Of a stretch of 64,000 nucleotides of DNA, positions 1 through 64,000 are shown piece by piece. Below the pieces are notes generated by a model. The model worked only from the letters and a program-made list of their open reading frames with translations. It did not search any database and had not been told where the DNA came from. This DNA comes from Natrinema pellirubrum DSM 15624 (GTDB lineage: Archaea; Halobacteriota; Halobacteria; Halobacteriales; Natrialbaceae). Made by a program: the position numbers and the translations under genes. Position 1 is the stretch's first letter, and every line of letters begins with the position of its first letter. Where the stretch lies: the NCBI RefSeq assembly GCF_000230735.2, contig NC_019962.1, forward strand, positions 124,001 through 188,000, given 5' to 3'.

Positions 1-1
1 G

Positions 2-1153
2 GTCCTCATCGGGGCCGAGAGCCGCGGGGAGATCGAGCGGACCGTTCCCGAGCGACTACTGGAGGCCGACTCGGTCGCGTTCGCCTGGATCGGCGACCGC
101 GACCCGAGCGGGACCCGTCTCGAGCCCCGTGCCTGGGCCGGTGACGGGCAAGCGTATCTCGACGACGTCTCCCTCGCGGACGACGCCGCCGAGCCGGCCG
201 TCCGAACCGCCATCGACGGGACGCCGACGGTCGTCTCCAACGTCGTCGAGGGGCTGCAGGGCGATCCCTGGCGGCGTCGGGCGGTCGACCGGGGGTTCCA
301 GTCGGTCATCAGCGTCCCGCTGTCCCACGCGGAGTACTCCTACGGCGTCCTGACGATCTACGCCGACGAACCCGACGCATTCGGCGACCTCGAGCGGACG
401 GTCCTGACGGAACTGGGTGAAGGGATCGCCAACTCGATCACCGCGATGAAGACCCGAGAGGCGCTGCACGCCGAACGGTTGCTCGAACTCACGCTCCGGA
501 TCGACGGCGACGAGGACCCCCTCTCGCGGCTCGCGGCGAAGATAGGGGCCGACGTCGAGTACGCGGGCATGGGTTCACACTCGAGCGACGAGACGCTGCT
601 GTTCGTCGAGACCGACGGCATTGCGCCCGATGACGTTCGATCGGCGCTCGCGGAGCTGGTGTCGGTCACCGATTCCCGGCTGATCAGCGAAACCGACGGG
701 ACGTGTCGGTTCGAGGCGACCGTCTCCGGCGACCCACTGGCCGCCCGGCTGGTCCGTCACGGCGGCAGTCCGCGCTCGATACGGGCCGACGGCGAGGGGC
801 TCGAGGTCGTCGTCGACGTCCCGACCGGGACTGACGTCCGCGAGTTCGTCGAGACGCTCGGGGAGGGACACGGCGGCGTCGAGTTGCGGGCGCGTCGCCA
901 CGTCGAGCGGTCGATGGGGACGCGCAGCGAACTCGTGACGTCGTTGTTCGACGCCCTGACCGACCGCCAGCTCGAGGTTCTCCGGACCGCCTACTTCGCC
1001 GGCTTCTTCGAGTGGCCCCGCGAGAGTACCGGCGAGGAAATCGCCGAGATGCTCGCGGTAACGCAGCCGACGGTCAACCGTCACCTGCGGCTCGCACAGG
1101 GCCGACTGCTGGCACAGTTGTTCGAGGATCAGATCCCGCTCGACTCGAACTGA
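2..1153 (+). CDS. Bat-like HTH_10 transcriptional regulator (5' truncated)
   Basis: The reading frame is open from the first complete codon, so the N-terminus lies outside the window. The visible part, about 383 residues, starts with a GAF-like sensor segment (around residues 10-135), continues through a linker domain typical of bacterioopsin-activator (Bat) proteins, and ends in an HTH_10 DNA-binding domain (TDRQLEVLRTAY, then TQPTVNRHLRLAQ). Family knowledge: haloarchaeal HTH_10 proteins combine PAS/GAF sensing modules with this C-terminal helix-turn-helix and act as transcription regulators. The target genes cannot be read from the sequence. The missing upstream part probably carries PAS or receiver domains. 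Confidence 0.88.
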   Translation, partial: VLIGAESRGEIERTVPERLLEADSVAFAWIGDRDPSGTRLEPRAWAGDGQAYLDDVSLADDAAEPAVRTAIDGTPTVVSNVVEGLQGDPWRRRAVDRGFQSVISVPLSHAEYSYGVLTIYADEPDAFGDLERTVLTELGEGIANSITAMKTREALHAERLLELTLRIDGDEDPLSRLAAKIGADVEYAGMGSHSSDETLLFVETDGIAPDDVRSALAELVSVTDSRLISETDGTCRFEATVSGDPLAARLVRHGGSPRSIRADGEGLEVVVDVPTGTDVREFVETLGEGHGGVELRARRHVERSMGTRSELVTSLFDALTDRQLEVLRTAYFAGFFEWPRESTGEEIAEMLAVTQPTVNRHLRLAQGRLLAQLFEDQIPLDSN

Positions 1154-1229
1154 GTTCGAGCCGGCTCGAGCGACCGTCTCCATGGCCGGGAGTGAAACGC
1201 CCAAGGGTCCGGTGGCCGTACGACCGGTC

Positions 1230-2042
1230 ATGGCAACATCAACGCGCCGTCGGACCGACGGGCCGCTTCGCTCGACGCTCGTCGCTGCCGCGCTCGCGAT
1301 CGTCGGCCTGGCATCGCAGCAAGTGACGACGATCCCCGCGTTCCTGCTGGATCCACAGTTGCTCGAGGGGCCGACCGAGGCGTCGATCGCCAGCCGAACG
1401 CTGTTGTTGATCCTGAGTTTCCTCGGGTTCGTCCTCGTCGGCGCGCTCTATCTCGCCGTCACCGGTCGCGGCTGGTCGTACGTCGACCTTCGGACGCCGA
1501 CGCTGCGAGATCTGGGATACGCCCTCGCGGGCGTCGTCGGCGGCTTCGCGTTCTTCGTCCTCGTCAGCTTACTCGTCCAACTGTTCTCGTTGCCGACCGC
1601 GGACAACTCCGTCACGACGTACATCGGCGACGACCAGACGATGGTCCTCGTCATGATCGGTATTGTCTTCTTTTTCAACGCACCGGCCGAGGAGTTCCTG
1701 TATCGAAATATCGTCCAAAAACGCCTCTACGACGCCTTCTCTCGCCCTCGAGCGGTCGCTATTGCCAGTCTGATATTCGGACTGATCCACTTCCCCGTCT
1801 ACGCCGTCCTCTCGGAGTCGCTGCTGGCGACGATGGTGCCGGTCGTCGTCGTCGTCGGCGGTGCCGCGATCTTCGGCTTCCTCTACGCGAAGACGGACAA
1901 CCTGCTGGTCCCGATCGCGGCCCATGCCGCGTTCAACGCCGTCCAGTTCGGCCTGCTGTATCTCGCCCTCGAGTACGACCTCGAGACCGCGGAGCCGACG
2001 ACCTCGCTCCTCGTCGCGGCCGCTGGGGCCCTCCCGCTGTAA
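1230..2042 (+). CDS. CPBP family intramembrane metalloprotease
   Basis: The protein is 270 aa with about eight membrane segments. It has the three CPBP/Abi signatures in order: EEFLYR (the EExxxR glutamate pair), FGLIH (FxxxH), and a late H-A-A-F-N motif in the last third. Family knowledge: CPBP proteins are Rce1-like membrane glutamic/metalloproteases, used for example in peptide or prenyl-protein processing; the substrate here is unknown. I chose the ATG at 1230 because the upstream in-frame ATG at 1182 adds a 16-residue non-homologous extension. It lies just after the Bat-like gene with no clear functional link. Confidence 0.86.
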   Translation: MATSTRRRTDGPLRSTLVAAALAIVGLASQQVTTIPAFLLDPQLLEGPTEASIASRTLLLILSFLGFVLVGALYLAVTGRGWSYVDLRTPTLRDLGYALAGVVGGFAFFVLVSLLVQLFSLPTADNSVTTYIGDDQTMVLVMIGIVFFFNAPAEEFLYRNIVQKRLYDAFSRPRAVAIASLIFGLIHFPVYAVLSESLLATMVPVVVVVGGAAIFGFLYAKTDNLLVPIAAHAAFNAVQFGLLYLALEYDLETAEPTTSLLVAAAGALPL

Positions 2043-2093
2043 CCGGCCGTCACCCATCGAGCCGCCGGTCGCGTTCGCCGCGCCGTCCGGTCC

Positions 2094-2100
2094 TTTATTA
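2094..2100 (+). promoter_or_regulatory. TATA box of hjc
   Basis: TTTATTA is centred about 27 nt upstream of the hjc ATG at 2124. This spacing predicts an mRNA that starts at or within a few bases of the start codon (leaderless), the common haloarchaeal arrangement. Confidence 0.55.
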
Positions 2101-2123
2101 TCGCCCGCCGGTGAGGGTGTGGT

Positions 2124-2645
2124 ATGTCTCAGGCGAAGGGCGACCGCCGCGAGCGGGAACTCGTCAACGAACTCGACGAGGCCGGCTTCGCGGTGATGCG
2201 AGCGCCCGCCAGCGGCTCCGCGACCGAGCGGGAACTCCCCGACGTGCTGGCCGGCGACGGCGAGCGCTTCTACGCGATCGAGGCCAAATCGAGTTCCGGC
2301 GACCCGATCTATCTCACCGGCGAGGAGGTCGAGGCGCTGACCTTCTTCGCGCGGAACTTCGGCGCGAAACCCCGGATCGGCGTCCGCTTCGACCGCGAGG
2401 ACTGGTACTTCTTCCACCCCGGCGATCTCTACGTCACCGACGGGGGCAACTACCGCGTCAAGAAGGAAACGGCGCTGGCTGAGGGCACCGATTTCCCCGA
2501 GTTCACCGGGCAGTCCGAGAAAGTTACGCTCGAGGAGGCCGCCGGCGAGACCGACGACGGCCCCGACGAGGACCTGCGGCGCGTTCTCAACGCCGTCAAG
2601 CAGGGCGTGATGGACGTCGACGAGGCCGCCGACGCCCTCGAGTGA
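2124..2645 (+). CDS. hjc: Archaeal Holliday junction resolvase Hjc
   Basis: 173 aa. The N-terminal nuclease domain shows the Hjc signature: [10 protein letters not shown] near the start (catalytic Glu in RERELV), the R-A-P-A-S-G-S segment, the metal-binding D of LPDVLAG and the E-A-K of YAIEAKSSS. Function: Mg2+-dependent cutting of four-way junctions during recombination and fork restart, as a homodimer. The C-terminal 45 residues form an acidic tail common in haloarchaeal Hjc. A TATA box 27 nt upstream supports this start. Its neighbours are not a recombination operon. Confidence 0.93.
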
Positions 2646-2708
2646 GCGCGGCCGGCCGCTACGGGACTGTGCGAGCCTCGAGGACGCCGCCGACGATCGA
2701 CGGAGCAG

Positions 2709-2876
2709 TTACTCGTTCAGCACGACGAGCAGCCCCGTTCCGACACAGACGAACAGCAGCGGCAGCCAGTTCCCGGTCGCGCCGGTGTAGTAGGCGGCGG
2801 CGATCGACAGCAGGACCCCTCCAAGGAGTGTGGCCGCTTCGGCTCGCTCGCCGATATCGAGTATCGTATAAGTCAT
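2709..2876 (-). CDS. Small two-helix membrane protein
   Basis: A 55-residue reading frame not usually called because of its size: it begins MTYTILDIGERAEA and ends LLVVLNE. Two hydrophobic segments (about residues 15-30 and 36-53) are joined by a short YYTGATGNW turn. It sits tail to tail with hjc, 63 nt away. No function is known to me. Support comes from a clean ATG, membrane-protein codon pattern and upstream AT-rich sequence (GATATATC, 2878-2885). Confidence 0.6.
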   Translation of the reverse strand: MTYTILDIGERAEAATLLGGVLLSIAAAYYTGATGNWLPLLFVCVGTGLLVVLNE

Positions 2877-2958
2877 CGATATATCATGACCGACGCATCG
2901 ATTTAACTGTTTCCGAACGAACGTTTCGCCGCGGTCGGACCGGCCCGGGTTCGAGCTG

Positions 2959-3579
2959 CTACGCCTTTTCGAGACGGGTCCGCGGGAAGACGTAGACCTT
3001 CAGTGACGAGGGGACGACACCGTTCGTGGCGACGGTCGCATGGGGGTAGACCGCGCCGACGACCGGGACGTCGGGATCGTAGTCCTCGTTGGACCCGTAC
3101 TCGGCGACGGTACAGTCGGCCGCCCCGATCTCGACGGCGTCGGAACGGAGTTCGGAGACGTCGACGACGGTGAGCCGGTCGCCGGTCTCGCGGTCGACGA
3201 CGGTGTCGCCCGGCGAGATCGCGTGGTCGTCGCAGTAAAACGGCGCGGGGTCGTCGTCCGCGACGAAACACGTCTCACCGCAGTCGTGACACGCGACGGC
3301 GATCTCGCCCGGCGGCGGGGTCCGGCCCTCCGTGATCTCGATCGCGACCCGGCGAATGTGCTTACAGCGGGCCTCGCGGAAGACGTGATCCGGGCAGGTA
3401 CACCTGCCGGCCTCGAGATCGACGAGATAGGTGTGGTCGCTCGCGGACTCGACCTCGTAGAGGCCGTCGCCCAGCGCCAGCACCGACATCGGTTCGGTGC
3501 GGGCGCGGCGCGATCGCTCGGTGAGGTGATCCGCGGACGGTACTGGCAGCGGCGCTTTCGGTGACGCTGTTGTTTTCAT
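2959..3579 (-). CDS. SWIM zinc finger protein
   Basis: 206 aa. The SWIM signature C-x-C-x(n)-C-x-H is visible as CTCPDH...RCKH at about residues 79-94, followed by a second cysteine-rich part (ACHDCGETCF and YCDDH, about residues 114-141) that could form another zinc site. Family knowledge: SWIM domains bind DNA or proteins; haloarchaeal single-domain SWIM proteins are uncharacterised, though Sws1-type SWIM proteins work in recombination. An internal ATG (MSVLALGDG, at 3489) is an alternative start, since the first 30 residues look like an unstructured lead. Divergent from the small membrane gene at 3769. Confidence 0.8.
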   Translation of the reverse strand: MKTTASPKAPLPVPSADHLTERSRRARTEPMSVLALGDGLYEVESASDHTYLVDLEAGRCTCPDHVFREARCKHIRRVAIEITEGRTPPPGEIAVACHDCGETCFVADDDPAPFYCDDHAISPGDTVVDRETGDRLTVVDVSELRSDAVEIGAADCTVAEYGSNEDYDPDVPVVGAVYPHATVATNGVVPSSLKVYVFPRTRLEKA

Positions 3580-3768
3580 GGATGCGTCAAGGGGTGAACT
3601 CGGTGGTCGGCTGGCGATTCGAACGCGCTAGGGGACCGATGGACATAACGAACTCGCCTGAACTCGCAAGGTCGGCGTTTAAAAGCGCAAGCGAGACAGC
3701 TCCTGTCCGACCACCGCCGAGGCCCCCTTCGAAGCGCTTTTCACCGGGCCGACGAAACCGATCCGACA

Positions 3769-4032
3769 ATGCTCGATCGCGAACAGCTCATCGAAATCGT
3801 TTCGGCGGTCGGTGCGGTCCTCCTATTGCTTGCGACGATGATCGCCATCGGCTCTTCCTACACTGCCGACAACGGGAGTCTCTCCTCCGAAGGGGCACAG
3901 CTGCTCGTTGTGGCTATTACTGGCTTTATCCTCCTGGTGACGGCGGTCGGTATCGGGCTGGCCTACACCCTGAAAGACGAGGAGGACCTCGACGCGACGG
4001 CCGACGAGACGGAAACGAACGGAACGTTCTGA
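3769..4032 (+). CDS. Small haloarchaeal membrane protein
   Basis: 87 aa with two transmembrane helices (about residues 12-30 and 44-66) and an acidic, hydrophilic C-terminal tail of about 20 residues. The short loop between the helices carries SSYTADNGSLSSEG. I recognise it only as a conserved-looking haloarchaeal membrane protein with no known role. It is convergent with the primase gene downstream. Confidence 0.68.
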   Translation: MLDREQLIEIVSAVGAVLLLLATMIAIGSSYTADNGSLSSEGAQLLVVAITGFILLVTAVGIGLAYTLKDEEDLDATADETETNGTF

Positions 4033-4122
4033 GGCGGTATTCGGTCACCGTTTTCGGTTCGTCCCGGCCGATACTGCTCGAGGACCGACCGTACAGTATC
4101 ACCTCCGCGCGAGCGAACGCCG

Positions 4123-5214
4123 TCAGTCGCCGCTCGCGGCGCTCCCGTCGCTCCCGTCGTCGCTCTCCCGCCAGTCCTCTAACTCCTCGTCGTCGGCGTC
4201 GTCGATCCGCTGTTCGTAGTAGGCCATCGGATGGGGGATCCGCTCGCAGAGGTCGTCCTTGTTCACGCAGTCGCCGTAGGACTGCATCGTGGCACACGAG
4301 GGCGGCGAGTATTCCGTCGGCGAGGTGTCCCCGCGGATGTGGTCGGTCTGGTAGCGGGTCATCTCCTCCCCGAACGACGAGTTGACCCGGTAGAGGTCGA
4401 CGATCTCGTCGGTGTTCATCCCGATGCTCGTCAGGAAGGCGGTGATCGCGAACCGGGAGTGATGCGGCAGATGCTCGCCCTTCTGGATCTGGTCGAGCAG
4501 CGCCTTCATACACGGCGGGAAAAGGTCGGGGACGACGGTGTCGATGTCCTGTGTCAGATCCATCTCTGCGAGTACCTCGCGGATCTCGTCGGCCTCGTCC
4601 TCGAGGGCGGTCGCGATGGACTCGGGTACCTCGAAGGGGAGCCCGTCGTCGATCCGGCCCCGGATCGCCTCGCGGACCAGCGTCAGGAGTTCGTCCTCGT
4701 CGACGGGGACCTCGCCGGCCTCGAGGGGCTGGTTGACGAGCCGCCAGCCGTCGTCCCAGAGGTCCTCGGCCAGCGGCAGGTAGGTCCCGACGTCGATCCG
4801 GTACTCCCCGTCGGCGGCCGTCCGGACCGCGTCCCGCAGGTCGAACTCCGCGAGGAGGGCGGATAGGTCGAGGCCTGTCGACTCGACGCTTTTCAGTTCT
4901 GTCGTGTCGGTCATGTCCTCGGTGAACCGGTCGTAGGCCGTCGCGGCCTCGGCGCGGGCGTACTTGCGTACGAGGACGCGTTCGTCGACCATTGAGACCA
5001 GTACCCGCGCGACCGGATACGAGAGTAACTCGATCCGCGTATCGCGGTGTGGCTCCCCCGTCTCCCCCGACTCGATCGCGGTAATAACCCGTTGACGCGC
5101 CCGGTCGACGACCGCTTCGTCCCCCTCGACGACGGTCGCCAGATCGACCGCTTCCGTGGCGACGGTCTCGCGGGCGGCCTCGAGGAACGGATACCGGGCG
5201 TGGAGTCGCTGCAT
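4123..5214 (-). CDS. priL: DNA primase large subunit PriL
   Basis: 363 aa. The C-terminal domain is typical of archaeal/eukaryotic PriL: FPPCMKALL at 232-240, HHSRFAITAFL at 251-261, then SCATM, GDC and LCERIPHP. The four cysteines at 235, 307, 316 and 323 are the expected [4Fe-4S] ligands. Function: partner of catalytic PriS, stabilising primer initiation and product length. The gene ends in an Asp/Ser-rich tail typical of halophiles. PriS is not in this window. PCNA lies 1.5 kb away on the same strand, separated by a hydrolase and a HalOD1 gene. Confidence 0.94.
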   Translation of the reverse strand: MQRLHARYPFLEAARETVATEAVDLATVVEGDEAVVDRARQRVITAIESGETGEPHRDTRIELLSYPVARVLVSMVDERVLVRKYARAEAATAYDRFTEDMTDTTELKSVESTGLDLSALLAEFDLRDAVRTAADGEYRIDVGTYLPLAEDLWDDGWRLVNQPLEAGEVPVDEDELLTLVREAIRGRIDDGLPFEVPESIATALEDEADEIREVLAEMDLTQDIDTVVPDLFPPCMKALLDQIQKGEHLPHHSRFAITAFLTSIGMNTDEIVDLYRVNSSFGEEMTRYQTDHIRGDTSPTEYSPPSCATMQSYGDCVNKDDLCERIPHPMAYYEQRIDDADDEELEDWRESDDGSDGSAASGD

Positions 5215-5468
5215 CGGTAATTACGTTTTACTCCGGCGGGATAAACACCCTGATTGCGATAATCGTCTTTTATATGTGGCAGTCGGGCTCGCCGATCCGA
5301 GACGGGCGATCGGCCGCCGAGACCTCGCCCCCGCTCGGCCCTTGCAGCGACGGTATACCCGTATTACCCGATGCTGTCGGGCGATCGCCGATCGGTCCCG
5401 GCCGGCGGTCGTCGTCCCGTCCAGCCTCGAGGATCGATTTCAAGGGCGTTCGACACGTCGGTTCGGCC

Positions 5469-6338
5469 ATGCCACAGGCGACGAGAGACGGCGTGTCGAT
5501 CTATTACGAGTACGAGCGAAGCGACGGCGACGGTCGGTCGCCGGTCGTCTTCGTGCAGGGGCTCGGGTTCGGACGGTGGATGTGGCGCTGGCAGCGGGAA
5601 GCCGTCGCCGACGAGTACGACGTGATCGCCCCCGACAACCGGGGGACGGGTCGCTCCGACGTCGGCCTCCCGCCGCTCGTCGCGCGGCTGCCCGGTACGC
5701 TTCGGGGGCTCGTGCTGCTCAAACTCGCCGGCTACTCGATCGGCGGGCTGGCGGCCGACCTCGAGGCGGTCCTCGACGACGCGGGGGTCTACGACGCCCA
5801 CATCGTCGGGGCGAGCATGGGCGGGATGATCGCCCAGCGCTACGCCATCGAGTACTCCCGAGCGAAGTCGCTGACGCTGTTCTGTACGAGCCACGGCGGC
5901 CCCGACGCCGCGCCGGTCCCCGACGAAACCCAGGAACACATGTTCGATACGCCCGATGGCGCGACCGAACGCCAGGTGTTGCGCCACCGCATGCGGCCGG
6001 CATTCAACGACCGGTTCACCAACCGCAACCCGCATCTCATCGATCGGATCCTCGAGTGGCGACTCGAACAGGACGCCGACGACCCCGCACGCGAGGCCCA
6101 GGCCGCTGCGGTCCAGGGCTTCGACGTCAGCGACCGCCTCGAGCGACTCCGCGTACCGACACTGGTCTGTCACGGGACGAACGACGAGGTGGTCCCGGTC
6201 ACGAACGCGCGGCTGCTCGAGGAGAAGATCCGGGACAGTCGACTCGAACTCGTCGAGGGCGGTTCCCACCTGTTCTTCATCGAGGAAGCCGACGCCGTCT
6301 CCGACTTGCTGCGTTCGTTTCTGGACGAGCAGGACTGA
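5469..6338 (+). CDS. Alpha/beta hydrolase
   Basis: 289 aa, soluble alpha/beta-hydrolase fold. A full catalytic triad is visible: Ser116 in GASMGG, Asp239 in HGTNDEVV and His267 in GGSHLF; the oxyanion-hole region is QGLGFGRW at 30-37 and DNRGTGRS lies at 56-63. Substrate not predictable; esterase, lactonase or 3-oxoadipate enol-lactonase-like are possible. I took the ATG at 5469 because homology to the fold begins right after it (DGVSIYYEY), while the open frame upstream is low-complexity. Confidence 0.87.
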   Translation: MPQATRDGVSIYYEYERSDGDGRSPVVFVQGLGFGRWMWRWQREAVADEYDVIAPDNRGTGRSDVGLPPLVARLPGTLRGLVLLKLAGYSIGGLAADLEAVLDDAGVYDAHIVGASMGGMIAQRYAIEYSRAKSLTLFCTSHGGPDAAPVPDETQEHMFDTPDGATERQVLRHRMRPAFNDRFTNRNPHLIDRILEWRLEQDADDPAREAQAAAVQGFDVSDRLERLRVPTLVCHGTNDEVVPVTNARLLEEKIRDSRLELVEGGSHLFFIEEADAVSDLLRSFLDEQD

Positions 6339-6380
6339 CGGACGACCCCGCGTCCCGCTCCGAGACGGTTCGAAACCGCC

Positions 6381-6698
6381 TCAGTCGGCCGTCACGGTCG
6401 CATCCCGGAGCCGGATCTTGCCGTCGGTGCGAACGGCGACATCGAACCCCTCGTAGGTGAACCAGACCTGGTGGCTGCCCGCGGTGCCGACCCGGTCGGC
6501 GTGGCCGACCAGCGAATCGAGCGCGTCCGGATCGACGACCGCGTGCAGCGGCTCGAGCGCGGTCGGTTTCGAGCCACGGACCGCAGCGACGGCGGTGACG
6601 ACGGCCTCGCTGGCCGGCTCGCTGTCGGGATCGAACGTCGTCACGAACTCGAGATCGTCCGGTTCCTGGTCGTCGGTCGTATCGTTCGTGGAGGGCAT
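6381..6698 (-). CDS. HalOD1 output domain protein
   Basis: 105 aa, made almost entirely of one HalOD1 domain: the SEAVVTAVAAVRG helix, the LEPLHAVVDPDALDSL motif and the terminal VWFTYEGFDVAVRTDGKI strands. Family knowledge: HalOD1 is a haloarchaeal domain found alone or at the end of two-component proteins and is predicted to be an output domain; no biochemical function is established. It stands alone between the convergent hydrolase gene and pcna, on the pcna strand. Confidence 0.82.
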   Translation of the reverse strand: MPSTNDTTDDQEPDDLEFVTTFDPDSEPASEAVVTAVAAVRGSKPTALEPLHAVVDPDALDSLVGHADRVGTAGSHQVWFTYEGFDVAVRTDGKIRLRDATVTAD

Positions 6699-6780
6699 AC
6701 CCGATCGTCGGCTAGCGGTCGGGTAGCCACTGCCCTTCGTATATCGAACGTTTAAGTGATCGCGAGAACGGTCGGAACGG

Positions 6781-7524
6781 TCAGTCGCTCTGGATGCGCG
6801 GCGCGAGCATGTAGGTGACCTGGCCCTGCCCCTCGGCGAAGCCGAAGTAGATCTTGACGGGGAACTCCTCGCCCAGCGCCAGCGTGACCTCGGTGTCGCC
6901 GGGGATCGCCTTGTTCATGTCCTTGAGATAGTCCAGCGAGAACAGCGAGTGGGCGGGCCCGAGCTGGAGGTCGATCAGATCTTCCTGGGTCAGCTCGAGG
7001 TGGACGTCGTCGGTGTCGCCTGCGGCGTCGACGTAGAAGTACTCCTCGCCCTCGTCGACGCCTAGGGCGATGTGGTCGGAGACCATGTCGGCGGCGGTCA
7101 CCGAGCGGTTGACGTCTTTCCCCTCGAGGACGACCTCGGCGGGGAGATCGAGATCCGGGATGTCGGGCTCCTGTCGGATGGAGTCGGGGTCGATGAGCGC
7201 GAGCGTGTACTCGAGCCCGTCGATCTGGATGTGGAGCTTGCGGGTCTCCTCGTCGAGTTCGAGCTGGATGAGCTGGCCGGCGTCGGCCATGCCCGCGATG
7301 TCTTCGAGCCGCGAGAGATCGACACCGATCAGCCCGCCGTCGGCCTCGTAGGACTCGAACGCAGACGCATCGAGCGAGAGGTCGACCATCCCGACGTTGG
7401 CCGGATCGACGGCCCGGATCTCCAGCCCGTCTTCCTCGAGGTGGATTTTGCACTCGTCGACCAGCACGCTGATCGAATCGAGCGCGCTGGTGAGCGTTTC
7501 GGCGCTCACGATGGCCTTGAACAT
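6781..7524 (-). CDS. pcn: DNA polymerase sliding clamp PCNA
   Basis: 247 aa, the normal archaeal PCNA length. It begins [11 protein letters not shown] and ends in [12 protein letters not shown]; the interdomain connecting region ([16 protein letters not shown]) and the acidic surface expected for a haloarchaeal homotrimeric clamp are present. Function: encircles DNA and tethers replicative polymerases, FEN1, ligase and RNase HII through PIP boxes. The frame is open 96 nt further upstream, but a TATA box 30 nt before the ATG at 7524 and the family N-terminus fix the start here. Confidence 0.96.
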
Positions 7525-7549
7525 ATAGATCGGGGTACGGACGGTCGGC

Positions 7550-7557
7550 ATAAAAAG
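7550..7557 (-). promoter_or_regulatory. TATA box of pcna
   Basis: Read on the minus strand, TTTTTATG is centred about 30 nt upstream of the pcna ATG, predicting a nearly leaderless mRNA and ruling out the longer in-frame start. Confidence 0.6.
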
Positions 7558-7686
7558 GCACCCTTTACGCGCGGGCGGGACCGCTGCCGGCAGTACGACG
7601 GGTCGGTTCGGGCCACCCATCGATCCCGGCGATACCGCCGGAACGAAAGGGTTGATAATTCGTTAGTGGCGACGACCGATCAGCGA

Positions 7687-8574
7687 ATGCCCATCGACCA
7701 GTTGGTGACGCTGCTCGAGAACGAGTCGATCAGGGAGGCGCTCATGATCGTCTACGAGCGGTCGGACGGCGGGACGGAAGAACTCGAGTGGCGCGACGTC
7801 AGGGACGCCCTCTCGAGCGAGCAGTGGGGGACGCTCATCGAACAGGAGGTTCTCGTCAGCGCCGGGAGCGGATTCGCGATCGCCGAGCCCGGCCGCGTCG
7901 AGCGGCTCCTCGGGGGCGACGACCCGTCCGAGGACGCGGGGACGGACGGGATCGAGTCGCCGTCGTGGACGACCGCGGACAAGGCCGCGGGCGCGTTCGC
8001 GTTGCTTCTGTTCGCCGGCTACTGGAACACGGGGATCCGGGACATCGTCGCGTCGGTCGAGAGCGCCATTTTCGGCCCCGTTGCCGGACTCGTTCCCTTT
8101 CATCTCGTCATCGTCTTTCTCGCGGTCGTCACCGGGTTCTACTCGACCGTGTTACAGTCGCGGCTGCTGGATCGTGAGAAACTCGAGCAGTACAAACAGC
8201 GGATGACGGACCTTCAGGAGCGAACGGCGGCGGCCAAAGAGCGCGGCGACGAGGAAGCCCTCGAGCGGCTGCAGGAGGAGCGAATGGCGGCCGCGGGCGA
8301 TCAGCTCGGGATGTTCAAGCTACAGTTCCGGCCGATGGTGTGGATCATGCTGTTGACGATCCCGGTCTTTCTCTGGCTCCGTTGGAAGGTCCGCGGCGGC
8401 CATCTCGGGACCGGTGAAACGGGGCTGGTCGTCCCGATCGCCGGCGCTGTCACGTGGCAACAGTCCCTCGTCGGCCCGATGCAGACGTGGCTCGTCTGGT
8501 ATTTCTGCTGCTCGATGGCGGCCCGACAGCTCATCCAGAAGGTGTTCGGACTTCGGACCGGGACGTCCTCGTAG
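7687..8574 (+). CDS. DUF106 (EMC3/Oxa1-superfamily) membrane protein
   Basis: 295 aa. The C-terminal two-thirds is a DUF106 domain: a first membrane helix around 130-155, a charged cytosolic coiled coil (REKLEQYKQRMTDLQ, about 165-205) and further helices (VWIMLLTIPVFLWL and the final TWLVWYFCCSMAAR). Family knowledge: archaeal DUF106 proteins are distant YidC/Oxa1/Get1/EMC3 relatives and probable membrane-protein insertases. Unusually, about 100 residues precede the first helix (MPIDQLVTLLENESIREAL...) and resemble a small winged-helix-type domain. Followed by the rRNA methyltransferase gene. Confidence 0.82.
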   Translation: MPIDQLVTLLENESIREALMIVYERSDGGTEELEWRDVRDALSSEQWGTLIEQEVLVSAGSGFAIAEPGRVERLLGGDDPSEDAGTDGIESPSWTTADKAAGAFALLLFAGYWNTGIRDIVASVESAIFGPVAGLVPFHLVIVFLAVVTGFYSTVLQSRLLDREKLEQYKQRMTDLQERTAAAKERGDEEALERLQEERMAAAGDQLGMFKLQFRPMVWIMLLTIPVFLWLRWKVRGGHLGTGETGLVVPIAGAVTWQQSLVGPMQTWLVWYFCCSMAARQLIQKVFGLRTGTSS

Positions 8575-8679
8575 CGCCTCGCCCATTGAGACGGTGTGGC
8601 TCGAGCGAGTCGGCCGCCGTGCCGGCCGCTCTCGCCACACCTATCCGTCCCGGCCGTCTAGCCCGTTCAAGAACCACAG

Positions 8680-9453
8680 ATGGCTCGCGACCACTACTAC
8701 AACAAGGCCAAACAGGAGGGCTACCGCTCCCGTGCGGCCTACAAGCTCAAACAACTGGACCGACTCGAGGACGTCATCGACCGCGGCGACACCGTCGTCG
8801 ACCTCGGGGCCGCGCCCGGCGGCTGGCTCGAGGTCGCCGCCGAGGAGGTCGGTCCGGAGGGACAGGTCATCGGCGTCGACTTCCAGCGGATCGACGACTT
8901 CGCGGACCACGACAACGTCGAGACCCTCCGCGGGGACATGACCGAGGACAAGACCCGCAAGCGAGTCGTCGACGCCGCCGACGGCACCGTCGATGCGGTC
9001 ATCTCGGACATGGCACCCAACATGTCCGGCGAGTACTCGCTGGACCAGGCCCGCTCGCTGCATCTCGCACGCCAGGCCTTCGAGACCGCGCTCGAACTGC
9101 TCGAGGCCGGCGGCGACTTCGTCGTGAAGGTCTTCGAAGGCCCCGACGTCGACGACTTCCGGGCCGACGTCGAGGAGGAGTTCCAGTACGTCCGCGCGAC
9201 CTCGCCCGACGCGAGCCGCGACGAGTCCTCCGAGGTCTACTTCATCGGGAAGGGTCGGCTCACCGCACCCGTGCGGCCCGGCGACGAACTCGAGGTCGAG
9301 ATCACCGACGTCGGTAGCGAGGGCGACGGCATCGCCTCGGTCGAGGGCTACCGGCTGTTCGTGCCCGGAGCCGAGGACGGCGAGACGGTCGCGGTCCGCG
9401 TCGAGGATGTCAAACCGAGGTTCGGATTCGCCCAGCGCGTCGACCGGGAGTAG
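8680..9453 (+). CDS. rlmE: 23S rRNA 2'-O-ribose methyltransferase RlmE/FtsJ with TRAM domain
   Basis: 257 aa. Residues 1-190 are an FtsJ domain: SAM motif DLGAAPGGWLEV, SDMAPNMSG, and a K-D-K-E tetrad provided by K of AAYKLKQ, D of ISDMAP, K of VVKVFEG and E of SSEVYF. Residues 200-250 form a TRAM RNA-binding domain (EVEITDVGSEGDGIASV). Function by homology: 2'-O-methylation of the 23S rRNA A-loop uridine. The TRAM fusion is typical of archaeal FtsJ. It converges on the small RHH gene. Confidence 0.92.
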   Translation: MARDHYYNKAKQEGYRSRAAYKLKQLDRLEDVIDRGDTVVDLGAAPGGWLEVAAEEVGPEGQVIGVDFQRIDDFADHDNVETLRGDMTEDKTRKRVVDAADGTVDAVISDMAPNMSGEYSLDQARSLHLARQAFETALELLEAGGDFVVKVFEGPDVDDFRADVEEEFQYVRATSPDASRDESSEVYFIGKGRLTAPVRPGDELEVEITDVGSEGDGIASVEGYRLFVPGAEDGETVAVRVEDVKPRFGFAQRVDRE

Positions 9454-9454
9454 G

Positions 9455-9634
9455 TCACTCCCCGTCGCTCTCGAGGCGATCGTGCCGTTTGTCGATCTCG
9501 TCTAAGATATCCAGGTTCTTGCGGATCGAAGACCGGATCGCGTCGCTGCGGTTGACGAACTTGCCGTCGTCGCCGACGTGGTCGTCGAGATCATCGAGGA
9601 GTTCCTGCGGAATTTCGACGCTGATCTTTGGCAT
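9455..9634 (-). CDS. Ribbon-helix-helix (CopG-type) DNA-binding protein
   Basis: A 59-residue protein, MPKISVEIPQELL at the start, with the short beta strand followed by two helices of the MetJ/Arc/CopG fold; FVNRSDAIRSSI is the usual second-helix signature. Family knowledge: such proteins bind DNA as dimers through the paired N-terminal strands. It ends 2 nt from the rlmE stop codon, so the two genes are tail to tail. The regulated genes are not evident. An uncharacterised relative of the short haloarchaeal RHH regulators (CdrS type) is possible. Confidence 0.82.
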   Translation of the reverse strand: MPKISVEIPQELLDDLDDHVGDDGKFVNRSDAIRSSIRKNLDILDEIDKRHDRLESDGE

Positions 9635-9767
9635 CAGTCGGTCGATCGTTCACAAGTCGCGGCCTTAAGCGTAGCTGGTCGGCGACGTTCGTCTCGCTCG
9701 AGGGAGAACTATGCTTCTCGGTCGCTCGAGCGGCGACGGGGAACGGGAAGACAGTCGGTCGGATCCC

Positions 9768-12113
9768 TTACTCCGGAGTCGCGCCGGTCCCGTCGGGTTC
9801 GGCGGTCGAGCCGCCGCCACCACCGCCGAACAGCCGGCCACCGCCGGTCAGGACGTAGAGGATCCCCAGCCCGAGCAGGTAGGTGAGCGCGATCGGAATC
9901 GAGAACAGGAGCATCATCAGCACGCCCTTCGGGCTGAAGAAGGCCGCGAGGACGAAGATGCCGACGACGACCGGCCGCCAGCGCTCGAGCATCGAGCGAT
10001 AGCTGACGACCCCGCCGACGTGGAACAGCGCCATCGTGACGATGATGTTCAGCAAGAACCCGATCCCGACGGTCGTGAAGATGACGAGCCAGAAGAAGCT
10101 CTTGATCCGGTAGGAGACGATCATCTGGTTGGCGAGCGCGTCGGAGACCAGATACGAGATGATCGACGGCGCAACCCAGAAGAACCCGAGGTAGGTCCCG
10201 AGGGCGAAGCCGCCGAGCAGCCCGCCGCCCCAGACGAGGAACGTGCGTCGGTCGCCCCGGACCAGTCCCCGTTCCTTGGCGGGGGGCCAGGCGTAGTACA
10301 GGATCAGCGGGAGGACGGCGACGATCCCGGCCAGCGCGCTCACTTTGACCTCGAAGATGAGGACCTCGACGGGGTGTAACGCGACGACGATGTCCATCTC
10401 CGCGATGAGTTCCTCGAGACTCATCGTACTCGGATCGACGCCGTCCGCGACGACCTCTTCGAGGACGTCTCGGGGAACCCGATCGAGGAAGAGCGTGAGT
10501 ACGTCGCCGAGGCCGCCGGAGTAGAGCCAGAAGAAGGTCCCGCCCATGACGACCATGAAGAGGCCGACGATGCGGAACACCTTCGAGGTGAGGCTGTTGA
10601 GGATGAAGGCGATGTCGTAGGCGTAGCCGCCGATGTCGTCCTCCGTGGTCTCGTCCTCGGTGAACGGATCGAGCATGCCGGCGGCGGTACTCGCGAAGAG
10701 TCCGCCGTCGTCCTCGGCGGCCCCGCCCTCCCCGGCCGCCGCGGCCGCACCACCGCTCGCGCCCGCGGCCGCTTCCGCCGATCCATCGCTCTCCGTCGTC
10801 TCCTGAACCGTATCGAAGCGATCGAGGATCGCCTCGGCCTTCTCCCGGTCGTCGTCGTACATGGCCTGCCGGGAGTAGTCGAGTGCGTCGTCCTCGCTCA
10901 TCCGCTGGAAGACCTGCGTGGGAACGTCGGCGATGTCGTCGACGTCGAGCGTCTCGAAGTCGACGTCAGACGGATCGTCGGCCCGCCGAATGTCGTCCTG
11001 TCGCGGGTAGACGGGACTCTGGAGGACCTTGACGGTGTAGGCAAACAGCACCAACACGCCGACGACGAGCGCGATCGCGGCTCCGACGGCGACGTCACCG
11101 AACAGGCCGTTCTCGGCTGCGTACGTCCCTAATCCGCCCGGACCGCCGGGTGCTGGACGGATCGGCGAGGGAAACAGCGGGAAGACCGACTCCTCGAGTT
11201 CGTCGAACCCGCCCTGATTGATGGCCGCGGAGAGCGCGATCGCGACGGCAGCCAGCGCGCCGACGAACTGGAGCGTCCGTCGTTTGATGTGGTCGGTCCC
11301 CGAGCCGGTGGCCTTGGCCGCGCCGCGTCGGCGGAGATTGGTGACCAGTTTCGCCAGTCCGAGGCTGAAGACGTAGAGGCCGACCATCGGCATCGCCCAC
11401 ATCACGAGCGTGAACGGGTCCGGCGGGGAGAACAGCCCGCCGAAGACGGTGACGGCGACGACCGCGTGTCGCCACTTGTCCCGGAACGTCTCGTAGGGGA
11501 TAATCTCGGTGTAGGACAACACGCCCATCAGCAGCGGGAGCTGGGCGGCGAGTCCGAACGACAGCGTCAAAAGCGCCATGAACTCGGTGAACTCGGTGAT
11601 ACCGAAGCTCGGTTTGACGCCGGCGCTGACGGCGTTGCCGGCAAGGAAGTCGAAGGCGAAGGGGAAGAAGATGCTGTAAGCGTAGACGACGCCGGCCACG
11701 AACAGGGACAGCGACGCGAGGATGAACCCGGCGATGAACCGGCGGGAGATCGGCACGGAACTGGTGTAGCCGCGACGGCGAAGCGCTTTCCGGGAGAAAA
11801 AGAGCAAGGCGGGAACGGCGACGACGGCGCCGGTCAACATTCCGATCTTGGCCTGCAGGAGGATCACTTCGAACGGCGTCCGTGTGATGATGTCCGTCGA
11901 GGCGGCGACGTCACCGCTCATCTGTGACTTCGCGGTCGCCTCGAGGAAGTCCCAGACGATGATCCGAAGCGCGTAGAAGGAGCCGAGGAACCCGAGCAGG
12001 AAGACGACGAACACCTTCTTGAGGTGTTGCTGGGCGCCCGAGAGTAGTGCGCCGATCGTCTCCCGGCCAGTGTTTATGGCCTGGGCGGTGTCCTCGTCGA
12101 CGGCAGAACTCAT
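9768..12113 (-). CDS. tatC2: Double TatC twin-arginine translocase subunit (TatCt)
   Basis: 781 aa, about twice the size of an ordinary TatC. It contains two TatC domains: one in roughly residues 15-285 (HLKKVFVVFLLGFLGSFYA at the start) and one in roughly 500-760 (KVFRIVGLFMVVMGGTFFWL to the last helices), joined by extra helices and an acidic, Ala/Gly-rich cytosolic linker. The total is about 14 membrane segments. Family knowledge: this duplicated form is found in haloarchaea, which export most secreted proteins by the Tat route. It is divergent from tatC at 12244. I prefer the second ATG at 12113 (MSSAVDED) over 12134. Confidence 0.92.
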   Translation of the reverse strand: MSSAVDEDTAQAINTGRETIGALLSGAQQHLKKVFVVFLLGFLGSFYALRIIVWDFLEATAKSQMSGDVAASTDIITRTPFEVILLQAKIGMLTGAVVAVPALLFFSRKALRRRGYTSSVPISRRFIAGFILASLSLFVAGVVYAYSIFFPFAFDFLAGNAVSAGVKPSFGITEFTEFMALLTLSFGLAAQLPLLMGVLSYTEIIPYETFRDKWRHAVVAVTVFGGLFSPPDPFTLVMWAMPMVGLYVFSLGLAKLVTNLRRRGAAKATGSGTDHIKRRTLQFVGALAAVAIALSAAINQGGFDELEESVFPLFPSPIRPAPGGPGGLGTYAAENGLFGDVAVGAAIALVVGVLVLFAYTVKVLQSPVYPRQDDIRRADDPSDVDFETLDVDDIADVPTQVFQRMSEDDALDYSRQAMYDDDREKAEAILDRFDTVQETTESDGSAEAAAGASGGAAAAAGEGGAAEDDGGLFASTAAGMLDPFTEDETTEDDIGGYAYDIAFILNSLTSKVFRIVGLFMVVMGGTFFWLYSGGLGDVLTLFLDRVPRDVLEEVVADGVDPSTMSLEELIAEMDIVVALHPVEVLIFEVKVSALAGIVAVLPLILYYAWPPAKERGLVRGDRRTFLVWGGGLLGGFALGTYLGFFWVAPSIISYLVSDALANQMIVSYRIKSFFWLVIFTTVGIGFLLNIIVTMALFHVGGVVSYRSMLERWRPVVVGIFVLAAFFSPKGVLMMLLFSIPIALTYLLGLGILYVLTGGGRLFGGGGGGSTAEPDGTGATPE

Positions 12114-12243
12114 TGGGTAGGTGGTAACTGACATCCAGTTATCAACCTTTCGTGTGGATACGGGCGAGTCAGCGGGCTTCTCACTCTCTCAGGGTCACCG
12201 TAAGAAAAAGGCCTATAACCGGTGGCCTATCAATATCCCGTAG

Positions 12244-13191
12244 ATGTCGGACGAGCCGGTGGACGGACGGGACGCCGAGGCGCCCGAAGAGCCGCGGGAA
12301 GACGCTGCCTCGGAACTGCCAGACGAGTCCGAACTCGACGGGCCGGCGTCCGACCCCGCCGCGGAGCGGCCCGACCTCGAGACGGACGGCGAGGGCGTCG
12401 TCGGCGATCGACACGATCCGACGCCGACCTATCCCGACGCCGACGAGGAAATCGGTGGAATCGAGACGCCGCCGGACGACGAGGAGATGCCGCTGGCCGA
12501 CCACATCGAGGAGATGGTCCTCCGGCTGGCGGTCGTGTTGCTGTTCGGGGCCGGCGGGACGGCGATCGGGCTGCTGTGGGCCTCCGACGCGATCCAGTTC
12601 GTCTGGTTCAACGTCTTTCCGTCGGGCAACGAAGCGCCGCCGCCGCACCTCTATAACCCGCTCGAGCTGTGGCTAACACGGATCAAGATCTCCTCGCTGC
12701 TGGGGATCATGGTCGCGCTGCCGGCCTTTGTCTACGAGTGTTACCTGTTCATGCGGCCGGGGCTGTACCCCCACGAACGGAAGTATTATCTCGCTGCCGT
12801 CCCGACGAGCGTCGTCCTCGGCGCGCTCGGGATGTTGTTCTCGTACGTGCTGGTGTTGCCGATCCTCTTCCGGTATTTCACCTACTACGCCGAGGAAAGC
12901 GCCGACATTGCGTACTCGCTGGGTGAGACGTTCAACCTGATCATCACCCTGACCGGCTTTCTCGCGATCGTCTTCCAGATTCCGCTCTTTATCATGCTAG
13001 CGATCATGATGGGCGTAACGACTCGTCGCTGGCTGGCCCAGAAACGGCTGTATTTCTGGGTGGCCTTCGCGGGCCTGTCGTTCATGTTCACCCTCGATCC
13101 GACGGGGATGGCTCCCATCCTGGTCGCGGTCACGATGATCCTGCTGTTCGAGGGGACGCTGTTCGTCCTCAAGTGGGTCGGAACCGAGTAG
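12244..13191 (+). CDS. tatC: TatC (TatCo) twin-arginine translocase subunit
   Basis: 315 aa. An acidic N-terminal extension of about 80 residues precedes a single six-helix TatC domain: PLADHIEEMVLRL (the L-x-x-H-L-x-E-L region), then LPAFVYECYLFMRPGLYPHERK, and the closing helices ending LFVLKWVGTE. Function: recognises the RR signal peptide and, with TatA, moves folded proteins across the membrane. No tatA lies in this window. Shares a 130-bp divergent promoter region with the 14-TM TatC. Two likely Tat substrates are encoded at 26017 and 30071. Confidence 0.94.
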   Translation: MSDEPVDGRDAEAPEEPREDAASELPDESELDGPASDPAAERPDLETDGEGVVGDRHDPTPTYPDADEEIGGIETPPDDEEMPLADHIEEMVLRLAVVLLFGAGGTAIGLLWASDAIQFVWFNVFPSGNEAPPPHLYNPLELWLTRIKISSLLGIMVALPAFVYECYLFMRPGLYPHERKYYLAAVPTSVVLGALGMLFSYVLVLPILFRYFTYYAEESADIAYSLGETFNLIITLTGFLAIVFQIPLFIMLAIMMGVTTRRWLAQKRLYFWVAFAGLSFMFTLDPTGMAPILVAVTMILLFEGTLFVLKWVGTE

Positions 13192-13458
13192 CCGTCCCGC
13201 GTTACTGCCGTTCGTCGCTGTCCCTATTCGGCCGCAATCAGTCGAGTTGCTCGAATGCCGTGACCGAACGTCCGATTTGACCCGACGACACTCGATATAT
13301 AATTCCCTTATACTCCCCCTATTCGTTCACATATTGGCTGGTTCGGCTCCTTCTCGGAGGGAAAGCAATGATGTGTAAACGAACATCGTTTAGTGGGTCC
13401 AAATGTTTGGCTAATCCGTGAACATCTGAATGATGGTGGGAAAACACTCTGACAATGG

Positions 13459-13477
13459 GTGTGATTGTAAATCACAC
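13459..13477. promoter_or_regulatory. Perfect inverted repeat, candidate nasA operator
   Basis: GTGTGAT - TGTAA - ATCACAC: two perfect 7-bp arms around a 5-bp spacer, 36 nt upstream of the GTG start at 13513. Its AT-rich centre lies where a TATA box would be expected, so a bound dimer could block TBP. The binding protein is unknown. Confidence 0.45.
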
Positions 13478-13499
13478 GTGTCGGCGCGCTTCGGTCCAC

Positions 13500-13506
13500 G
13501 GAGGTG
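13500..13506 (+). promoter_or_regulatory. Shine-Dalgarno site deciding the nasA start
   Basis: GGAGGTG lies 6 nt before the GTG at 13513. An earlier in-frame GTG at 13504 overlaps this site, so the downstream GTG is the better start. Confidence 0.6.
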
Positions 13507-13512
13507 GCTCCC

Positions 13513-15654
13513 GTGACCGAACTCGTTCCGACCACGTGTATGCGGTGTGCGGTCGGCTGCGGACACGTCCAGCAGGCCCCCGACCGCGGGTACGGTCTCG
13601 ACACCGTCCGGGGCGACGCCGGCCATCCGGTCAATCAGGGACTGGCGTGTCAACGCGGCGTCAGCGAAACCGCCGACCCGGACGGGGAGTGGCTGACCCG
13701 GCCGCTCGTCCGCGAGGACGGCGACCTCGTACCGACGACCTGGGAGTCGGCCGTAGAGCGCGCTGCGGAGGGACTCGAGGCCGCGCTCGAGGGTGGCGAC
13801 GACGGCGTCGCGGTCCTCGGGAGCGGCCAGCAGACCAACGAGGCCGCCTACGCGCTGGGCAAACTCGCCCGTGGCGGCTTCGGGACGCTCTACTACGACG
13901 CCAACACAACGCTGTGTATGGCGTCGGCCGTCACCGCGTACTACGACGCCTTCGGCAGCGACGCGCCGCCGCCGACGTACGACGACATCCCCGAGGCCGA
14001 GCGTCACGTCGTCTGGGGGGCGAACCCGGCCGCCGCCCACCCGGTCATGTTCCGCTGGATCCGCCAGTCAGCCGACGCGGACGACTCCGAGCTGATCGTC
14101 GTCGACCCCGTCCACAGCGAGACCGCCGAGGCCGCCGACCACCACGTCCCGCTCGAGCCGGGTGCGGACCTCGCGCTGGCTCGCGCCGTTCTGGCTCGAG
14201 TCGTCGAGACCGGCCGTGTCGACCGCGAGTTCGTCGACGAGGCGACCGTCGGCTTCGAGGCCCTCCGCGCGGACCTCCCCGACGCGGCCGAAGCCGCCGA
14301 GATGGCCGGCGTCTCGCTGGCCGACGTCGATAAACTGGCCGAGGCGCTCGAGGATCCCAGCCTGCTGTACTGGGGAATGGGAATCAATCAGAGCGTCAAC
14401 GGCACCGCGGCCGCGGGTGCGCTGATCGATCTGTGTCTGACGACCGGCAACCTCCGGCCCGGCTCCGGTCCGTTCTCACTGACCGGGCAGGCCAACTCGA
14501 TGGGGACCCGTGTCTGCTCCTCGAAGGGGTCCTGGCCCGGCCACCGTCCGTTCGGCGATCCGGCCCACCGTCGCGAGGTCGCCGAGACCTGGGACGTCCC
14601 CGTCTCGCGGTTCCCCGACGACCCCGGCCCGGGCCCGGTCGGCATCGTCGACGTCGTCGGCGACGACGTCGAGGCCGTCTACGCGGTGGCGACCAACCCC
14701 GTCGCGGGCATGCCCGACGCCACGCGCGTCCGCGAGAAACTCGACGACGCGTTCCTCGTCGTGCAGGACGCGTTCCACAGCGAGACCGTCGAGTACGCCG
14801 ATGTCGTTCTCCCCGCGGCGACGTGGGGCGAGTCCGAGGGGACGACGACCAACATGGAACGGACCGTCTCCCGCGTGCGGGCCGCGACCGAGACGCCTCC
14901 GGGGGTCAAGACCGATCTCGAGCTGATCGGCGCGCTCGCCGACCGGCTCGTGCCCGACCTGTTCGACGACTCCCTCGAGCCCGACTCGGTCTTCGCGGAG
15001 TTCGTCGGGCTGACCGAGGGCACCCCCGCGGACCTTTCGGGGATCAGCTACGACCGTCTCGAGGACGAGACCGCGGTCCGCTGGCCGGCCCCGGAGCCGG
15101 ACGTCTCGGGCGGCTACCGATACTACGAGGGGCCCGACGCCGACGAGCGGGACGGCGCTGCCGACGGCCTCGACGAATCGTGGTCGTTCTACACGCCCTC
15201 GGGCCGCGCCGAGTTCTCGACGGGCGAGGCCCGCCCGCTGCCGGAGCCGACCGACGAGTCCTATCCGTTCACCCTGACGACCGCCCGCCGGCCGGACGCG
15301 TACAACACCGGCGTGCGGACTCGCGAGGACGAGCTGCCGACGGCCCGGGTCAGTCCGGCGACGGCAGCCGCGTTCGCGGACGAGTTCGAGAGTCCGGTCG
15401 AAACCGCTGACGAGGGCGACGAACGGTACGCCCGCGTCGTCTCCCGGCGAGCGTCGGTGATGGCTCGTGTCGAGGTCGACGAGGCGATCCCCGACGGCGT
15501 CGTCTGGCTGCCGATCCACCACCCCGCCGTCAACGACCTCACGCTGCCCGCCGTCGATCCCCGCTCGAACGAACCGAACTTCAAGCAGTGTGCGGTCCGT
15601 CTCGAGCCCCCGCGGGACCGAGACGTCGCGGCGGTCGCGGAAGCGAGCGCCTGA
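13513..15654 (+). CDS. nasA: Assimilatory nitrate reductase, molybdopterin catalytic subunit
   Basis: 713 aa, soluble, no Tat signal, as expected for a cytoplasmic assimilatory enzyme. The N-terminal [4Fe-4S] motif uses Cys9, Cys12, Cys16 and Cys46 (CMRCAVGC...GLAC). Mo-bis-MGD domains follow (VWGANPAAAHP; GQANSMGTR; C-terminal VWLPIHHPAVNDLTLPAVD, the dinucleotide-binding domain). Function: two-electron reduction of nitrate to nitrite, probably with ferredoxin as donor as in Haloferax mediterranei. The nitrite reductase gene is 520 bp downstream on the same strand. No nitrate transporter or Mo-cofactor genes are adjacent. Confidence 0.92.
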   Translation: MTELVPTTCMRCAVGCGHVQQAPDRGYGLDTVRGDAGHPVNQGLACQRGVSETADPDGEWLTRPLVREDGDLVPTTWESAVERAAEGLEAALEGGDDGVAVLGSGQQTNEAAYALGKLARGGFGTLYYDANTTLCMASAVTAYYDAFGSDAPPPTYDDIPEAERHVVWGANPAAAHPVMFRWIRQSADADDSELIVVDPVHSETAEAADHHVPLEPGADLALARAVLARVVETGRVDREFVDEATVGFEALRADLPDAAEAAEMAGVSLADVDKLAEALEDPSLLYWGMGINQSVNGTAAAGALIDLCLTTGNLRPGSGPFSLTGQANSMGTRVCSSKGSWPGHRPFGDPAHRREVAETWDVPVSRFPDDPGPGPVGIVDVVGDDVEAVYAVATNPVAGMPDATRVREKLDDAFLVVQDAFHSETVEYADVVLPAATWGESEGTTTNMERTVSRVRAATETPPGVKTDLELIGALADRLVPDLFDDSLEPDSVFAEFVGLTEGTPADLSGISYDRLEDETAVRWPAPEPDVSGGYRYYEGPDADERDGAADGLDESWSFYTPSGRAEFSTGEARPLPEPTDESYPFTLTTARRPDAYNTGVRTREDELPTARVSPATAAAFADEFESPVETADEGDERYARVVSRRASVMARVEVDEAIPDGVVWLPIHHPAVNDLTLPAVDPRSNEPNFKQCAVRLEPPRDRDVAAVAEASA

Positions 15655-16174
15655 TCGCCGACGCTAACGACGCTGTTGTCTTTCTCGGCCTCGCGGTCTT
15701 CCCGGTCGTCCTCCCCGGCAGACTGTATCGGACCCGCGTCGCGCCGTCGCCAGACGGCCGAGGCCGACCGGCGGGTGAACCCATCCACGCGTTGGGGCTC
15801 ACACTGTTTGTTCGTCGAAGGCTCCGCCGGTTCGTCGCTGTTGTGTTCTCACGACCGGCATTTTTGTCTCGTCCGGCGGCGGACGCGTCTCGAGTCGGTC
15901 GCGTCGTCCGTCCCCGCGAATCAGGATCGGTCGCGCCCATCGCGGTTGACATTCCCCAGTCTCTGCTCGCGTGTCTCGCGACATACGTCCTTATACAGAC
16001 TATATTCCATTGGAGATACGACGCCCACCACTGAAACTGGGAGAAAATCAATTGAATGTGAACGATTACTGTTATATGCTTCAGTACCATGCCAACAAAA
16101 CGTGAATTACGACATGTTTGGAGAGGAAACTCGCTATTTCGAGTCAGATCGTCAGGTCGGTGAGGTGGTCGTCG
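15655..16174. other. Gene-free stretch between nitrate and nitrite reductase genes
   Basis: About 520 bp with no convincing protein gene in either strand. The last 180 bp are clearly AT-richer and contain TATA-like sequences (CTTATACAG near 15990, TTATATGC at 16071-16078), a 24-codon ATG frame (16089-16163) and the nirA SD, so nirA probably has its own promoter and an untranslated leader of about 75 nt. Confidence 0.5.
16159..16165 (+). promoter_or_regulatory. Shine-Dalgarno site of nirA
   Basis: GGTGAGG, 9 nt before the ATG at 16175; it supports the start MAHKKEER over the upstream in-frame ATG at 16118. Confidence 0.55.
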
Positions 16175-17941
16175 ATGGCGCATAAGAAAGAGGAGCGCAA
16201 GGCGGACTGTTACGGCGACGAGGTCCGCGACCATATCCTCGAGTTCGCGGACAACGGCGGCTACGAGGCCATCCCCGAGGACGAACGCGAGACGTGGTTC
16301 ACCCGCTTCAAGTTCTGGGGGCTGTTCCACCAGCGCGACGGGCAGGAGTCGTATTTCATGATGCGGCTGACCAACGCTAGCGGCATCTTAGAGCCCGACC
16401 AGCTCCGGACGATCGGCGAAGTCGCCCGCGAGTACGCGAAGGGGCCAGTCGCAAACCCCGAGTTCGGCAACGGCTGGATCGACCTGACGACCCGCCAATC
16501 GGTGCAACTACACTGGCTCAAACTCGAGGACGTCCCCGAGATCTGGGAGCAACTCGAGGCCGCGGGCGTCCACTCCCGCTCGGCGGGCGGGGACACGATG
16601 CGCAACATCTCGGGCTGTCCGCTCCACGGCAAGGCCGAGGAGTTCGTCGAGGCCGGCCCCCTGCTCGAGCGTTTCGAGGAGGAGCTTCGCAAGGACGACT
16701 CGCTGGCGAACATGCCCCGGAAGTTCAACATCAGCGCGTCGGGCTGTACGGTCGGCTGCGCCCAGGACTCGCTCAACGACATCGGGTTCGAGCCGGCGAC
16801 CAAGGAGGTAGACGGCGAGGAGGTCCGCGGGTTCAACGTCCGGATCGGCGGTGGGCTCGGCGGCCGCCAGCCCCGCGCCGCGACGCCGCTGGATGTCTTC
16901 GTCCGCCCGGAGAACGCCTACGAGGTCGGCCGTGGCTTCGTCGAACTCTACCACGACTACGGCGACCGCCAGAACCGCTCGAAGAACCGTGCCCGGTTCT
17001 TCGCCGAGGACTGGGGAATGGAGAAAATTCGGGACACGCTCCAGGCGGAGTACGTCGACTTCGAGATGCACACCGCCGGCGAGGATTTCCGCGAGGAGTA
17101 CACCTACAACGCCGGCCGCCCCGTCGAGGACGGCCAGCACGACCACGTCGGCGTCGGCGACCAGAAAGACGGGAGGAACTACGTCGGCCTGAGCGTCCCC
17201 GTCGGTCGACTCCCGGCCGAGGACGCCATCGAACTCGCCGATCTGGCCGACGAGTACGGCTCCGGCGAGGTCCGGCTGACCCGCCGCCAGAACCCCGTTA
17301 TCATCGATGTCGCCGACGAGGATCTTGAGGCCCTGCTCGCGGAACCGCTGCTCGAGACGTACCCCGCCGAACCGAGCCCCTTCGAGCGCGGTGCGATGGC
17401 CTGTACGGGCACCGAGTTCTGTTCGATCGCGTTGACCGAGACGAAAGCGCGGATGGCCCGCATGCTGCGCTGGTTCAACGAGAACGTCGAGTTGCCCGAC
17501 GACGTCGGCAAGATCAAGATGCACTACTCCGGCTGCACCGCCGACTGCGGCCAGGCGATGACCGCCGACATCGGCCTGCAGGGGATGCGCGCCCGCAAGA
17601 ACGGCGAGATGGTCGAGGCCTTCGACATCGGCGTCGGCGGCGGCGTCGGCGAGGATCCCTCGTTCATCGACTGGGTCCAGCAACGGGTTCCGGCCGACGA
17701 GGCCCCCGGCGCGATCCGGAACCTGCTCGAGGCCTACGCGGCCCACCGTGTGGACGGGCAGTCGTTTCGCGAGTGGGTCGACGCCACCGCTGAGGAACAG
17801 CTCGTCGAGTTCTGCGAGCCCGAGGAGACGGACTTCGAGGCCCCCTACATGGCCGACGCCAAGCAGTCGTGGTACCCCTTCGCCGAGAGCGAGTCCGCGG
17901 CCGCCGCCGGCGAGGGGTCCGCGGTTCCCTCGGACGACTGA
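16175..17941 (+). CDS. nirA: Ferredoxin-nitrite reductase (assimilatory)
   Basis: 588 aa. Duplicated ferredoxin-like nitrite/sulfite reductase halves are visible (two N-V-R-I-G-G-G / D-I-G-V-G-G-G segments). The siroheme-[4Fe-4S] ligands are C410-x5-C416 (CTGTEFC) and C454-x3-C458 (CTADC). Substrate-site arginines lie in DLTTRQSVQLHW. Function: six-electron reduction of nitrite to ammonium in the cytoplasm using reduced ferredoxin; called nasD in Haloferax. An amphi-Trp gene follows 78 nt after the stop. A sulfite reductase is the main alternative, but proximity to nasA makes nitrite the better call. Confidence 0.92.
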   Translation: MAHKKEERKADCYGDEVRDHILEFADNGGYEAIPEDERETWFTRFKFWGLFHQRDGQESYFMMRLTNASGILEPDQLRTIGEVAREYAKGPVANPEFGNGWIDLTTRQSVQLHWLKLEDVPEIWEQLEAAGVHSRSAGGDTMRNISGCPLHGKAEEFVEAGPLLERFEEELRKDDSLANMPRKFNISASGCTVGCAQDSLNDIGFEPATKEVDGEEVRGFNVRIGGGLGGRQPRAATPLDVFVRPENAYEVGRGFVELYHDYGDRQNRSKNRARFFAEDWGMEKIRDTLQAEYVDFEMHTAGEDFREEYTYNAGRPVEDGQHDHVGVGDQKDGRNYVGLSVPVGRLPAEDAIELADLADEYGSGEVRLTRRQNPVIIDVADEDLEALLAEPLLETYPAEPSPFERGAMACTGTEFCSIALTETKARMARMLRWFNENVELPDDVGKIKMHYSGCTADCGQAMTADIGLQGMRARKNGEMVEAFDIGVGGGVGEDPSFIDWVQQRVPADEAPGAIRNLLEAYAAHRVDGQSFREWVDATAEEQLVEFCEPEETDFEAPYMADAKQSWYPFAESESAAAAGEGSAVPSDD

Positions 17942-18019
17942 GACACCGGCGACGCCGCGGGCTCGGCGAGTCGCTTCCTCGAGCGTGTGTTTATCAGTTC
18001 ACGGACCGTACTGTCACCC

Positions 18020-18304
18020 ATGCCCGAAGAAGTACTCTTCAAATCGGAAACCGAACAGAGCCGAGCGGAGATCGCGTCGATGCTGCGTCGCGTCGCCGAC
18101 AACTTGGATGACGGGAAATCGATCACGCTTACGGCCGGTGCCGACTCCGTGACGCTCGAGCCGCCCGCCCGGCCCACCTTCGAGGTCAAAGCCGAGCGCG
18201 AGGGACCGGCCGACAGCCCGGGCGAACTGAGCATCGAATTCGAACTCGAGTGGGACGAGGACAACGGTGGAGACGGCGGGAGCGGGGAGTTGGAGATCGA
18301 GTGA
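18020..18304 (+). CDS. Amphi-Trp domain protein
   Basis: 94 aa. It opens MPEEVLFKSE and has the amphi-Trp pattern: a helix with SRAEIASMLRRVADNL, a strand with GKSITLTAGADSVTLEPP, then FEVKAERE, and ends in IEFELEWDED plus a Gly/Glu tail. Family knowledge: a short archaeal/bacterial domain of unknown biochemical function. It follows nirA by 78 nt on the same strand, which hints at co-transcription, but no nitrate-specific role is established. Confidence 0.75.
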   Translation: MPEEVLFKSETEQSRAEIASMLRRVADNLDDGKSITLTAGADSVTLEPPARPTFEVKAEREGPADSPGELSIEFELEWDEDNGGDGGSGELEIE

Positions 18305-18367
18305 ACGCATCCGCCGACCGATCGCCCGAGACCCCCGTCGGCACCCGGCTGGCCCCGGACTGCGCCG

Positions 18368-18724
18368 TCAGCGGTGTTCGCGTGTTCGCTCGTGGGCGTA
18401 GTCCAGTGCCTCCTCGAGCGAGCCCGGGCCGTCGTAGCTGGCCGAGAACAGATCCATGAAATCGCTGGCGATCCGGTTACAGCGTTCGAACGTCAGCACT
18501 GTCCTGACCCGGATGGTCTCCGAAAGGTCGAGTCCGGGGTAGCTCGTGGCCGTCAGCGCGTAGCCGGGGTGGTCCTCGCCCTCCAGCGAGGCCGGCGCGA
18601 CCTTCAGCCGCAGGTCTCCCGATTCGTGACGATACGTCCGATACTGCATCTCTCGGTCCGTATCGGCCGGGGTATACGTCCGAGACTCTTCGGTGGTCCA
18701 CTCGAGCGGCACGTCGGCTTCCAT
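18368..18724 (-). CDS. Conserved-looking haloarchaeal hypothetical protein
   Basis: 118 aa, acidic, soluble, one cysteine, no membrane segment. It starts MEADVPLEWTTEESR and ends LDYAHERTREHR. The pattern is four or five beta strands followed by two helices (LTFERCNRIASDFMDLFSA and SLEEALDYAHERT). I do not recognise a functional family. It is convergent with the amphi-Trp gene, 63 nt apart. Confidence 0.68.
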   Translation of the reverse strand: MEADVPLEWTTEESRTYTPADTDREMQYRTYRHESGDLRLKVAPASLEGEDHPGYALTATSYPGLDLSETIRVRTVLTFERCNRIASDFMDLFSASYDGPGSLEEALDYAHERTREHR

Positions 18725-18921
18725 CGATTACTGATACCAACCCGAGTGCTACGTTCGTATCGCAATATGCAATATTATCGGACGGTAGTCCAGAGATTCG
18801 GAAATTGATGGATTTCCTGCCGAGAACTGGATTATATTCTGACTGTGCGTGTTCGTATCGGTGGTCTATCCGGACGATCTGTGAACTTCTAGGAGCCGAC
18901 GGCGCGACACCCGGCGGGCGG

Positions 18922-19767
18922 TCAGTCGTCCCGTGTGGCGGTCGGTTCGCCGCCGGCCGCCTCGTCGGGGCTAACGCTGCCGGTCCGGTAGCCGTGTAGA
19001 TCGAGCGTGACGTGGTCGAATCCGAGGTCCGAGAGTTCCGCGCGAACCGTCTCGACGAACTCGCGTTCGAGCGCCCGCTCGAGTTCGTCGGGCGCGACTT
19101 CGATACGGGCCAGCCCGTCGTGGTCGCGGACCCGGAACTGGTCGAACCCCCATTGTCGGAGCAGGGCCTCGGCCCGCTCGATCCGGGTCAGCCGATCCTC
19201 GGTGACCTCGAGGCCGGTCGGGATCCGCGAGGAGAGACAGGCCATCGAGGGTTTGTCCGCGACCGAGAGATCGTAGCGGTCGGCGATCTCGCGGACCTCG
19301 TCCTTCGAGATGTCGTGAGCCAGCAGCGGCGAGTGGACGTCCAGTTCCTCGACGGCCTGCAGCCCGGGCCGGTGTCCCGCGCCCGGATCGTCCGCGTTCG
19401 TCCCGTCACAGACCGTCCCGACGCCGAGTTCTCGAGCGGTCTCGAGCATCTCGCCCAGCCGCATCGTCCGGCAGTGATAGCAGCGATCGTCGTCGTTTTC
19501 GACGAACGCGTCGCTCTCGAGTTCGGAGAAGGAAACGATCTCATGGCGGATCCCGATCTCGTCGGCCACCCGGCGGGCGTCCGCGAGTTCGGCCCCGGGG
19601 AGGGTCTCGCTTTTCGCGGTGCAGGCGATCGCGTCCTCGCCGAGCGCGTCGTGGGCGATCGCGGCCACGGCGCTCGAGTCGACGCCGCCGGAGAAGGCCA
19701 CGACGACCCCGTCCCGTGCGGCGAGATCCGCGCGGGCGGCCTCGAGTTTCGCCTCGAGCGTTGTCAT
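18922..19767 (-). CDS. larE: LarE-type ATP-dependent sacrificial sulfur transferase
   Basis: 281 aa from the ATG at 19767. A PP-loop (SGGVDSS, residues 26-32) activates substrate with ATP; Cys177 in MACLSSR aligns with the sacrificial cysteine of Lactiplantibacillus LarE. A CYHC pair sits at residues 96-99. Function by homology: inserts sulfur into the nicotinic-acid-derived nickel-pincer cofactor of LarA-type racemases. No larB, larC or larA gene is in the window, so the partner genes are elsewhere or the protein serves another thiolation. The upstream ATG at 19800 adds 11 residues and is less likely. Confidence 0.85.
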   Translation of the reverse strand: MTTLEAKLEAARADLAARDGVVVAFSGGVDSSAVAAIAHDALGEDAIACTAKSETLPGAELADARRVADEIGIRHEIVSFSELESDAFVENDDDRCYHCRTMRLGEMLETARELGVGTVCDGTNADDPGAGHRPGLQAVEELDVHSPLLAHDISKDEVREIADRYDLSVADKPSMACLSSRIPTGLEVTEDRLTRIERAEALLRQWGFDQFRVRDHDGLARIEVAPDELERALEREFVETVRAELSDLGFDHVTLDLHGYRTGSVSPDEAAGGEPTATRDD

Positions 19768-19881
19768 GGCCCGGCGTTGGGTCCCGACGGGCAAAAGCAC
19801 GTTGTCGTTGGTCCGACGGCCGTAATCCGCGCGCCGAGCCGTTAAGACGCCGTCGGTGGTAGGGCGCGTGTTCAGACTATC

Positions 19882-20451
19882 ATGGCTGTCTCAGACCACC
19901 TGCGACGGTTGCGGTCGATCACCGACACGGAGGGCCACACCAGCGATGTCGACGACCACACTCGCGAGGAACACCTCGTGGACGCGGTGGCCCGCGGGAT
20001 TCAAGGCGGGTTCGTCGCGACGCTGATCATGACCGCGTTCCGGTTACCGCTGTTGCGATCGCTGCCCCCGTCGGCGAACTTCTGGTCGCAGTACGTCGGC
20101 GGCGGTGACCCCGACGATCACCCCATTCCCGGAATCGCACTGCACCTGCTCTACGGGGTGGGTTCGGGCGCGCTCTTCGGCGGGCTATTCTCGCTGTACA
20201 CCGCCGGCCGGTCCATCGAGCCCGAACAGCGCGGGCTCGCCTGGGGCTCGATCTACGGCATGGTCCTCTCGGTGGTCGGCGTGCAGGTCGTGTTGCAGGG
20301 ACTGCTGGACATCCGCCTCGAGGCCGACGAACTCACGCTGTTTCATGCCGGTCACCTCGTCTACGGGCTCTCGCTGGGGGCCTGGGTCGGCTCCCGGACC
20401 GAGGGCGTCGAGGACCCCGAACGAGAGTACGAGTACGACGACGGCAACTGA
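19882..20451 (+). CDS. Haloarchaeal membrane protein, four helices
   Basis: 189 aa. A soluble charged N-terminus of about 35 residues is followed by helices near 40-58 (VARGIQGGFVATLIMTAFRL), 87-108, 122-145 and 152-168, then an acidic tail (EREYEYDDGN). Glycine-rich helices and GxxxG-type spacing suggest a packed helical bundle. I cannot assign a function. It is divergent from larE. Confidence 0.7.
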   Translation: MAVSDHLRRLRSITDTEGHTSDVDDHTREEHLVDAVARGIQGGFVATLIMTAFRLPLLRSLPPSANFWSQYVGGGDPDDHPIPGIALHLLYGVGSGALFGGLFSLYTAGRSIEPEQRGLAWGSIYGMVLSVVGVQVVLQGLLDIRLEADELTLFHAGHLVYGLSLGAWVGSRTEGVEDPEREYEYDDGN

Positions 20452-20616
20452 CCGCGGCCCCGATCACGCGGCTGCGGTAGCCGCCCGCTGTTTCGTCTCC
20501 ACCATCGTACTGGGCAGCGGGACCGAACGAACGCGAGGAGACCGAGAACGTGATCGACGAACTGGCAACGAGAACTTCGAGGACGCCGATTTCGGCGACT
20601 GAACGGAGAATCCGGC

Positions 20617-21576
20617 CTACTCCGGATCGAAGCCGCCGACGAGTCGCTCGAGCGCGAACAACGCGATCGCGCCGACGGCGGCCCACGCCGCGGTCAGCGC
20701 GATCGTCTCGGTCGTCCAGGCGGTGGTTTCTCCGATGTTGTGCAGGGGTGCGGGGACGGAGCCGGCGATGAGACCGATCAGGAAGAGCAGCGTCACGCCG
20801 CGATTGCGCGTTAGCGCGGCGCGGACGATGCGGGCGATCGTGACGAGGCCGACGACGCCGCCGGTGACGAACAGTGCGACGGTCGTTCCCGGATCGACGA
20901 CGGCCGAGAGCGAGCCGCCGCCGAGCAGGTCCAGTGCGGCACGGACGAACGCGCTCAACTCGCTCGAGAGGTAGACGTACTGGCCCAGTAAGATCAGGAT
21001 GAGCGAGCCGGAGACGCCGGGGAGGATCATCGCGCTGATCGCGACCGCGCCGGCGACGAGGATCACTGCAGGGCCGCTCCCGGGCAGCTGGACGACGTCG
21101 GCGGCGACCAGCAAGGCCAGCGTCGTCCCCGCGAGCGCCGCGGCGACGTGGGCCGGCGAGGCGAACTCGAGGCTGCGCCCGAGCGTGATCGCCGAGGCGG
21201 CGATCAGCCCGGTGAAAAAGCCGAAGATCGCGACCGGATGGGATTCGGCCAGCGACGAGACGAGATCGGCGATGAGGACGACCGCGGTGACCATCCCGAC
21301 GCCCAACGGGAGCAGGAAGTCGAGGTCCAACTCGAGGAGTGCCTCCCGCGCCCGGGCCCGGCGATCGGGGTGGTAGCCCCGCAGGACGGCGAGCGCCCGG
21401 CCCGGCGTGAACGCGGTGACGGCGGCGATCAACCGGCCGTAAAAGCCCAGCAGGAGCGCGACGGTGCCGCCCGAGACGCCCGGCAGGGCGTCGGCGGTCC
21501 CCATACAGAGCCCGTAGCCGTAGGTCCGAAGCAACTCGAAGCGGTCGCCGACGGCCTCGGATCGGTCATACTCCAT
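20617..21576 (-). CDS. DUF368 membrane protein, PopT-like lipid carrier transporter
   Basis: 319 aa, about nine helices. The DUF368 hallmarks are MGTADALPGVSGGTVALLLGFYGRL near residues 25-49 and the repeated motif ILPGVSGSLILILLGQY in the middle; the two P-G-V-S-G copies indicate an internal inverted duplication. Family knowledge: bacterial DUF368 proteins (PopT) recycle undecaprenyl phosphate across the membrane. In an archaeon the analogous cargo would be dolichyl phosphate, which I infer only. Divergent from the MutS-like gene. Confidence 0.85.
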   Translation of the reverse strand: MEYDRSEAVGDRFELLRTYGYGLCMGTADALPGVSGGTVALLLGFYGRLIAAVTAFTPGRALAVLRGYHPDRRARAREALLELDLDFLLPLGVGMVTAVVLIADLVSSLAESHPVAIFGFFTGLIAASAITLGRSLEFASPAHVAAALAGTTLALLVAADVVQLPGSGPAVILVAGAVAISAMILPGVSGSLILILLGQYVYLSSELSAFVRAALDLLGGGSLSAVVDPGTTVALFVTGGVVGLVTIARIVRAALTRNRGVTLLFLIGLIAGSVPAPLHNIGETTAWTTETIALTAAWAAVGAIALFALERLVGGFDPE

Positions 21577-21786
21577 GGGTTCGGTTCCGTCGTTCCGGTC
21601 CTGTGGTGGAGGTCGGTCGCGATCGCCGGTTCGACTGCATATCCGGTAGGTTCCCGTCCACTCGTATAAATGGTCGACAACGCTGTCAGCCCGTGTGTCG
21701 CGGGGGCGACACGCGAGCCTGATCGTGCGCCTGCCGACGTGGGCGGGAACTTTTTCTCGCTCCGGTTTGATACGCCGGTCGAGACT

Positions 21787-23829
21787 ATGGACCTCGAGTC
21801 GATTCCGGGCGTCGGCGAGAAGACGGCCCGAGCGCTGGCCGAACTCGACGATCCCGAGCGCGCGCTGCGGGCCGGCGACGTGGCCGCGATCGCGGCCGCG
21901 CCGGGGATTTCACAGGGGCGGGCCGCCCGCATCGCGCGGGGGGCGATCCGTCGCGATCACGACGACCCTGGCGGGTTCCTCGCGACCGACCGCGCCCGGG
22001 AGATCTACCGCGAGGTCCTCGCGTTGCTCGAGGAGCGTACCGTGACCGACTACGCCGCCCAGCGCCTCGAGACGATCTACCCGAGTCCGACGCGCTCGCG
22101 CATCGAGGAGGTGCGGGCGTTCGCGGCCGAGGCCCTCGAGCGCGAGCCCGATCCAGCCGTCCTCGAGGCCCTCGAGGGGCTCGAGCCGCTCCGGGAGCCG
22201 GGCGACGTGCGGGTCCGCGAGCGGTGTCTGGCGACGACCGACGCCGAGCGCTACTCCGAAGCCCGCGAGGCGATCCCGGAACTCTCCGTCGAGGTCGTCG
22301 AGGACGCACAGGGGCTAGCCGAACTCGCGCGGGGGTACTCGACGGTGATCGCCCTCGACGAGTCCTTCGCCGGCGTCACCGTCGAGGGCGACGTGCAGGT
22401 CCGACCCGACGCCCTCGAGAACCCGGCCGAAGTCGTTCCCGAGCGTCCCCTCGCGTTCTTCGCGCGGAACCGCGATCGGTTGGGAGCCGCCGTCGCGGTC
22501 CACCGGGCCGCCGACATGGACGCGGCCTGTGATCTTTCGGCCTTGGAGAACGGCCTCTCGCGGCTGGCCGAGGACGGCACGGTCGCGGGCGACGACGAAC
22601 TCGACCGCCTGACGACGGCGGTCGACGATCTGGACGCGGCGGCGAGCGCGGCCGAGAGCGTCGCCAACGACCGCCTCCGGGAGGCGATCCGTGAGCAGGA
22701 CGTCACGATCGAGGGCTCGGACCTGCTCTCGCTGGTCGAGCGCGGGGCCGGCGTCGACTCCTTGCTCTCGCGGGAGCTGGCCGACGAGTACGCCGCGGCC
22801 GTCGAGGCCGCCCGCGATCACCTCGTGGACGCGCTTGATCTCGATCAGGGCGAGAGCGAGATCGCCCGCCGCGCGTTCGGCGACGAGCCCACGTTTCCCG
22901 TCGAGCGCGACGAGGACGCGATCGGCCGGCTTCGCGAGGAGCTGACTGCGGCCAAGGAACGCCGTGCCGGCCGCCTGAAACGCGAGCTCGCTGCCGACCT
23001 CGCCGACCAGCGCGAGGGGGCCCGCCAACTGGTCCGGGACGCCCTCGAGCTGGACGTAGAGCTGGCGATCGCCCGCTTCGCACGGGATTTCGGGTGTACG
23101 ATGCCCGAGTTCGTCCCAGCGGCCGAGGCGAGGGGGACCGGCTTCGCGATCGAGGGCGGCCGGTCGCCGCTGCTCGACGAACCCCTCGAGGCGATCGATC
23201 CCGTCGACTACGCGGTCTCGGGTGTCGCCTTGCTGTCGGGTGTCAACAGCGGGGGGAAGACGTCGACGCTGGATCTGGTGGCAAGCGTCGTCGTGCTGGC
23301 CCACATGGGGCTGCCGGTGCCCGCCGAGAGCGTGCGCCTGCGGCGGTTCGACGACTTACACTACCACGCCAAGACACAGGGGACGCTGGACGCAGGGGCC
23401 TTCGAGGCGACGGTCCGGGAGTTCGCCGACCTCGCACAGGGCGGCGAGGGGTCGCTGGTGCTGGTCGACGAACTCGAGAGCATCACCGAGCCCGGCGCCT
23501 CGGCGAAGATCATCGCGGGCATCCTCGAGGCACTGTCGGAAAACGGCGCGACCGCGGTGTTCGTCTCCCATCTGGCGGGCGAGATCCGCGAGATGGCCGG
23601 CTTCGACGTGACCGTCGACGGCATCGAGGCGGTCGGTCTCGTCGACGGCGAACTCGAGGTCAACCGCTCGCCGGTCAAAGACCACCTGGCGCGGTCGACG
23701 CCGGAGTTGATCGTCGAGAAGTTGGCCGACGAGGCCCGGGACGAGGCGGTCGCAGCGAACGGCGGCGCTCCGAACGACGGCGACCCCGAGCCGGTCTTCT
23801 ACGATCGCTTGCTCGAGAAGTTCGACTAG
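21787..23829 (+). CDS. MutS-like ATPase with N-terminal helix-hairpin-helix
   Basis: 680 aa. Residues 1-45 are a helix-hairpin-helix (ESIPGVGEKTARALAEL; AAPGISQGRAARIA). A long helical core follows (about 100-480). The C-terminal MutS ATPase has Walker A GVNSGGKTS (G-P-N-x-x-G-K-S variant), Walker B LVLVDELESITEPG and the dimer-contact VSHLAGEI. There is no mismatch-recognition domain and no Smr nuclease, so it is neither MutS1 nor full MutS2. Predicted role: ATP-driven clamp on branched or collided structures. I place the start at the ATG at 21787, where HhH homology begins. Confidence 0.82.
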   Translation: MDLESIPGVGEKTARALAELDDPERALRAGDVAAIAAAPGISQGRAARIARGAIRRDHDDPGGFLATDRAREIYREVLALLEERTVTDYAAQRLETIYPSPTRSRIEEVRAFAAEALEREPDPAVLEALEGLEPLREPGDVRVRERCLATTDAERYSEAREAIPELSVEVVEDAQGLAELARGYSTVIALDESFAGVTVEGDVQVRPDALENPAEVVPERPLAFFARNRDRLGAAVAVHRAADMDAACDLSALENGLSRLAEDGTVAGDDELDRLTTAVDDLDAAASAAESVANDRLREAIREQDVTIEGSDLLSLVERGAGVDSLLSRELADEYAAAVEAARDHLVDALDLDQGESEIARRAFGDEPTFPVERDEDAIGRLREELTAAKERRAGRLKRELAADLADQREGARQLVRDALELDVELAIARFARDFGCTMPEFVPAAEARGTGFAIEGGRSPLLDEPLEAIDPVDYAVSGVALLSGVNSGGKTSTLDLVASVVVLAHMGLPVPAESVRLRRFDDLHYHAKTQGTLDAGAFEATVREFADLAQGGEGSLVLVDELESITEPGASAKIIAGILEALSENGATAVFVSHLAGEIREMAGFDVTVDGIEAVGLVDGELEVNRSPVKDHLARSTPELIVEKLADEARDEAVAANGGAPNDGDPEPVFYDRLLEKFD

Positions 23830-23880
23830 TAAAGCGGGCCGAACCGGCGACGTGAGCAGTCGGTCTCCCGACTCATCCTA

Positions 23881-24210
23881 CTTCTGTGGGCTCCCGCCGT
23901 GCCACTCGAGGATGTTCTTGTGCCCCCACTTCTCGCCGTCATCCCCGTCGTCGGTCAGCGCCGCGAGCGACTCGGCGTCGTTCATCTCGAGGAACTCGGC
24001 GAGGTCGTCGACGTAGGCGGCGACGGCGGCGATCGTCTCGTCGTCCTGGAGTGCGAATGCCTCCTTCACCGAGTCGGGCATCCCGTCGGGCGCGATGTAC
24101 GTCTCCGAGCGGGCGTACTCGCCGATTCCCCGTAGGGTCTCGGGTGAGCAGTCCGCGAACTGCTCGAGCAGGAAGTCGGGGATCGCCTCGGGTGGGTCCG
24201 GTCCGATCAT
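23881..24210 (-). CDS. Small acidic haloarchaeal hypothetical protein
   Basis: About 109 aa, helical and acidic. Starting at the ATG at 24210 it reads MIGPDPPEAIPDFLLEQF and includes the helices SPETLRGIGEYAR, DSVKEAFALQDDETIAAVAAYVDDLAEFLEMN and ends HGGSPQK. Two ATGs just upstream (24216 and 24225) are also possible. It is divergent from cdc6 across a 129-bp AT-rich gap. No functional family recognised; the small all-helical form would fit a regulator or an antitoxin but nothing shows this. Confidence 0.65.
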
Positions 24211-24339
24211 ATCCATGATACCCATCCATATAGTGAATATTAACAATTGTGTATTGTTACATAGAGGCATGATTGGTATCGAGCGAGCGTGTGAGCCGGT
24301 CACCAACCCTTAAGACGCTGCGGAAGCAGGGTGAAAGTG

Positions 24340-25470
24340 ATGGGAGACGACCCCGAAGAGGGGATGTTGTCGTGGGACGAATCCGTGTTCAGGGACGAAC
24401 ACGTCTTCGAGATCGACTACGTCCCCGAGACGTTCAAGCACCGCGAGGGCCAGACCGAGAGTCTGACCTATGCCTTGCGCCCGGCGGTGCGGGGGTCGCG
24501 CCCGCTGAACGTCGTCGTCCGCGGCCCGCCCGGGACGGGCAAGACGACGGCGATCCAGAAGCTGTTCGACGAGGTCGGGGCCCAGACGAGCGACGTGCGG
24601 ACGATCCGGGTCAACTGTCAGGTCAACGCGACCCGCTACTCCGTGTTCTCGCGGCTCTTCGAGGGCACCTTCGACTACGAACCGCCCTCCTCCGGCATCT
24701 CCTTTAAGAAGCTGTTCGGCCAGATCGCCGAGAAACTCGTCGAGGAGGACAAGGTCCTCGTCGTCGCCTTGGACGACGTCAACTACCTCTTCTACGAGAA
24801 CGAGGCGAGCGATACGCTCTATTCGCTGTTGCGCGCCCACGAGGAGTACCCCGGCGCGAAGATCGGCGTCGTCGTCGTCTCCTCCGATCCCGCACTCGAC
24901 GTGATCGACGAACTCGACTCGCGGGTCCAGAGCGTCTTCCGCCCGGAGGACGTCTACTTCCCGGTCTACGACCAGCCGGAGATCGTCGACATCCTCGCGG
25001 AACGTGTCACACGGGGCTTCCACGAGGGCGTCATCGACCGTGATACCCTCGAGTACGTCGCCGAACTTACCGCCGAGAGCGGCGATCTGCGGGTCGGGAT
25101 CGACCTGCTGCGCCGGGCCGGACTCAACGCCGAGATGCGGGCCAGCCGTACCGTCGAGCGTGAGGACGTCGAGACGGCCTACGAGAAGTCCAAATACATC
25201 AACCTCTCGCGGTCGCTGTCGGGGCTGACCGACACCGAGCGGGCCCTGCTCGAGGTCATCGCCCACAACGACGGCGAGCAGGCCGGCGCGGTCTACGAGG
25301 CCTTCCACGAGCGGACCGATCTGGGCTACACGCGCTACTCCGAGATCGTCAACAAGCTCGACCAGCTCGGGCTGATCGACGCGGACTACGCCGACGTCGA
25401 GGGGCGGGGCCGCTCCCGGTCGCTCTCGCTGTCCTACGAGAAAGACGCGGTACTGGAGCGACTCGAGTAG
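24340..25470 (+). CDS. cdc6: Orc1/Cdc6 family replication initiator
   Basis: 376 aa. AAA+ domain with Walker A GPPGTGKTT (about residue 63), Walker B VVALDDVNYLF, sensor motif VVVVSSDP, and a C-terminal winged helix (about 290-370; TRYSEIVNKLDQLGLIDADYADV). Function: origin recognition and MCM loading, or regulation of these. Haloarchaea carry many paralogues, most not next to an origin. Here the upstream gap is only 129 bp and shows no recognisable origin-box repeats, so this is likely an accessory orc copy. Start chosen as MGDDPEEG. Confidence 0.92.
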   Translation: MGDDPEEGMLSWDESVFRDEHVFEIDYVPETFKHREGQTESLTYALRPAVRGSRPLNVVVRGPPGTGKTTAIQKLFDEVGAQTSDVRTIRVNCQVNATRYSVFSRLFEGTFDYEPPSSGISFKKLFGQIAEKLVEEDKVLVVALDDVNYLFYENEASDTLYSLLRAHEEYPGAKIGVVVVSSDPALDVIDELDSRVQSVFRPEDVYFPVYDQPEIVDILAERVTRGFHEGVIDRDTLEYVAELTAESGDLRVGIDLLRRAGLNAEMRASRTVEREDVETAYEKSKYINLSRSLSGLTDTERALLEVIAHNDGEQAGAVYEAFHERTDLGYTRYSEIVNKLDQLGLIDADYADVEGRGRSRSLSLSYEKDAVLERLE

Positions 25471-25497
25471 CACCTGTCCGCGGTCGATACCGCCAGC

Positions 25498-25767
25498 TCA
25501 GACCTGGTCGATGGTCCTGCGGTAGTCCTCGGCCGCCTCGATTGCCGACTCGAGCTTCGCCTCCGTGTCGCCGTCGGCCCGCTTGCGGGCCTGCCGGAGG
25601 GCGTTGAGCCGCTCGTCGAGGACGGCGTGGTCGGGTTTCGTGTCGCTCATCGCGTAGTCGGCGAACGCGTCGGTCGTCTCGCGGATGTCCTCGCGGACGT
25701 CGTCGCTATCGGCCGACTTCGCGGCCGCCTCGAGGGCGTCTCGGGCGTGCTGGAGTTGCTCCGTCAT
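25498..25767 (-). CDS. Small helical haloarchaeal protein
   Basis: 89 aa from the ATG at 25767 (MTEQLQHARDALEAAA), nearly all helix and strongly charged, ending AEDYRRTIDQV. Heptad-like spacing of Leu/Ala suggests a coiled coil or three-helix bundle. No known function. It converges on cdc6, 27 nt after its stop codon. Confidence 0.65.
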   Translation of the reverse strand: MTEQLQHARDALEAAAKSADSDDVREDIRETTDAFADYAMSDTKPDHAVLDERLNALRQARKRADGDTEAKLESAIEAAEDYRRTIDQV

Positions 25768-26016
25768 GGGCGGACCGACGGCGACTCGAGCCATAACGGT
25801 TGGGCGGGCAGTCGCCACGTGGGGGCGAACGAGCGCCAGTCGAGGTGAGACTGCGAGTGCTGTAGCCGTCCGCTACGGACTGTCGTGTCTCGAATACGAG
25901 GGCCCTACCGACGACAGGGGCCAGATACGCGCGGGTCGTCCCGTGGAAACGGCGATACTACTCGTGATACTGACTGCGGGCTTTTTTCGGTCCCAGTCCC
26001 CGGATCCGGTTGCATC

Positions 26017-26784
26017 ATGCCAGTATCACGACGAACGGCCCTGAAAACGATGGGCATCGCGGGCGGACTCACGGCGAGCGGCTCCGTCCTCGCCGTGGGC
26101 GACCACGCCGCCGACGAACGATCGGTCGACGGGAAATCCGACGGCGACGGCTCGACGGGCACGCAGGGAGCGGCCGTCCGGGTCGCACACTTCTCGCCGG
26201 ACGCACCGAACGTCGACGTCTACGTCGCGGGCGACCGCGTCCTCGCGGACGTGGCCTACGGCGACGTCTCACCCTATCTCGAGGTCAAACCGGGTACCTA
26301 CACGGTGATGATCACGGCCGCGGGCGATCCGGAGACGGTCGCGTTCGAGGGCGACGTGACGTTCGGCGCCGCGTTCTACACCGTCGCCGCGATCGGCGAA
26401 CTCGAGGCCGACACCTTCCAGCCGGCGGTGCTGGTCGACGCCGGTTCGGCGCTCGTCCGACTCGTTCACGCGTCGCCGGACGCGCCGGCCGTTGACGTCT
26501 ACGCCGACGGCGAGCCGGTCTTCGAGGACGTCGCGTTTACCGACGCGACCGATTACGTCCCGGTGCCGGCCGGGGCACGCACCGTCTCGGTCCGACCGGC
26601 CGGCGGCGAGGCGGCCGTCGCCTCCTTCGACGTGACCCTCGAGCGGGGCACCGCCTACACCGCCTACGCGATCGGCTACCTCGAGCCGCCGACCGCGGAC
26701 GATCCCATGTTCGCCGTCGAGCCGACGGTCGACGGGCCGATGGCCGACGCCGACGGGGACGACGGGATGGACACGTCCCACTAA
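26017..26784 (+). CDS. DUF4397 domain protein with Tat signal
   Basis: 255 aa. The N-terminus [17 protein letters not shown] matches the twin-arginine pattern S-R-R-x-x-L-K followed by a moderately hydrophobic stretch, so it is probably exported folded by the Tat pathway encoded at 9.8-13.2 kb. Two DUF4397 repeats follow: [20 protein letters not shown] (about 52-140) and [20 protein letters not shown] (about 145-235), beta-rich modules of unknown binding role on cell-surface proteins. The tail is Asp-rich. The ATG at 26017 is fixed by the signal peptide. Confidence 0.86.
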
Positions 26785-26971
26785 CGGGAGCGCGCCACGA
26801 ACGGCACGGTCGTTTCAGCGGTGGCGCACCATCGAAACCGGCGGGCCGGTCGACCAACTGGGTGCTGGAAGCCGACCGACGGCTCCGGCGGTTGCCGCGG
26901 TCGCCACGACCCCCGGCCGACCCGACGCGACATGCGAGCGGGTCAAGTGGCTCGAGCCCCTGATCCCGCTA

Positions 26972-29029
26972 ATGAGCGACGCACAAGGACCCCTCCAGCC
27001 GGACCGTCCCGACGTCGACCGGCCGTTCTCGGTCGACGCGCCGTTCGAGCCCGCGGGCGACCAGCCCGAAGCGATCGAGCAGTTGGCCGCGGGTTTCCGG
27101 GAGGGGATGGACAAACAGACCCTGCTGGGCGTGACCGGCTCCGGGAAGACAAACACCGTCTCGTGGGTCGTCGAGGAGATCCAGAAACCGACGCTGGTGA
27201 TCGCCCACAACAAGACGCTGGCGGCCCAGCTCTACGAGGAGTTCCGCAACCTCTTTCCCGAGAACGCCGTCGAGTACTTCGTCTCCTACTACGACTACTA
27301 CCAGCCCGAAGCCTACGTCGAGCAGAGCGACACCTACATCGACAAGGACGCCTCGATCAACGACGAGATCGACCGGCTGCGCCACTCCGCGACCCGCTCG
27401 CTGTTGACGCGGGAGGACGTCATCGTCGTCGCCTCCGTCTCCGCGATCTACGGCCTCGGTGACCCGCGCAACTACATCGACATGTCCCTGCGCCTCGAGG
27501 TCGGCCAGGAGATCGGCCGTGACGAGCTACTCGCCCAGCTCGTGGATCTGAACTACGAGCGCAACGACGTCGACTTCACGCAGGGCACCTTCCGGGTCCG
27601 GGGCGACACCATCGAGATCTACCCGATGTACGGCCGCTATGCGGTGCGGGTCGAGTTGTGGGGCGACGAGATCGACCGCATGGTCAAGGTCGACCCCCTC
27701 GAGGGCAAGACGCAGGGCGACCAGCAGGCGGTGCTGGTCCACCCCGCGGAACACTACTCCATTCCGGAGACGAAACTCGAGCGGGCGATGGACGAGATCC
27801 GCGACGATCTCGACGACCGGATCTCGTACTTCGAGCGCCAGGGCGATATGATCGCCGCCCAGCGCATCGAGGAGCGCACGACGTTCGACCTCGAGATGAT
27901 GGCCGAGACGGGCTACTGCTCGGGGATCGAGAACTACTCGGTCTATCTCTCGGACCGCCGGTCGGGCGAAGCGCCCTACACCCTGCTCGACTACTTCCCC
28001 GACGACTTCCTGACGGTCGTCGACGAGTCCCACCAGACGCTGCCCCAGATCAAGGGCCAGTACGAGGGCGACAAGTCCCGCAAGGACTCGCTGGTCGAGA
28101 ACGGCTTTCGGCTCCCGACGGCCTACGACAACCGCCCGCTGACCTTCGAGGAGTTCGAGGACAAGACCGACCAGACGCTGTACGTCTCGGCGACGCCGGC
28201 CGACTACGAGCGCGAGGAAAGCGAGCAGATCGTCGAACAGATCGTCCGACCCACTCATCTGGTCGACCCCGCGATCGAGGTCGCGGACGCGACGGGGCAG
28301 GTCGACGACCTGTTGGACCGCATCGACGACCGCATCGACCGCGGCGAGCGGACCCTCGTGACGACGCTCACAAAGCGGATGGCCGAGGATCTGACTGAGT
28401 ACTTGGAGGAGGCCGGCGTCGACGTCGCCTACATGCACGACGAGACGGACACCTTGGAGCGCCACGAGATCATCCGTTCGCTCCGGCTGGGCGAGATCGA
28501 CGTTCTCGTGGGCATCAACCTCCTGCGGGAGGGACTGGACATCCCCGAGGTCTCGCTGGTAGCCATTCTGGACGCCGATCAGGAGGGGTTCCTGCGCTCC
28601 GAAACCACGCTCGTCCAGACGATGGGCCGGGCGGCCCGCAACGTCAACGGTGAGGTCGTCCTCTACGCGGACGAGCCCTCCAATGCCATGGAGTCGGCCA
28701 TCGAGGAAACCCAGCGCCGCCGCCGCATTCAACAGCAGTACAACGAGGACCACGGCCTCGAGCCGACGACCATCGAGAAGGAGATCGGCGAGACCAACCT
28801 CCCCGGCGCCAAGACCGACACCACCGAGGTCTCCGTCCGCGAACTCGAGGACGAGGACGACGCCGCCCGCTATCTCGAGGAACTCGAGACCCAGATGCAG
28901 GAGGCCGCGAACAACCTCGAGTTCGAACTGGCCGCGGACATCCGGGATCGGATCCGCGAGGTTCGCGAGGAGTTCGACCTCGCAGGCGACGAGGACGAGG
29001 GGATCGCGCCGCCGACCGAGGAGTTCTAG
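26972..29029 (+). CDS. uvrB: Excinuclease ABC subunit B
   Basis: 685 aa, full length. Helicase motifs are clear: Walker [11 protein letters not shown] (about 52), beta-hairpin region [23 protein letters not shown] (DExH), SATP, and motif [11 protein letters not shown]; a UVR motif ([18 protein letters not shown]) near the end contacts UvrC. Function: damage verification and loading of UvrC in nucleotide excision repair. Bacterial-type UvrABC is standard in haloarchaea, which lack a full archaeal alternative. uvrC is 5.6 kb away on the other strand. The stop codon shares CTAG with the convergent gene. Confidence 0.96.
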
Positions 29030-29235
29030 CGCTTCGATTCCGTGCCGTTCTCCCGCTCGAGACTACTAGGCACCACGGGACAGCCACAGGGCGAGGCGGT
29101 GCCGACGCCGGGGCCGGTGACGGTCACGACCCAGACGGGGCGACCGCAGCGGGGGCAGTCGGGGACCGCCCACTCGTCGTCCGGATCGTCGACCGGTTCG
29201 GAGCGGACCGGCCTCGAGTCGGGCTCGTCGCTCAT
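29026..29235 (-). CDS. Small zinc-ribbon-like protein
   Basis: 69 aa. Acidic N-terminus, then CPRC at 27-30 and a C-G-C at 50-52 that together can form a four-cysteine metal site around [13 protein letters not shown]. No other domain. Haloarchaea encode many one-domain zinc-finger proteins of this size, a few linked to biofilm or motility phenotypes; this one is unassigned. Its TAG stop overlaps the uvrB TAG in the palindrome CTAG at 29026-29029. Confidence 0.7.
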
Positions 29236-29321
29236 CGGTCCCTCCGCGGGGAGCGGAGCCGATCCCCGCGATCGGGCGCTGTCGCTGGTCGTTGGGGTTG
29301 ATTCCACCGTCGTTCGGGACG

Positions 29322-29328
29322 TTTATAT
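29322..29328 (+). promoter_or_regulatory. Orphan TATA box on the plus strand
   Basis: TTTATAT centred exactly 25 nt before an ATG at 29350. It has no annotated gene downstream other than the 48-codon frame described next. Confidence 0.35.
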
Positions 29329-29349
29329 CCCGCTAGAATGTACGCAATC

Positions 29350-29496
29350 ATGGCTTTCGAAGCCTTCCGGCTTGGAAGCCAGTCTCGGGTGCTGGTTCCA
29401 CCCGGGGCGTTTCGACGGCCGCCCCCAACCGGTCGTGCGTTCGGAGACGGGCTTCCGGTTGAATGTTGCCACTCTATAACTTATAACTACTGCTAA
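29350..29496 (+). CDS. Possible leaderless small protein (or small RNA locus)
   Basis: A 48-codon frame from ATG to TAA (starting MAFEAFRLGSQSR, ending HSITYNYC) begins 25 nt after a good TATA box, the spacing of haloarchaeal leaderless genes. The product is rich in Arg and Pro and not acidic, which argues against an ordinary halophilic protein; short GC-rich inverted segments (GGCTTTCGAAGCC at 29352-29364) leave a non-coding RNA open as the alternative. This is the only notable content of the 374-bp gap 29236-29609. Confidence 0.28.
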   Translation: MAFEAFRLGSQSRVLVPPGAFRRPPPTGRAFGDGLPVECCHSITYNYC

Positions 29497-29609
29497 ACGT
29501 GTGGAAAGTACTGTGGTGCTTCGAGTGCCGCCGTTCGTCATCGACGAACCTGATCGTCACGTTCTCCGACACAGAGCGCTCTCGAGCGACAAATACTGCC
29601 AGTAAACGC

Positions 29610-30071
29610 CTACTGACCGGGTACCGAGATTGGTTCGCCGGCCTCGTTCAGGTTCGTCCAGACGTCCCCCGACCGCGTGATCACGACTTCGAACTGGTGG
29701 GGTCCGTCCCCGACGGCGTCGCCGTAGGAATTGAACGACACCACGTCGCTATCGTCGTGGGTAACGGACCGAGCGGTCAAACTGTAGACGCCCGGCGCGC
29801 CGTCGAAATCGCTCACCGTCAGTGCCTCGCCGGACGCCGGAACGGTGTACTCCCCCCAGACTGGACGGCTCGTCGAGTCGTCTCGGGGCGCATAGACGAG
29901 GGTCAACGCCATCTGCTCCGCTTGGCCCGTCTCGGTCTCGAGGACGATGCGCTCGAGCGTCGCGCGGTCGCTCCGCTCGAGTCCGGTGTTCGTCGACGGC
30001 AGGGCGCACCCGGCGAGCCCGACGATGCCCGCTGTACTCGCAGTGTGACGGAGGAGGGCGCGGCGGTGCAT
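29610..30071 (-). CDS. Tat-type lipoprotein
   Basis: 153 aa. The N-terminus MHRRALLRHTASTAG carries twin arginines and a hydrophobic stretch ending in the lipobox LAGC with Cys22 as the lipid-attachment residue, typical of haloarchaeal Tat lipoproteins. The mature part is a small beta-rich domain (ATLERIVLETETGQAEQMAL, GVYSLTARSVTHDD, HQFEVVITRSGDVW) of no recognised family. Expected on the outer face of the membrane. It lies next to the metal-exporter gene but on the same strand with about 100 bp between them, so a link is only possible. Confidence 0.8.
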   Translation of the reverse strand: MHRRALLRHTASTAGIVGLAGCALPSTNTGLERSDRATLERIVLETETGQAEQMALTLVYAPRDDSTSRPVWGEYTVPASGEALTVSDFDGAPGVYSLTARSVTHDDSDVVSFNSYGDAVGDGPHQFEVVITRSGDVWTNLNEAGEPISVPGQ

Positions 30072-30174
30072 ACCCGTCGTATGAGCGACCGTCAGCAAAT
30101 AATTTCCGACGAGAGAAGGCAACAATCAGTCGATTGGGACACGGAGTAGATCGGCGTCTCTGATCGCAGGAAAC

Positions 30175-31401
30175 TCACAGCACGCCGAACCCGAACTCCG
30201 CCATCCCGAAGACCGGCCCCCACAGCAGGTGGAGCGCGACGCCGACGACGACCGCCGGCAGGAAGTTGTAGATCGTGGCGACGATGGCTGCTTTGGCGTC
30301 GACGGCCAGCAGCGGGAACAGGGCGTCGCCGTCCTGGGCGATCGCGTTCGCGGTCAGCGCCGAGAAGGGGAGTCCGCCCTCGGCGTAGACGCTGGCCAGC
30401 AGGATCTGCGGGCCACAGCCGGGGATCAGCCCGACTGCCGCGCCGCCGATCGGCGCGAGGATACCGGCCGTCGCCGCGAGCGTCGCGACGTTGACCCCGC
30501 TGAAGAGGACGAAGTACTCGTAGACGAGGAAGGCCACCAGCACCCAGACGGTGACGAAACTCGTCTCCATCGCCGCGTGGGTAAGCGTATCATAGACCGA
30601 CAGGAAGGAGTCTCGAGCCCGCGCGATCTCCCCCTCGCCGACGTAGTGGCGGCCGATCAGGTAGAGGTACAGCGACAGGACCGCACCGGCGATCCCGGTG
30701 ACGGTAAAGAGTCCGTCGAAGCCGAGCCCAGCGACGAGCGCGACCTCGGGGCCGCCCCGAAGCAGGTAGAGGCTGCCCAGCACGAGTCCCACGACGGCTG
30801 CGATCCACCACAGGACGTGTGCGAGATGGGACAGCGGCGTGAGGACTCGAGAGTGGCGATCGGGACCGCTCTCGTGGGCGTGGGTCGGGGCGGGACCGCC
30901 GTAGTCGTGGGCCGGGTTAGGACCGACGCCGCCGTTGACGACGGTGCCGCCGTCCGGCGTCGCGGCGGGTGAGAGCCGGGCGACCGCGGCGTCGACCCGC
31001 GAGACGCCCAGCCCGACGGAGTCGACGAGGTAGCCGGTCGCGACCGACGCGGCGAACGCGATGGCGTAGGTGTACAGCGCGGCTTCGGGTGCGAGCGCGA
31101 GGATGACAAAGGCCGAGTCGCCCGCCGTCGCGCCCAGCGTCGCCACGACGGTCCCGAAGCTGACGGTGCCACGAACGTACAGCGGCATCACGACGATCGC
31201 GCCGCCACAGCCAGGCGTCAGTCCCAGCAGCCCGCCGAAGGCGACCTGTAGCCGCTCGTTACCTTCGATAGCACCGATCACGGCCCCGTCGGTCCAGTAC
31301 TGGACCAATCCGAACGCGAGTACCGTGACCGCGACGAACGCACTCACCTGTACGTAGCCGTCCCGCAACGACTCGAGGAGAACCGTCAGGACATCGTTCA
31401 C
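30175..31401 (-). CDS. Putative manganese/heavy-metal exporter (PF11449-type)
   Basis: 408 aa with about ten helices in two homologous halves. Each half carries a P-G-C-G motif and a similar continuation: LTPGCGGAIVVMPLYVRGTVSF near 57-78 and LIPGCGPQILLASVYAEGGLPF near 320-341. A soluble His/Asp-containing loop (about 150-195, THAHESGPDRH) joins them. Family knowledge: putative ten-helix metal exporters with suggested manganese specificity. The start is GTG, with GGTGAGG 4 nt upstream. The palindrome at 31451-31466 suggests metal-dependent repression. Confidence 0.78.
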   Translation of the reverse strand: MNDVLTVLLESLRDGYVQVSAFVAVTVLAFGLVQYWTDGAVIGAIEGNERLQVAFGGLLGLTPGCGGAIVVMPLYVRGTVSFGTVVATLGATAGDSAFVILALAPEAALYTYAIAFAASVATGYLVDSVGLGVSRVDAAVARLSPAATPDGGTVVNGGVGPNPAHDYGGPAPTHAHESGPDRHSRVLTPLSHLAHVLWWIAAVVGLVLGSLYLLRGGPEVALVAGLGFDGLFTVTGIAGAVLSLYLYLIGRHYVGEGEIARARDSFLSVYDTLTHAAMETSFVTVWVLVAFLVYEYFVLFSGVNVATLAATAGILAPIGGAAVGLIPGCGPQILLASVYAEGGLPFSALTANAIAQDGDALFPLLAVDAKAAIVATIYNFLPAVVVGVALHLLWGPVFGMAEFGFGVL

Positions 31402-31405
31402 GCGA

Positions 31406-31412
31406 CCTCACC
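31406..31412 (-). promoter_or_regulatory. Shine-Dalgarno site of the metal exporter
   Basis: GGTGAGG on the minus strand, 4 nt before the GTG at 31401; it supports the non-ATG start and implies an mRNA with a leader. Confidence 0.5.
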
Positions 31413-31450
31413 CCTGCTGTGGGGCCGATCGACCGAAAGATTAGACATCT

Positions 31451-31466
31451 CTAAACCTAGGTTTAG
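31451..31466. promoter_or_regulatory. Perfect 16-bp palindrome, candidate DtxR/MntR-type operator
   Basis: CTAAACCTAGGTTTAG is fully self-complementary. It lies 50 nt upstream of the exporter start and about 25 nt downstream of a TATA-like CTATTTACC (minus strand, 31476-31484), so it would cover the transcription start. Haloarchaeal DtxR-family metal regulators (SirR, Idr) are known to use AT-rich palindromes of this general kind; the match to a particular regulator is inferred. Confidence 0.6.
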
Positions 31467-31615
31467 CACCATCAGGTAAATAGCTGCTGGTGGCGACAGT
31501 CGGGCTGTGACGGCGGCTCGAGGCAGCCGCTGCGCGGGAGGATGAACGGTGGCGGTCGAAAACGGAGCGGGCGAGAAACGGAGTCGAGACGGCCCCGATC
31601 CCGACGGCGTCGTCG

Positions 31616-32947
31616 CTATTCGCGGTCGTCCCGATGGTGGTCGTCCCGGAGGTGTTCGATCGCGTGGAGTTCGACGACGGGGACGACCTTAGAGACGGTC
31701 AGGAAGATAAGCGCAACCATGCCGATCGTCCCGAGGATCGACAGGACCTCGATCAGTCCCGGGACGTAATTGCCCGGGACGGCCCCGTAGATGTCGAACG
31801 TGGGGTGTAAGAAGCCCTCGACGACGAACAGCACTTTCTCCATGATCGTCGCAGTGAGGACCGCGAAGCCGGAGAGGATAGCTCGTCGCTTGGTAAACAG
31901 CGTCGGGCGAATCGCCTGGGCGAAGATATACGACAGCGTCACGAAGACCAGCGACATCGACGTGAGGTAGATGGAGTTCGTGGCTCTGGCGAACGCTGCG
32001 ATCGTCAGGTCGAGGGGGGCCTGGAACAGGCCGGTAATGTTCTGCTGGAGTTGCAGCCACAGGAAGAGCAGACAGAAGAAGCCGAGCCAGAGGAGCAGTC
32101 CACGGAAGATGTCGTCGGTAATGATGTGATCCCAGTCGTACGCGCGTCGGAACGAATAGGCGAGGATAATGACGCCGCTGATGGCCGACGTAAGTGCGAT
32201 GGTAAGGAACTGCGGCCCCTGGACGCCGCCGAACCAGGTCGGATAGTTCGGCAACACGGCGAACAGCCACGGGATCACGCCGCCATGGAGGAGCAGTGGG
32301 GCCATGATGATGATCGCGAGCGCGAGCCACCAGACCATCCGCTCGACGATCGCGTCCTCTTTTTCGGTGTAGCCGATCGTCATGAACCGGTAGATCGGAT
32401 CCAGGCGATCCGGAAGGTCATCACGGAGCCGGCTGACGTCGTACCGCAGCGTCAGCGAGAGATAGGTCGCCGTCAACACGAAATAGGCCGTGATGACGGT
32501 CACGTCCCACACCAGCGGCGAGCCGTGGATCGTGATGTGGTAGTGGCCGATGACGCTCGTAACCATTCGGTCCGGCCGACCGAGGTGGACGATGATGTAA
32601 AAGCCGGCCGCGGAGAGGCCGGCGATGGTCAGCAGTTCGGCGAGGCGGGCGACCGGCATGTACCGATCCATCCCCAACAGGCGGACGGCAGCCGAGAGGA
32701 TGATCCCGCCGTGGGCGATGCCGACCCACCAGATGAACGCGCCGATGTAGATCCCCCACGTGGCGCCGCCGCCGCTTCCCCAGTCACCGAGGGCAGTGAC
32801 GACCAACCCTTCCTGGAGCTGGTAGCCCCATCCGACGAGAAAGGCGAGAAACGCCAGCCCGGCGACGGCGACCATAATGAAGTACGTTGTCGATACCGAC
32901 CCGATCGGCCGCAGAATGTCGGCCTCGCTCGGCGTTTTCGTTCCCAT
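31616..32947 (-). CDS. NrfD/PsrC-family quinone-reactive membrane subunit
   Basis: About 443 aa with nine to ten helices and the NrfD/PsrC layout: an early W-G-I-Y-I-G-A-F-I-W-W-V-G-I-A-H-G-G helix, HLGRPDRM after helix 3, then SPLVWDV. Family knowledge: membrane anchor of molybdopterin oxidoreductases and of alternative complex III that exchanges electrons with the quinone pool. Here no iron-sulfur or molybdopterin partner gene is adjacent (neighbours: metal exporter and GNAT), so it is an orphan. Two ATGs (32956 and 32947) are possible; MGTKTPSE is preferred. Confidence 0.82.
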   Translation of the reverse strand: MGTKTPSEADILRPIGSVSTTYFIMVAVAGLAFLAFLVGWGYQLQEGLVVTALGDWGSGGGATWGIYIGAFIWWVGIAHGGIILSAAVRLLGMDRYMPVARLAELLTIAGLSAAGFYIIVHLGRPDRMVTSVIGHYHITIHGSPLVWDVTVITAYFVLTATYLSLTLRYDVSRLRDDLPDRLDPIYRFMTIGYTEKEDAIVERMVWWLALAIIIMAPLLLHGGVIPWLFAVLPNYPTWFGGVQGPQFLTIALTSAISGVIILAYSFRRAYDWDHIITDDIFRGLLLWLGFFCLLFLWLQLQQNITGLFQAPLDLTIAAFARATNSIYLTSMSLVFVTLSYIFAQAIRPTLFTKRRAILSGFAVLTATIMEKVLFVVEGFLHPTFDIYGAVPGNYVPGLIEVLSILGTIGMVALIFLTVSKVVPVVELHAIEHLRDDHHRDDRE

Positions 32948-33045
32948 GTGCGACACTATCTCTCACTAGCGGCCCACTTGCATCCGTGCTATGAATTTGC
33001 AAGGACACTGTCGATCATCGCGGTCTCACCGGCCAAGCGGTGTGA

Positions 33046-33528
33046 TCACAGCTCGAGCGTGTAGACGACTTCGCGTCGCTGCTTGCCGCCGATCTCGACG
33101 TCGTCTTCGCCGGTGGGCTCGAACCCGTGATCCTCGTAGAACTCGCGGCCGCCCTCGTTCGAGGCGAGGTCGATCGCCCGCATCCGCTCCATGTTGAAGT
33201 CCTGGAGGTCCTCGCGCAGCCGCTCGTAGAGCGCGGTGCCGATCCCCTCGCTCTGATGGTCGGGGTGGACGGACATGCGGAGGACATCGCCTTCGTCCTC
33301 GCTGACGACGCCGTGGGTGAAGCCGACGATGTCTCTGTCTTTCTCGGCGACGAGGAACGCGGTGCCGGGTTTCGACAGCGCCATCTCGAGGGCCTCGTCG
33401 CCGTACCACTCGTCGATGGTCTCGTCGATGGTGTCGGCGTCGAGTTCGTCGTAGGTGTCGTGCCAGGTCGCCCGGGCGACGCGTCTGATCGCCGATCGGT
33501 CCTCGCGGGTGGCTGGTCGGAGTTCCAT
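33046..33528 (-). CDS. GNAT family N-acetyltransferase (copy 1)
   Basis: 160 aa, complete GNAT fold. The acetyl-CoA motif is HPDHQSEGIGTALYERL (about 95-111), preceded by the strand EDEGDVLRMSV and followed by NEGGREFYEDHGF. Substrate (protein, amine or antibiotic) unknown. It is about half identical by eye to the neighbour at 33689 and shares the start motif RAIRRVARATWHDTYDEL-like region (WHDTYDELDADTIDET), so this is a tandem duplication. Confidence 0.86.
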   Translation of the reverse strand: MELRPATREDRSAIRRVARATWHDTYDELDADTIDETIDEWYGDEALEMALSKPGTAFLVAEKDRDIVGFTHGVVSEDEGDVLRMSVHPDHQSEGIGTALYERLREDLQDFNMERMRAIDLASNEGGREFYEDHGFEPTGEDDVEIGGKQRREVVYTLEL

Positions 33529-33610
33529 ACCGTGACTACGATAGCGAGTAACAAAGCCCTTCCACCCGCTCAGTTAGGTCCCCTCGTCGATCGGCTCGGC
33601 GGGTGGCTAT

Positions 33611-33694
33611 ATAGTAGCCGCTGAAAGTCATTGCACACCTGATCGAACGACGGCGTTGCGATCAGTGTGTGAACCGTTTCAGCGGCGACTATAG
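33611..33694. repeat. Imperfect palindromic repeat, copy A
   Basis: About 84 bp. Left end ATAGTAGCCGCTGAAA; right end (reverse complement) ATAGTCGCCGCTGAAA, one mismatch. Inside these, the left arm reads GTCATTGCACACCTGATCG and the right arm, reversed, CGGTTCACACACTGATCG. Related copies lie at 41015 (opposite orientation) and 56951 (degenerate). The right end contains the TAG stop codon of the second GNAT gene (33689-33691). The arms can fold as a long hairpin; it resembles a non-autonomous MITE-like element. Confidence 0.75.
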
Positions 33695-34165
33695 TTCGAG
33701 CGTGTAGACCGCTTCGGGGTAGTACTCGCCGTCGATCTCGACCTCGCCCTCGTCGGTCTGCTCGAAGCCCAGCCCCTCGTAGAACCGGCGGCTGGCGTCG
33801 TTGAACGCGAAGTCGAACGAGCGGACTTCCTCGGCGTCGGTCTCCTCGAGGGTCGCCATCAGCCGCTCGTGAAGCGCCGAGCCGACCCCCTCGCCCTGGT
33901 GGTCGGGGTGGACGTACATCCGGAGGATGTCGGCGGTCTCGCCCTGTGCGACTGCATGGGTGAAGCCGACGAGTTCGTCGTCACGTTCTGCGACGAGAAC
34001 GACCGTTCCGGGTGCCTCGAGCGGCATCGAGTCGTCGGTGTACCATGCGTCGACGGTCTCGTCGATGGTGTCGGCGTCGAGTTCGTCGTAGGTGTCGTGC
34101 CACGTCGCCCGAGCGACGGCCGTGATCGCGTCGAAATCGTCTTCCGTCGCGGATCGAACGTTCAT
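33689..34165 (-). CDS. GNAT family N-acetyltransferase (copy 2)
   Basis: 158 aa, close paralogue of the gene at 33046, sharing ARATWHDTYDELDADTIDET near the N-terminus and HPDHQGEGVGSALHERL as the CoA-binding motif. Catalysis would be acetyl transfer from acetyl-CoA; the substrate is unknown. Its last codons and stop fall at the edge of palindromic repeat copy A, which is inserted between the two paralogues. Confidence 0.86.
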   Translation of the reverse strand: MNVRSATEDDFDAITAVARATWHDTYDELDADTIDETVDAWYTDDSMPLEAPGTVVLVAERDDELVGFTHAVAQGETADILRMYVHPDHQGEGVGSALHERLMATLEETDAEEVRSFDFAFNDASRRFYEGLGFEQTDEGEVEIDGEYYPEAVYTLEL

Positions 34166-34242
34166 ACCACATCATCGAACGTGAGACATAAATAACTCGC
34201 TGACATGGCTGGGCCGGCGAGTATTGCCAAAACGGGCCGGCT

Positions 34243-34548
34243 TCACTCCCGCACGTCGAACCCCCGCTCGCGAAGCAGTTCCGGCACCCGGGAGCGGTGG
34301 TCGCCCTGGAGTTCGATGCGCCCCTCGTCGTCGGCGACCGTCCCACCGGTTCCCAGCGCGCTCTTCAGGTCCGAGGCGGTCGATTCGATCTCCGCTTTCG
34401 AGAGGTCGAACCCCTCGACGATCGTCACCGGCTTGTCGTACCGGCGGCTCTCCGTCCGGATCGACAGCACCTGCTGGGACGTCTCGAGGTCGCCCTGACT
34501 GTCGAGTTCGTCGAGCAGGTCGTCGAGGTCGTCGTCGTTGCCTGCCAT
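34243..34548 (-). CDS. sui1: Translation initiation factor SUI1/aIF1
   Basis: 101 aa, the usual archaeal SUI1 size. An acidic N-terminal tail (DDDLDDLLDELD) precedes the SUI1 domain: KPVTIVEGFD, ALGTGGTVADDEGRIELQGDH and the end VPELLRERGFDV. Function: binds the small ribosomal subunit near the P site and helps start-codon selection. Next to uvrC (80 nt), same strand, with no functional link apparent. Confidence 0.94.
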   Translation of the reverse strand: MAGNDDDLDDLLDELDSQGDLETSQQVLSIRTESRRYDKPVTIVEGFDLSKAEIESTASDLKSALGTGGTVADDEGRIELQGDHRSRVPELLRERGFDVRE

Positions 34549-34628
34549 ACGGTATCATGGGGTCCGGCCGGGGGATAGCCCTGTCCTTGCCCTCGCAACG
34601 GGGTCGACGCGACCGCCGACGCGCCGGC

Positions 34629-36383
34629 CTACAGCCGCGATTTGATCGTCTCGGCCGTCTTCTCGCCGATCCCCTCGACGCTGCGAAGGTCTTCGAGGCT
34701 CGCCTCGCGGACGTTTTCGACACTGCCGAACCGCCCCAGCAACCGTTTGCGCGTCTCGGGACCGACTCCCTGCACGTCGTCTAACACCGTCGAGACCTCG
34801 TCGCGGACGGTCTGGTGGTACTGCACGGCAAAGCGGTGAGCCTCGTCGCGAACCCGCTGGAGCAGATGGAGGTGTGGTGCGTCGCTGGGCCACGAGAACG
34901 ACCGCTCGGGCGTGACCACGCGCTCCTCGGCTTTCGCCAGCGCGACGGCCGGTACGTCCCAGCCCGTCTCGGCGAGTGCGTCGCGGGCCGCCTCGAGCTG
35001 GCCCTCGCCGCCGTCGATCAGCAGGAGGTCGGGATCGGGTCGGTCGTCCCGTCCCTCGACGGCGCGGGTCGCGCGCCACTCGAGCAGGGCCCGCATGTTA
35101 TCGTAGTCGTCGTTCTGATCGGTGAGTTTCTTCCGCCGATAATCGGCCTTCTCGGCGCTGCCGTCGGCGAAGGTGACGTTACTGCCGACTGCCGCCGTTC
35201 CCTGGGCATGGCTCACGTCGAACCCCTCGATCCGGCTCGCCGAGTCGATCCCGAGGGCGTCGGCGAGCATGCCACACTCGTCGCGCCGACCCACGTTGCG
35301 CCGGGCGTTCTTCAGCGCGAGTTCGACTAGCTTGGCCTCCCGGCCCGCGCCCGGCACTCGGACCGAGACGCCCTCGGCTGCGAGCCACGCCGCGACTTCC
35401 TCGTCGCCGTGGCGCTCGGGTAGGAGAAGGGCATCGGGCAGTTCGCGCTCGGCGTAGTACTGGACGAGAAACGCCGACAGCACCGCGGGAACGCCCTCGC
35501 CGACCGCGCTATCGCTTCCCGCGGAGCCGGGGGCCTCGAGCGTGTGGCGGTCCCGGTCGACCAGCTTGCCGTCCTCGGCACGCAGACGGGCGACGGTGGC
35601 GTCCTCGCCCTCGATCGCGACGCCCAGCACGTCGACGCCCCGCTCGTCGCCGACCGACTGGACGGCCTCGCCGCCCTCGCCGTGGAACGCCGCGACGGTC
35701 TCGAGTCGGTCCCGCAGGTTCGCCGCGCGCTCGAAGTGCTGCTCCTCGGCGGCGGCCTCCATCTCGCGGCGCAGCGGGTCCGCGAGGATCCCGGTCTCGC
35801 CCTCGAGGAACCGCTCGATGGCGGTGACGTCCTCGCGGTAGCTCTCGATATCGATCTCGCGGGTGCAGGGTGCGGTACAGAGCCCCATCTCGTAGTCGAG
35901 ACACGGCCGGTCCCGACCCGAGTACTTGTGATCCGAACACCCCCGCACTCCGTAGGTTTCCCGCAGGGCCTTCACGACCGTCTCGACCTGCGTCTTGCTG
36001 GTGTAGGGCCCGAATACCGTCGCCGACTCGCTGGGATCACGGGTAATTTCGATCCGCGGGGCCTCGTGGTCGGTCAACTGGACCATCGGGTAGGACTTGT
36101 CGTCCTTGAGCCGGACGTTGTAGCGGGGCTGGTGGCGCTTGATCAGGTTCGCCTCGAGCAGTAGGGCCTGGGTCTCGGTGTCGGTGACCGCGATCTCGAC
36201 GCCGTCGGCCCGATCGACCATCCGTCGGATCCGCGCGCTGCGCGGGTCGGCGTAGGACCGCACCCGGTCGCGCAGATCGACGGCTTTCCCGACGTAGAGG
36301 GTGGTCTCCCCGTCCCGGAACTGGTAGACGCCGGGCTCGCGGGGCAACGATCCGGCGCGCTCGCGAACCCCATCGGCTTCCAT
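34629..36383 (-). CDS. uvrC: Excinuclease ABC subunit C
   Basis: 584 aa. N-terminal GIY-YIG nuclease ([16 protein letters not shown], about 15-30, incising 3' of damage), a cysteine-containing segment ([21 protein letters not shown]), a UVR motif (about 200), an RNase-H-like/endonuclease V domain for the 5' cut ([23 protein letters not shown]), and a tandem HhH at the C-terminus ([25 protein letters not shown]). Function: dual incision with UvrB. The open frame extends upstream but only as a shadow of the neighbouring gene; the ATG at 36383 begins the homology. Confidence 0.95.
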
Positions 36384-36409
36384 CGGCGGCCCTATGGAGG
36401 CAGGGAATT

Positions 36410-37066
36410 TCAGCCTGACTCCTCGCCGGCCGCTTCGTGTCCCTCGCTCCGACCGCCGCCCCCGTCGACCGGCTCCGGTCGGATCGCCGCCTCGAGGTCG
36501 GCGACGACGCCGTCCTCGACCGCTGTGTCGGTGATGGGAACCGCGAGATCGGCCCCGCCGCTGACCCGGATCACCAGTCGTCGCGACCGCGAGCGGACGT
36601 AGCCCACAGCGAAAACGACCGCAAAGAGCAGCGCGGTGAGGGCGAGCGCGACCGCGCCCCACTCGAGGACGAGCAGTGCCGTCCCGACGCCCTCGCGGAC
36701 GGCTCCAGCGAGGTCGGACACCGGCGGGAGGGCCGGCGCGGACGGGAGCCCGACCGGCACGAGATCGCCGAGAGTCGCCCGCGACGCCTCCAGCAGGCCA
36801 ACGCCGACGACCGCCGCGGCGAGTGACAGGACGAGCCACGCGAGTCGGTCGGTCGACTCGACGGTCACCGTGCCGACGTTCGGTCGATCGACGGCGCGGA
36901 AGTTCCGGCCGTCTCGGTCGGGAGTGAACGCCAGCAGCCGACGGTTCGTGACGACGAGCGTCGCCGCCTCGAGGTCGACGCGGTGGTCGATCCGCTCGCC
37001 GTCGTCACACAACTGCTCGACGCGCTCGGTCCACGCGGTGGCCCGATCGCCCTGCGCTCTGGCCAT
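36410..37066 (-). CDS. Membrane protein with PH-like N-terminal domain
   Basis: 218 aa. Residues 1-70 form strands with a [10 protein letters not shown] motif and [17 protein letters not shown], reminiscent of bacterial PH-like (bPH) domains. Two helices at about 75-95 and 128-158 bracket a Pro/Ala-rich loop, then a second beta segment ([18 protein letters not shown]) and an acidic tail. Function unknown. Its stop lies 26 nt before the uvrC ATG, so the two may share a transcript. Confidence 0.72.
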
Positions 37067-37186
37067 CGGTCGCCGCTCCCAGCCCGCGGCCCAAGTACGT
37101 CGGACTCCGTTCACGCGAGTAGGGTGCGCCTTCCGAGCCGCTCGAACACGGTACATTCTCGGTCGTCGGGGGACAACCCGATGCGT

Positions 37187-37456
37187 ATGAGTGACTCGAC
37201 GGTACAGTGCTGGCTCGTCGAACGGGAACTGGGCGACCGCGACTTCGTCACGCTCGTCTACGCGACGCCGGACGGCTCGCGCTACCAGCAACGACAGCGC
37301 TCCTCGACGGCGCTGCGGACCGGCGCGACCGTCACCGCGGCCACCGAGGTCCCTGAGGACGAACTCGAGCCGGTGCCCGACGAGGAGACCCGCACGCGTT
37401 ACGCGACGGAGGTCGACCGGACCGCGGACAAATACGATCCCGACGACCCGATCTGA
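37187..37456 (+). CDS. Small haloarchaeal hypothetical protein
   Basis: 89 aa, acidic, starting MSDSTVQCWLVERELGDRD and ending TADKYDPDDPI; an ATG two codons earlier (37181) is equally possible. The front half is beta-rich (FVTLVYATPDGSRYQQRQ) with a Thr/Ala-rich middle. No family recognised. It is divergent from the PH-like membrane protein and precedes the ABC transporter by 125 nt. Confidence 0.68.
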   Translation: MSDSTVQCWLVERELGDRDFVTLVYATPDGSRYQQRQRSSTALRTGATVTAATEVPEDELEPVPDEETRTRYATEVDRTADKYDPDDPI

Positions 37457-37581
37457 CCCTCTCTCCGCCACCAAAACGTGGGAAATAAGGGTACAGTACG
37501 GCTGTCGCGGCCGATATGGTCCTTTGTGGGCAGACTCCTGATGTCACAAACCTTATCGGGAAACGCTGCGACCACACGGCC

Positions 37582-38514
37582 ATGCCCGCTATCACAGTCG
37601 ACGAACTGACCAAACGCTTCGGTCAGACCCTCGCGCTCGAGGACCTCTCCTTCGAGGTCGAAGAGGGCGAGGTGTTCGGCTTCCTCGGTCCCAACGGTGC
37701 TGGCAAGTCGACGACGATCAACGTCATCCTGGACTTCGCCCGGCCGACCGCGGGCGAGGTCAGCGTCCTCGGCATGGACGCCCAGCACAACAGCCGCGAG
37801 ATCCGGCGTCGAACCGGCGTCCTCCCCGAAGGCGTCGAACTCTACGACCGCCTGACCGCCCGCCAACACCTCGAGTTCGCCATCGAGTCGAAAGACGCCG
37901 ACGAGGATCCTGAGACGCTGCTCGAACGCGTCGGGCTGGTCGACGCGATCGACCGGAAGGCCGGCGGCTACTCGAAGGGGATGGCCCAGCGACTCATGCT
38001 CGCGATGGCGCTTGTCGGCGAGCCCGATCTGCTCATCCTCGACGAGCCCTCCACCGGCCTCGACCCCAACGGGGCCCGCGAGATGCGCGAGATCGTCCGC
38101 GAGGAAAACGAACGCGGCGCGACCGTCTTCTTCTCGAGCCACATCATGGAGCAGGTCGAGGCGGTCTGTGACCGCGTCGGCATCCTGCGCGACGGCCGGA
38201 TGGTCGCCGAAGACTCCGTCGAGGGACTGCGCGACTCCGTCGAGGGCGGCACGACCCTTCGGGTCACCGTCGACCGGATCGACGACGACGCCCTCCAGGC
38301 CGTCCGGTCGCTGCCCGACGTAAGCGACGCCACCGTCGAGGGACGCGAGCCGCCGACGGTCGTCGTCACCGTCGACGGCTCGAAGACGGCCGTCCTCTCG
38401 GCGCTCGAGGACCGCGGCATCGAGATCCGTGACTTCGAGACGACCGAGGCGTCGCTCGAGGACGTCTTCCAGTCGTACACGACCGACGCTGGGACGGAGG
38501 TGCATGCTCGATGA
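37582..38514 (+). CDS. ABC transporter ATP-binding protein
   Basis: 310 aa. Walker A GPNGAGKST (about 36-44), Q-loop region RRTGVLPEGVELYDRL, a degenerate signature GGYSKGMAQRL, Walker B LLILDEPSTGLDP and the H-loop SSHIMEQ. The C-terminal 80 residues form the extra domain of drug/NatA-type ABC-2 exporters. It overlaps the permease gene by 4 nt (ATGA), so the two are translationally coupled. The substrate (drug, lipid, copper-linked NosY type) cannot be read. Start at the ATG at 37582. Confidence 0.92.
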   Translation: MPAITVDELTKRFGQTLALEDLSFEVEEGEVFGFLGPNGAGKSTTINVILDFARPTAGEVSVLGMDAQHNSREIRRRTGVLPEGVELYDRLTARQHLEFAIESKDADEDPETLLERVGLVDAIDRKAGGYSKGMAQRLMLAMALVGEPDLLILDEPSTGLDPNGAREMREIVREENERGATVFFSSHIMEQVEAVCDRVGILRDGRMVAEDSVEGLRDSVEGGTTLRVTVDRIDDDALQAVRSLPDVSDATVEGREPPTVVVTVDGSKTAVLSALEDRGIEIRDFETTEASLEDVFQSYTTDAGTEVHAR

Positions 38515-39485
38515 GTTCCGAAACCGGGACGCCGGCGAAGTCGGCAGGCACGAGCGGGTCGGCCTCGAGTTCGATCAATCCAGAGAGCGTTCGTGCGGTC
38601 GCGAAGAAGGACTTCCAGGACGCCGTCCGCTCGTGGCTGTTCTGGGGGCTGTCCGTATTCTTCTTCACGATCCTCGTCGTCGTGACTGGGGCGCTCTCGT
38701 ACTTCGGCGAGGACATCGCAGCGCAGGGAGCGACGACCGACATGCTGGTCGTCTTCGTCAGCCAGATCACGAAAGTCATCGTCCCCCTGATCGCGCTGGT
38801 ACTGGGCTGGAAGTCGATCGCGGGCGAGCGCGAGTCCGGGAGCATCAAAGTCCTCCTCTCGCTGCCCCACTCCCGAAAGGACGTCCTGCTCGGGAAGCTG
38901 CTCGGACGGTCGGCCGTCCTCTCGCTGTCGCTGACGGTCGGCTTCGTCCTCGCCGCCGTCGTCGTCGCCGCGTTGCTCGGCGCCTTCGATATCGTCGACT
39001 ACGCCGGACTGCTCGTGATGTCGATCATCTACGGCGTCGCTTACATGAGCATCGCCGTTGCGCTCTCGTCGCTGACGCGCTCGACGACCATCGCCGGAGC
39101 CGCGATGGGCAGCGTCTTCCTTATGTTCTACGGCGTCTGGAACGGTCTGGAGGGGGTCTTCAGACTGCTCGGCGAGCGCGACATCCTCTTTTTCGATACC
39201 GTCACGTACACGGTTGAGTCGGGGGGACGGACCTTCGAACTCACCCGACCCGAAGATTGGGCGTACTTCGTCCTGAATCTCGACCCCGGACAGGCGTACA
39301 GTAACGGGCTGACGCTGCTGACGGACGTCGAGGCGCTCGAGCAACAGTCCGCGGTCAGCGCCGAGATGTTCGGCGGCGAGTTACCCATCTTCCTGCAGGA
39401 CTGGTTCTCGTTCCTGATCCTCCTGTTCTGGGTCGTCGTCCCGCTCGCGATCGCGCTCTACCGGTTCGACCGCGTCGACATCTGA
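38511..39485 (+). CDS. ABC-2 type transporter permease
   Basis: 324 aa. A short charged N-terminus (residues 1-40, Ser/Gly-rich) is followed by six helices in the ABC-2 pattern, with the marker ERESGSIKVLLSLPHSRKDVLLGK after helix 2 and a long extracytoplasmic loop (about 220-285) before the last helix. This layout matches NosY-like permeases. It forms the exporter with the overlapping ATPase gene. Confidence 0.9.
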   Translation: MSSETGTPAKSAGTSGSASSSINPESVRAVAKKDFQDAVRSWLFWGLSVFFFTILVVVTGALSYFGEDIAAQGATTDMLVVFVSQITKVIVPLIALVLGWKSIAGERESGSIKVLLSLPHSRKDVLLGKLLGRSAVLSLSLTVGFVLAAVVVAALLGAFDIVDYAGLLVMSIIYGVAYMSIAVALSSLTRSTTIAGAAMGSVFLMFYGVWNGLEGVFRLLGERDILFFDTVTYTVESGGRTFELTRPEDWAYFVLNLDPGQAYSNGLTLLTDVEALEQQSAVSAEMFGGELPIFLQDWFSFLILLFWVVVPLAIALYRFDRVDI

Positions 39486-39569
39486 TCGGCGGACGGCAGC
39501 GGTCCCATTCTCTCGGTCGGCTCCCGTTCGGGAGAGCGATTTATCGTACCCGCCGTGATACCCCCGTCC

Positions 39570-40544
39570 GTGACCGACTGCATCTTCTACGGCGGCAAGG
39601 GCGGCGTCGGGAAGACGACCTGTGCGGCCGCGACGGCCCTTCGGCTCGCCGACGCGGGCCGAGACACGCTCGTCGTCTCGACCGACCCTGCCCACTCGCT
39701 GTCGGACTCGCTCGAGACCGATCTCGGTCCCGAGCCCCGCGAACTCGAGGCCGACGCGGCGGGGATCGACGCGGCGAGCGGGAGCCTGTGGGCCGTCGAG
39801 ATCGACCCCGACGCGCGAACGGAGCGTTACGAACGGCTGGCACGGGCGCTGGCCGCGGACCTGCGCAGCGCCGGCATCCGGCTCGACGACGAGGAAGTCG
39901 GCCGGCTGTTCGCCGGCGGCGCGCCGGCCGGTAGCGACGAGATCGCGGCGCTGGACCTGCTCGTCGAGTACGTCGACGACGGCGACTGGGACGTCGTCGT
40001 CTTCGACACCGCGCCCACGGGCCACACCCTCCGGCTGTTCGACACGCCCGAGGTGATGGGGCTGGTCCTCGAGACGGCTCAGTCCCTCCGGGGACAGGCC
40101 AAACGGATCGGCGACGCCGCCCGGACGGCGGTGCTGGGCCCGATGTCGATGTTCGGGAGCGGCCGCGACGACGAGGAGAGCCTCGAGTCGTTCCGGGCCC
40201 GCCTCGAGCGCGCACGCCAACTACTGACCGATCCCGAGCGCACCGAGTTCCGGGTCGTCTTACTGCCGGAATCGATGGCGATCGCCGAGTCCGAGCGACT
40301 GGTGGCGACGCTGCGGGAGGCCGACGTGCGGGTCGACCGGCTCGTGGTCAATCGGGTGTTCGAGGACCCCGAGGACGGCTGTTCGCGGTGTCAGTCACGT
40401 CATGATCGACACCTCGAGCGGGTCGCGGAGATTCGAGAGACCTTTCCCGACTGCGAGGTCGTGACGCTGCCGGAGCGCGAGGGCGAAGTGCAGGGCCTCG
40501 AGACGCTGCTTTCGGTCGGAGACAGACTTCGAAGCGAACGGTGA
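39570..40544 (+). CDS. ArsA/Get3-family ATPase
   Basis: About 324 aa. Deviant Walker A GGKGGVGKTT at the N-terminus, switch I VSTDPAHSLSDSL, switch II DTAPTGHTLRL, and a C-S-R-C pair near residue 270 that matches the zinc-binding CxxC of Get3 dimers. Family knowledge: Get3/ArsA proteins target tail-anchored proteins or energise arsenite efflux; the CxxC and the single domain favour Get3. A TATA-like GATTTATC at 39538-39545 sits about 28 nt before the GTG at 39570, which I take as the leaderless start; a GTG at 39555 is the alternative. Confidence 0.87.
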   Translation: MTDCIFYGGKGGVGKTTCAAATALRLADAGRDTLVVSTDPAHSLSDSLETDLGPEPRELEADAAGIDAASGSLWAVEIDPDARTERYERLARALAADLRSAGIRLDDEEVGRLFAGGAPAGSDEIAALDLLVEYVDDGDWDVVVFDTAPTGHTLRLFDTPEVMGLVLETAQSLRGQAKRIGDAARTAVLGPMSMFGSGRDDEESLESFRARLERARQLLTDPERTEFRVVLLPESMAIAESERLVATLREADVRVDRLVVNRVFEDPEDGCSRCQSRHDRHLERVAEIRETFPDCEVVTLPEREGEVQGLETLLSVGDRLRSER

Positions 40545-40635
40545 GGTGCATCAGTCGCGGACCCAGTCACTGGTGGGCTCGTCGTTCGAGTGATCTCGAT
40601 CGCTGGAGGGACTGAACCAAACCGGTGTCCGCGGG

Positions 40636-40857
40636 TCACACCAGTGAGATATTCTCGAACGTTTCCGGGGCTAGTATCGCAACTCCAAGCATGAAGAGGC
40701 CCATACCCAATGCGGACCCCACAGCGATGTAAATCGTAAATCGGAGATCGACCCAGCCTTCGACAACCCCGGTAACCAACGGAACGAGCAGCAGTGCAAG
40801 TATGCCGGGAACGGCTGCAAACAGAAGGAGGCGCTTTGTAATCCCTGTTTTTCCCAT
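40636..40857 (-). CDS. Small two-helix membrane protein
   Basis: 73 aa from the ATG at 40857 (MGKTGITKRLLLFAAVPG). Two membrane segments (about 9-30 and 37-60) with a W-V-D-L-R-F turn; it ends ETFENISLV. The region has lower GC than its neighbours. No family known to me. It converges on the Get3-like gene. Confidence 0.5.
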   Translation of the reverse strand: MGKTGITKRLLLFAAVPGILALLLVPLVTGVVEGWVDLRFTIYIAVGSALGMGLFMLGVAILAPETFENISLV

Positions 40858-41014
40858 ATTAGAACGATGTGGGTAAGTGACAATATGCTTGTCCGTGATT
40901 GTGGCTGGGTGCTTTACTCCGCATAGCACAACTAAGACCGACTCACAATTGGACAAATACCCCTCTAAAATACATGTCTCTCTGAGCGCAGCAGGCTGAA
41001 ACGAGGTCCACTCT

Positions 41015-41137
41015 ATAGTAGCCGCTGAAACGATTCACACACTGATCGCACTGTCCGCGGTTCTCGCTCACGTTGCTCGCTCCGAACCGCGCTCCTGTCG
41101 TGCGATCAGGTGTACAATGGCTTTCAGCGGCTACTAT
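41015..41137. repeat. Imperfect palindromic repeat, copy B
   Basis: About 123 bp, the most intact copy. Terminal 16-mers are perfect inverted repeats (ATAGTAGCCGCTGAAA). The left subterminal arm CGATTCACACACTGATCGC matches the right arm of copy A, and its right arm matches the left arm of copy A, so the two copies are in opposite orientation. The centre holds an extra hairpin, GCGGTTC (41057-41063) with GAACCGC (41084-41090), absent from copy A. Lies between two small membrane-protein genes. Confidence 0.8.
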
Positions 41138-41275
41138 CGCTCTACGGACTCTCGGCGGGTCGCGTCCGCTGCCGGTCAGCCGATGTACCCTGATCCGGAC
41201 CACCCCACGAAAGCGCTCGATGCGGTACCGATTTTCGCCCACAGACTTATGATGTCGGCGATTCGTCATTCGACC

Positions 41276-41464
41276 ATGGCACGCTCGCTCGGACGGAACT
41301 CGTCCCCGCTGTTCACAGCGATCGGCGTTGCCGTCGCGCTCATTGCGATCGTCGGCACGCAGTTTCTCGGCTGGGAGTGGGGAGACGGTCGACTCGTGCC
41401 GACGGTCATCGGCGTCGTCGCCGTCGCGATCGCGGTCGTCGCGGTCCTCGCTCGTCGCGAGTGA
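41276..41464 (+). CDS. Small two-helix membrane protein
   Basis: 62 aa from the ATG at 41276 (MARSLGRNSS). Helices at about 12-30 and 38-58 are joined by FLGWEWGDGRLVP; it ends in VLARRE. ATGs at 41249 and 41252 would add an N-terminal lead. Unknown function. Downstream of repeat copy B. Confidence 0.55.
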   Translation: MARSLGRNSSPLFTAIGVAVALIAIVGTQFLGWEWGDGRLVPTVIGVVAVAIAVVAVLARRE

Positions 41465-41542
41465 GACGGCTGTCGTCGCCTCGAGGGACCGCTTGCTCGG
41501 TTCCGTCAGCACCGAGTTCAGCGCCCACCGAACCGGCGGCGC

Positions 41543-44003
<2,461 letters not shown>

Positions 44004-44015
44004 GCGTTCGGCCGC

Positions 44016-45416
44016 TCACTGCCAGACGTCGCTCGTACAGTCGCCGTCGGGCCACCGGATCTCGTGGGCGCGGGCTGGTCCCGCCGGACAGTCGCCCCAG
44101 TCGACGAGGAAGTCCTCGTCGAGTTCGAGGGTGCCCCTTCGGGGGTCGACATCGGCTTTCAGCATCACCGAGCCGCGCTCGGCTTCCTCGGGGTAGAACT
44201 GGTCGTCCCACGAGGAGAACAGCGAGGTGGTCCAGTAGAGGCGCTCGCCGTCCAGCGAGAGCTGGAGCATCTGCGGGCCGCCGGCGAGTTCCCGGCCCTG
44301 AACCTCCTGGATCTCGCCGAAGGTACCCCCGACCGACAGCGAGTCGGCCCGCCGCGGGTTCGAGGGGTCCGAGATGTCGTACATCCAGACCTCTCCGTGG
44401 AGCCAGTTCGAACCGAACAGGTACCGGTCGTCCATCGAAATCAGGATATCGGTCGTCAGCCCCGGCACGGGCATGTCCCAGTCCTCGTGTTCCCGGCTCT
44501 CGAAGTCGATCACCTTCTCGGCGCGGTACTCGTCCGCGTCGTCGTCACGCCAGAAGTGGAACATGTTCGACGAGAGCGCGGCCCCGACGAACCCGTGGGT
44601 CGATTCGGGCGTGTGGAGAAACCGCACCTCGAGCGGAATCTGCCCCTCCTCACCGAGGTCGATCGTCTGCTCGACGGTGCCGTCTTCCCAGTCCCAGAAG
44701 TGGAGCTTCCGGCCGTAGTTACCCGCCTCGACGTCCTCGAGGTCGAAGCCCGGATAGTACGTCTTGGGTGCGGCCCACTCGCTCGAGACCATCACGTTCT
44801 GGCGGGGCTGGTACCAGTAGTCGTAGTTCATCTCGATCTCGCCCGGCGGCTCCCACCGCCCGTCGATCTCGAAGTCCTCGTTCAGCTCGAGGAACCCGCC
44901 CGGAAGCTCGCCGTCGGCGTCGCCGAGCATGCTGATCAGGATCTGCCCGTCGGGGATACAGTGGACGGTATGGGGTGCCGAGAGGTCGTACTCGAAGACG
45001 TCCTCGGGTTCGATCACCGTCTCGAGTTCGGGATTCCGCCGGTCTTTGGCGTCGAGGACGTGGATCCGCGAGGAGCGCTGGCCGGGGACGATCAGGTGTC
45101 GCCGCTCGAGTTCGTCCACGTGACAGGACGACGAGCAGGCGTTCCACCCGAAGTGGTGGAGTTCGTCCCCGCGCTCGGGCATCTCGACCCGGTCGACGAT
45201 CTCGCAATAGGTCTCGGAGTCGGGATCGAGGTCGACGACCGCGACGAAATCCGGCGCGTCGACGTCCGTACCGACGTAGAGGCTCATCACGTACGCCAAC
45301 CGTTCCCGCTCGCTCTCCTCGATCGCGGCCTGGGGTGTCGCGTAGCCGGGCCCCTCGTGGTGGTGTTCGTGGTCGTGACCGGGTTCGACGTCGTCTGGCG
45401 TGCTAGCGTCACTCAT
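44016..45416 (-). CDS. Selenium-binding protein 56 / methanethiol oxidase family
   Basis: 466 aa, full length for the family. Marks: LHHFGWNACSSSC (about 93-105, aligned with the human SBP56 LHHSGWNACSSC motif), HLIVPGQRSSRIHVLD, MVSSEWAAPKTY, HGFVGAALSSNMFHFW and ending in the conserved HEIRWPDGDCTSDVW. Family knowledge: beta-propeller copper protein; characterised members oxidise methanethiol to formaldehyde, hydrogen sulfide and hydrogen peroxide. An acidic, His-rich N-terminus (HDHEHHHEG) may bind metal. No signal peptide seen. It lies 12 nt upstream of the degenerate ferredoxin gene and 60 nt downstream of the intact one, so the three likely form an operon. Confidence 0.88.
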   Translation of the reverse strand: MSDASTPDDVEPGHDHEHHHEGPGYATPQAAIEESERERLAYVMSLYVGTDVDAPDFVAVVDLDPDSETYCEIVDRVEMPERGDELHHFGWNACSSSCHVDELERRHLIVPGQRSSRIHVLDAKDRRNPELETVIEPEDVFEYDLSAPHTVHCIPDGQILISMLGDADGELPGGFLELNEDFEIDGRWEPPGEIEMNYDYWYQPRQNVMVSSEWAAPKTYYPGFDLEDVEAGNYGRKLHFWDWEDGTVEQTIDLGEEGQIPLEVRFLHTPESTHGFVGAALSSNMFHFWRDDDADEYRAEKVIDFESREHEDWDMPVPGLTTDILISMDDRYLFGSNWLHGEVWMYDISDPSNPRRADSLSVGGTFGEIQEVQGRELAGGPQMLQLSLDGERLYWTTSLFSSWDDQFYPEEAERGSVMLKADVDPRRGTLELDEDFLVDWGDCPAGPARAHEIRWPDGDCTSDVWQ

Positions 45417-45476
45417 GATACTCCCGATCACGAGCGGGTAGATAAATCTGGTCGGGGATGACGCGAGCGGACGGAC

Positions 45477-45848
45477 CTACGCCCAGGGGCTGTCGCCGAC
45501 CTCGGCGCGCACCCGCGGCCCGACCTCGATGCGACAGTCGGCCTGCGGCGAGGCAATACACAACAGGACGTAGCCCTCTCCTTGCTCGTCGTCGGTCAGC
45601 GCCCGCGGCTGCCGGCGATACGCGAAGGCCTCTCTCACGTCCGGCCGCGCCCCTTCCTCCGTGTCCGTCTCGCCGTCTTCGAGCCCGAGCAGTCGGCCGA
45701 CGCAGGTGATACAGGTCCCGCTCCGGCAGTCGTAGGGCAGTCGCGCGCCGACCCGCTGGGCCGCCTCGAGGACCGTCTGGCTCTCGGCCACGTCGAGCGT
45801 CCGCGTCCGGCCGTCGGTCCACTCGAGGGTTACCTCGTGGGTGGTCAT
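45477..45848 (-). CDS. [2Fe-2S] ferredoxin
   Basis: 123 aa, plant-type. The complete cluster motif C41-x4-C46-x2-C49 (CRSGTCITC) plus Cys97 (LLC) is present. An acidic insertion (GLEDGETDTEEGARPDVREA, about 55-74) is typical of haloarchaeal ferredoxins. Role: one-electron carrier; its partner is likely encoded next door. First gene of the presumed ferredoxin-SBP56-ferredoxin operon. Confidence 0.88.
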   Translation of the reverse strand: MTTHEVTLEWTDGRTRTLDVAESQTVLEAAQRVGARLPYDCRSGTCITCVGRLLGLEDGETDTEEGARPDVREAFAYRRQPRALTDDEQGEGYVLLCIASPQADCRIEVGPRVRAEVGDSPWA

Positions 45849-45984
45849 CAGTTCGTCCCCGCTATCATCCGTTGTGCGTACAGTTCGTCCATGTCACTGT
45901 ATGACGGTACGAGGGCCGAGGAGAAAAAGTCGGTTCCGGTTCGATGACCGGTGTCGCGACGGTCCGGCCGTGCGACGAGCCGGC

Positions 45985-47445
45985 TCAGTCGACGGACGGC
46001 GTCGCCGTCTCCGCCGTCGGTTCCGCCTCGGCGGACTCCTTGTAGACGATTCCCCAGCCGGTCACGCCCATCGCGATGAGGACCAGCGGCGAGAGGATCC
46101 CGAAGAAGTAGTACGGCGCGTATTCGATGACCGGCACGCCGAGCGTCGACGCCATGAAGACGCCGCCCGATCCCCAGGGAACGAACGCCGACGTCGTCGT
46201 CCCGGCGGCTTCGACCGCCCGCGAGAGGTTCTGGCTCTCGAGGTCGTACTCGTCGTAGAGGTTCTGTAAGGTCATCCCGGGAACGACGATCGCCATGAAC
46301 TGTTCCGCGGCGAGGAAGTTCATCGCGATCGTCCCGGCGGCCGTCCCGGCGGTCAGCCCGGCGACGCTACTGACGGCCTGGCCGATGTGGTACGCGATCG
46401 ATGCCAGCACGCCGGTCTCCTGCAGGATTCCGCCGAGCGCCAGCGCAGCGACGATGATCGTAATGACCCACACGGAGCCCGAGAGGCCGCCGCTCGCGAG
46501 CAGTTCGTTCGTGAGTTCGAGGCCGGTCTCTGGGCTCGTTCCGTTGTGGACGGCTTCCCAGGCGGCGGCGAAGCTCGCTCCCTGAACGGTGGTACTGATC
46601 CCGACGCCGGCGAAGATGCCGACGCCGAGCGACGGCAGCGCCGGTAACCCGTAGAACGCGAGCGCGAACGTGACGATCAGTGGGAGGAGCGTGATCGGAG
46701 AGACGACGTAGCTGTTCGCGAGGCCGGCTTGCATCTCGGCGACGCGATCGACGGGGATCGTCCCGCTCGTGTTCAGTCCCAACACGACGAACAGGACCAG
46801 TGAGACGGTAAACGCGATCATCGTTCCGGGGCGCATCGCCCGAATGTGGTCCATCAGATCCGTGTTCGTGACCGCGGCGGCGAGGTTCGTGGTATCGGAG
46901 AGCGGGGAGTTCTTGTCGCCGGTGTAGGCCCCCGACAGCACGGCACCGGCCGTCATCGCCTCCGGGATTCCGAGCCCGGAGCCGATCCCGATCATCGCGA
47001 CGCCGAGGGTCCCGGCCGTCGTCCAGGACGAGCCGATCGCGAAGGCGACGACCGCCGAGAGGACGACGGTAAAGGGGAGGAATATCCCCGGCGACAGGAA
47101 CTCCAGTCCGTAATACATGAGCGTGGGGATCGTTCCGGCATCGATCCACGACGAGATGAGCATGTAGATGACGAACAGGATGAGAATTGCCTGCAGTCCG
47201 GTTAGAATACTGCGACTGATGCCATCGTAGAGCCGCTCCCAGGAATAGCCGAAGTAGTACCGCCCGAGTAGCCCCGCGAAGGCGATCCCCCACAACAGCG
47301 GCATCTGTGGGTCCATCTCGAGCCAGATCATCCCGATCGAAAGGAACAGTATCATGCCCGTGATCGGGACGAGCGCTTCCCCTAGGCTTGGTCGCTCGTC
47401 CTCGGGAATGTCGTCGTAGGCTTTCGGTGTGAAGTCAACTCCCAT
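45985..47445 (-). CDS. nhaC: NhaC family Na+/H+ antiporter
   Basis: 486 aa with about twelve helices. NhaC features: AIGSSWTTAGTLGVAMIG (about 137-154), GAYTGDKNSPLSDTTNLAA (helix break with acidic residues used for ion binding) and a second repeat FLAAEQFMAIVVPG and PWGSGGVFM. Function: exchange of cytoplasmic Na+ for external H+, important for a halophile. Begins MGVDFTPKAYDDIPEDERPS. Not linked to the SBP56 cluster beyond shared strand; 136 bp separate them. Confidence 0.93.
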   Translation of the reverse strand: MGVDFTPKAYDDIPEDERPSLGEALVPITGMILFLSIGMIWLEMDPQMPLLWGIAFAGLLGRYYFGYSWERLYDGISRSILTGLQAILILFVIYMLISSWIDAGTIPTLMYYGLEFLSPGIFLPFTVVLSAVVAFAIGSSWTTAGTLGVAMIGIGSGLGIPEAMTAGAVLSGAYTGDKNSPLSDTTNLAAAVTNTDLMDHIRAMRPGTMIAFTVSLVLFVVLGLNTSGTIPVDRVAEMQAGLANSYVVSPITLLPLIVTFALAFYGLPALPSLGVGIFAGVGISTTVQGASFAAAWEAVHNGTSPETGLELTNELLASGGLSGSVWVITIIVAALALGGILQETGVLASIAYHIGQAVSSVAGLTAGTAAGTIAMNFLAAEQFMAIVVPGMTLQNLYDEYDLESQNLSRAVEAAGTTTSAFVPWGSGGVFMASTLGVPVIEYAPYYFFGILSPLVLIAMGVTGWGIVYKESAEAEPTAETATPSVD

Positions 47446-47575
47446 ATGCGAGTCTCGTCCGTGTTTGCGAAACCGGGTATAAATAGATCTTCTTTCGGAC
47501 GTCGAGCCCAGTGCCCGGCGACGGCCGCCGGCCGGACCCGGTACTTTACCCGTTGGGGCGCCTAGGATCGAGCAG

Positions 47576-48451
47576 ATGGGTCAGGGAACGGAGTTCGGAT
47601 TGGTCGACCTCGAGGACGTCGATTCGCCCGGTGACGAGTGGGAGGAGATCGACGTCTCGGATACTGAAGCCGACCGGATCGCCCGCAAGCGCGACCGCGA
47701 GTTCGAGCAGTTCGAGGAGCGGATCAAGGACGCCGAGCAGTTCAAGGTCGAGCAGTCGGTCTTCGACGACGCGACCTTCGCGGCGCTGTACAAACTCGTC
47801 CAGGACGGCTACGTCGAGGCCTTCGGCGGGCCGCTCTCGACCGGCAAAGAGGCCAACGTCTACCACGCGCTGGGCGACGACCGCGAGGTCGCGGTCAAGA
47901 TCTACCGGATCAACGCCTCGAACTTCCGGCAGATGCGCGACTACTTAGAGGGTGACCCCCGGTTCGAGGGGCTTGGCGGACAGAAGAAAGACGTCGTCCT
48001 CGCGTGGACGAAGAAGGAACTAGCGAACCTCCGCCGGGCGAGGGCGGCCGGGGTTCGGGTCCCGGAACCGATCGCGACCGAGCGCAACGTGTTGGTCATG
48101 GAGTACATCGGCACCGACGACGGCCGCGCGAAACGCCTCGGCGAGGTCCACATCGAGAACCCACAAACCGCCTACGAGGTCATGCGCGAGTACATGCGTC
48201 GGCTCTACTCGGCCGGGCTGATCCACGGCGATCTGAGCGAGTACAACGTCGTCTTCGACGAGGACGAGGGGCAACTGGTGTTGATCGATCTGGGACAGGC
48301 CGTCACGGTCCACCACCCCAACAGCCGCGAGTTCTTGGAGCGGGACTGCCGGAACGTCGCGGGCTATTTCTCCCGACAAGGACTCGAGGTGACCGAAGAC
48401 GATCTGCTCGAGTTCGTCACGAGCCCGGAGCCGGATCCCTCGCGGAACTGA
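47576..48451 (+). CDS. rio1: RIO1-type serine protein kinase/ATPase
   Basis: 291 aa. An acidic N-terminus, then the RIO kinase core: flexible-loop entry STGKEANVYHALG (ATP), VAVKIYRIN, catalytic HGDLSEYNVVFD and metal-binding LIDLGQAVTVHHP. Function: late small-subunit ribosome maturation, acting as an ATPase. Two genes downstream is the Dim2-like KH protein, its usual companion in pre-16S processing. Confidence 0.94.
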   Translation: MGQGTEFGLVDLEDVDSPGDEWEEIDVSDTEADRIARKRDREFEQFEERIKDAEQFKVEQSVFDDATFAALYKLVQDGYVEAFGGPLSTGKEANVYHALGDDREVAVKIYRINASNFRQMRDYLEGDPRFEGLGGQKKDVVLAWTKKELANLRRARAAGVRVPEPIATERNVLVMEYIGTDDGRAKRLGEVHIENPQTAYEVMREYMRRLYSAGLIHGDLSEYNVVFDEDEGQLVLIDLGQAVTVHHPNSREFLERDCRNVAGYFSRQGLEVTEDDLLEFVTSPEPDPSRN

Positions 48452-48506
48452 TCGCGTTCGCGCGGTCGTCCAAACGCCTTAGTGGATCGCTATCGCGGAA
48501 ACGCGT

Positions 48507-49007
48507 ATGCACATCGGTATCGTCTCCGACACCCACGACAACGTCGAGGCCATCGAACGCGCCACCGAGATCTTCGCCGAGGAAGGCGTCGAAATCGTCG
48601 TTCACTGCGGCGACTTCGTCGCACCCCTGATGGTCGATTACTTCGAGGGGTTCGAACTCCACGGCGTCCTCGGGAACAACGACGGCGACGTCCGGAACCT
48701 CCAGCGCGCGTTCGACTCGCTGGGCGGCGAGAGCCAACTCCACGGCCGCTTTGCCGACCTCGAGTTCGATGGGCTCTCCTTTGCCGTTCTCCACGGCGAG
48801 AGCAAGGCGGAGGTCGACGCCATCGCGGCCGGCGACGGCTACGATTTCGTCTGTTACGGCCACCACCACGAGCGCGAGCTATCGGCGGACGGCCGGACGA
48901 CGGTCCTCAACCCCGGCGCGCACGTACTGGCGGCCGACGACGACCGGACGGTCGCGATCGTCGATACCCGATCGCAGTCGGTGCGGTTCCGCTCGCTTCT
49001 CGAGTAG
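48507..49007 (+). CDS. MJ0936/YfcE-family metallophosphodiesterase
   Basis: 166 aa. All calcineurin-like motifs are present: VSDTHDN (residue 6 on), HCGDFV, LGNNDGD, LHGES and GHHHE. These give a two-metal site, usually Mn2+. Members hydrolyse phosphodiesters such as bis-pNPP or 2',3'-cAMP; the physiological substrate here is unknown. It lies between rio1 and the KH gene, all on one strand and spaced 55 and 107 nt. Confidence 0.88.
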   Translation: MHIGIVSDTHDNVEAIERATEIFAEEGVEIVVHCGDFVAPLMVDYFEGFELHGVLGNNDGDVRNLQRAFDSLGGESQLHGRFADLEFDGLSFAVLHGESKAEVDAIAAGDGYDFVCYGHHHERELSADGRTTVLNPGAHVLAADDDRTVAIVDTRSQSVRFRSLLE

Positions 49008-49114
49008 GGTCGTTCGGCCGCGCTACGACTCGAGACGGCGCGCGTGACGGTGGCACGGAACACCCGGTACTCGCGGACCAAGCGCTTAACCTCGCCCAGT
49101 GAGTATCGAACAGT

Positions 49115-49672
49115 ATGCAGCACGTGAAGATTCCGCAGGACCGCATCGGCGTTCTCATCGGTGAAGGTGGCGAGACGATGCGCGAGATCGAGGCGGCAGC
49201 CGAAGTGCGACTCGACATCGACTCGGAGAACGGCTCCGTCGCCGTCGAAACCGTCGGCGACCCCGTACTCGGCCTCAAAGGTCCCGAGATCGTTCGCGCG
49301 ATCGGCCGCGGGTTCGCGCCCGAGGATGCCCTGCGACTGCTCGAGGACGACATGATGTTGTTCGACGTCGTCGATATCGACGCCGCGTCGCGCAACAAAA
49401 ACGACATGAAACGCAAGAAGGGCCGGCTCATCGGCGAGGGCGGCCGGACCCGCGAACTGATGGAGGAACTGACCGGGGCCGACGTCGTCATCTACGGCTC
49501 GACGCTCGGGGTCATCGGCGCACCACAGGAGGTCGACGCCGTCCGCAGCGCTGCCGAGATGCTCCTCGATGGCGCGCCCCACGGCGCGGTGTACTCGTTC
49601 CTCGAGGAGAAGCACAACGAGATGAAACACAAGGGGATGGAGTACCACCGGTTCCCCGGCGGTCAGTCCTGA
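49115..49672 (+). CDS. KH-domain rRNA processing protein, Dim2/Pno1-like
   Basis: 185 aa with two KH domains: the first around GVLIGEGGETMREIE (10-25) and the second around KKGRLIGEGGRTRELMEELTG (about 105-125); each has a G-x-x-G loop. It ends HRFPGGQS. Function by homology: binds near the 3' end of pre-16S rRNA and assists Nob1 cleavage; it works with Rio1 and aIF2 in archaea. A classical ribosome-assembly cluster with rio1. Confidence 0.92.
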   Translation: MQHVKIPQDRIGVLIGEGGETMREIEAAAEVRLDIDSENGSVAVETVGDPVLGLKGPEIVRAIGRGFAPEDALRLLEDDMMLFDVVDIDAASRNKNDMKRKKGRLIGEGGRTRELMEELTGADVVIYGSTLGVIGAPQEVDAVRSAAEMLLDGAPHGAVYSFLEEKHNEMKHKGMEYHRFPGGQS

Positions 49673-49835
49673 TCCCTGCGGTCGGTCGGTTGCCTTCAGT
49701 CGGCGGCCCTGCGAACGAGCGGTCGAGTCCGTCCACCGTCGTCGTTTTCGTCGAACCGCTTTTCTATCGTTAGTCACGGCCCGTCGGAATTCCACGCGAT
49801 AGCCCGTCTCCGCGCTGGTTCTCAGCGAGTGTGAG

Positions 49836-49843
49836 TATATATA
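49836..49843 (+). promoter_or_regulatory. Upstream TATA-like element of the thermosome gene
   Basis: TATATATA followed by a C-rich run, about 113 nt before the thermosome ATG. If used it would give a leader of about 85 nt, in contrast to the proximal promoter at 49918. Confidence 0.35.
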
Positions 49844-49917
49844 CCCCTACGTCGTTCGGACCGAAACCGCCGTACGGGGGCATCTTCAGCCGTCCCTGTT
49901 CGTCGGATTGGAAAAAG

Positions 49918-49925
49918 CTTATATA
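49918..49925 (+). promoter_or_regulatory. Proximal thermosome promoter (BRE and TATA)
   Basis: CTTATATA preceded by the purine-rich BRE-like GGAAAAAG (49910-49917), centred 31 nt before the ATG at 49953. It excludes the in-frame ATG at 49908, which lies upstream of it. Confidence 0.7.
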
Positions 49926-49952
49926 GAATCACAATCAATCCTTCGACTGACT

Positions 49953-51632
49953 ATGGCTCAACAGCAGATGGGCAACCAGCCCCTTATCGTACTCTCGGAG
50001 GACAGCCAGCGCACCTCCGGGGAGGACGCGCAGTCGATGAACGTGCAGGCCGGGAAGGCCGTCGCCGAGTCGGTTCGGACGACGCTCGGCCCGAAGGGGA
50101 TGGACAAGATGCTCGTCGACTCCTCGGGCAACGTCATCGTCACCAACGACGGTGTCACGCTGCTCTCGGAGATGGAGATCGACCACCCCGCGGCCGACAT
50201 GATCGTCGAAGTTGCCGAGACCCAGGAAGAGGAAGTCGGTGACGGCACGACCAGCGCGGTCGTCATCGCCGGTGAGCTCCTCAGCCAGGCCGAGGACCTG
50301 CTGGACCAGGACATCCACGCCACCACCCTCGCCCAGGGGTACCGAGAGGCCGCCGAGGAAGCCACCGAGGCCCTCGAAGAAGTCGCCATCGACGTCGACG
50401 AGGACGACACCGATGTCCTCGAGCAGATCGCCGCGACGGCGATGACCGGCAAGGGCGCGGAGAACGCCAAGGACCTGCTCTCGGAACTCGTCGTCGAGGC
50501 CGTGCGCGCGGTCGCCGGCGACGACGGCGTCGACACGGACAACATCAAAGTCGAGAAGGTCGTCGGCGGCTCCATCGAGAACTCCGAACTCGTCGAGGGC
50601 GTCATCGTCGACAAGGAACGGGTCTCCGAGAACATGCCCTACTTCGCCGAGGACGCCAACGTGGCGATCATCGACGGCGACCTCGAGATCAAAGAGACCG
50701 AGATCGACGCCGAGGTCAACGTCACCGACCCCGACCAGCTCGAGCAGTTCCTCGAACAGGAGGAACAGCAGCTCAAGGAGATGGCCCAGGGAGTCGCCGA
50801 CGCCGGTGCCGACGTCGTCTTCGTCGACGGCGGTATCGACGACATGGCCCAGCACTACCTCGCACAGGAGAACATCATCGCAGTCCGTCGCGTCAAATCC
50901 AGCGACCAGTCCCAGCTGGCCCGCGCGACCGGCGCGACGCCCGTCTCGAGCGTCGATGACCTGACCGAGGACGACCTCGGTGCCGCAGGTAGCGTCGCCC
51001 AGAAGGAGATCGCCGGCGACCAGCGCATCTTCGTCGAGGACGTCGACGACGCCCAGGCCGTCACCCTGATCCTCCGCGGTGGCACGGAACACGTCATCGA
51101 CGAGATCGACCGCGCCATCGAGGACTCGCTCGGCGTGGTCCGGACGACCATCGAGGACGGCAAGGTGCTTGCCGGCGGCGGCGCACCCGAGATCGAACTC
51201 TCGCTCGCGCTGCGTGACTACGCCGACTCCGTCGGCGGCCGCGAACAGCTCGCCGTCGAAGCCTTCGCCGACGCGCTCGAGGTCATCCCGCGCACGCTGG
51301 CCGAGAACGCCGGGCTCGACCCCATCGACTCGCTGGTCGAACTCCGTAGCGCCCACGACGGCGGCGACACCGGCGCCGGGCTGGACGCCTACACCGGCGA
51401 CACCATCGACATGGACGCCGAGGGCGTCTACGAGCCGCTGCGCGTGAAGACCCAGGCCATCGAGTCCGCTACTGAAGCCGCAGTCATGCTGCTGCGCATC
51501 GACGACGTCATCGCCGCGGGCGACCTCGCGGTCTCCCACGACGACGATGACGACGACATGCCCGCCGGCGGCCCCGGTGGCATGGGCGGCGGCATGGGCG
51601 GTATGGGCGGTGGCATGGGCGGCATGATGTAA
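49953..51632 (+). CDS. ths: Thermosome (group II chaperonin) subunit
   Basis: 559 aa. Group II chaperonin signatures: [20 protein letters not shown] near the N-terminus, [15 protein letters not shown] (ATP site), [17 protein letters not shown] in the apical domain and a Gly/Met-rich tail (GGMGGGMGG) as in other haloarchaeal CCT subunits. Function: ATP-driven folding in a double-ring complex. Start [10 protein letters not shown] fixed by the TATA box at 49918. A strong stem-loop follows the stop codon by 2 nt. Confidence 0.96.
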
Positions 51633-51634
51633 AC

Positions 51635-51683
51635 CTAAATTTTGCTCTGCAGGGCGGCGAAGCCGCCCCTCGGCAAAATTTAG
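51635..51683 (+). terminator. Long stem-loop after the thermosome gene
   Basis: Outer arms CTAAATTTTGC and GCAAAATTTAG are perfectly complementary, and an inner stem GGGCGGC-GAA-GCCGCCC sits between them. It begins 2 nt after the stop. It lacks the T-tract of a simple archaeal terminator, but the fold and position suggest transcript termination or 3'-end stability. Confidence 0.65.
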
Positions 51684-51691
51684 TATAAAAG
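51684..51691 (+). promoter_or_regulatory. TATA box of a candidate non-coding RNA
   Basis: TATAAAAG immediately after the stem-loop; transcription would begin near 51712, inside the structured segment described next. Confidence 0.4.
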
Positions 51692-51700
51692 CACTCCTCT

Positions 51701-51778
51701 CTCCGTTCCGGTCCCTTCGGGACCTCTACATCGGTCGTCGGCCCGCTCGGGCCTGCGGCCCTCGCGGTGTGAACGGAG
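51701..51778 (+). ncRNA. Candidate structured RNA downstream of the thermosome
   Basis: Closing stem CTCCGTTC (51701-51708) with GAACGGAG (51771-51778), enclosing the hairpin GGTCCC-TTC-GGGACC (51710-51724) and overlapping alternative hairpins GCCC-GCTC-GGGC (51741-51752) and GGGCC-TGC-GGCCC (51749-51761). No protein frame on either strand looks real. The predicted start of the TATA box at 51684 falls just inside the 5' arm, which weakens the case, so it could also be a processed 3' part of the chaperonin mRNA. The rest of the gene-free stretch up to 52078 shows nothing recognisable. Confidence 0.35.
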
Positions 51779-52078
51779 GTCTTCCACCCGCATCGCCCAC
51801 TGCAGTCGGCCCATCTGATCGCTTTCTCTTTCGGTAGCACTCCCGGATCCCCTACTCCCGCAGTTCGCGCTCCCACGAATCGTTCGAGACTCGAGTGCCG
51901 ACTCGAGTTGTTGCTCCGGGCGACGGGCTGATGCCCCCGAAACCGGACCCGTTGCCGCGGGAATGGAAGCAGGGGCCATACCGGGCAGTCCCGTCTGCCA
52001 TGGCGACCTCAAGTTACCGTCTGACACGGTGGCCTCGAGTCACGACGAACTAAGTACGAGCCCGCAATATTCGCGGGT

Positions 52079-53077
52079 ATGAACACACTTCTACTCGACA
52101 GCGATGACGTCGACGAACACGCCGTACTCGCGGCCGTCATCGACGCCGTCGAGGAGGCCTTCGGGGCCTTCGAACGCGGTGACACGCAGATGCCGGCCAA
52201 GTCCTACATCGATCTACCGCAGTACAACGGCGACTTCCGGTCGATGCCGGCCTACCTCGATACCGGCGACTGGGACGCCGCCGGGCTCAAGTGGGTCAAC
52301 GTCCACCCCGACAACCCCGCGGACCACGACCTGCCGACCGTTCTGGGGACGATGATCTACTCCGACCCCGAGACCGCGTTCCCGCTGGCGATCATGGACG
52401 GGACGACGCTCACGATGAAACGGACCGGTGCCGCCGCGGCCGTCGCCACCGATTACCTGGCCGTCGAGGACGCCACGAGTCTCGGTCTCGTCGGTGCCGG
52501 CGTCCAGTCCTACACCCAGATCGAGGCGATCAGCGAGGTGCGCCCCATCGAGGAAGTCGTGGTCTCGGATCCCGACGACGAACGTGTCGAACGGTTCATC
52601 GAGACCTACGAGGACCGGTTCGACGTTCGCGGGGGCTCGATCTCGGAGGCCGGTCACTGCGACGTGCTGTCGACGGTGACGCCCGTCGAGGACCCGATCG
52701 TCGGCCCCGACGACGTCGGCGACCACACGCACATCAACGCCATCGGGGCCGACGCCGAGGGGAAACACGAACTCGAGGACGCCCTGCTCGAGGCGGCGCG
52801 GATCGTCATCGACGACCACGAACAGTGTACCCACTCGGGCGAGATCAACGTCCCGTACCACGAGGGAGTGCTGACCGACGCGGACATCCACGGCGAGATC
52901 GGCGAACTCGTCGTCGGGTCGAAAGCGGGACGGACGGCGGAGACGGGCAACACGGTCTTCGACTCGACCGGACTCGCGATCCAGGACGTCGCCGCCGCAC
53001 GGGTCGTCTACGAGCGAGCGTCGGCGGACGGTGACGGCCATCCCTTCGATATCGTCGGTGTCGACGACTCGGCGTAA
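52079..53077 (+). CDS. Ornithine cyclodeaminase/alanine dehydrogenase family protein
   Basis: 332 aa. Family features: substrate site KSYIDLPQYNGDFRSMPAYL with Lys and Arg contacts, KWVNVHPDN, MDGTTLTMKRTGA, an NAD-binding Rossmann motif LGLVGAGVQSYTQIEA and DVLSTVTP...HINAIGADAEGKHELE. Reactions in the family include ornithine cyclodeamination and reductive amination of pyruvate (archaeal AlaDH, Archaeoglobus type). Which one applies is not decided by sequence reading. Upstream TATA-like CAATATTC at 52067-52074 is too close for a leaderless start. Confidence 0.87.
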   Translation: MNTLLLDSDDVDEHAVLAAVIDAVEEAFGAFERGDTQMPAKSYIDLPQYNGDFRSMPAYLDTGDWDAAGLKWVNVHPDNPADHDLPTVLGTMIYSDPETAFPLAIMDGTTLTMKRTGAAAAVATDYLAVEDATSLGLVGAGVQSYTQIEAISEVRPIEEVVVSDPDDERVERFIETYEDRFDVRGGSISEAGHCDVLSTVTPVEDPIVGPDDVGDHTHINAIGADAEGKHELEDALLEAARIVIDDHEQCTHSGEINVPYHEGVLTDADIHGEIGELVVGSKAGRTAETGNTVFDSTGLAIQDVAAARVVYERASADGDGHPFDIVGVDDSA

Positions 53078-53119
53078 GGGACGTCCGTTCTCGACGTCGC
53101 CGGCCGACCGGTCGGCGGC

Positions 53120-53884
53120 TCACCGACCGCGCAACCGCCGCGGAATCGACCCCGTCATCGACAGTTCGTCGGCGTAGTGGACCTCCGGATCGCCGGTCGG
53201 CGTCGGCAGGCCGGCGGCCTCGAGCAGCGTGTTTTCGTGGATCGTCACGGTGGCCGGCTGGAGCGGCCACGGGTCGTGTGCGATCTCGCCGGTCAGGACG
53301 CCGGTGGAATCGGGCGCGTAGAACCGCCGACGTTCCGCGAGCCAGTACGCGAGCGTGCCGGGGTCGGCGGTGAAGACCTCGCCGTCCGGCCGGTAGGTCG
53401 CGGCGAACCGGGCGGGGGGTCCGTCTCCCTCGCGTCTCACCCGCTCGCTCTCGAAGGCCACGTGGTTTTGGTCGGTCGCCCCGACCCGCATCCGTGCGCG
53501 GGAGACCGGTAACCGGGTCGTCCGCCCGACCGTCGCCGCGACCAGCGCGTTGTCGACGTCGATGTTGAAGAAGTATAGCCCGGGATCGCCCCGATAGCGG
53601 ACGTAGGTCCGGACGTTGAGTGCCGGAAAGGCGAGTCGCAGCACCGACGGGGTCCCGCGGAGGCCGACCTTCGTCAGGACGAACGGCAGGACGCTCAGCC
53701 AGGCACGGCCGTCCCGCGTCTCGAGGGTCAGCCGGTCAGGTACGTGCAGGCGCAGCCGGTCGGGGTCGACTGGCCAGTGGACGAACAGGCCGTCTCGCCA
53801 GGTCATCGAGACGACGTGTGGTGCGTTCGGCGATGACCCGTTCGCAAACGACCATCGAACGGGGTCCGTGCGTTGTTCGGTCAT
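53120..53884 (-). CDS. DUF2071 (YqjF-like) protein
   Basis: 254 aa from the ATG at 53884 (MTEQRTDPVRWSF). The DUF2071 pattern is clear: VVSMTWRDGLFVHWPVDPDRLRLHVPDRL (positions 24-52), LSVLPFVLTKVGLRG, NVRTYVRYRGDPGLYFFNID and GTLAYWLAERRRFY, the last typical of the acetoacetate-decarboxylase-like beta barrel of YqjF. Function unknown. Convergent with the dehydrogenase gene. The 304-bp gap after it, up to 54188, shows no supportable gene. Confidence 0.85.
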   Translation of the reverse strand: MTEQRTDPVRWSFANGSSPNAPHVVSMTWRDGLFVHWPVDPDRLRLHVPDRLTLETRDGRAWLSVLPFVLTKVGLRGTPSVLRLAFPALNVRTYVRYRGDPGLYFFNIDVDNALVAATVGRTTRLPVSRARMRVGATDQNHVAFESERVRREGDGPPARFAATYRPDGEVFTADPGTLAYWLAERRRFYAPDSTGVLTGEIAHDPWPLQPATVTIHENTLLEAAGLPTPTGDPEVHYADELSMTGSIPRRLRGR

Positions 53885-54188
53885 CCTCGAAACCAACAGG
53901 TCTGTAGCGACCCGTACGACTGCGTGGCGTATAAACTAGATAGCAAGCTGTCAGTTCCGATGGCAGTCGTCGGCGGCTCCGACAAGCGAAGCCGCTCCTC
54001 GGCGTCAGTCGGCCGGGTCGATGACCGACTCTTCGGGCGACTCGAGCCAGGACACGGCGATGTCGGTCGGTTGGTACAGTGGTCCTCGGCCGTTGGGCCG
54101 CCCGTTCCCGAGCGTCCCAGAAAGAACGCGAAAACGACGATCGATGGGATCGCGACCGCCCTGCGGTCCACCGGTACGGCAACCGGTA

Positions 54189-56837
54189 TCAGTCGTCGAT
54201 CTCGATCGCCGGTCGTCCGGGTTCGGCGTTAGCGAGGGTGCCCTCGTCGGCGTCGACGGCGTGGACGACGTCGACGGGGGCGTCGAATTCGCGTTCGATC
54301 AGCCACGCCGCCGACTCCAGTGCCGCGTGTTCCTCGTCGGGGCCCAGCGTCATCGAGAGCGCTTCCCGTTCGACCTGCAGGTCCTGGCCGTAATCGGCCG
54401 CGGCGTCGCCCTGCTCGCGGATGTGGGACTCGCTCATGAGTTCGCCGATCAGGTTGTCGGCGTCGCTCTCGATCGCGATCTCGAGGGCGTCGTACTTCCA
54501 GTCGGGGGCGACGACGACCTCGATCCCCGTCGGGTCCTCGATCCCGGCGACCTCGACGATGTCGCGGATGTCCTCGCGGGTGTTCTCGACCAACTGCCGG
54601 CGCTTTTCGACCCGGTCGCGGTCGATCTCGGCGGTCGGCCACTCGGCCTCGGCGACGAACCCGTCGTTGCCGAGCGTCTCGTGGAGTTCTTCGGCGATGT
54701 GGGGTGCGACCGGCGCAAGCAAGCGGACCACGGCCGACAGCCCGCGCTCGTAGGTCTCGGCGTGGGGCTCGGTGTAATCGACGTACTGGCGCAGCGTTCG
54801 CACGAGATCCTGCGTTTCACGCAACGCCTTGTTGAACGTCAGGTCGTCGTACTCTGCCGTGGCGATGGCGACCGTAGCGTCGATCTCCGCGTCGACGTAA
54901 CTCGCGATCGCGTCGTCGTCGCCGTCAGGCTCGTCGGCGACGTAGTCTTCGACCATCCCCTGCAGGCGCTCGAGGAAGGCGTAGGTCGACTGGACGCCCT
55001 CTTCGCTCCAGTCGAAGTCGCGCTCGGGCTGGGCGGCCTGCATCATGAACAGCCGCGCGGTGTCGGCACCGTACTCCTCGACGATCCGCTGGGGTGAGAC
55101 GACGTTGCCCTTGGACTTGGACATCTTCTCGCCCTCGAGTTGGACCATCCCCTGTGCCAGCAGATTGGTGAAGGGCTCGCGATGCTCGAGTCCCTCGTGG
55201 TCGGCCAGCACCTTGGTGAAAAAGCGCGAGTACAGCAGGTGCATCACGGCGTGTTCGATGCCGCCGACGTACTGGTCGACGGGCATCCAGTCGTTGGCCC
55301 GCTCGAGGTCGAAGGGGGCGTCCTCTAAGTCCGGCGAGACATAGCGCAGGAAGTACCACGAGGAGTCGACGAAGGTGTCCATCGTGTCCGTCTCGCGGGT
55401 CGCTTCGCCGCCGCAGTCGGGACAGGTCGTCTGCTTCCACTCCTCGGCGGCGTCCAGTGGGTTGCCGGTCGTGTTGATGAACTCGGGCAGTTCGACGGGC
55501 AGGTCCGCCTCGGGGACCATGACCGGGCCGCAGTCGTCGCAGTGGACGACCGGGATCGGCGTCCCCCAGTAGCGCTGGCGGGAGATCCCCCAGTCACGCA
55601 GTTGATACTGTGTGGCCTCCGCGGCGCCCTCGATGTCCGCAGTGAGTCGCTCGCGAGCGGTCTCGCTCTCGAGGCCGCTGTATTCGCCGGACTCGATCAG
55701 GACGCCGTCCTCGGTGAACGCCTCGTCCGCGATGTCGGGGGCCTCGGGCTCTTCGTCGTCGTCCGGTTCGGGCGCGATGACCGGGCGGATCTCGATGTCG
55801 TTCTTCTCGGCGAAGGCGTGGTCGCGCTCGTCGTGGGCCGGCACCGCCATCAGCGCACCCGTCCCGACGTCCGAGAGGACGAAGTCGGCGACGTAGACGG
55901 GGATCTCCTCGCCGGTGGCGGGGTTCGTCGCGGTCAGTCCCGTCTCGACGCCGTTGGGTTCGTCGCCGTCGGGGTCGGCCTCCTCATCGATGAACCGGCG
56001 GATCTCCTCGTTCTCCTCCGCCAGTTCCTCGCTGATCGGGTGGTCTGGTGCGAGCGCGAAGAAGGTCGCGCCGTGGATGGTGTCGATGCGGGTGGTGAAG
56101 GCGGTCACCGAACCGTGCCCTTCGATGGCGAAGTCGACCTCCGCCCCGTACTGGCGGCCGATCCAGTTGCGCTGCATCTGTCGAACCGAGTTGGGCCACC
56201 CCTCGAGGTCGTCGATCGCCTCGAGCAGGTCGTCGGCGTACTCCGTGATGCGCAGGAACCACTGCTCGAGTTCGCGCTGCTCGACCGGCGTATCGCAGCG
56301 CCAGCAGAGTTCGGCCTCGCCCTCGACCTGTTCGTCGGCCAGGACGGTCTCGCAGTGGGGACACCAGTTGACCTCGGCGTCGCGGCGCTCGACCAGATCC
56401 TCCTCGTAGAACCGGGAGAAGAGCCACTGGTTCCACTGGTAGTAGTCGGGCGTGCAGGTGGTGATCTCCCGATCCCAGTCGTAGCCAAAGCCCATCGACT
56501 CCATCTGGTCGGTCATCGTCTCGATGCAGTCGATGGTCCAGTCGCGCGGGTTCGTATCGCGCTCTTTGGCCGCGTTCTCCGCGGGGAGGCCGAACGCGTC
56601 CCACCCCATCGGATGGAGGACGTCGTCGCCCTGCATTCGTCGGAAGCGAGCGTACGCGTCCGTGATCGTGTAGTTGCGGACGTGGCCCATGTGGAGTTTG
56701 CCCGACGGGTACGGATACATCCCGAGGACGTACGTCGGATCCTCGACGTCGTCGGGCGTCCGGTAGACGTCCGCCTCGTCCCACGCCTCTTGCCAGCGCC
56801 GTTCGACCGTCGCGTGGTCGTATCCCGCGTCGCTCAT
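54189..56837 (-). CDS. leuS: Leucyl-tRNA synthetase (bacterial type)
   Basis: 882 aa. Class I signatures: HIGH as KLHMGHVRNY (about 47-56) and KMSKS as EKMSKSKGNVV (about 620). The segment HPMGWDAFGLPAENAA marks the bacterial/mitochondrial LeuRS rather than the archaeal/eukaryotic form. An editing (CP1) domain lies between, including a T-rich pocket (TGLTATNPATGEEIPVYVAD), and a zinc site (CPHC...CWRC). An acidic insertion (EPDDDEEPEAPD) is halophilic. Start at the ATG at 56837, the true family N-terminus. Confidence 0.95.
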   Translation of the reverse strand: MSDAGYDHATVERRWQEAWDEADVYRTPDDVEDPTYVLGMYPYPSGKLHMGHVRNYTITDAYARFRRMQGDDVLHPMGWDAFGLPAENAAKERDTNPRDWTIDCIETMTDQMESMGFGYDWDREITTCTPDYYQWNQWLFSRFYEEDLVERRDAEVNWCPHCETVLADEQVEGEAELCWRCDTPVEQRELEQWFLRITEYADDLLEAIDDLEGWPNSVRQMQRNWIGRQYGAEVDFAIEGHGSVTAFTTRIDTIHGATFFALAPDHPISEELAEENEEIRRFIDEEADPDGDEPNGVETGLTATNPATGEEIPVYVADFVLSDVGTGALMAVPAHDERDHAFAEKNDIEIRPVIAPEPDDDEEPEAPDIADEAFTEDGVLIESGEYSGLESETARERLTADIEGAAEATQYQLRDWGISRQRYWGTPIPVVHCDDCGPVMVPEADLPVELPEFINTTGNPLDAAEEWKQTTCPDCGGEATRETDTMDTFVDSSWYFLRYVSPDLEDAPFDLERANDWMPVDQYVGGIEHAVMHLLYSRFFTKVLADHEGLEHREPFTNLLAQGMVQLEGEKMSKSKGNVVSPQRIVEEYGADTARLFMMQAAQPERDFDWSEEGVQSTYAFLERLQGMVEDYVADEPDGDDDAIASYVDAEIDATVAIATAEYDDLTFNKALRETQDLVRTLRQYVDYTEPHAETYERGLSAVVRLLAPVAPHIAEELHETLGNDGFVAEAEWPTAEIDRDRVEKRRQLVENTREDIRDIVEVAGIEDPTGIEVVVAPDWKYDALEIAIESDADNLIGELMSESHIREQGDAAADYGQDLQVEREALSMTLGPDEEHAALESAAWLIEREFDAPVDVVHAVDADEGTLANAEPGRPAIEIDD

Positions 56838-57608
56838 TTGCTTATATACCTCTAGAACGGGACGCCACCCTATACCTTTCCATACACTAGCTCGCTTCGC
56901 TCGGACCACCGATAGCAGCCTCGAGACGGCTGGGTCCGTCGGCCGGCCGACATATCGTAGCCACTGAAACGATTCCTACACTGGCCCCAACGCCGCATGC
57001 GGTCAGATGTGCAGTGACGACTATGGCTCGCCCTCGAGTACCGCAGGAGCCCTCGCCGATACCACGTCGCCGCTTCCGTGCCAGTGCCTCGACCCCCTCC
57101 GTCAGCGGTGTCCGTTCGACCGTGATGACCGCGCCGTGCCCGCGTTGTGGCAATCACTCGAGCGACGTATTAAAGTGACATTCAAATGGTGGTGAATGTG
57201 TCTCTACCCCTTCTAACGAACGCACGAACGAGTTTGTGCCTTTCTCAAATTCCCATTCAGTCTGATATTGGCGAAAGTATTTTGATCTAATATGTTCATG
57301 TACCACGCATGACGATCCGACCGAACAGTTGCCAGCACCGGAGTCACCGCTCGTTCGGGCTCGAACGGACGAGTGAACGGGGGGTGACGGAACGTCCAAC
57401 CGCCGCGTAGCGCCATCGTACTGGTCCCGTCGCCACGGGGCCACGTTGCTGTCGCCGGACGACGGCCCGCAGGTAGCGCGGGGTGCCGATTCGTGGCGGG
57501 CCGTGGCGGTTTGATCGCGTCGGGATCCGCGACCGCTCGCACGGTACTCGAGACTCGACCCCGCGAGCGTGACAGTGCCGTCGGTCGAACAACGAGCAGC
57601 ACGTCTCC
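56838..57608. other. Large gene-free stretch between leuS and the RND gene
   Basis: About 770 bp. I find no credible coding frame. Contents: palindromic repeat copy C (56951-57024), an AT-rich 150-bp part (about 57160-57310, with TATTAAAGTG and GATCTAATATG) and a GC-rich remainder. It could be a former mobile-element site or hold a small RNA, but nothing identifies one. Confidence 0.5.
56951..57024. repeat. Degenerate palindromic repeat, copy C
   Basis: About 74 bp. The left arm CGTAGCCACTGAAACGATTC matches the type-1 arm of copies A and B with two mismatches; the right arm, reversed, ATAGTCGTCACTGCACATC, has lost part of its CTGAAAGTCATTG core. Same orientation as copy B. Confidence 0.6.
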
Positions 57609-60095
57609 ATGACTAGGGTCGGACACTGGATCGACGAGGCGATCGCGCAATCGACCGCCCTCATCGTTTCCCGCCCGCGTACGATCGTTATCGTGTTCCT
57701 ACTCCTGACCGCGTTTTTCGCCGCTGGAATCCCGTTGGTCGAAACGGAGACCGATCTCCGCGAGCGCTACTCCGACGGCCTCGACGTCAAAGAAACACAA
57801 GACGACGTCGAAGCGGACTTTCAGGGATCGTTCACGGCTGAGGATGAGACGACGCGACTCGTCCACGACGGGACCGATGTCCTCACACGGGAGGAACTCC
57901 TCCACGTTCTCCGCCTGCTCGAGCGAATCGATGATCGGCCGACGCTCAGAATGGAGTCCGCGGACGGCCCCGCGACGATGGTCGCGCAGGCGCTCGAGCC
58001 CGGAGCGGACACGCCGACCGAACAGCGCCGGGCCGTCGAACGGGCGACGGAGACCGAAATTCGGCAGGCGGTCCGAGAGGTCGGCTCGAGGCGGTCGTTC
58101 TCGAGGCTGGTCTCGGAGGACTTCAACCGCGATGGGGCGTCGGCATCGGCGTCGATTACGGTGATCTCCCACGACGTGCCATCCGCGTTCGACGATGAGG
58201 ACATGGACGGCATCCTGACGACGATCGATACGATGGCGGCCGACGAGCCGGCCGATATCCGCGCGTTCGGTAGCGGTATCGTTGACTCCGAACTCGAAGA
58301 CGTCATCAGCGATTCGTTCGTGATGGTCATGCCCGTCGTCGTGACGCTGCTTTTGGGTTTCCTCGCCGTCGCCTATCGAGACCCGTTCGATCTGTTACTC
58401 GGCCTGATCGCGTTGCTGATGACGATGATCTGGACGTTCGGGTTCCTCGGCTACGCCGGGATACCGTTCGGACAGGAGATGATCATTGTTCCCGTCCTGT
58501 TGTTGGCCGTCGGCGTCGACTTCGGGATCCACATTATCAACCGCTATCGCGAGGAAAAGATCCGGGGCGACGAGACGGTCCCCGCGATGCGTACCGCGAC
58601 CCGCCAGCTCTCGGCCGCCTTTTTCATCGTGACCGCCACCGCGGTCTTCGGCTTCGGAGCGAACGTCTTCGCCGAACTCGAGCCGATGCGGGAGATGGGC
58701 CTTGTGGCTTCCGCCGGAATCATCTTTACGTTCGTCATCTTCAGCGGATGCTTGCCCGCGATGAAGTTGCAAGCCGACCGCTTTCGGGACCGACACGACG
58801 TCCGGGAGTTCAACTCGACCCCGATCGCCTCCGAGGAATCCTTGCTCGGTCGGCTGCTGGCTGTTTCCGCGACCGTCGGAAAGCGGGCTCCGCTCCTCAT
58901 GGTCGTTCTCCTCGTGTTCTTCGGGGCCGGAATAGGTGCGTACGGCACCGGCGTCGAAACCACGTTCGAGGAGGAGGATTTCCTCCCGCCCGAAGAGGAA
59001 GCGTGGTACGTCGATTCCATCCCGGAGCCGTTCGCCCCGGGCGAGTACACTGCCACGGAGACGCTCAACCTGCTTGAAGGGCGGTTCGCGGCCGATCAGG
59101 ATCAGTCGATAACGATGTACGTCGAGGGACCGTTCGAGGAAGACCACGCGCTCGAGGCACTGGCGGCCCCTGACGATGATCCACCGGAGACGCTCGCCGT
59201 CGGGCCGAACGGACGGGCGGAATCACGGAGCATCGTCTCCGTGATTCAGTCCCGTGCCGACGCGGACCCCGAGTTCGCTGCGCTCGTCGCCCGTAACGAC
59301 CGAGACGGGAACGGCATTCCCGACCGCAACCTCGACCGGATCTACGACGAGTTGTTCGCGTCGCCGGCAGGGCCAGCGGCGGAGCGGTACCTGACTCCCG
59401 ACCGGCGAGCGGCCCAAGTCGAGTACACCATCGAATCGGACGCCACGATCGACGATATCGCAGCGGACGGAGCCGACCACGCCGATTCCTTCCGCTACAC
59501 CGCAACTGCGACGGGCACGCCCCTCATTTACAACGCGATCACCAACAGCCTGTTCGAATCATCGATCCAGGGGATGGTGCTTGCTATCGTGTTCTCGGCG
59601 GTCTTTCTCGTGATCGTGTACGGCGTTCTCGAGGGGAAACCGTGGATCGGACTCATCAACGTGTTTCCGATCATGATCGCCGTGTCGTGTCTTCTCGGTA
59701 CGATGCGGCTGCTCGATATGCCGCTCAATGCCGTCACGGGGCTACTCCTGTCGTTCGCTATCGGTCTCGGCGTCGATTACGCTGTCCACTTCATGCATCG
59801 CTTCGTCGACGAGTATACTGCACACCCGGAGACGGTATCGGCGCTTACGACGACGCTGTCGAGTACCGGCGGTGCGCTCACCGGCAGTATGCTCACGACA
59901 TCGATCGGAACGGGGGCGCTGATGCTCGCGATTACGCCCGTGCTCGGTGACTTCGGGCTCCTGATCGCGTTGAGCGTGTTCTACTCGTTTGCTGCATCCA
60001 TCGTTGCCCTGCCGCCTGCATTGGTTCTCTGGGATCGGGGTGTCACGTCCGACGCGACCGGCACCGCGCGGCTCAAAGCACTACTTGGGGCCTAA
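57609..60095 (+). CDS. RND superfamily (MMPL-like) exporter
   Basis: 828 aa with twelve predicted helices in two repeats: helix 1, a large outer domain of about 190 residues, then five helices (VVVTLLLGFLAVAYRDPFDLLLG ... LLAVGVDFGIHIINRYREE), and a second identical layout (GVLEGKPWIGLINVFP ... IGLGVDYAVHFMHRF). The G-V-D-F/Y motif in both halves is the usual RND proton-relay helix. Substrates may be lipids, sterols or drugs; unknown here. The first helix begins at about residue 25. Confidence 0.88.
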   Translation: MTRVGHWIDEAIAQSTALIVSRPRTIVIVFLLLTAFFAAGIPLVETETDLRERYSDGLDVKETQDDVEADFQGSFTAEDETTRLVHDGTDVLTREELLHVLRLLERIDDRPTLRMESADGPATMVAQALEPGADTPTEQRRAVERATETEIRQAVREVGSRRSFSRLVSEDFNRDGASASASITVISHDVPSAFDDEDMDGILTTIDTMAADEPADIRAFGSGIVDSELEDVISDSFVMVMPVVVTLLLGFLAVAYRDPFDLLLGLIALLMTMIWTFGFLGYAGIPFGQEMIIVPVLLLAVGVDFGIHIINRYREEKIRGDETVPAMRTATRQLSAAFFIVTATAVFGFGANVFAELEPMREMGLVASAGIIFTFVIFSGCLPAMKLQADRFRDRHDVREFNSTPIASEESLLGRLLAVSATVGKRAPLLMVVLLVFFGAGIGAYGTGVETTFEEEDFLPPEEEAWYVDSIPEPFAPGEYTATETLNLLEGRFAADQDQSITMYVEGPFEEDHALEALAAPDDDPPETLAVGPNGRAESRSIVSVIQSRADADPEFAALVARNDRDGNGIPDRNLDRIYDELFASPAGPAAERYLTPDRRAAQVEYTIESDATIDDIAADGADHADSFRYTATATGTPLIYNAITNSLFESSIQGMVLAIVFSAVFLVIVYGVLEGKPWIGLINVFPIMIAVSCLLGTMRLLDMPLNAVTGLLLSFAIGLGVDYAVHFMHRFVDEYTAHPETVSALTTTLSSTGGALTGSMLTTSIGTGALMLAITPVLGDFGLLIALSVFYSFAASIVALPPALVLWDRGVTSDATGTARLKALLGA

Positions 60096-60328
60096 TCGGC
60101 GTGTGACCTCATCGATGACGCCGACCCGCGGACCGTCGTCGCGAGCGCTCTCACACGGACGATCAATCGCTGCCGATGTGGCTCGCCCTCCGACCAACAC
60201 GGGCTATCTTAATACAGCGAGCGAATCCCGTCGTTTACGACGAGCGAGTAGCGCCACAAGAACAGGTAACTCGCGAACCATACTCTCCCAACGTTCGGGA
60301 AACCGCTCCGTTCATCGCGCGGCGGATG

Positions 60329-60568
60329 TCATGGATGTCGTATCCAGTCGGGGCGTTCCGTCGTCGTGAGGGCGTTGTAGATCGTGTAACCGACGAATCC
60401 GACGACGTAGCCCGCAACGATGAGCGTCGTCGCTCCAGTTCTGCCGACGACAGTGACGAGCACGATCAGGAGCGGGCCGAGAACCAGATAGAGATTCAAG
60501 ACCGTATCACTCGGTCCCGCGTTGACGATCCACGTAAGAAGCCGGCTGCGGTAGCGACGCCGACTCAT
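60329..60568 (-). CDS. Small membrane protein of the trk operon
   Basis: 79 aa. A basic N-terminus (MSRRRYRSRLL), two helices (about 20-40 and 47-66: LYLVLGPLLIVLVTVVG and TTLIVAGYVVGFVGYTIY) and a short polar tail ending RPDWIRHP. Its ATG overlaps the trkH stop (ATGA, 60565-60568), so translation is coupled to trkH. No known function; a K+-transporter accessory protein is an inference from position only. Confidence 0.72.
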   Translation of the reverse strand: MSRRRYRSRLLTWIVNAGPSDTVLNLYLVLGPLLIVLVTVVGRTGATTLIVAGYVVGFVGYTIYNALTTTERPDWIRHP

Positions 60569-62106
60569 TCGTAGATACCACCCCGCCAAAAGAGTGCGCG
60601 AAGCGTCACGAGGATGGGAATGATCTCGAGTCGCCCGATCCACATGTTCAGGATGAACGCGACCTTGCCAGCCGTCGGCAGCGAGTGGGGACCGGTGATC
60701 CCGGTCGAGAGACCGACATTCCCCTGTGCACTCGCGATTTCGAAGAGGATCTGTTCCAGCGGATAGGCCCCGCTCGGGAGCGTCGCTAAAAGGACGAAGA
60801 CGCTCACCGCGAGGAAGACGAACCAGAGAAGCGCGATGATCGCCGCTTCTCCGAACTCTCGAGGGCCGTCTTCCTCGTCGAGGACGCGGTCGTCGATCCG
60901 AAACCGATGGACGGTACTGTCGGGGTAGAAGACGTAGGAGACTCGAAATCGGATCCCTTTCACCAGCATTATCAATCGAATGAGTTTGATGCCGCCCGCG
61001 GTAGAGCCGGCGGCGGCACCGACGACCATCGCGAAGACCAGCGTGAGAAGCGCACTCGTGGGCCAGTCCCCCAGCGAGAGGGGCGTCGGATCGGTCGCCG
61101 TCTGGAAGCCCGCGGCGGTCACTGCTGAGACGAACTGGAAGACGCCGTATCGGAGCGCGTCCGTGACCGAATCGTACGCTGTCGAGACCGATAGCCAGAG
61201 CGCCGCCGATCCGAGCAGGAGAACCGCGGCCAACCATCGCGTCTGCACGTCCGTGTACAGCCCTCGCAGATCCCCCTGGAGGACGAGGTAGTGGATCGGG
61301 AACGCAATGCCGCCAGCGATCATGATCGGGAGCAAAACGACTTCGATGACGACGCTGTCGTATGCGCCGATCGAACCGTCGATGACCGAGAAACCGCCAG
61401 TCGAAATACCCGTCATGCCGTGATTGATCGCCTGCCACGGTGGCATTCCGGCCAGCCAGAGCGACAGGATCGCGATCGACGTGAAAAGCAGGAAGATCCA
61501 CCAGATAGTGCGGACGGTCGAGACGATACTCGGGTGTATCTTCTGTGATCGCGCTTCGCCTTCGTACACTGTCAACGAACCACTCCCCGGACGGGCGAGG
61601 ATCGCTGTCGTCAGCACGATCACACCAACGCCACCGACCCATTCGATTATACTCCGCCACCATTGTAGCGTCCGGGGGAGCGAGCCCTCGTCTGTGATCA
61701 TGGTCAACCCCGTTCCGGTGAACCCGCTCATACTCTCGAAGAGAGCGTTCAGCGGACTCGTAAGTGCGTCGACGCTCTCTGGGGGTGGTGTCTCGAGTCC
61801 GGCAGGCGCGAGCGTCACGATCCAGGCGGTCGTAAGAAAGGGCAGCGAGCCGAACGCTGCGATGGCGAGCCAGCCGATGGCAGCGATCATCATGCCGTGG
61901 AGTTTGTCCGGCGGAGCGGCATCGGCGAACACTGTCGAGAGCACCCACCCGATCGTTACCGGTATCACCCCCGAGACGACGAGGCCGGGAATCGCGTAAT
62001 ACTCGCCCCAGACGAGCGGAACGAGGATCGATACCAGGACCAGCCCCCCGAAAACCCGCAGCATCCACCCGAGATCGCGTCCGATCGGTGCCACTGTGGT
62101 TCTCAT
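60565..62106 (-). CDS. trkH: TrkH family potassium uptake channel
   Basis: 513 aa with four channel-type repeats of the TrkH/KtrB fold. Selectivity-filter-like segments can be seen: SMSGFTGTGLTMI (first), GMTGISTGGFSVI (second), TAAGFQTATD (third) and EIASAQGNVGLSTGI (fourth), each with the crucial glycine. Function: K+ uptake with a TrkA regulator, for high internal KCl in salt-in halophiles. Both ends overlap neighbouring genes by 4 nt. Begins MRTTVAPIGRDLGW. Confidence 0.93.
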   Translation of the reverse strand: MRTTVAPIGRDLGWMLRVFGGLVLVSILVPLVWGEYYAIPGLVVSGVIPVTIGWVLSTVFADAAPPDKLHGMMIAAIGWLAIAAFGSLPFLTTAWIVTLAPAGLETPPPESVDALTSPLNALFESMSGFTGTGLTMITDEGSLPRTLQWWRSIIEWVGGVGVIVLTTAILARPGSGSLTVYEGEARSQKIHPSIVSTVRTIWWIFLLFTSIAILSLWLAGMPPWQAINHGMTGISTGGFSVIDGSIGAYDSVVIEVVLLPIMIAGGIAFPIHYLVLQGDLRGLYTDVQTRWLAAVLLLGSAALWLSVSTAYDSVTDALRYGVFQFVSAVTAAGFQTATDPTPLSLGDWPTSALLTLVFAMVVGAAAGSTAGGIKLIRLIMLVKGIRFRVSYVFYPDSTVHRFRIDDRVLDEEDGPREFGEAAIIALLWFVFLAVSVFVLLATLPSGAYPLEQILFEIASAQGNVGLSTGITGPHSLPTAGKVAFILNMWIGRLEIIPILVTLRALFWRGGIYE

Positions 62107-62786
62107 CGGTAATCGTCGAAGAATCCGAAGAGATCCGTCACCGCCGGATCGGTCCCGCGTCCGGAGTAGACGGCGAGCCGATCTCCGGCCCCGATTTCGG
62201 TTGTCGACCGAGCGATCCGTGGCCCGCTGCCGTCCTGGGGGACGACAGCGACCACGAGTACATCGTCGGGAATCAAGCCCCCCGATCTGGCGTCCTCGAG
62301 GGTCTTTCCGGCGATCGGTGCGGCGTCGGAGACCTTGATCTCGAAGACTTCCGCATCGTCTTCGACGGGCATGTAGTCGATAATCGCGGGCTGTCGTGCC
62401 GTCCGGTAGAGCGATTCGGCGGCGAGTTGGTCGGGGCTTTTGACCGCGTTGACGCCCATCTTGCGGAACAGTTCCCGGTGTTCGGGTTGGTGCAGAACGG
62501 ACACGACGGTCGGAATCCCGAGTTCGGTTGCGAGTAGACAGACGAACAGGTTCGTTGCGTCCAGTTCGCGCGTCGAGATGAGCGCATCGGCCCGAGCAGC
62601 GCCCGCCTCTTTGAGCGTCTCCTCCCTCGTCGCGTCCTCGTTGAGGACCAGGCAATCGTACTCGTTCGCGATGTCGTTCGCTCTCGTCACGTCGTGCTCG
62701 ACGACCACCACGTCGTTTCGAGATCGTGATGCAATATCCACTAGCAGGCGTCCGACATTCCCTGCCCCGACGACGATGAAGTGCAT
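62103..62786 (-). CDS. trkA: TrkA-type K+ uptake regulatory protein
   Basis: 227 aa, single TrkA unit: RCK_N Rossmann domain with GAGNVGRLL (residues 7-15) and the acidic VEHD after strand 2, then a TrkA-C/RCK_C domain (about 140-227; FEIKVSDAAPIAGKTLEDA). Function: binds NAD(H)/ATP and gates TrkH. First gene of the operon; its stop overlaps the trkH ATG by 4 nt. Confidence 0.93.
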   Translation of the reverse strand: MHFIVVGAGNVGRLLVDIASRSRNDVVVVEHDVTRANDIANEYDCLVLNEDATREETLKEAGAARADALISTRELDATNLFVCLLATELGIPTVVSVLHQPEHRELFRKMGVNAVKSPDQLAAESLYRTARQPAIIDYMPVEDDAEVFEIKVSDAAPIAGKTLEDARSGGLIPDDVLVVAVVPQDGSGPRIARSTTEIGAGDRLAVYSGRGTDPAVTDLFGFFDDYR

Positions 62787-63029
62787 CGCCGTAACGTTTC
62801 AAACTAAGTCACATAAGTCTCCCTGATATTGGATTCGGCTGACGGGACTGCTCGAATCGTGTGCGCACAAGCCGGTTCCAGCAGCATTCGCATCGGCTCA
62901 CTGCTATCCCTAGACACCGATCGCATATCTGTGGTACGCTCGAGCGCACAGCAACGGCGATTCCACCGAACCGGCATCAGTTCACCGTTCAGACCGCCTC
63001 TGAACTGCGACGGGCGGCGCTGTTCATAT

Positions 63030-63385
63030 TGCACCCCTGACATTGCGTTATTTGGTCGGCATGGCACTGCTCCGGCGGTTGCGTCTTTGCATCGACTCGA
63101 CGAGAACCACGATCTCTCCGAGGCTGCGTTTCTCGTCAATCAGTTCGGCTATCGGACTGCCCTTGCTTGATTAGGATTGAGCGGTCGAGCCAACTATACC
63201 GACCGAAACTCATCGAGCAGAGGTCTCACACACTCAAAATGCGGATCGATCGCTTCCATACTTCGTGGGTGGGCAGTCGGTCAAGCGTCCGCGAGTGGCT
63301 TGAACAGTTCATGCATTACTACAACCGTCGGAGACTGCATCAAACTCTTGACGGAACGACGCCGGTCGAGGGTGTGCTGAACTAG
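63030..63385 (+). pseudogene. Decayed IS6-like transposase (3' part)
   Basis: Reading through, the DDE domain can be followed: DIALFGRHGTAPA, then LNHDLSEAAFLVNQFGY (as ENHDLSEAAFLVNQFGY), then, past an in-frame TGA at 63168-63170 where CGA (Arg) is expected, LGLSGRANYTDRN, then a frameshift to LIEQRSHTLKMRIDRFHTSW, and an intact end WLEQFMHYYNRRRLHQTLDGT to the TAG at 63383. This order matches haloarchaeal IS6-like transposases. The N-terminal half is absent or unrecognisable, and no terminal repeats were found. Non-functional remnant. Confidence 0.72.
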
Positions 63386-63489
63386 ACAGTGCCCTCAACG
63401 GAAACACACCAGTTGAGAAATGCAGAACCATATCGACCCCTCCGTCCGATAACCGGTAGTTTTATTTTCGACCCCATCTATCACGTGCT

Positions 63490-64000
63490 ACGATACCAGA
63501 CGACACTATATTCGTCACGGGCGCGAGTCAGGGACTGGGCCGAGAAATCGCCGTCGCGTTCGCAGACGAGGGTGCAAACGTCGTCCTCGCAGCCAGAAGC
63601 GACGGGATCTACGAGACCGAAGACCTGATCGACGCCCCCGAGCGGACGCTGGCGGTCGAGACGGACGTGACCGATCCCGACTCGGTCGAAAACGCCATCG
63701 ACGAGACGATCGAGACCTTCGGCGGGCTGGACTGTCTCGTGAACAACGCCGGGATCGCCGGCCCCACCGCGCCGCTCGAGGTGACGAGCGACGACGAGTG
63801 GCTCGAGACGCTCGATGTCAACGTCGTCGGCGTGGCACGTGTCACGCGGGCAGCGGCCCCGCACCTGCGCGAGTCCGAGCGAGGTAGCGTCGTCAACATC
63901 TCCTCGATCGGCGGCAAGCGACCCTACGCCAACCGGGGGCCGTACGCCGCCTCGAAGATGGGGCTGATCGGCGTGACCCGCGCGCTGGCGGCCGAGTTCG
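63490..64000 (+). CDS. Short-chain dehydrogenase/reductase (3' end outside the window)
   Basis: The coding frame shows Rossmann motif TGASQGLGREI (Tyr/Lys SDR type), NNAGIAGP, SSIGG, and the catalytic YAASK (PYAASKMG) just before the window edge. A quinone, alcohol or sugar reductase is possible; substrate unknown. The start is the odd part: after a stop at 63457-63459 there is no ATG, GTG or TTG before the homology (IPDDTIFVTG). The codon before ATA is ACG at 63490, which may replace an ancestral ATG. A TATA-like TTTTATT (about 63460-63466) sits 27 nt upstream, so a leaderless start at ACG is conceivable. Confidence 0.75.

Follow-up and report, generated by a model that had tools for sequence, protein, structure and literature searches.

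A perfect 16-bp palindrome, CTAAACCTAGGTTTAG, lies before a gene for a PF11449-family transporter in the 64,000-nucleotide stretch of Natrinema pellirubrum DSM 15624 analysed here (the window), raising the question of whether it marks a metal-responsive operator and whether the gene behind it serves export or uptake. A sequence-only reading had taken the 16-mer for the binding site of a DtxR/MntR-type regulator that controls export by metal level. The exact palindrome was confirmed at 31451-31466, as were the TATA-like element further upstream on the minus strand (TATTTA, 31477-31482) and the paired PGCG motifs of the transporter (P63 G64 C65 G66 and P327 G328 C329 G330), which are invariant in 33 aligned proteins. 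The features of the locus are listed in Table 1.

Table 1. Features of the transporter locus and its promoter region, in window positions.
Feature	Position	Strand	Support
PF11449 (ArsP_2) transporter gene, 408 aa	30175..31401	-	PF11449 385.8 bits, cut-off 32.5
Primary operator TTAGANNNNTCTAA (reads TTAGAGATGTCTAA), putative single DtxR-type dimer site	31441..31454	-	0 mismatches in 36/44 promoters
Palindrome CTAAACCTAGGTTTAG, skeleton CTAA-N8-TTAG	31451..31466	.	Skeleton 32/43, perfect 2/43
Auxiliary half-site CTAAA, part of a putative degenerate second site whose offset from the primary operator is 22 bp upstream	31462..31466	-	AA 42/42
TATA box TATTTA (predicted), beginning 28 bp upstream of the primary operator	31477..31482	-	TATWTA conserved

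The Palindrome and the Primary Operator

A perfect 16-bp palindrome as such is not beyond chance expectation in the window, which holds three where 40 dinucleotide-shuffled versions average 3.75 (range 1-9); the other two lie at 31291-31306, within the PF11449 gene, and at 21882-21897. CTAAACCTAGGTTTAG is single in the window even when up to 3 mismatches are allowed, and the 4.35-Mb genome contains one exact copy and two other places at 3 mismatches. The genome search proposed with the sequence-only reading found no second exact copy, so the palindrome is no regulon marker. Its use as such was dropped (CTAAANNNNNNTTTAG was found once and the reversed control also once), and the form CTAAA-N6-TTTAG had no other copy in the genome. 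Among 43 orthologous promoters, the palindrome is perfect in two (N. thermotolerans and N. mahii) and its central hexamer, CCTAGG, is not conserved; the skeleton CTAA-N8-TTAG is retained in 32. What speaks for a role of the palindrome is the conservation of this skeleton, not its being a perfect 16-mer.

Nor does the palindrome appear to be the DtxR-type dimer site itself, for it has no further exact copy and the dimer-type site, TTAGANNNNTCTAA, overlaps it with an offset of 11 bp. TTAGANNNNTCTAA presents inverted TTAG/CTAA half-sites in single-dimer spacing. Its conservation was scored in 43 readable orthologous promoters plus the window, 44 in total (one of the 44 orthologous loci starts inside the gene). 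Within 203 bp, the best match is exact in 36 of these, has 1 mismatch in seven and 2 in one, giving at most 1 mismatch in 43/44 promoters when the window is counted and in 42/43 when it is left out, and the reversed TTAGANNNNTCTAA never did better than 2 mismatches (1/44). Random 203-bp pieces from the same sources matched with 0 mismatches in 15 of 880 cases, about as many as overlap would give, the site being present in each of the loci.

A common layout is shared by the 42 promoters that extend far enough on either side: relative to the element, TATWTA occupies -28 to -23, CTAAA -12 to -8 (AA in 42/42, C in 38/42 and T in 35/42) and TTAGA...GTCTAA 0 to 13. Transcription would be expected to start near 31453, and the operator covers this predicted start, as for a metal-activated repressor, suggesting Mn-dependent repression. 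A strong site directly behind a TATA-like stretch is also present at the regulator, ZIP and GDT1 genes described below; at the promoters of ZnuA-type genes, the TATA box is preceded by the strong site, an arrangement that could also mean activation. Part of the conservation of CTAAA, located near -10, could reflect the core promoter. A search of five loci (four PF11449 plasmid-record regions and the promoter region of the window) against Rfam gave no match and no Mn riboswitch. Upstream of the operator, on the same strand, lies a gene for an NrfD/PsrC-type membrane protein (window 31616-32956), followed at 33046-34165 by two adjacent GNAT acetyltransferase genes that are alike in sequence.

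The Candidate Regulator and Its Sites

Exact copies of TTAGANNNNTCTAA occur twice in the genome (reversed control 0): one is that of the transporter promoter, and the other lies 12 bp ahead of the first ATG of a gene for a DtxR-family regulator (C1:1481899; L079:1527-2213). Before this regulator gene in 30 genomes, the present one included, the best match to the element has 0 mismatches in 23, 1 in three and more in four. The 228-aa regulator scores above the cut-offs of PF01325, PF02742 and PF04023, covering the DNA-binding, metal-binding/dimerisation and FeoA domains, and its nearest solved relatives by sequence include SloR and IdeR. Residues D9, D102, E105 and H106 align with the metal-site columns of IdeR, with D9 and D102 replacing M10 and C102; assuming the roles usually given to these columns, aspartate at both positions is presumably the pattern of an Mn sensor. 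Against the NCBIfam MntR equivalog NF047407 the protein scored 208.6 bits, below the cut-off of 350.

At least one copy of the pattern TTTAGANNNNTCTAA is present in 86 of 119 genomes, counting the present one, and no genome has more than 5 strand matches; the reversed control is found in 24/119. Away from the transporter and regulator genes, 32 sites in relatives were retrieved: 15 precede ZnuA-type genes, three GDT1 genes, two each multicopper oxidase and DoxX genes, and 10 have no assigned target. Immediately behind the regulator gene or a paralogue lie eight sites, six of them before a ZIP-like gene and two before a multicopper oxidase gene. These assignments are based on Pfam for nine representatives and otherwise on like protein starts and homology searches for ZnuA-type and ZIP-like proteins; the representative ZIP-like protein has a ZIP domain score of 20.8 bits, below the cut-off of 35.1. 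Three relatives have exact sites ahead of GDT1-type reading frames, at distances of 58, 160 and 181 bp (Pfam was run on one), and the genome studied here has a site with 2 mismatches 36 bp upstream of the first possible start codon of a GDT1-family gene.

Looser patterns did not discriminate. TTAG-N6-CTAA alone gave 27 sites against 28 in the reversed control, and allowing up to 2 mismatches to TTTAGANNNNTCTAAA gave 35 against 31, for which reason 2-mismatch matches were left unused save for the GDT1 site, kept because its position is right and it is seen in relatives. A 1-mismatch site at C1:2236400, which by eye precedes an EamA-like or Lrp-like frame, was judged to be chance. Beside the regulator gene of this genome (L079:512-1435, on C1), and transcribed away from it, lies a gene of the arginase family (PF00491), whose members are Mn enzymes; the operator is in the spacer common to the two genes. 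An arginase-like frame was seen by eye in the same arrangement at another locus (L187).

Control of the transporter gene by a regulator of the DtxR/MntR type is well supported by these comparisons, because the operator is placed at the regulator gene itself and, among relatives, at ZnuA-type, ZIP-like and GDT1 genes. The kind of controller put forward by the sequence-only reading thus holds up, with TTAGANNNNTCTAA rather than the palindrome as its probable site.

Spacing of the Half-Sites

The only additional CTAA or TTAG found in at least 12% of the transporter promoters is the CTAA at -12 (32/43). At the ZnuA sites, an extra TTAG lies at +22 in 8/15, with TTAG at +44 and CTAA at +54 in two each. 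The -12 half-site of the transporter promoters and the +22 half-site of the ZnuA promoters form the same CTAA-N8-TTAG junction, in mirrored spacing. When a whole second site was scored, the best offset was -22 in the transporter promoters (5.56/10 positions, 4.3 sd over background), a score carried largely by CTAA, with the other half adjoining the TATA box, and +22 in the ZnuA promoters (5.47, 3.9 sd; next +26, 5.07). From these mirrored offsets, the palindrome is read as the junction between the upstream half of the primary operator, a strong site, and the auxiliary half-site of a degenerate site 22 bp, or two helical turns, away. Only the PF11449 and ZnuA promoters have 22 bp as their best secondary offset; the ZIP promoters have TTAG 42-43 bp upstream in 5/6 and a best secondary offset of -16 instead, and in the regulator's own promoter the phasing was not seen, the top offset of +57 falling in the coding region.

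Proposed Mechanism and Alternatives

A haloarchaeal MntR/SirR-like regulator of the DtxR family is likely to use the site as its operator, and its Mn-loaded dimers on both sites would repress the transporter gene. With plentiful Mn2+, metal-loaded dimers would occupy, on one face of the DNA, the 14-bp primary site at the expected start of the gene and the second, degenerate site with CTAAA, which adjoins the TATA box two turns further upstream, and would block RNA polymerase; with falling Mn2+, the gene would be derepressed. The same regulator would bind its own promoter and probably also that of the GDT1 gene. We infer the identity of the regulator at the operator, manganese as the metal and repression as the effect from the sites and the genes that they precede. 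Such repression would be unexpected if the gene is an exporter, as its name says, and also in the case of GDT1, a family usually viewed as serving Mn export.

It is unlikely that the palindrome is a product of chance, in which case CTAAA would simply be the -10 sequence of the promoter and TTTAG a half of the operator. Chance alone would give the window perfect 16-mers, and A/T is favoured near -10 in archaeal promoters; however, the C and T of CTAAA are conserved as well, and TTAG recurs in mirrored spacing in the ZnuA promoters (8/15). A chance origin of the perfect symmetry at the centre of the palindrome is compatible with the MntR/SirR-type operator. Far more improbable is that the palindrome is the site of an unrelated regulator, for example of ArsR or TetR type, which the DtxR-type element overlaps by accident: its perfection and the skeleton in 32/43 promoters would agree with such a site, but the central hexamer is not conserved, the genome has neither another exact copy nor another CTAAA-N6-TTTAG, and the CTAA-N8-TTAG spacing is found on the same element in 8 of the 15 ZnuA promoters.

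Uptake or Export

The direction of transport is the part of the earlier claim that fares less well. The family title of PF11449 is 'Putative, 10TM heavy-metal exporter', the transporter matches the NCBIfam 'arsenic efflux protein' with 266 bits, and in a plasmid collection 10 of the 12 records with a homologue carry the RefSeq name 'putative manganese transporter'. Named genomes supplied 44 loci with orthologues, almost all of them haloarchaeal and with Natrinema as the most frequent genus. A PF11449 match of any kind is present in 55 of the 119 genomes (own included), 51 of which were counted as having clear orthologues; the four left out hold a distant paralogue (G043) or show no more than fragments or remote matches (G089, G102 and G111). 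In one genome (G016:C3:2427851-2429073), the gene is split over two frames into pieces 92% and 95% identical, by a frameshift or a sequencing error. In Photobacterium sp. GJ3 (L301), a Fur-box-like stretch was seen by eye about 200 bp upstream of the start of the PF11449 match, which would also fit metal-repressed uptake.

The predicted structure of the transporter (mean pLDDT 76) suggests a fold that cannot settle direction, because both a pump and importers match it. The arsenite pump ArsB was the best match in VIA-align (Z 13.5, rmsd 4.6 over 271 residues), with a score on the borderline stated for helical bundles, and the matches after it were mostly importers (NaS1, Pho90, NaDC3 and CNT). 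A profile search of the transporter against solved structures gave nothing credible (best E 0.24), and Foldseek with the transporter model gave no match at E <= 0.001.

The distribution of PF11449 genes relative to operator-linked ZIP orthologues (E <= 5e-87) bears on direction. In the 73 genomes of the host family, both are present in 6, PF11449 only in 36, ZIP only in 24 and neither in 7 (p 5e-8, uncorrected for kinship), and when the genus of the window is left out the counts are 5, 8, 24 and 7 (p 0.019). Sampling a single genome from each genus of the host family gave a median p of 0.013 (5-95% range 0.002 to 0.14). A looser ZIP definition that admits a second, more distant group (E <= about 1e-47) weakens the argument for uptake, with 13 host-family genomes having both, 29 PF11449 only, 24 ZIP only and 7 neither (p 1e-4), and 6, 7, 24 and 7 without the genus of the window (p 0.07). 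Outside the host family, the avoidance is absent (both 1, PF11449 only 8, ZIP only 2, neither 35; 46 genomes), one genome per genus across all families gave a median p of 0.19, and PF11449 against the ZnuA clade inside the host family was not significant (p 0.26). At least one of PF11449, the operator-linked ZIP and the ZnuA clade is present in all 73 host-family genomes but two, which are 53% and 67% complete. Taken for what it is, the avoidance is a hint that PF11449 can replace an importer, and no proof.

Together with the operator at the expected start, the rarity of host-family genomes with both PF11449 and the operator-linked ZIP makes uptake a serious alternative to export. A DtxR/MntR-type regulator as the controller is the part of the original proposal that is retained, and export is the part that these two observations put in doubt. 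A possible, still tentative reading is that the PF11449 protein is the Mn uptake system of Natrinema and its relatives, repressed by the Mn-loaded DtxR-family regulator through helically phased operators and replacing the ZIP (or ABC) importer that related genera have in the same regulon. That the same regulator and operator instead control a true exporter of Mn or another metal, with the metal-free form repressing or the metal-loaded form activating, seems somewhat unlikely. Its family names, ArsB as the best structural match and the near-match site at the GDT1 gene of the same genome agree with export, as does the presence of distant ZnuA-type genes in 102 of the 119 genomes, own included, by which import need not depend on PF11449. 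However, the operator is placed as for a repressor and DtxR-family repressors are normally metal-activated, importers share the putative fold, and the small number of host-family genomes with both the gene and the operator-linked ZIP is unexpected for an exporter.

Relation to Known Regulators

Archaeal metal regulons of the DtxR family/MntR, with ZIP and TroA-type genes, were reportedly described by Leyn and Rodionov in 2015 (J Bacteriol 197:451), and the present set resembles them as a putative DtxR-family metal regulon with ZIP-like genes. According to PMC8464063, bacterial DtxR/IdeR operators contain four CCTAA repeats in a 19-bp palindrome that binds two dimers. The haloarchaeal sites share with these the inverted CTAA-type half-sites, TTAGR-N4-YCTAA, and a putative second dimer site, but the half-site here is TTAGA and theirs is TTAGG. 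The second site also lies 22 bp (two turns) away here, whereas theirs overlaps the first with an offset that we take to be 5 bp, as read off the 19-mer.

SirR of Halobacterium, also of the DtxR family, is reported to repress both itself and a Mn/Fe ABC importer when Mn is present (PMC3600143, PMC1779511), being a Mn(II)-dependent autorepressor in whose deletion zurM, zurA and ycdH are up (PMC3600143). The sites at the regulator's own gene and at ZnuA-type genes match this pattern; a PF11449 target is not named in the excerpts of PMC3600143 and PMC1779511. Four halobacterial GDT1 genes are reported to be under Mn-dependent control in PMC7380456, a review that cites the 2015 study and ascribes this control to ManSR, and the GDT1 genes examined here likewise carry the operator or a near match. 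Searches retrieved no literature on this PF11449 operator or on the 22-bp phased arrangement; key papers fell outside the search, and no priority is claimed. The sites would link PF11449, whose substrate and direction of transport are uncertain, with a manganese-type regulon; they would also give an archaeal DtxR-family regulator an arrangement of half-sites phased over two turns.

The operator code also appears to be sharp, with TTAGA-type sites alongside TTAGG-type sites in one genome. Among its 27 TTAG-N6-CTAA sites, 21 fit TTAGGNNNNCCTAA, a set that looks like the iron-type DtxR code, a label that we take from work on bacterial and haloarchaeal DtxR proteins. The geometry of their half-sites is alike, and one base per half-site differs, G/C standing where TTAGANNNNTCTAA has A/T. 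Sites of the TTAGGNNNNCCTAA type are partly paired or clustered, for example at C1:727101-737463 and 3574635-3577840.
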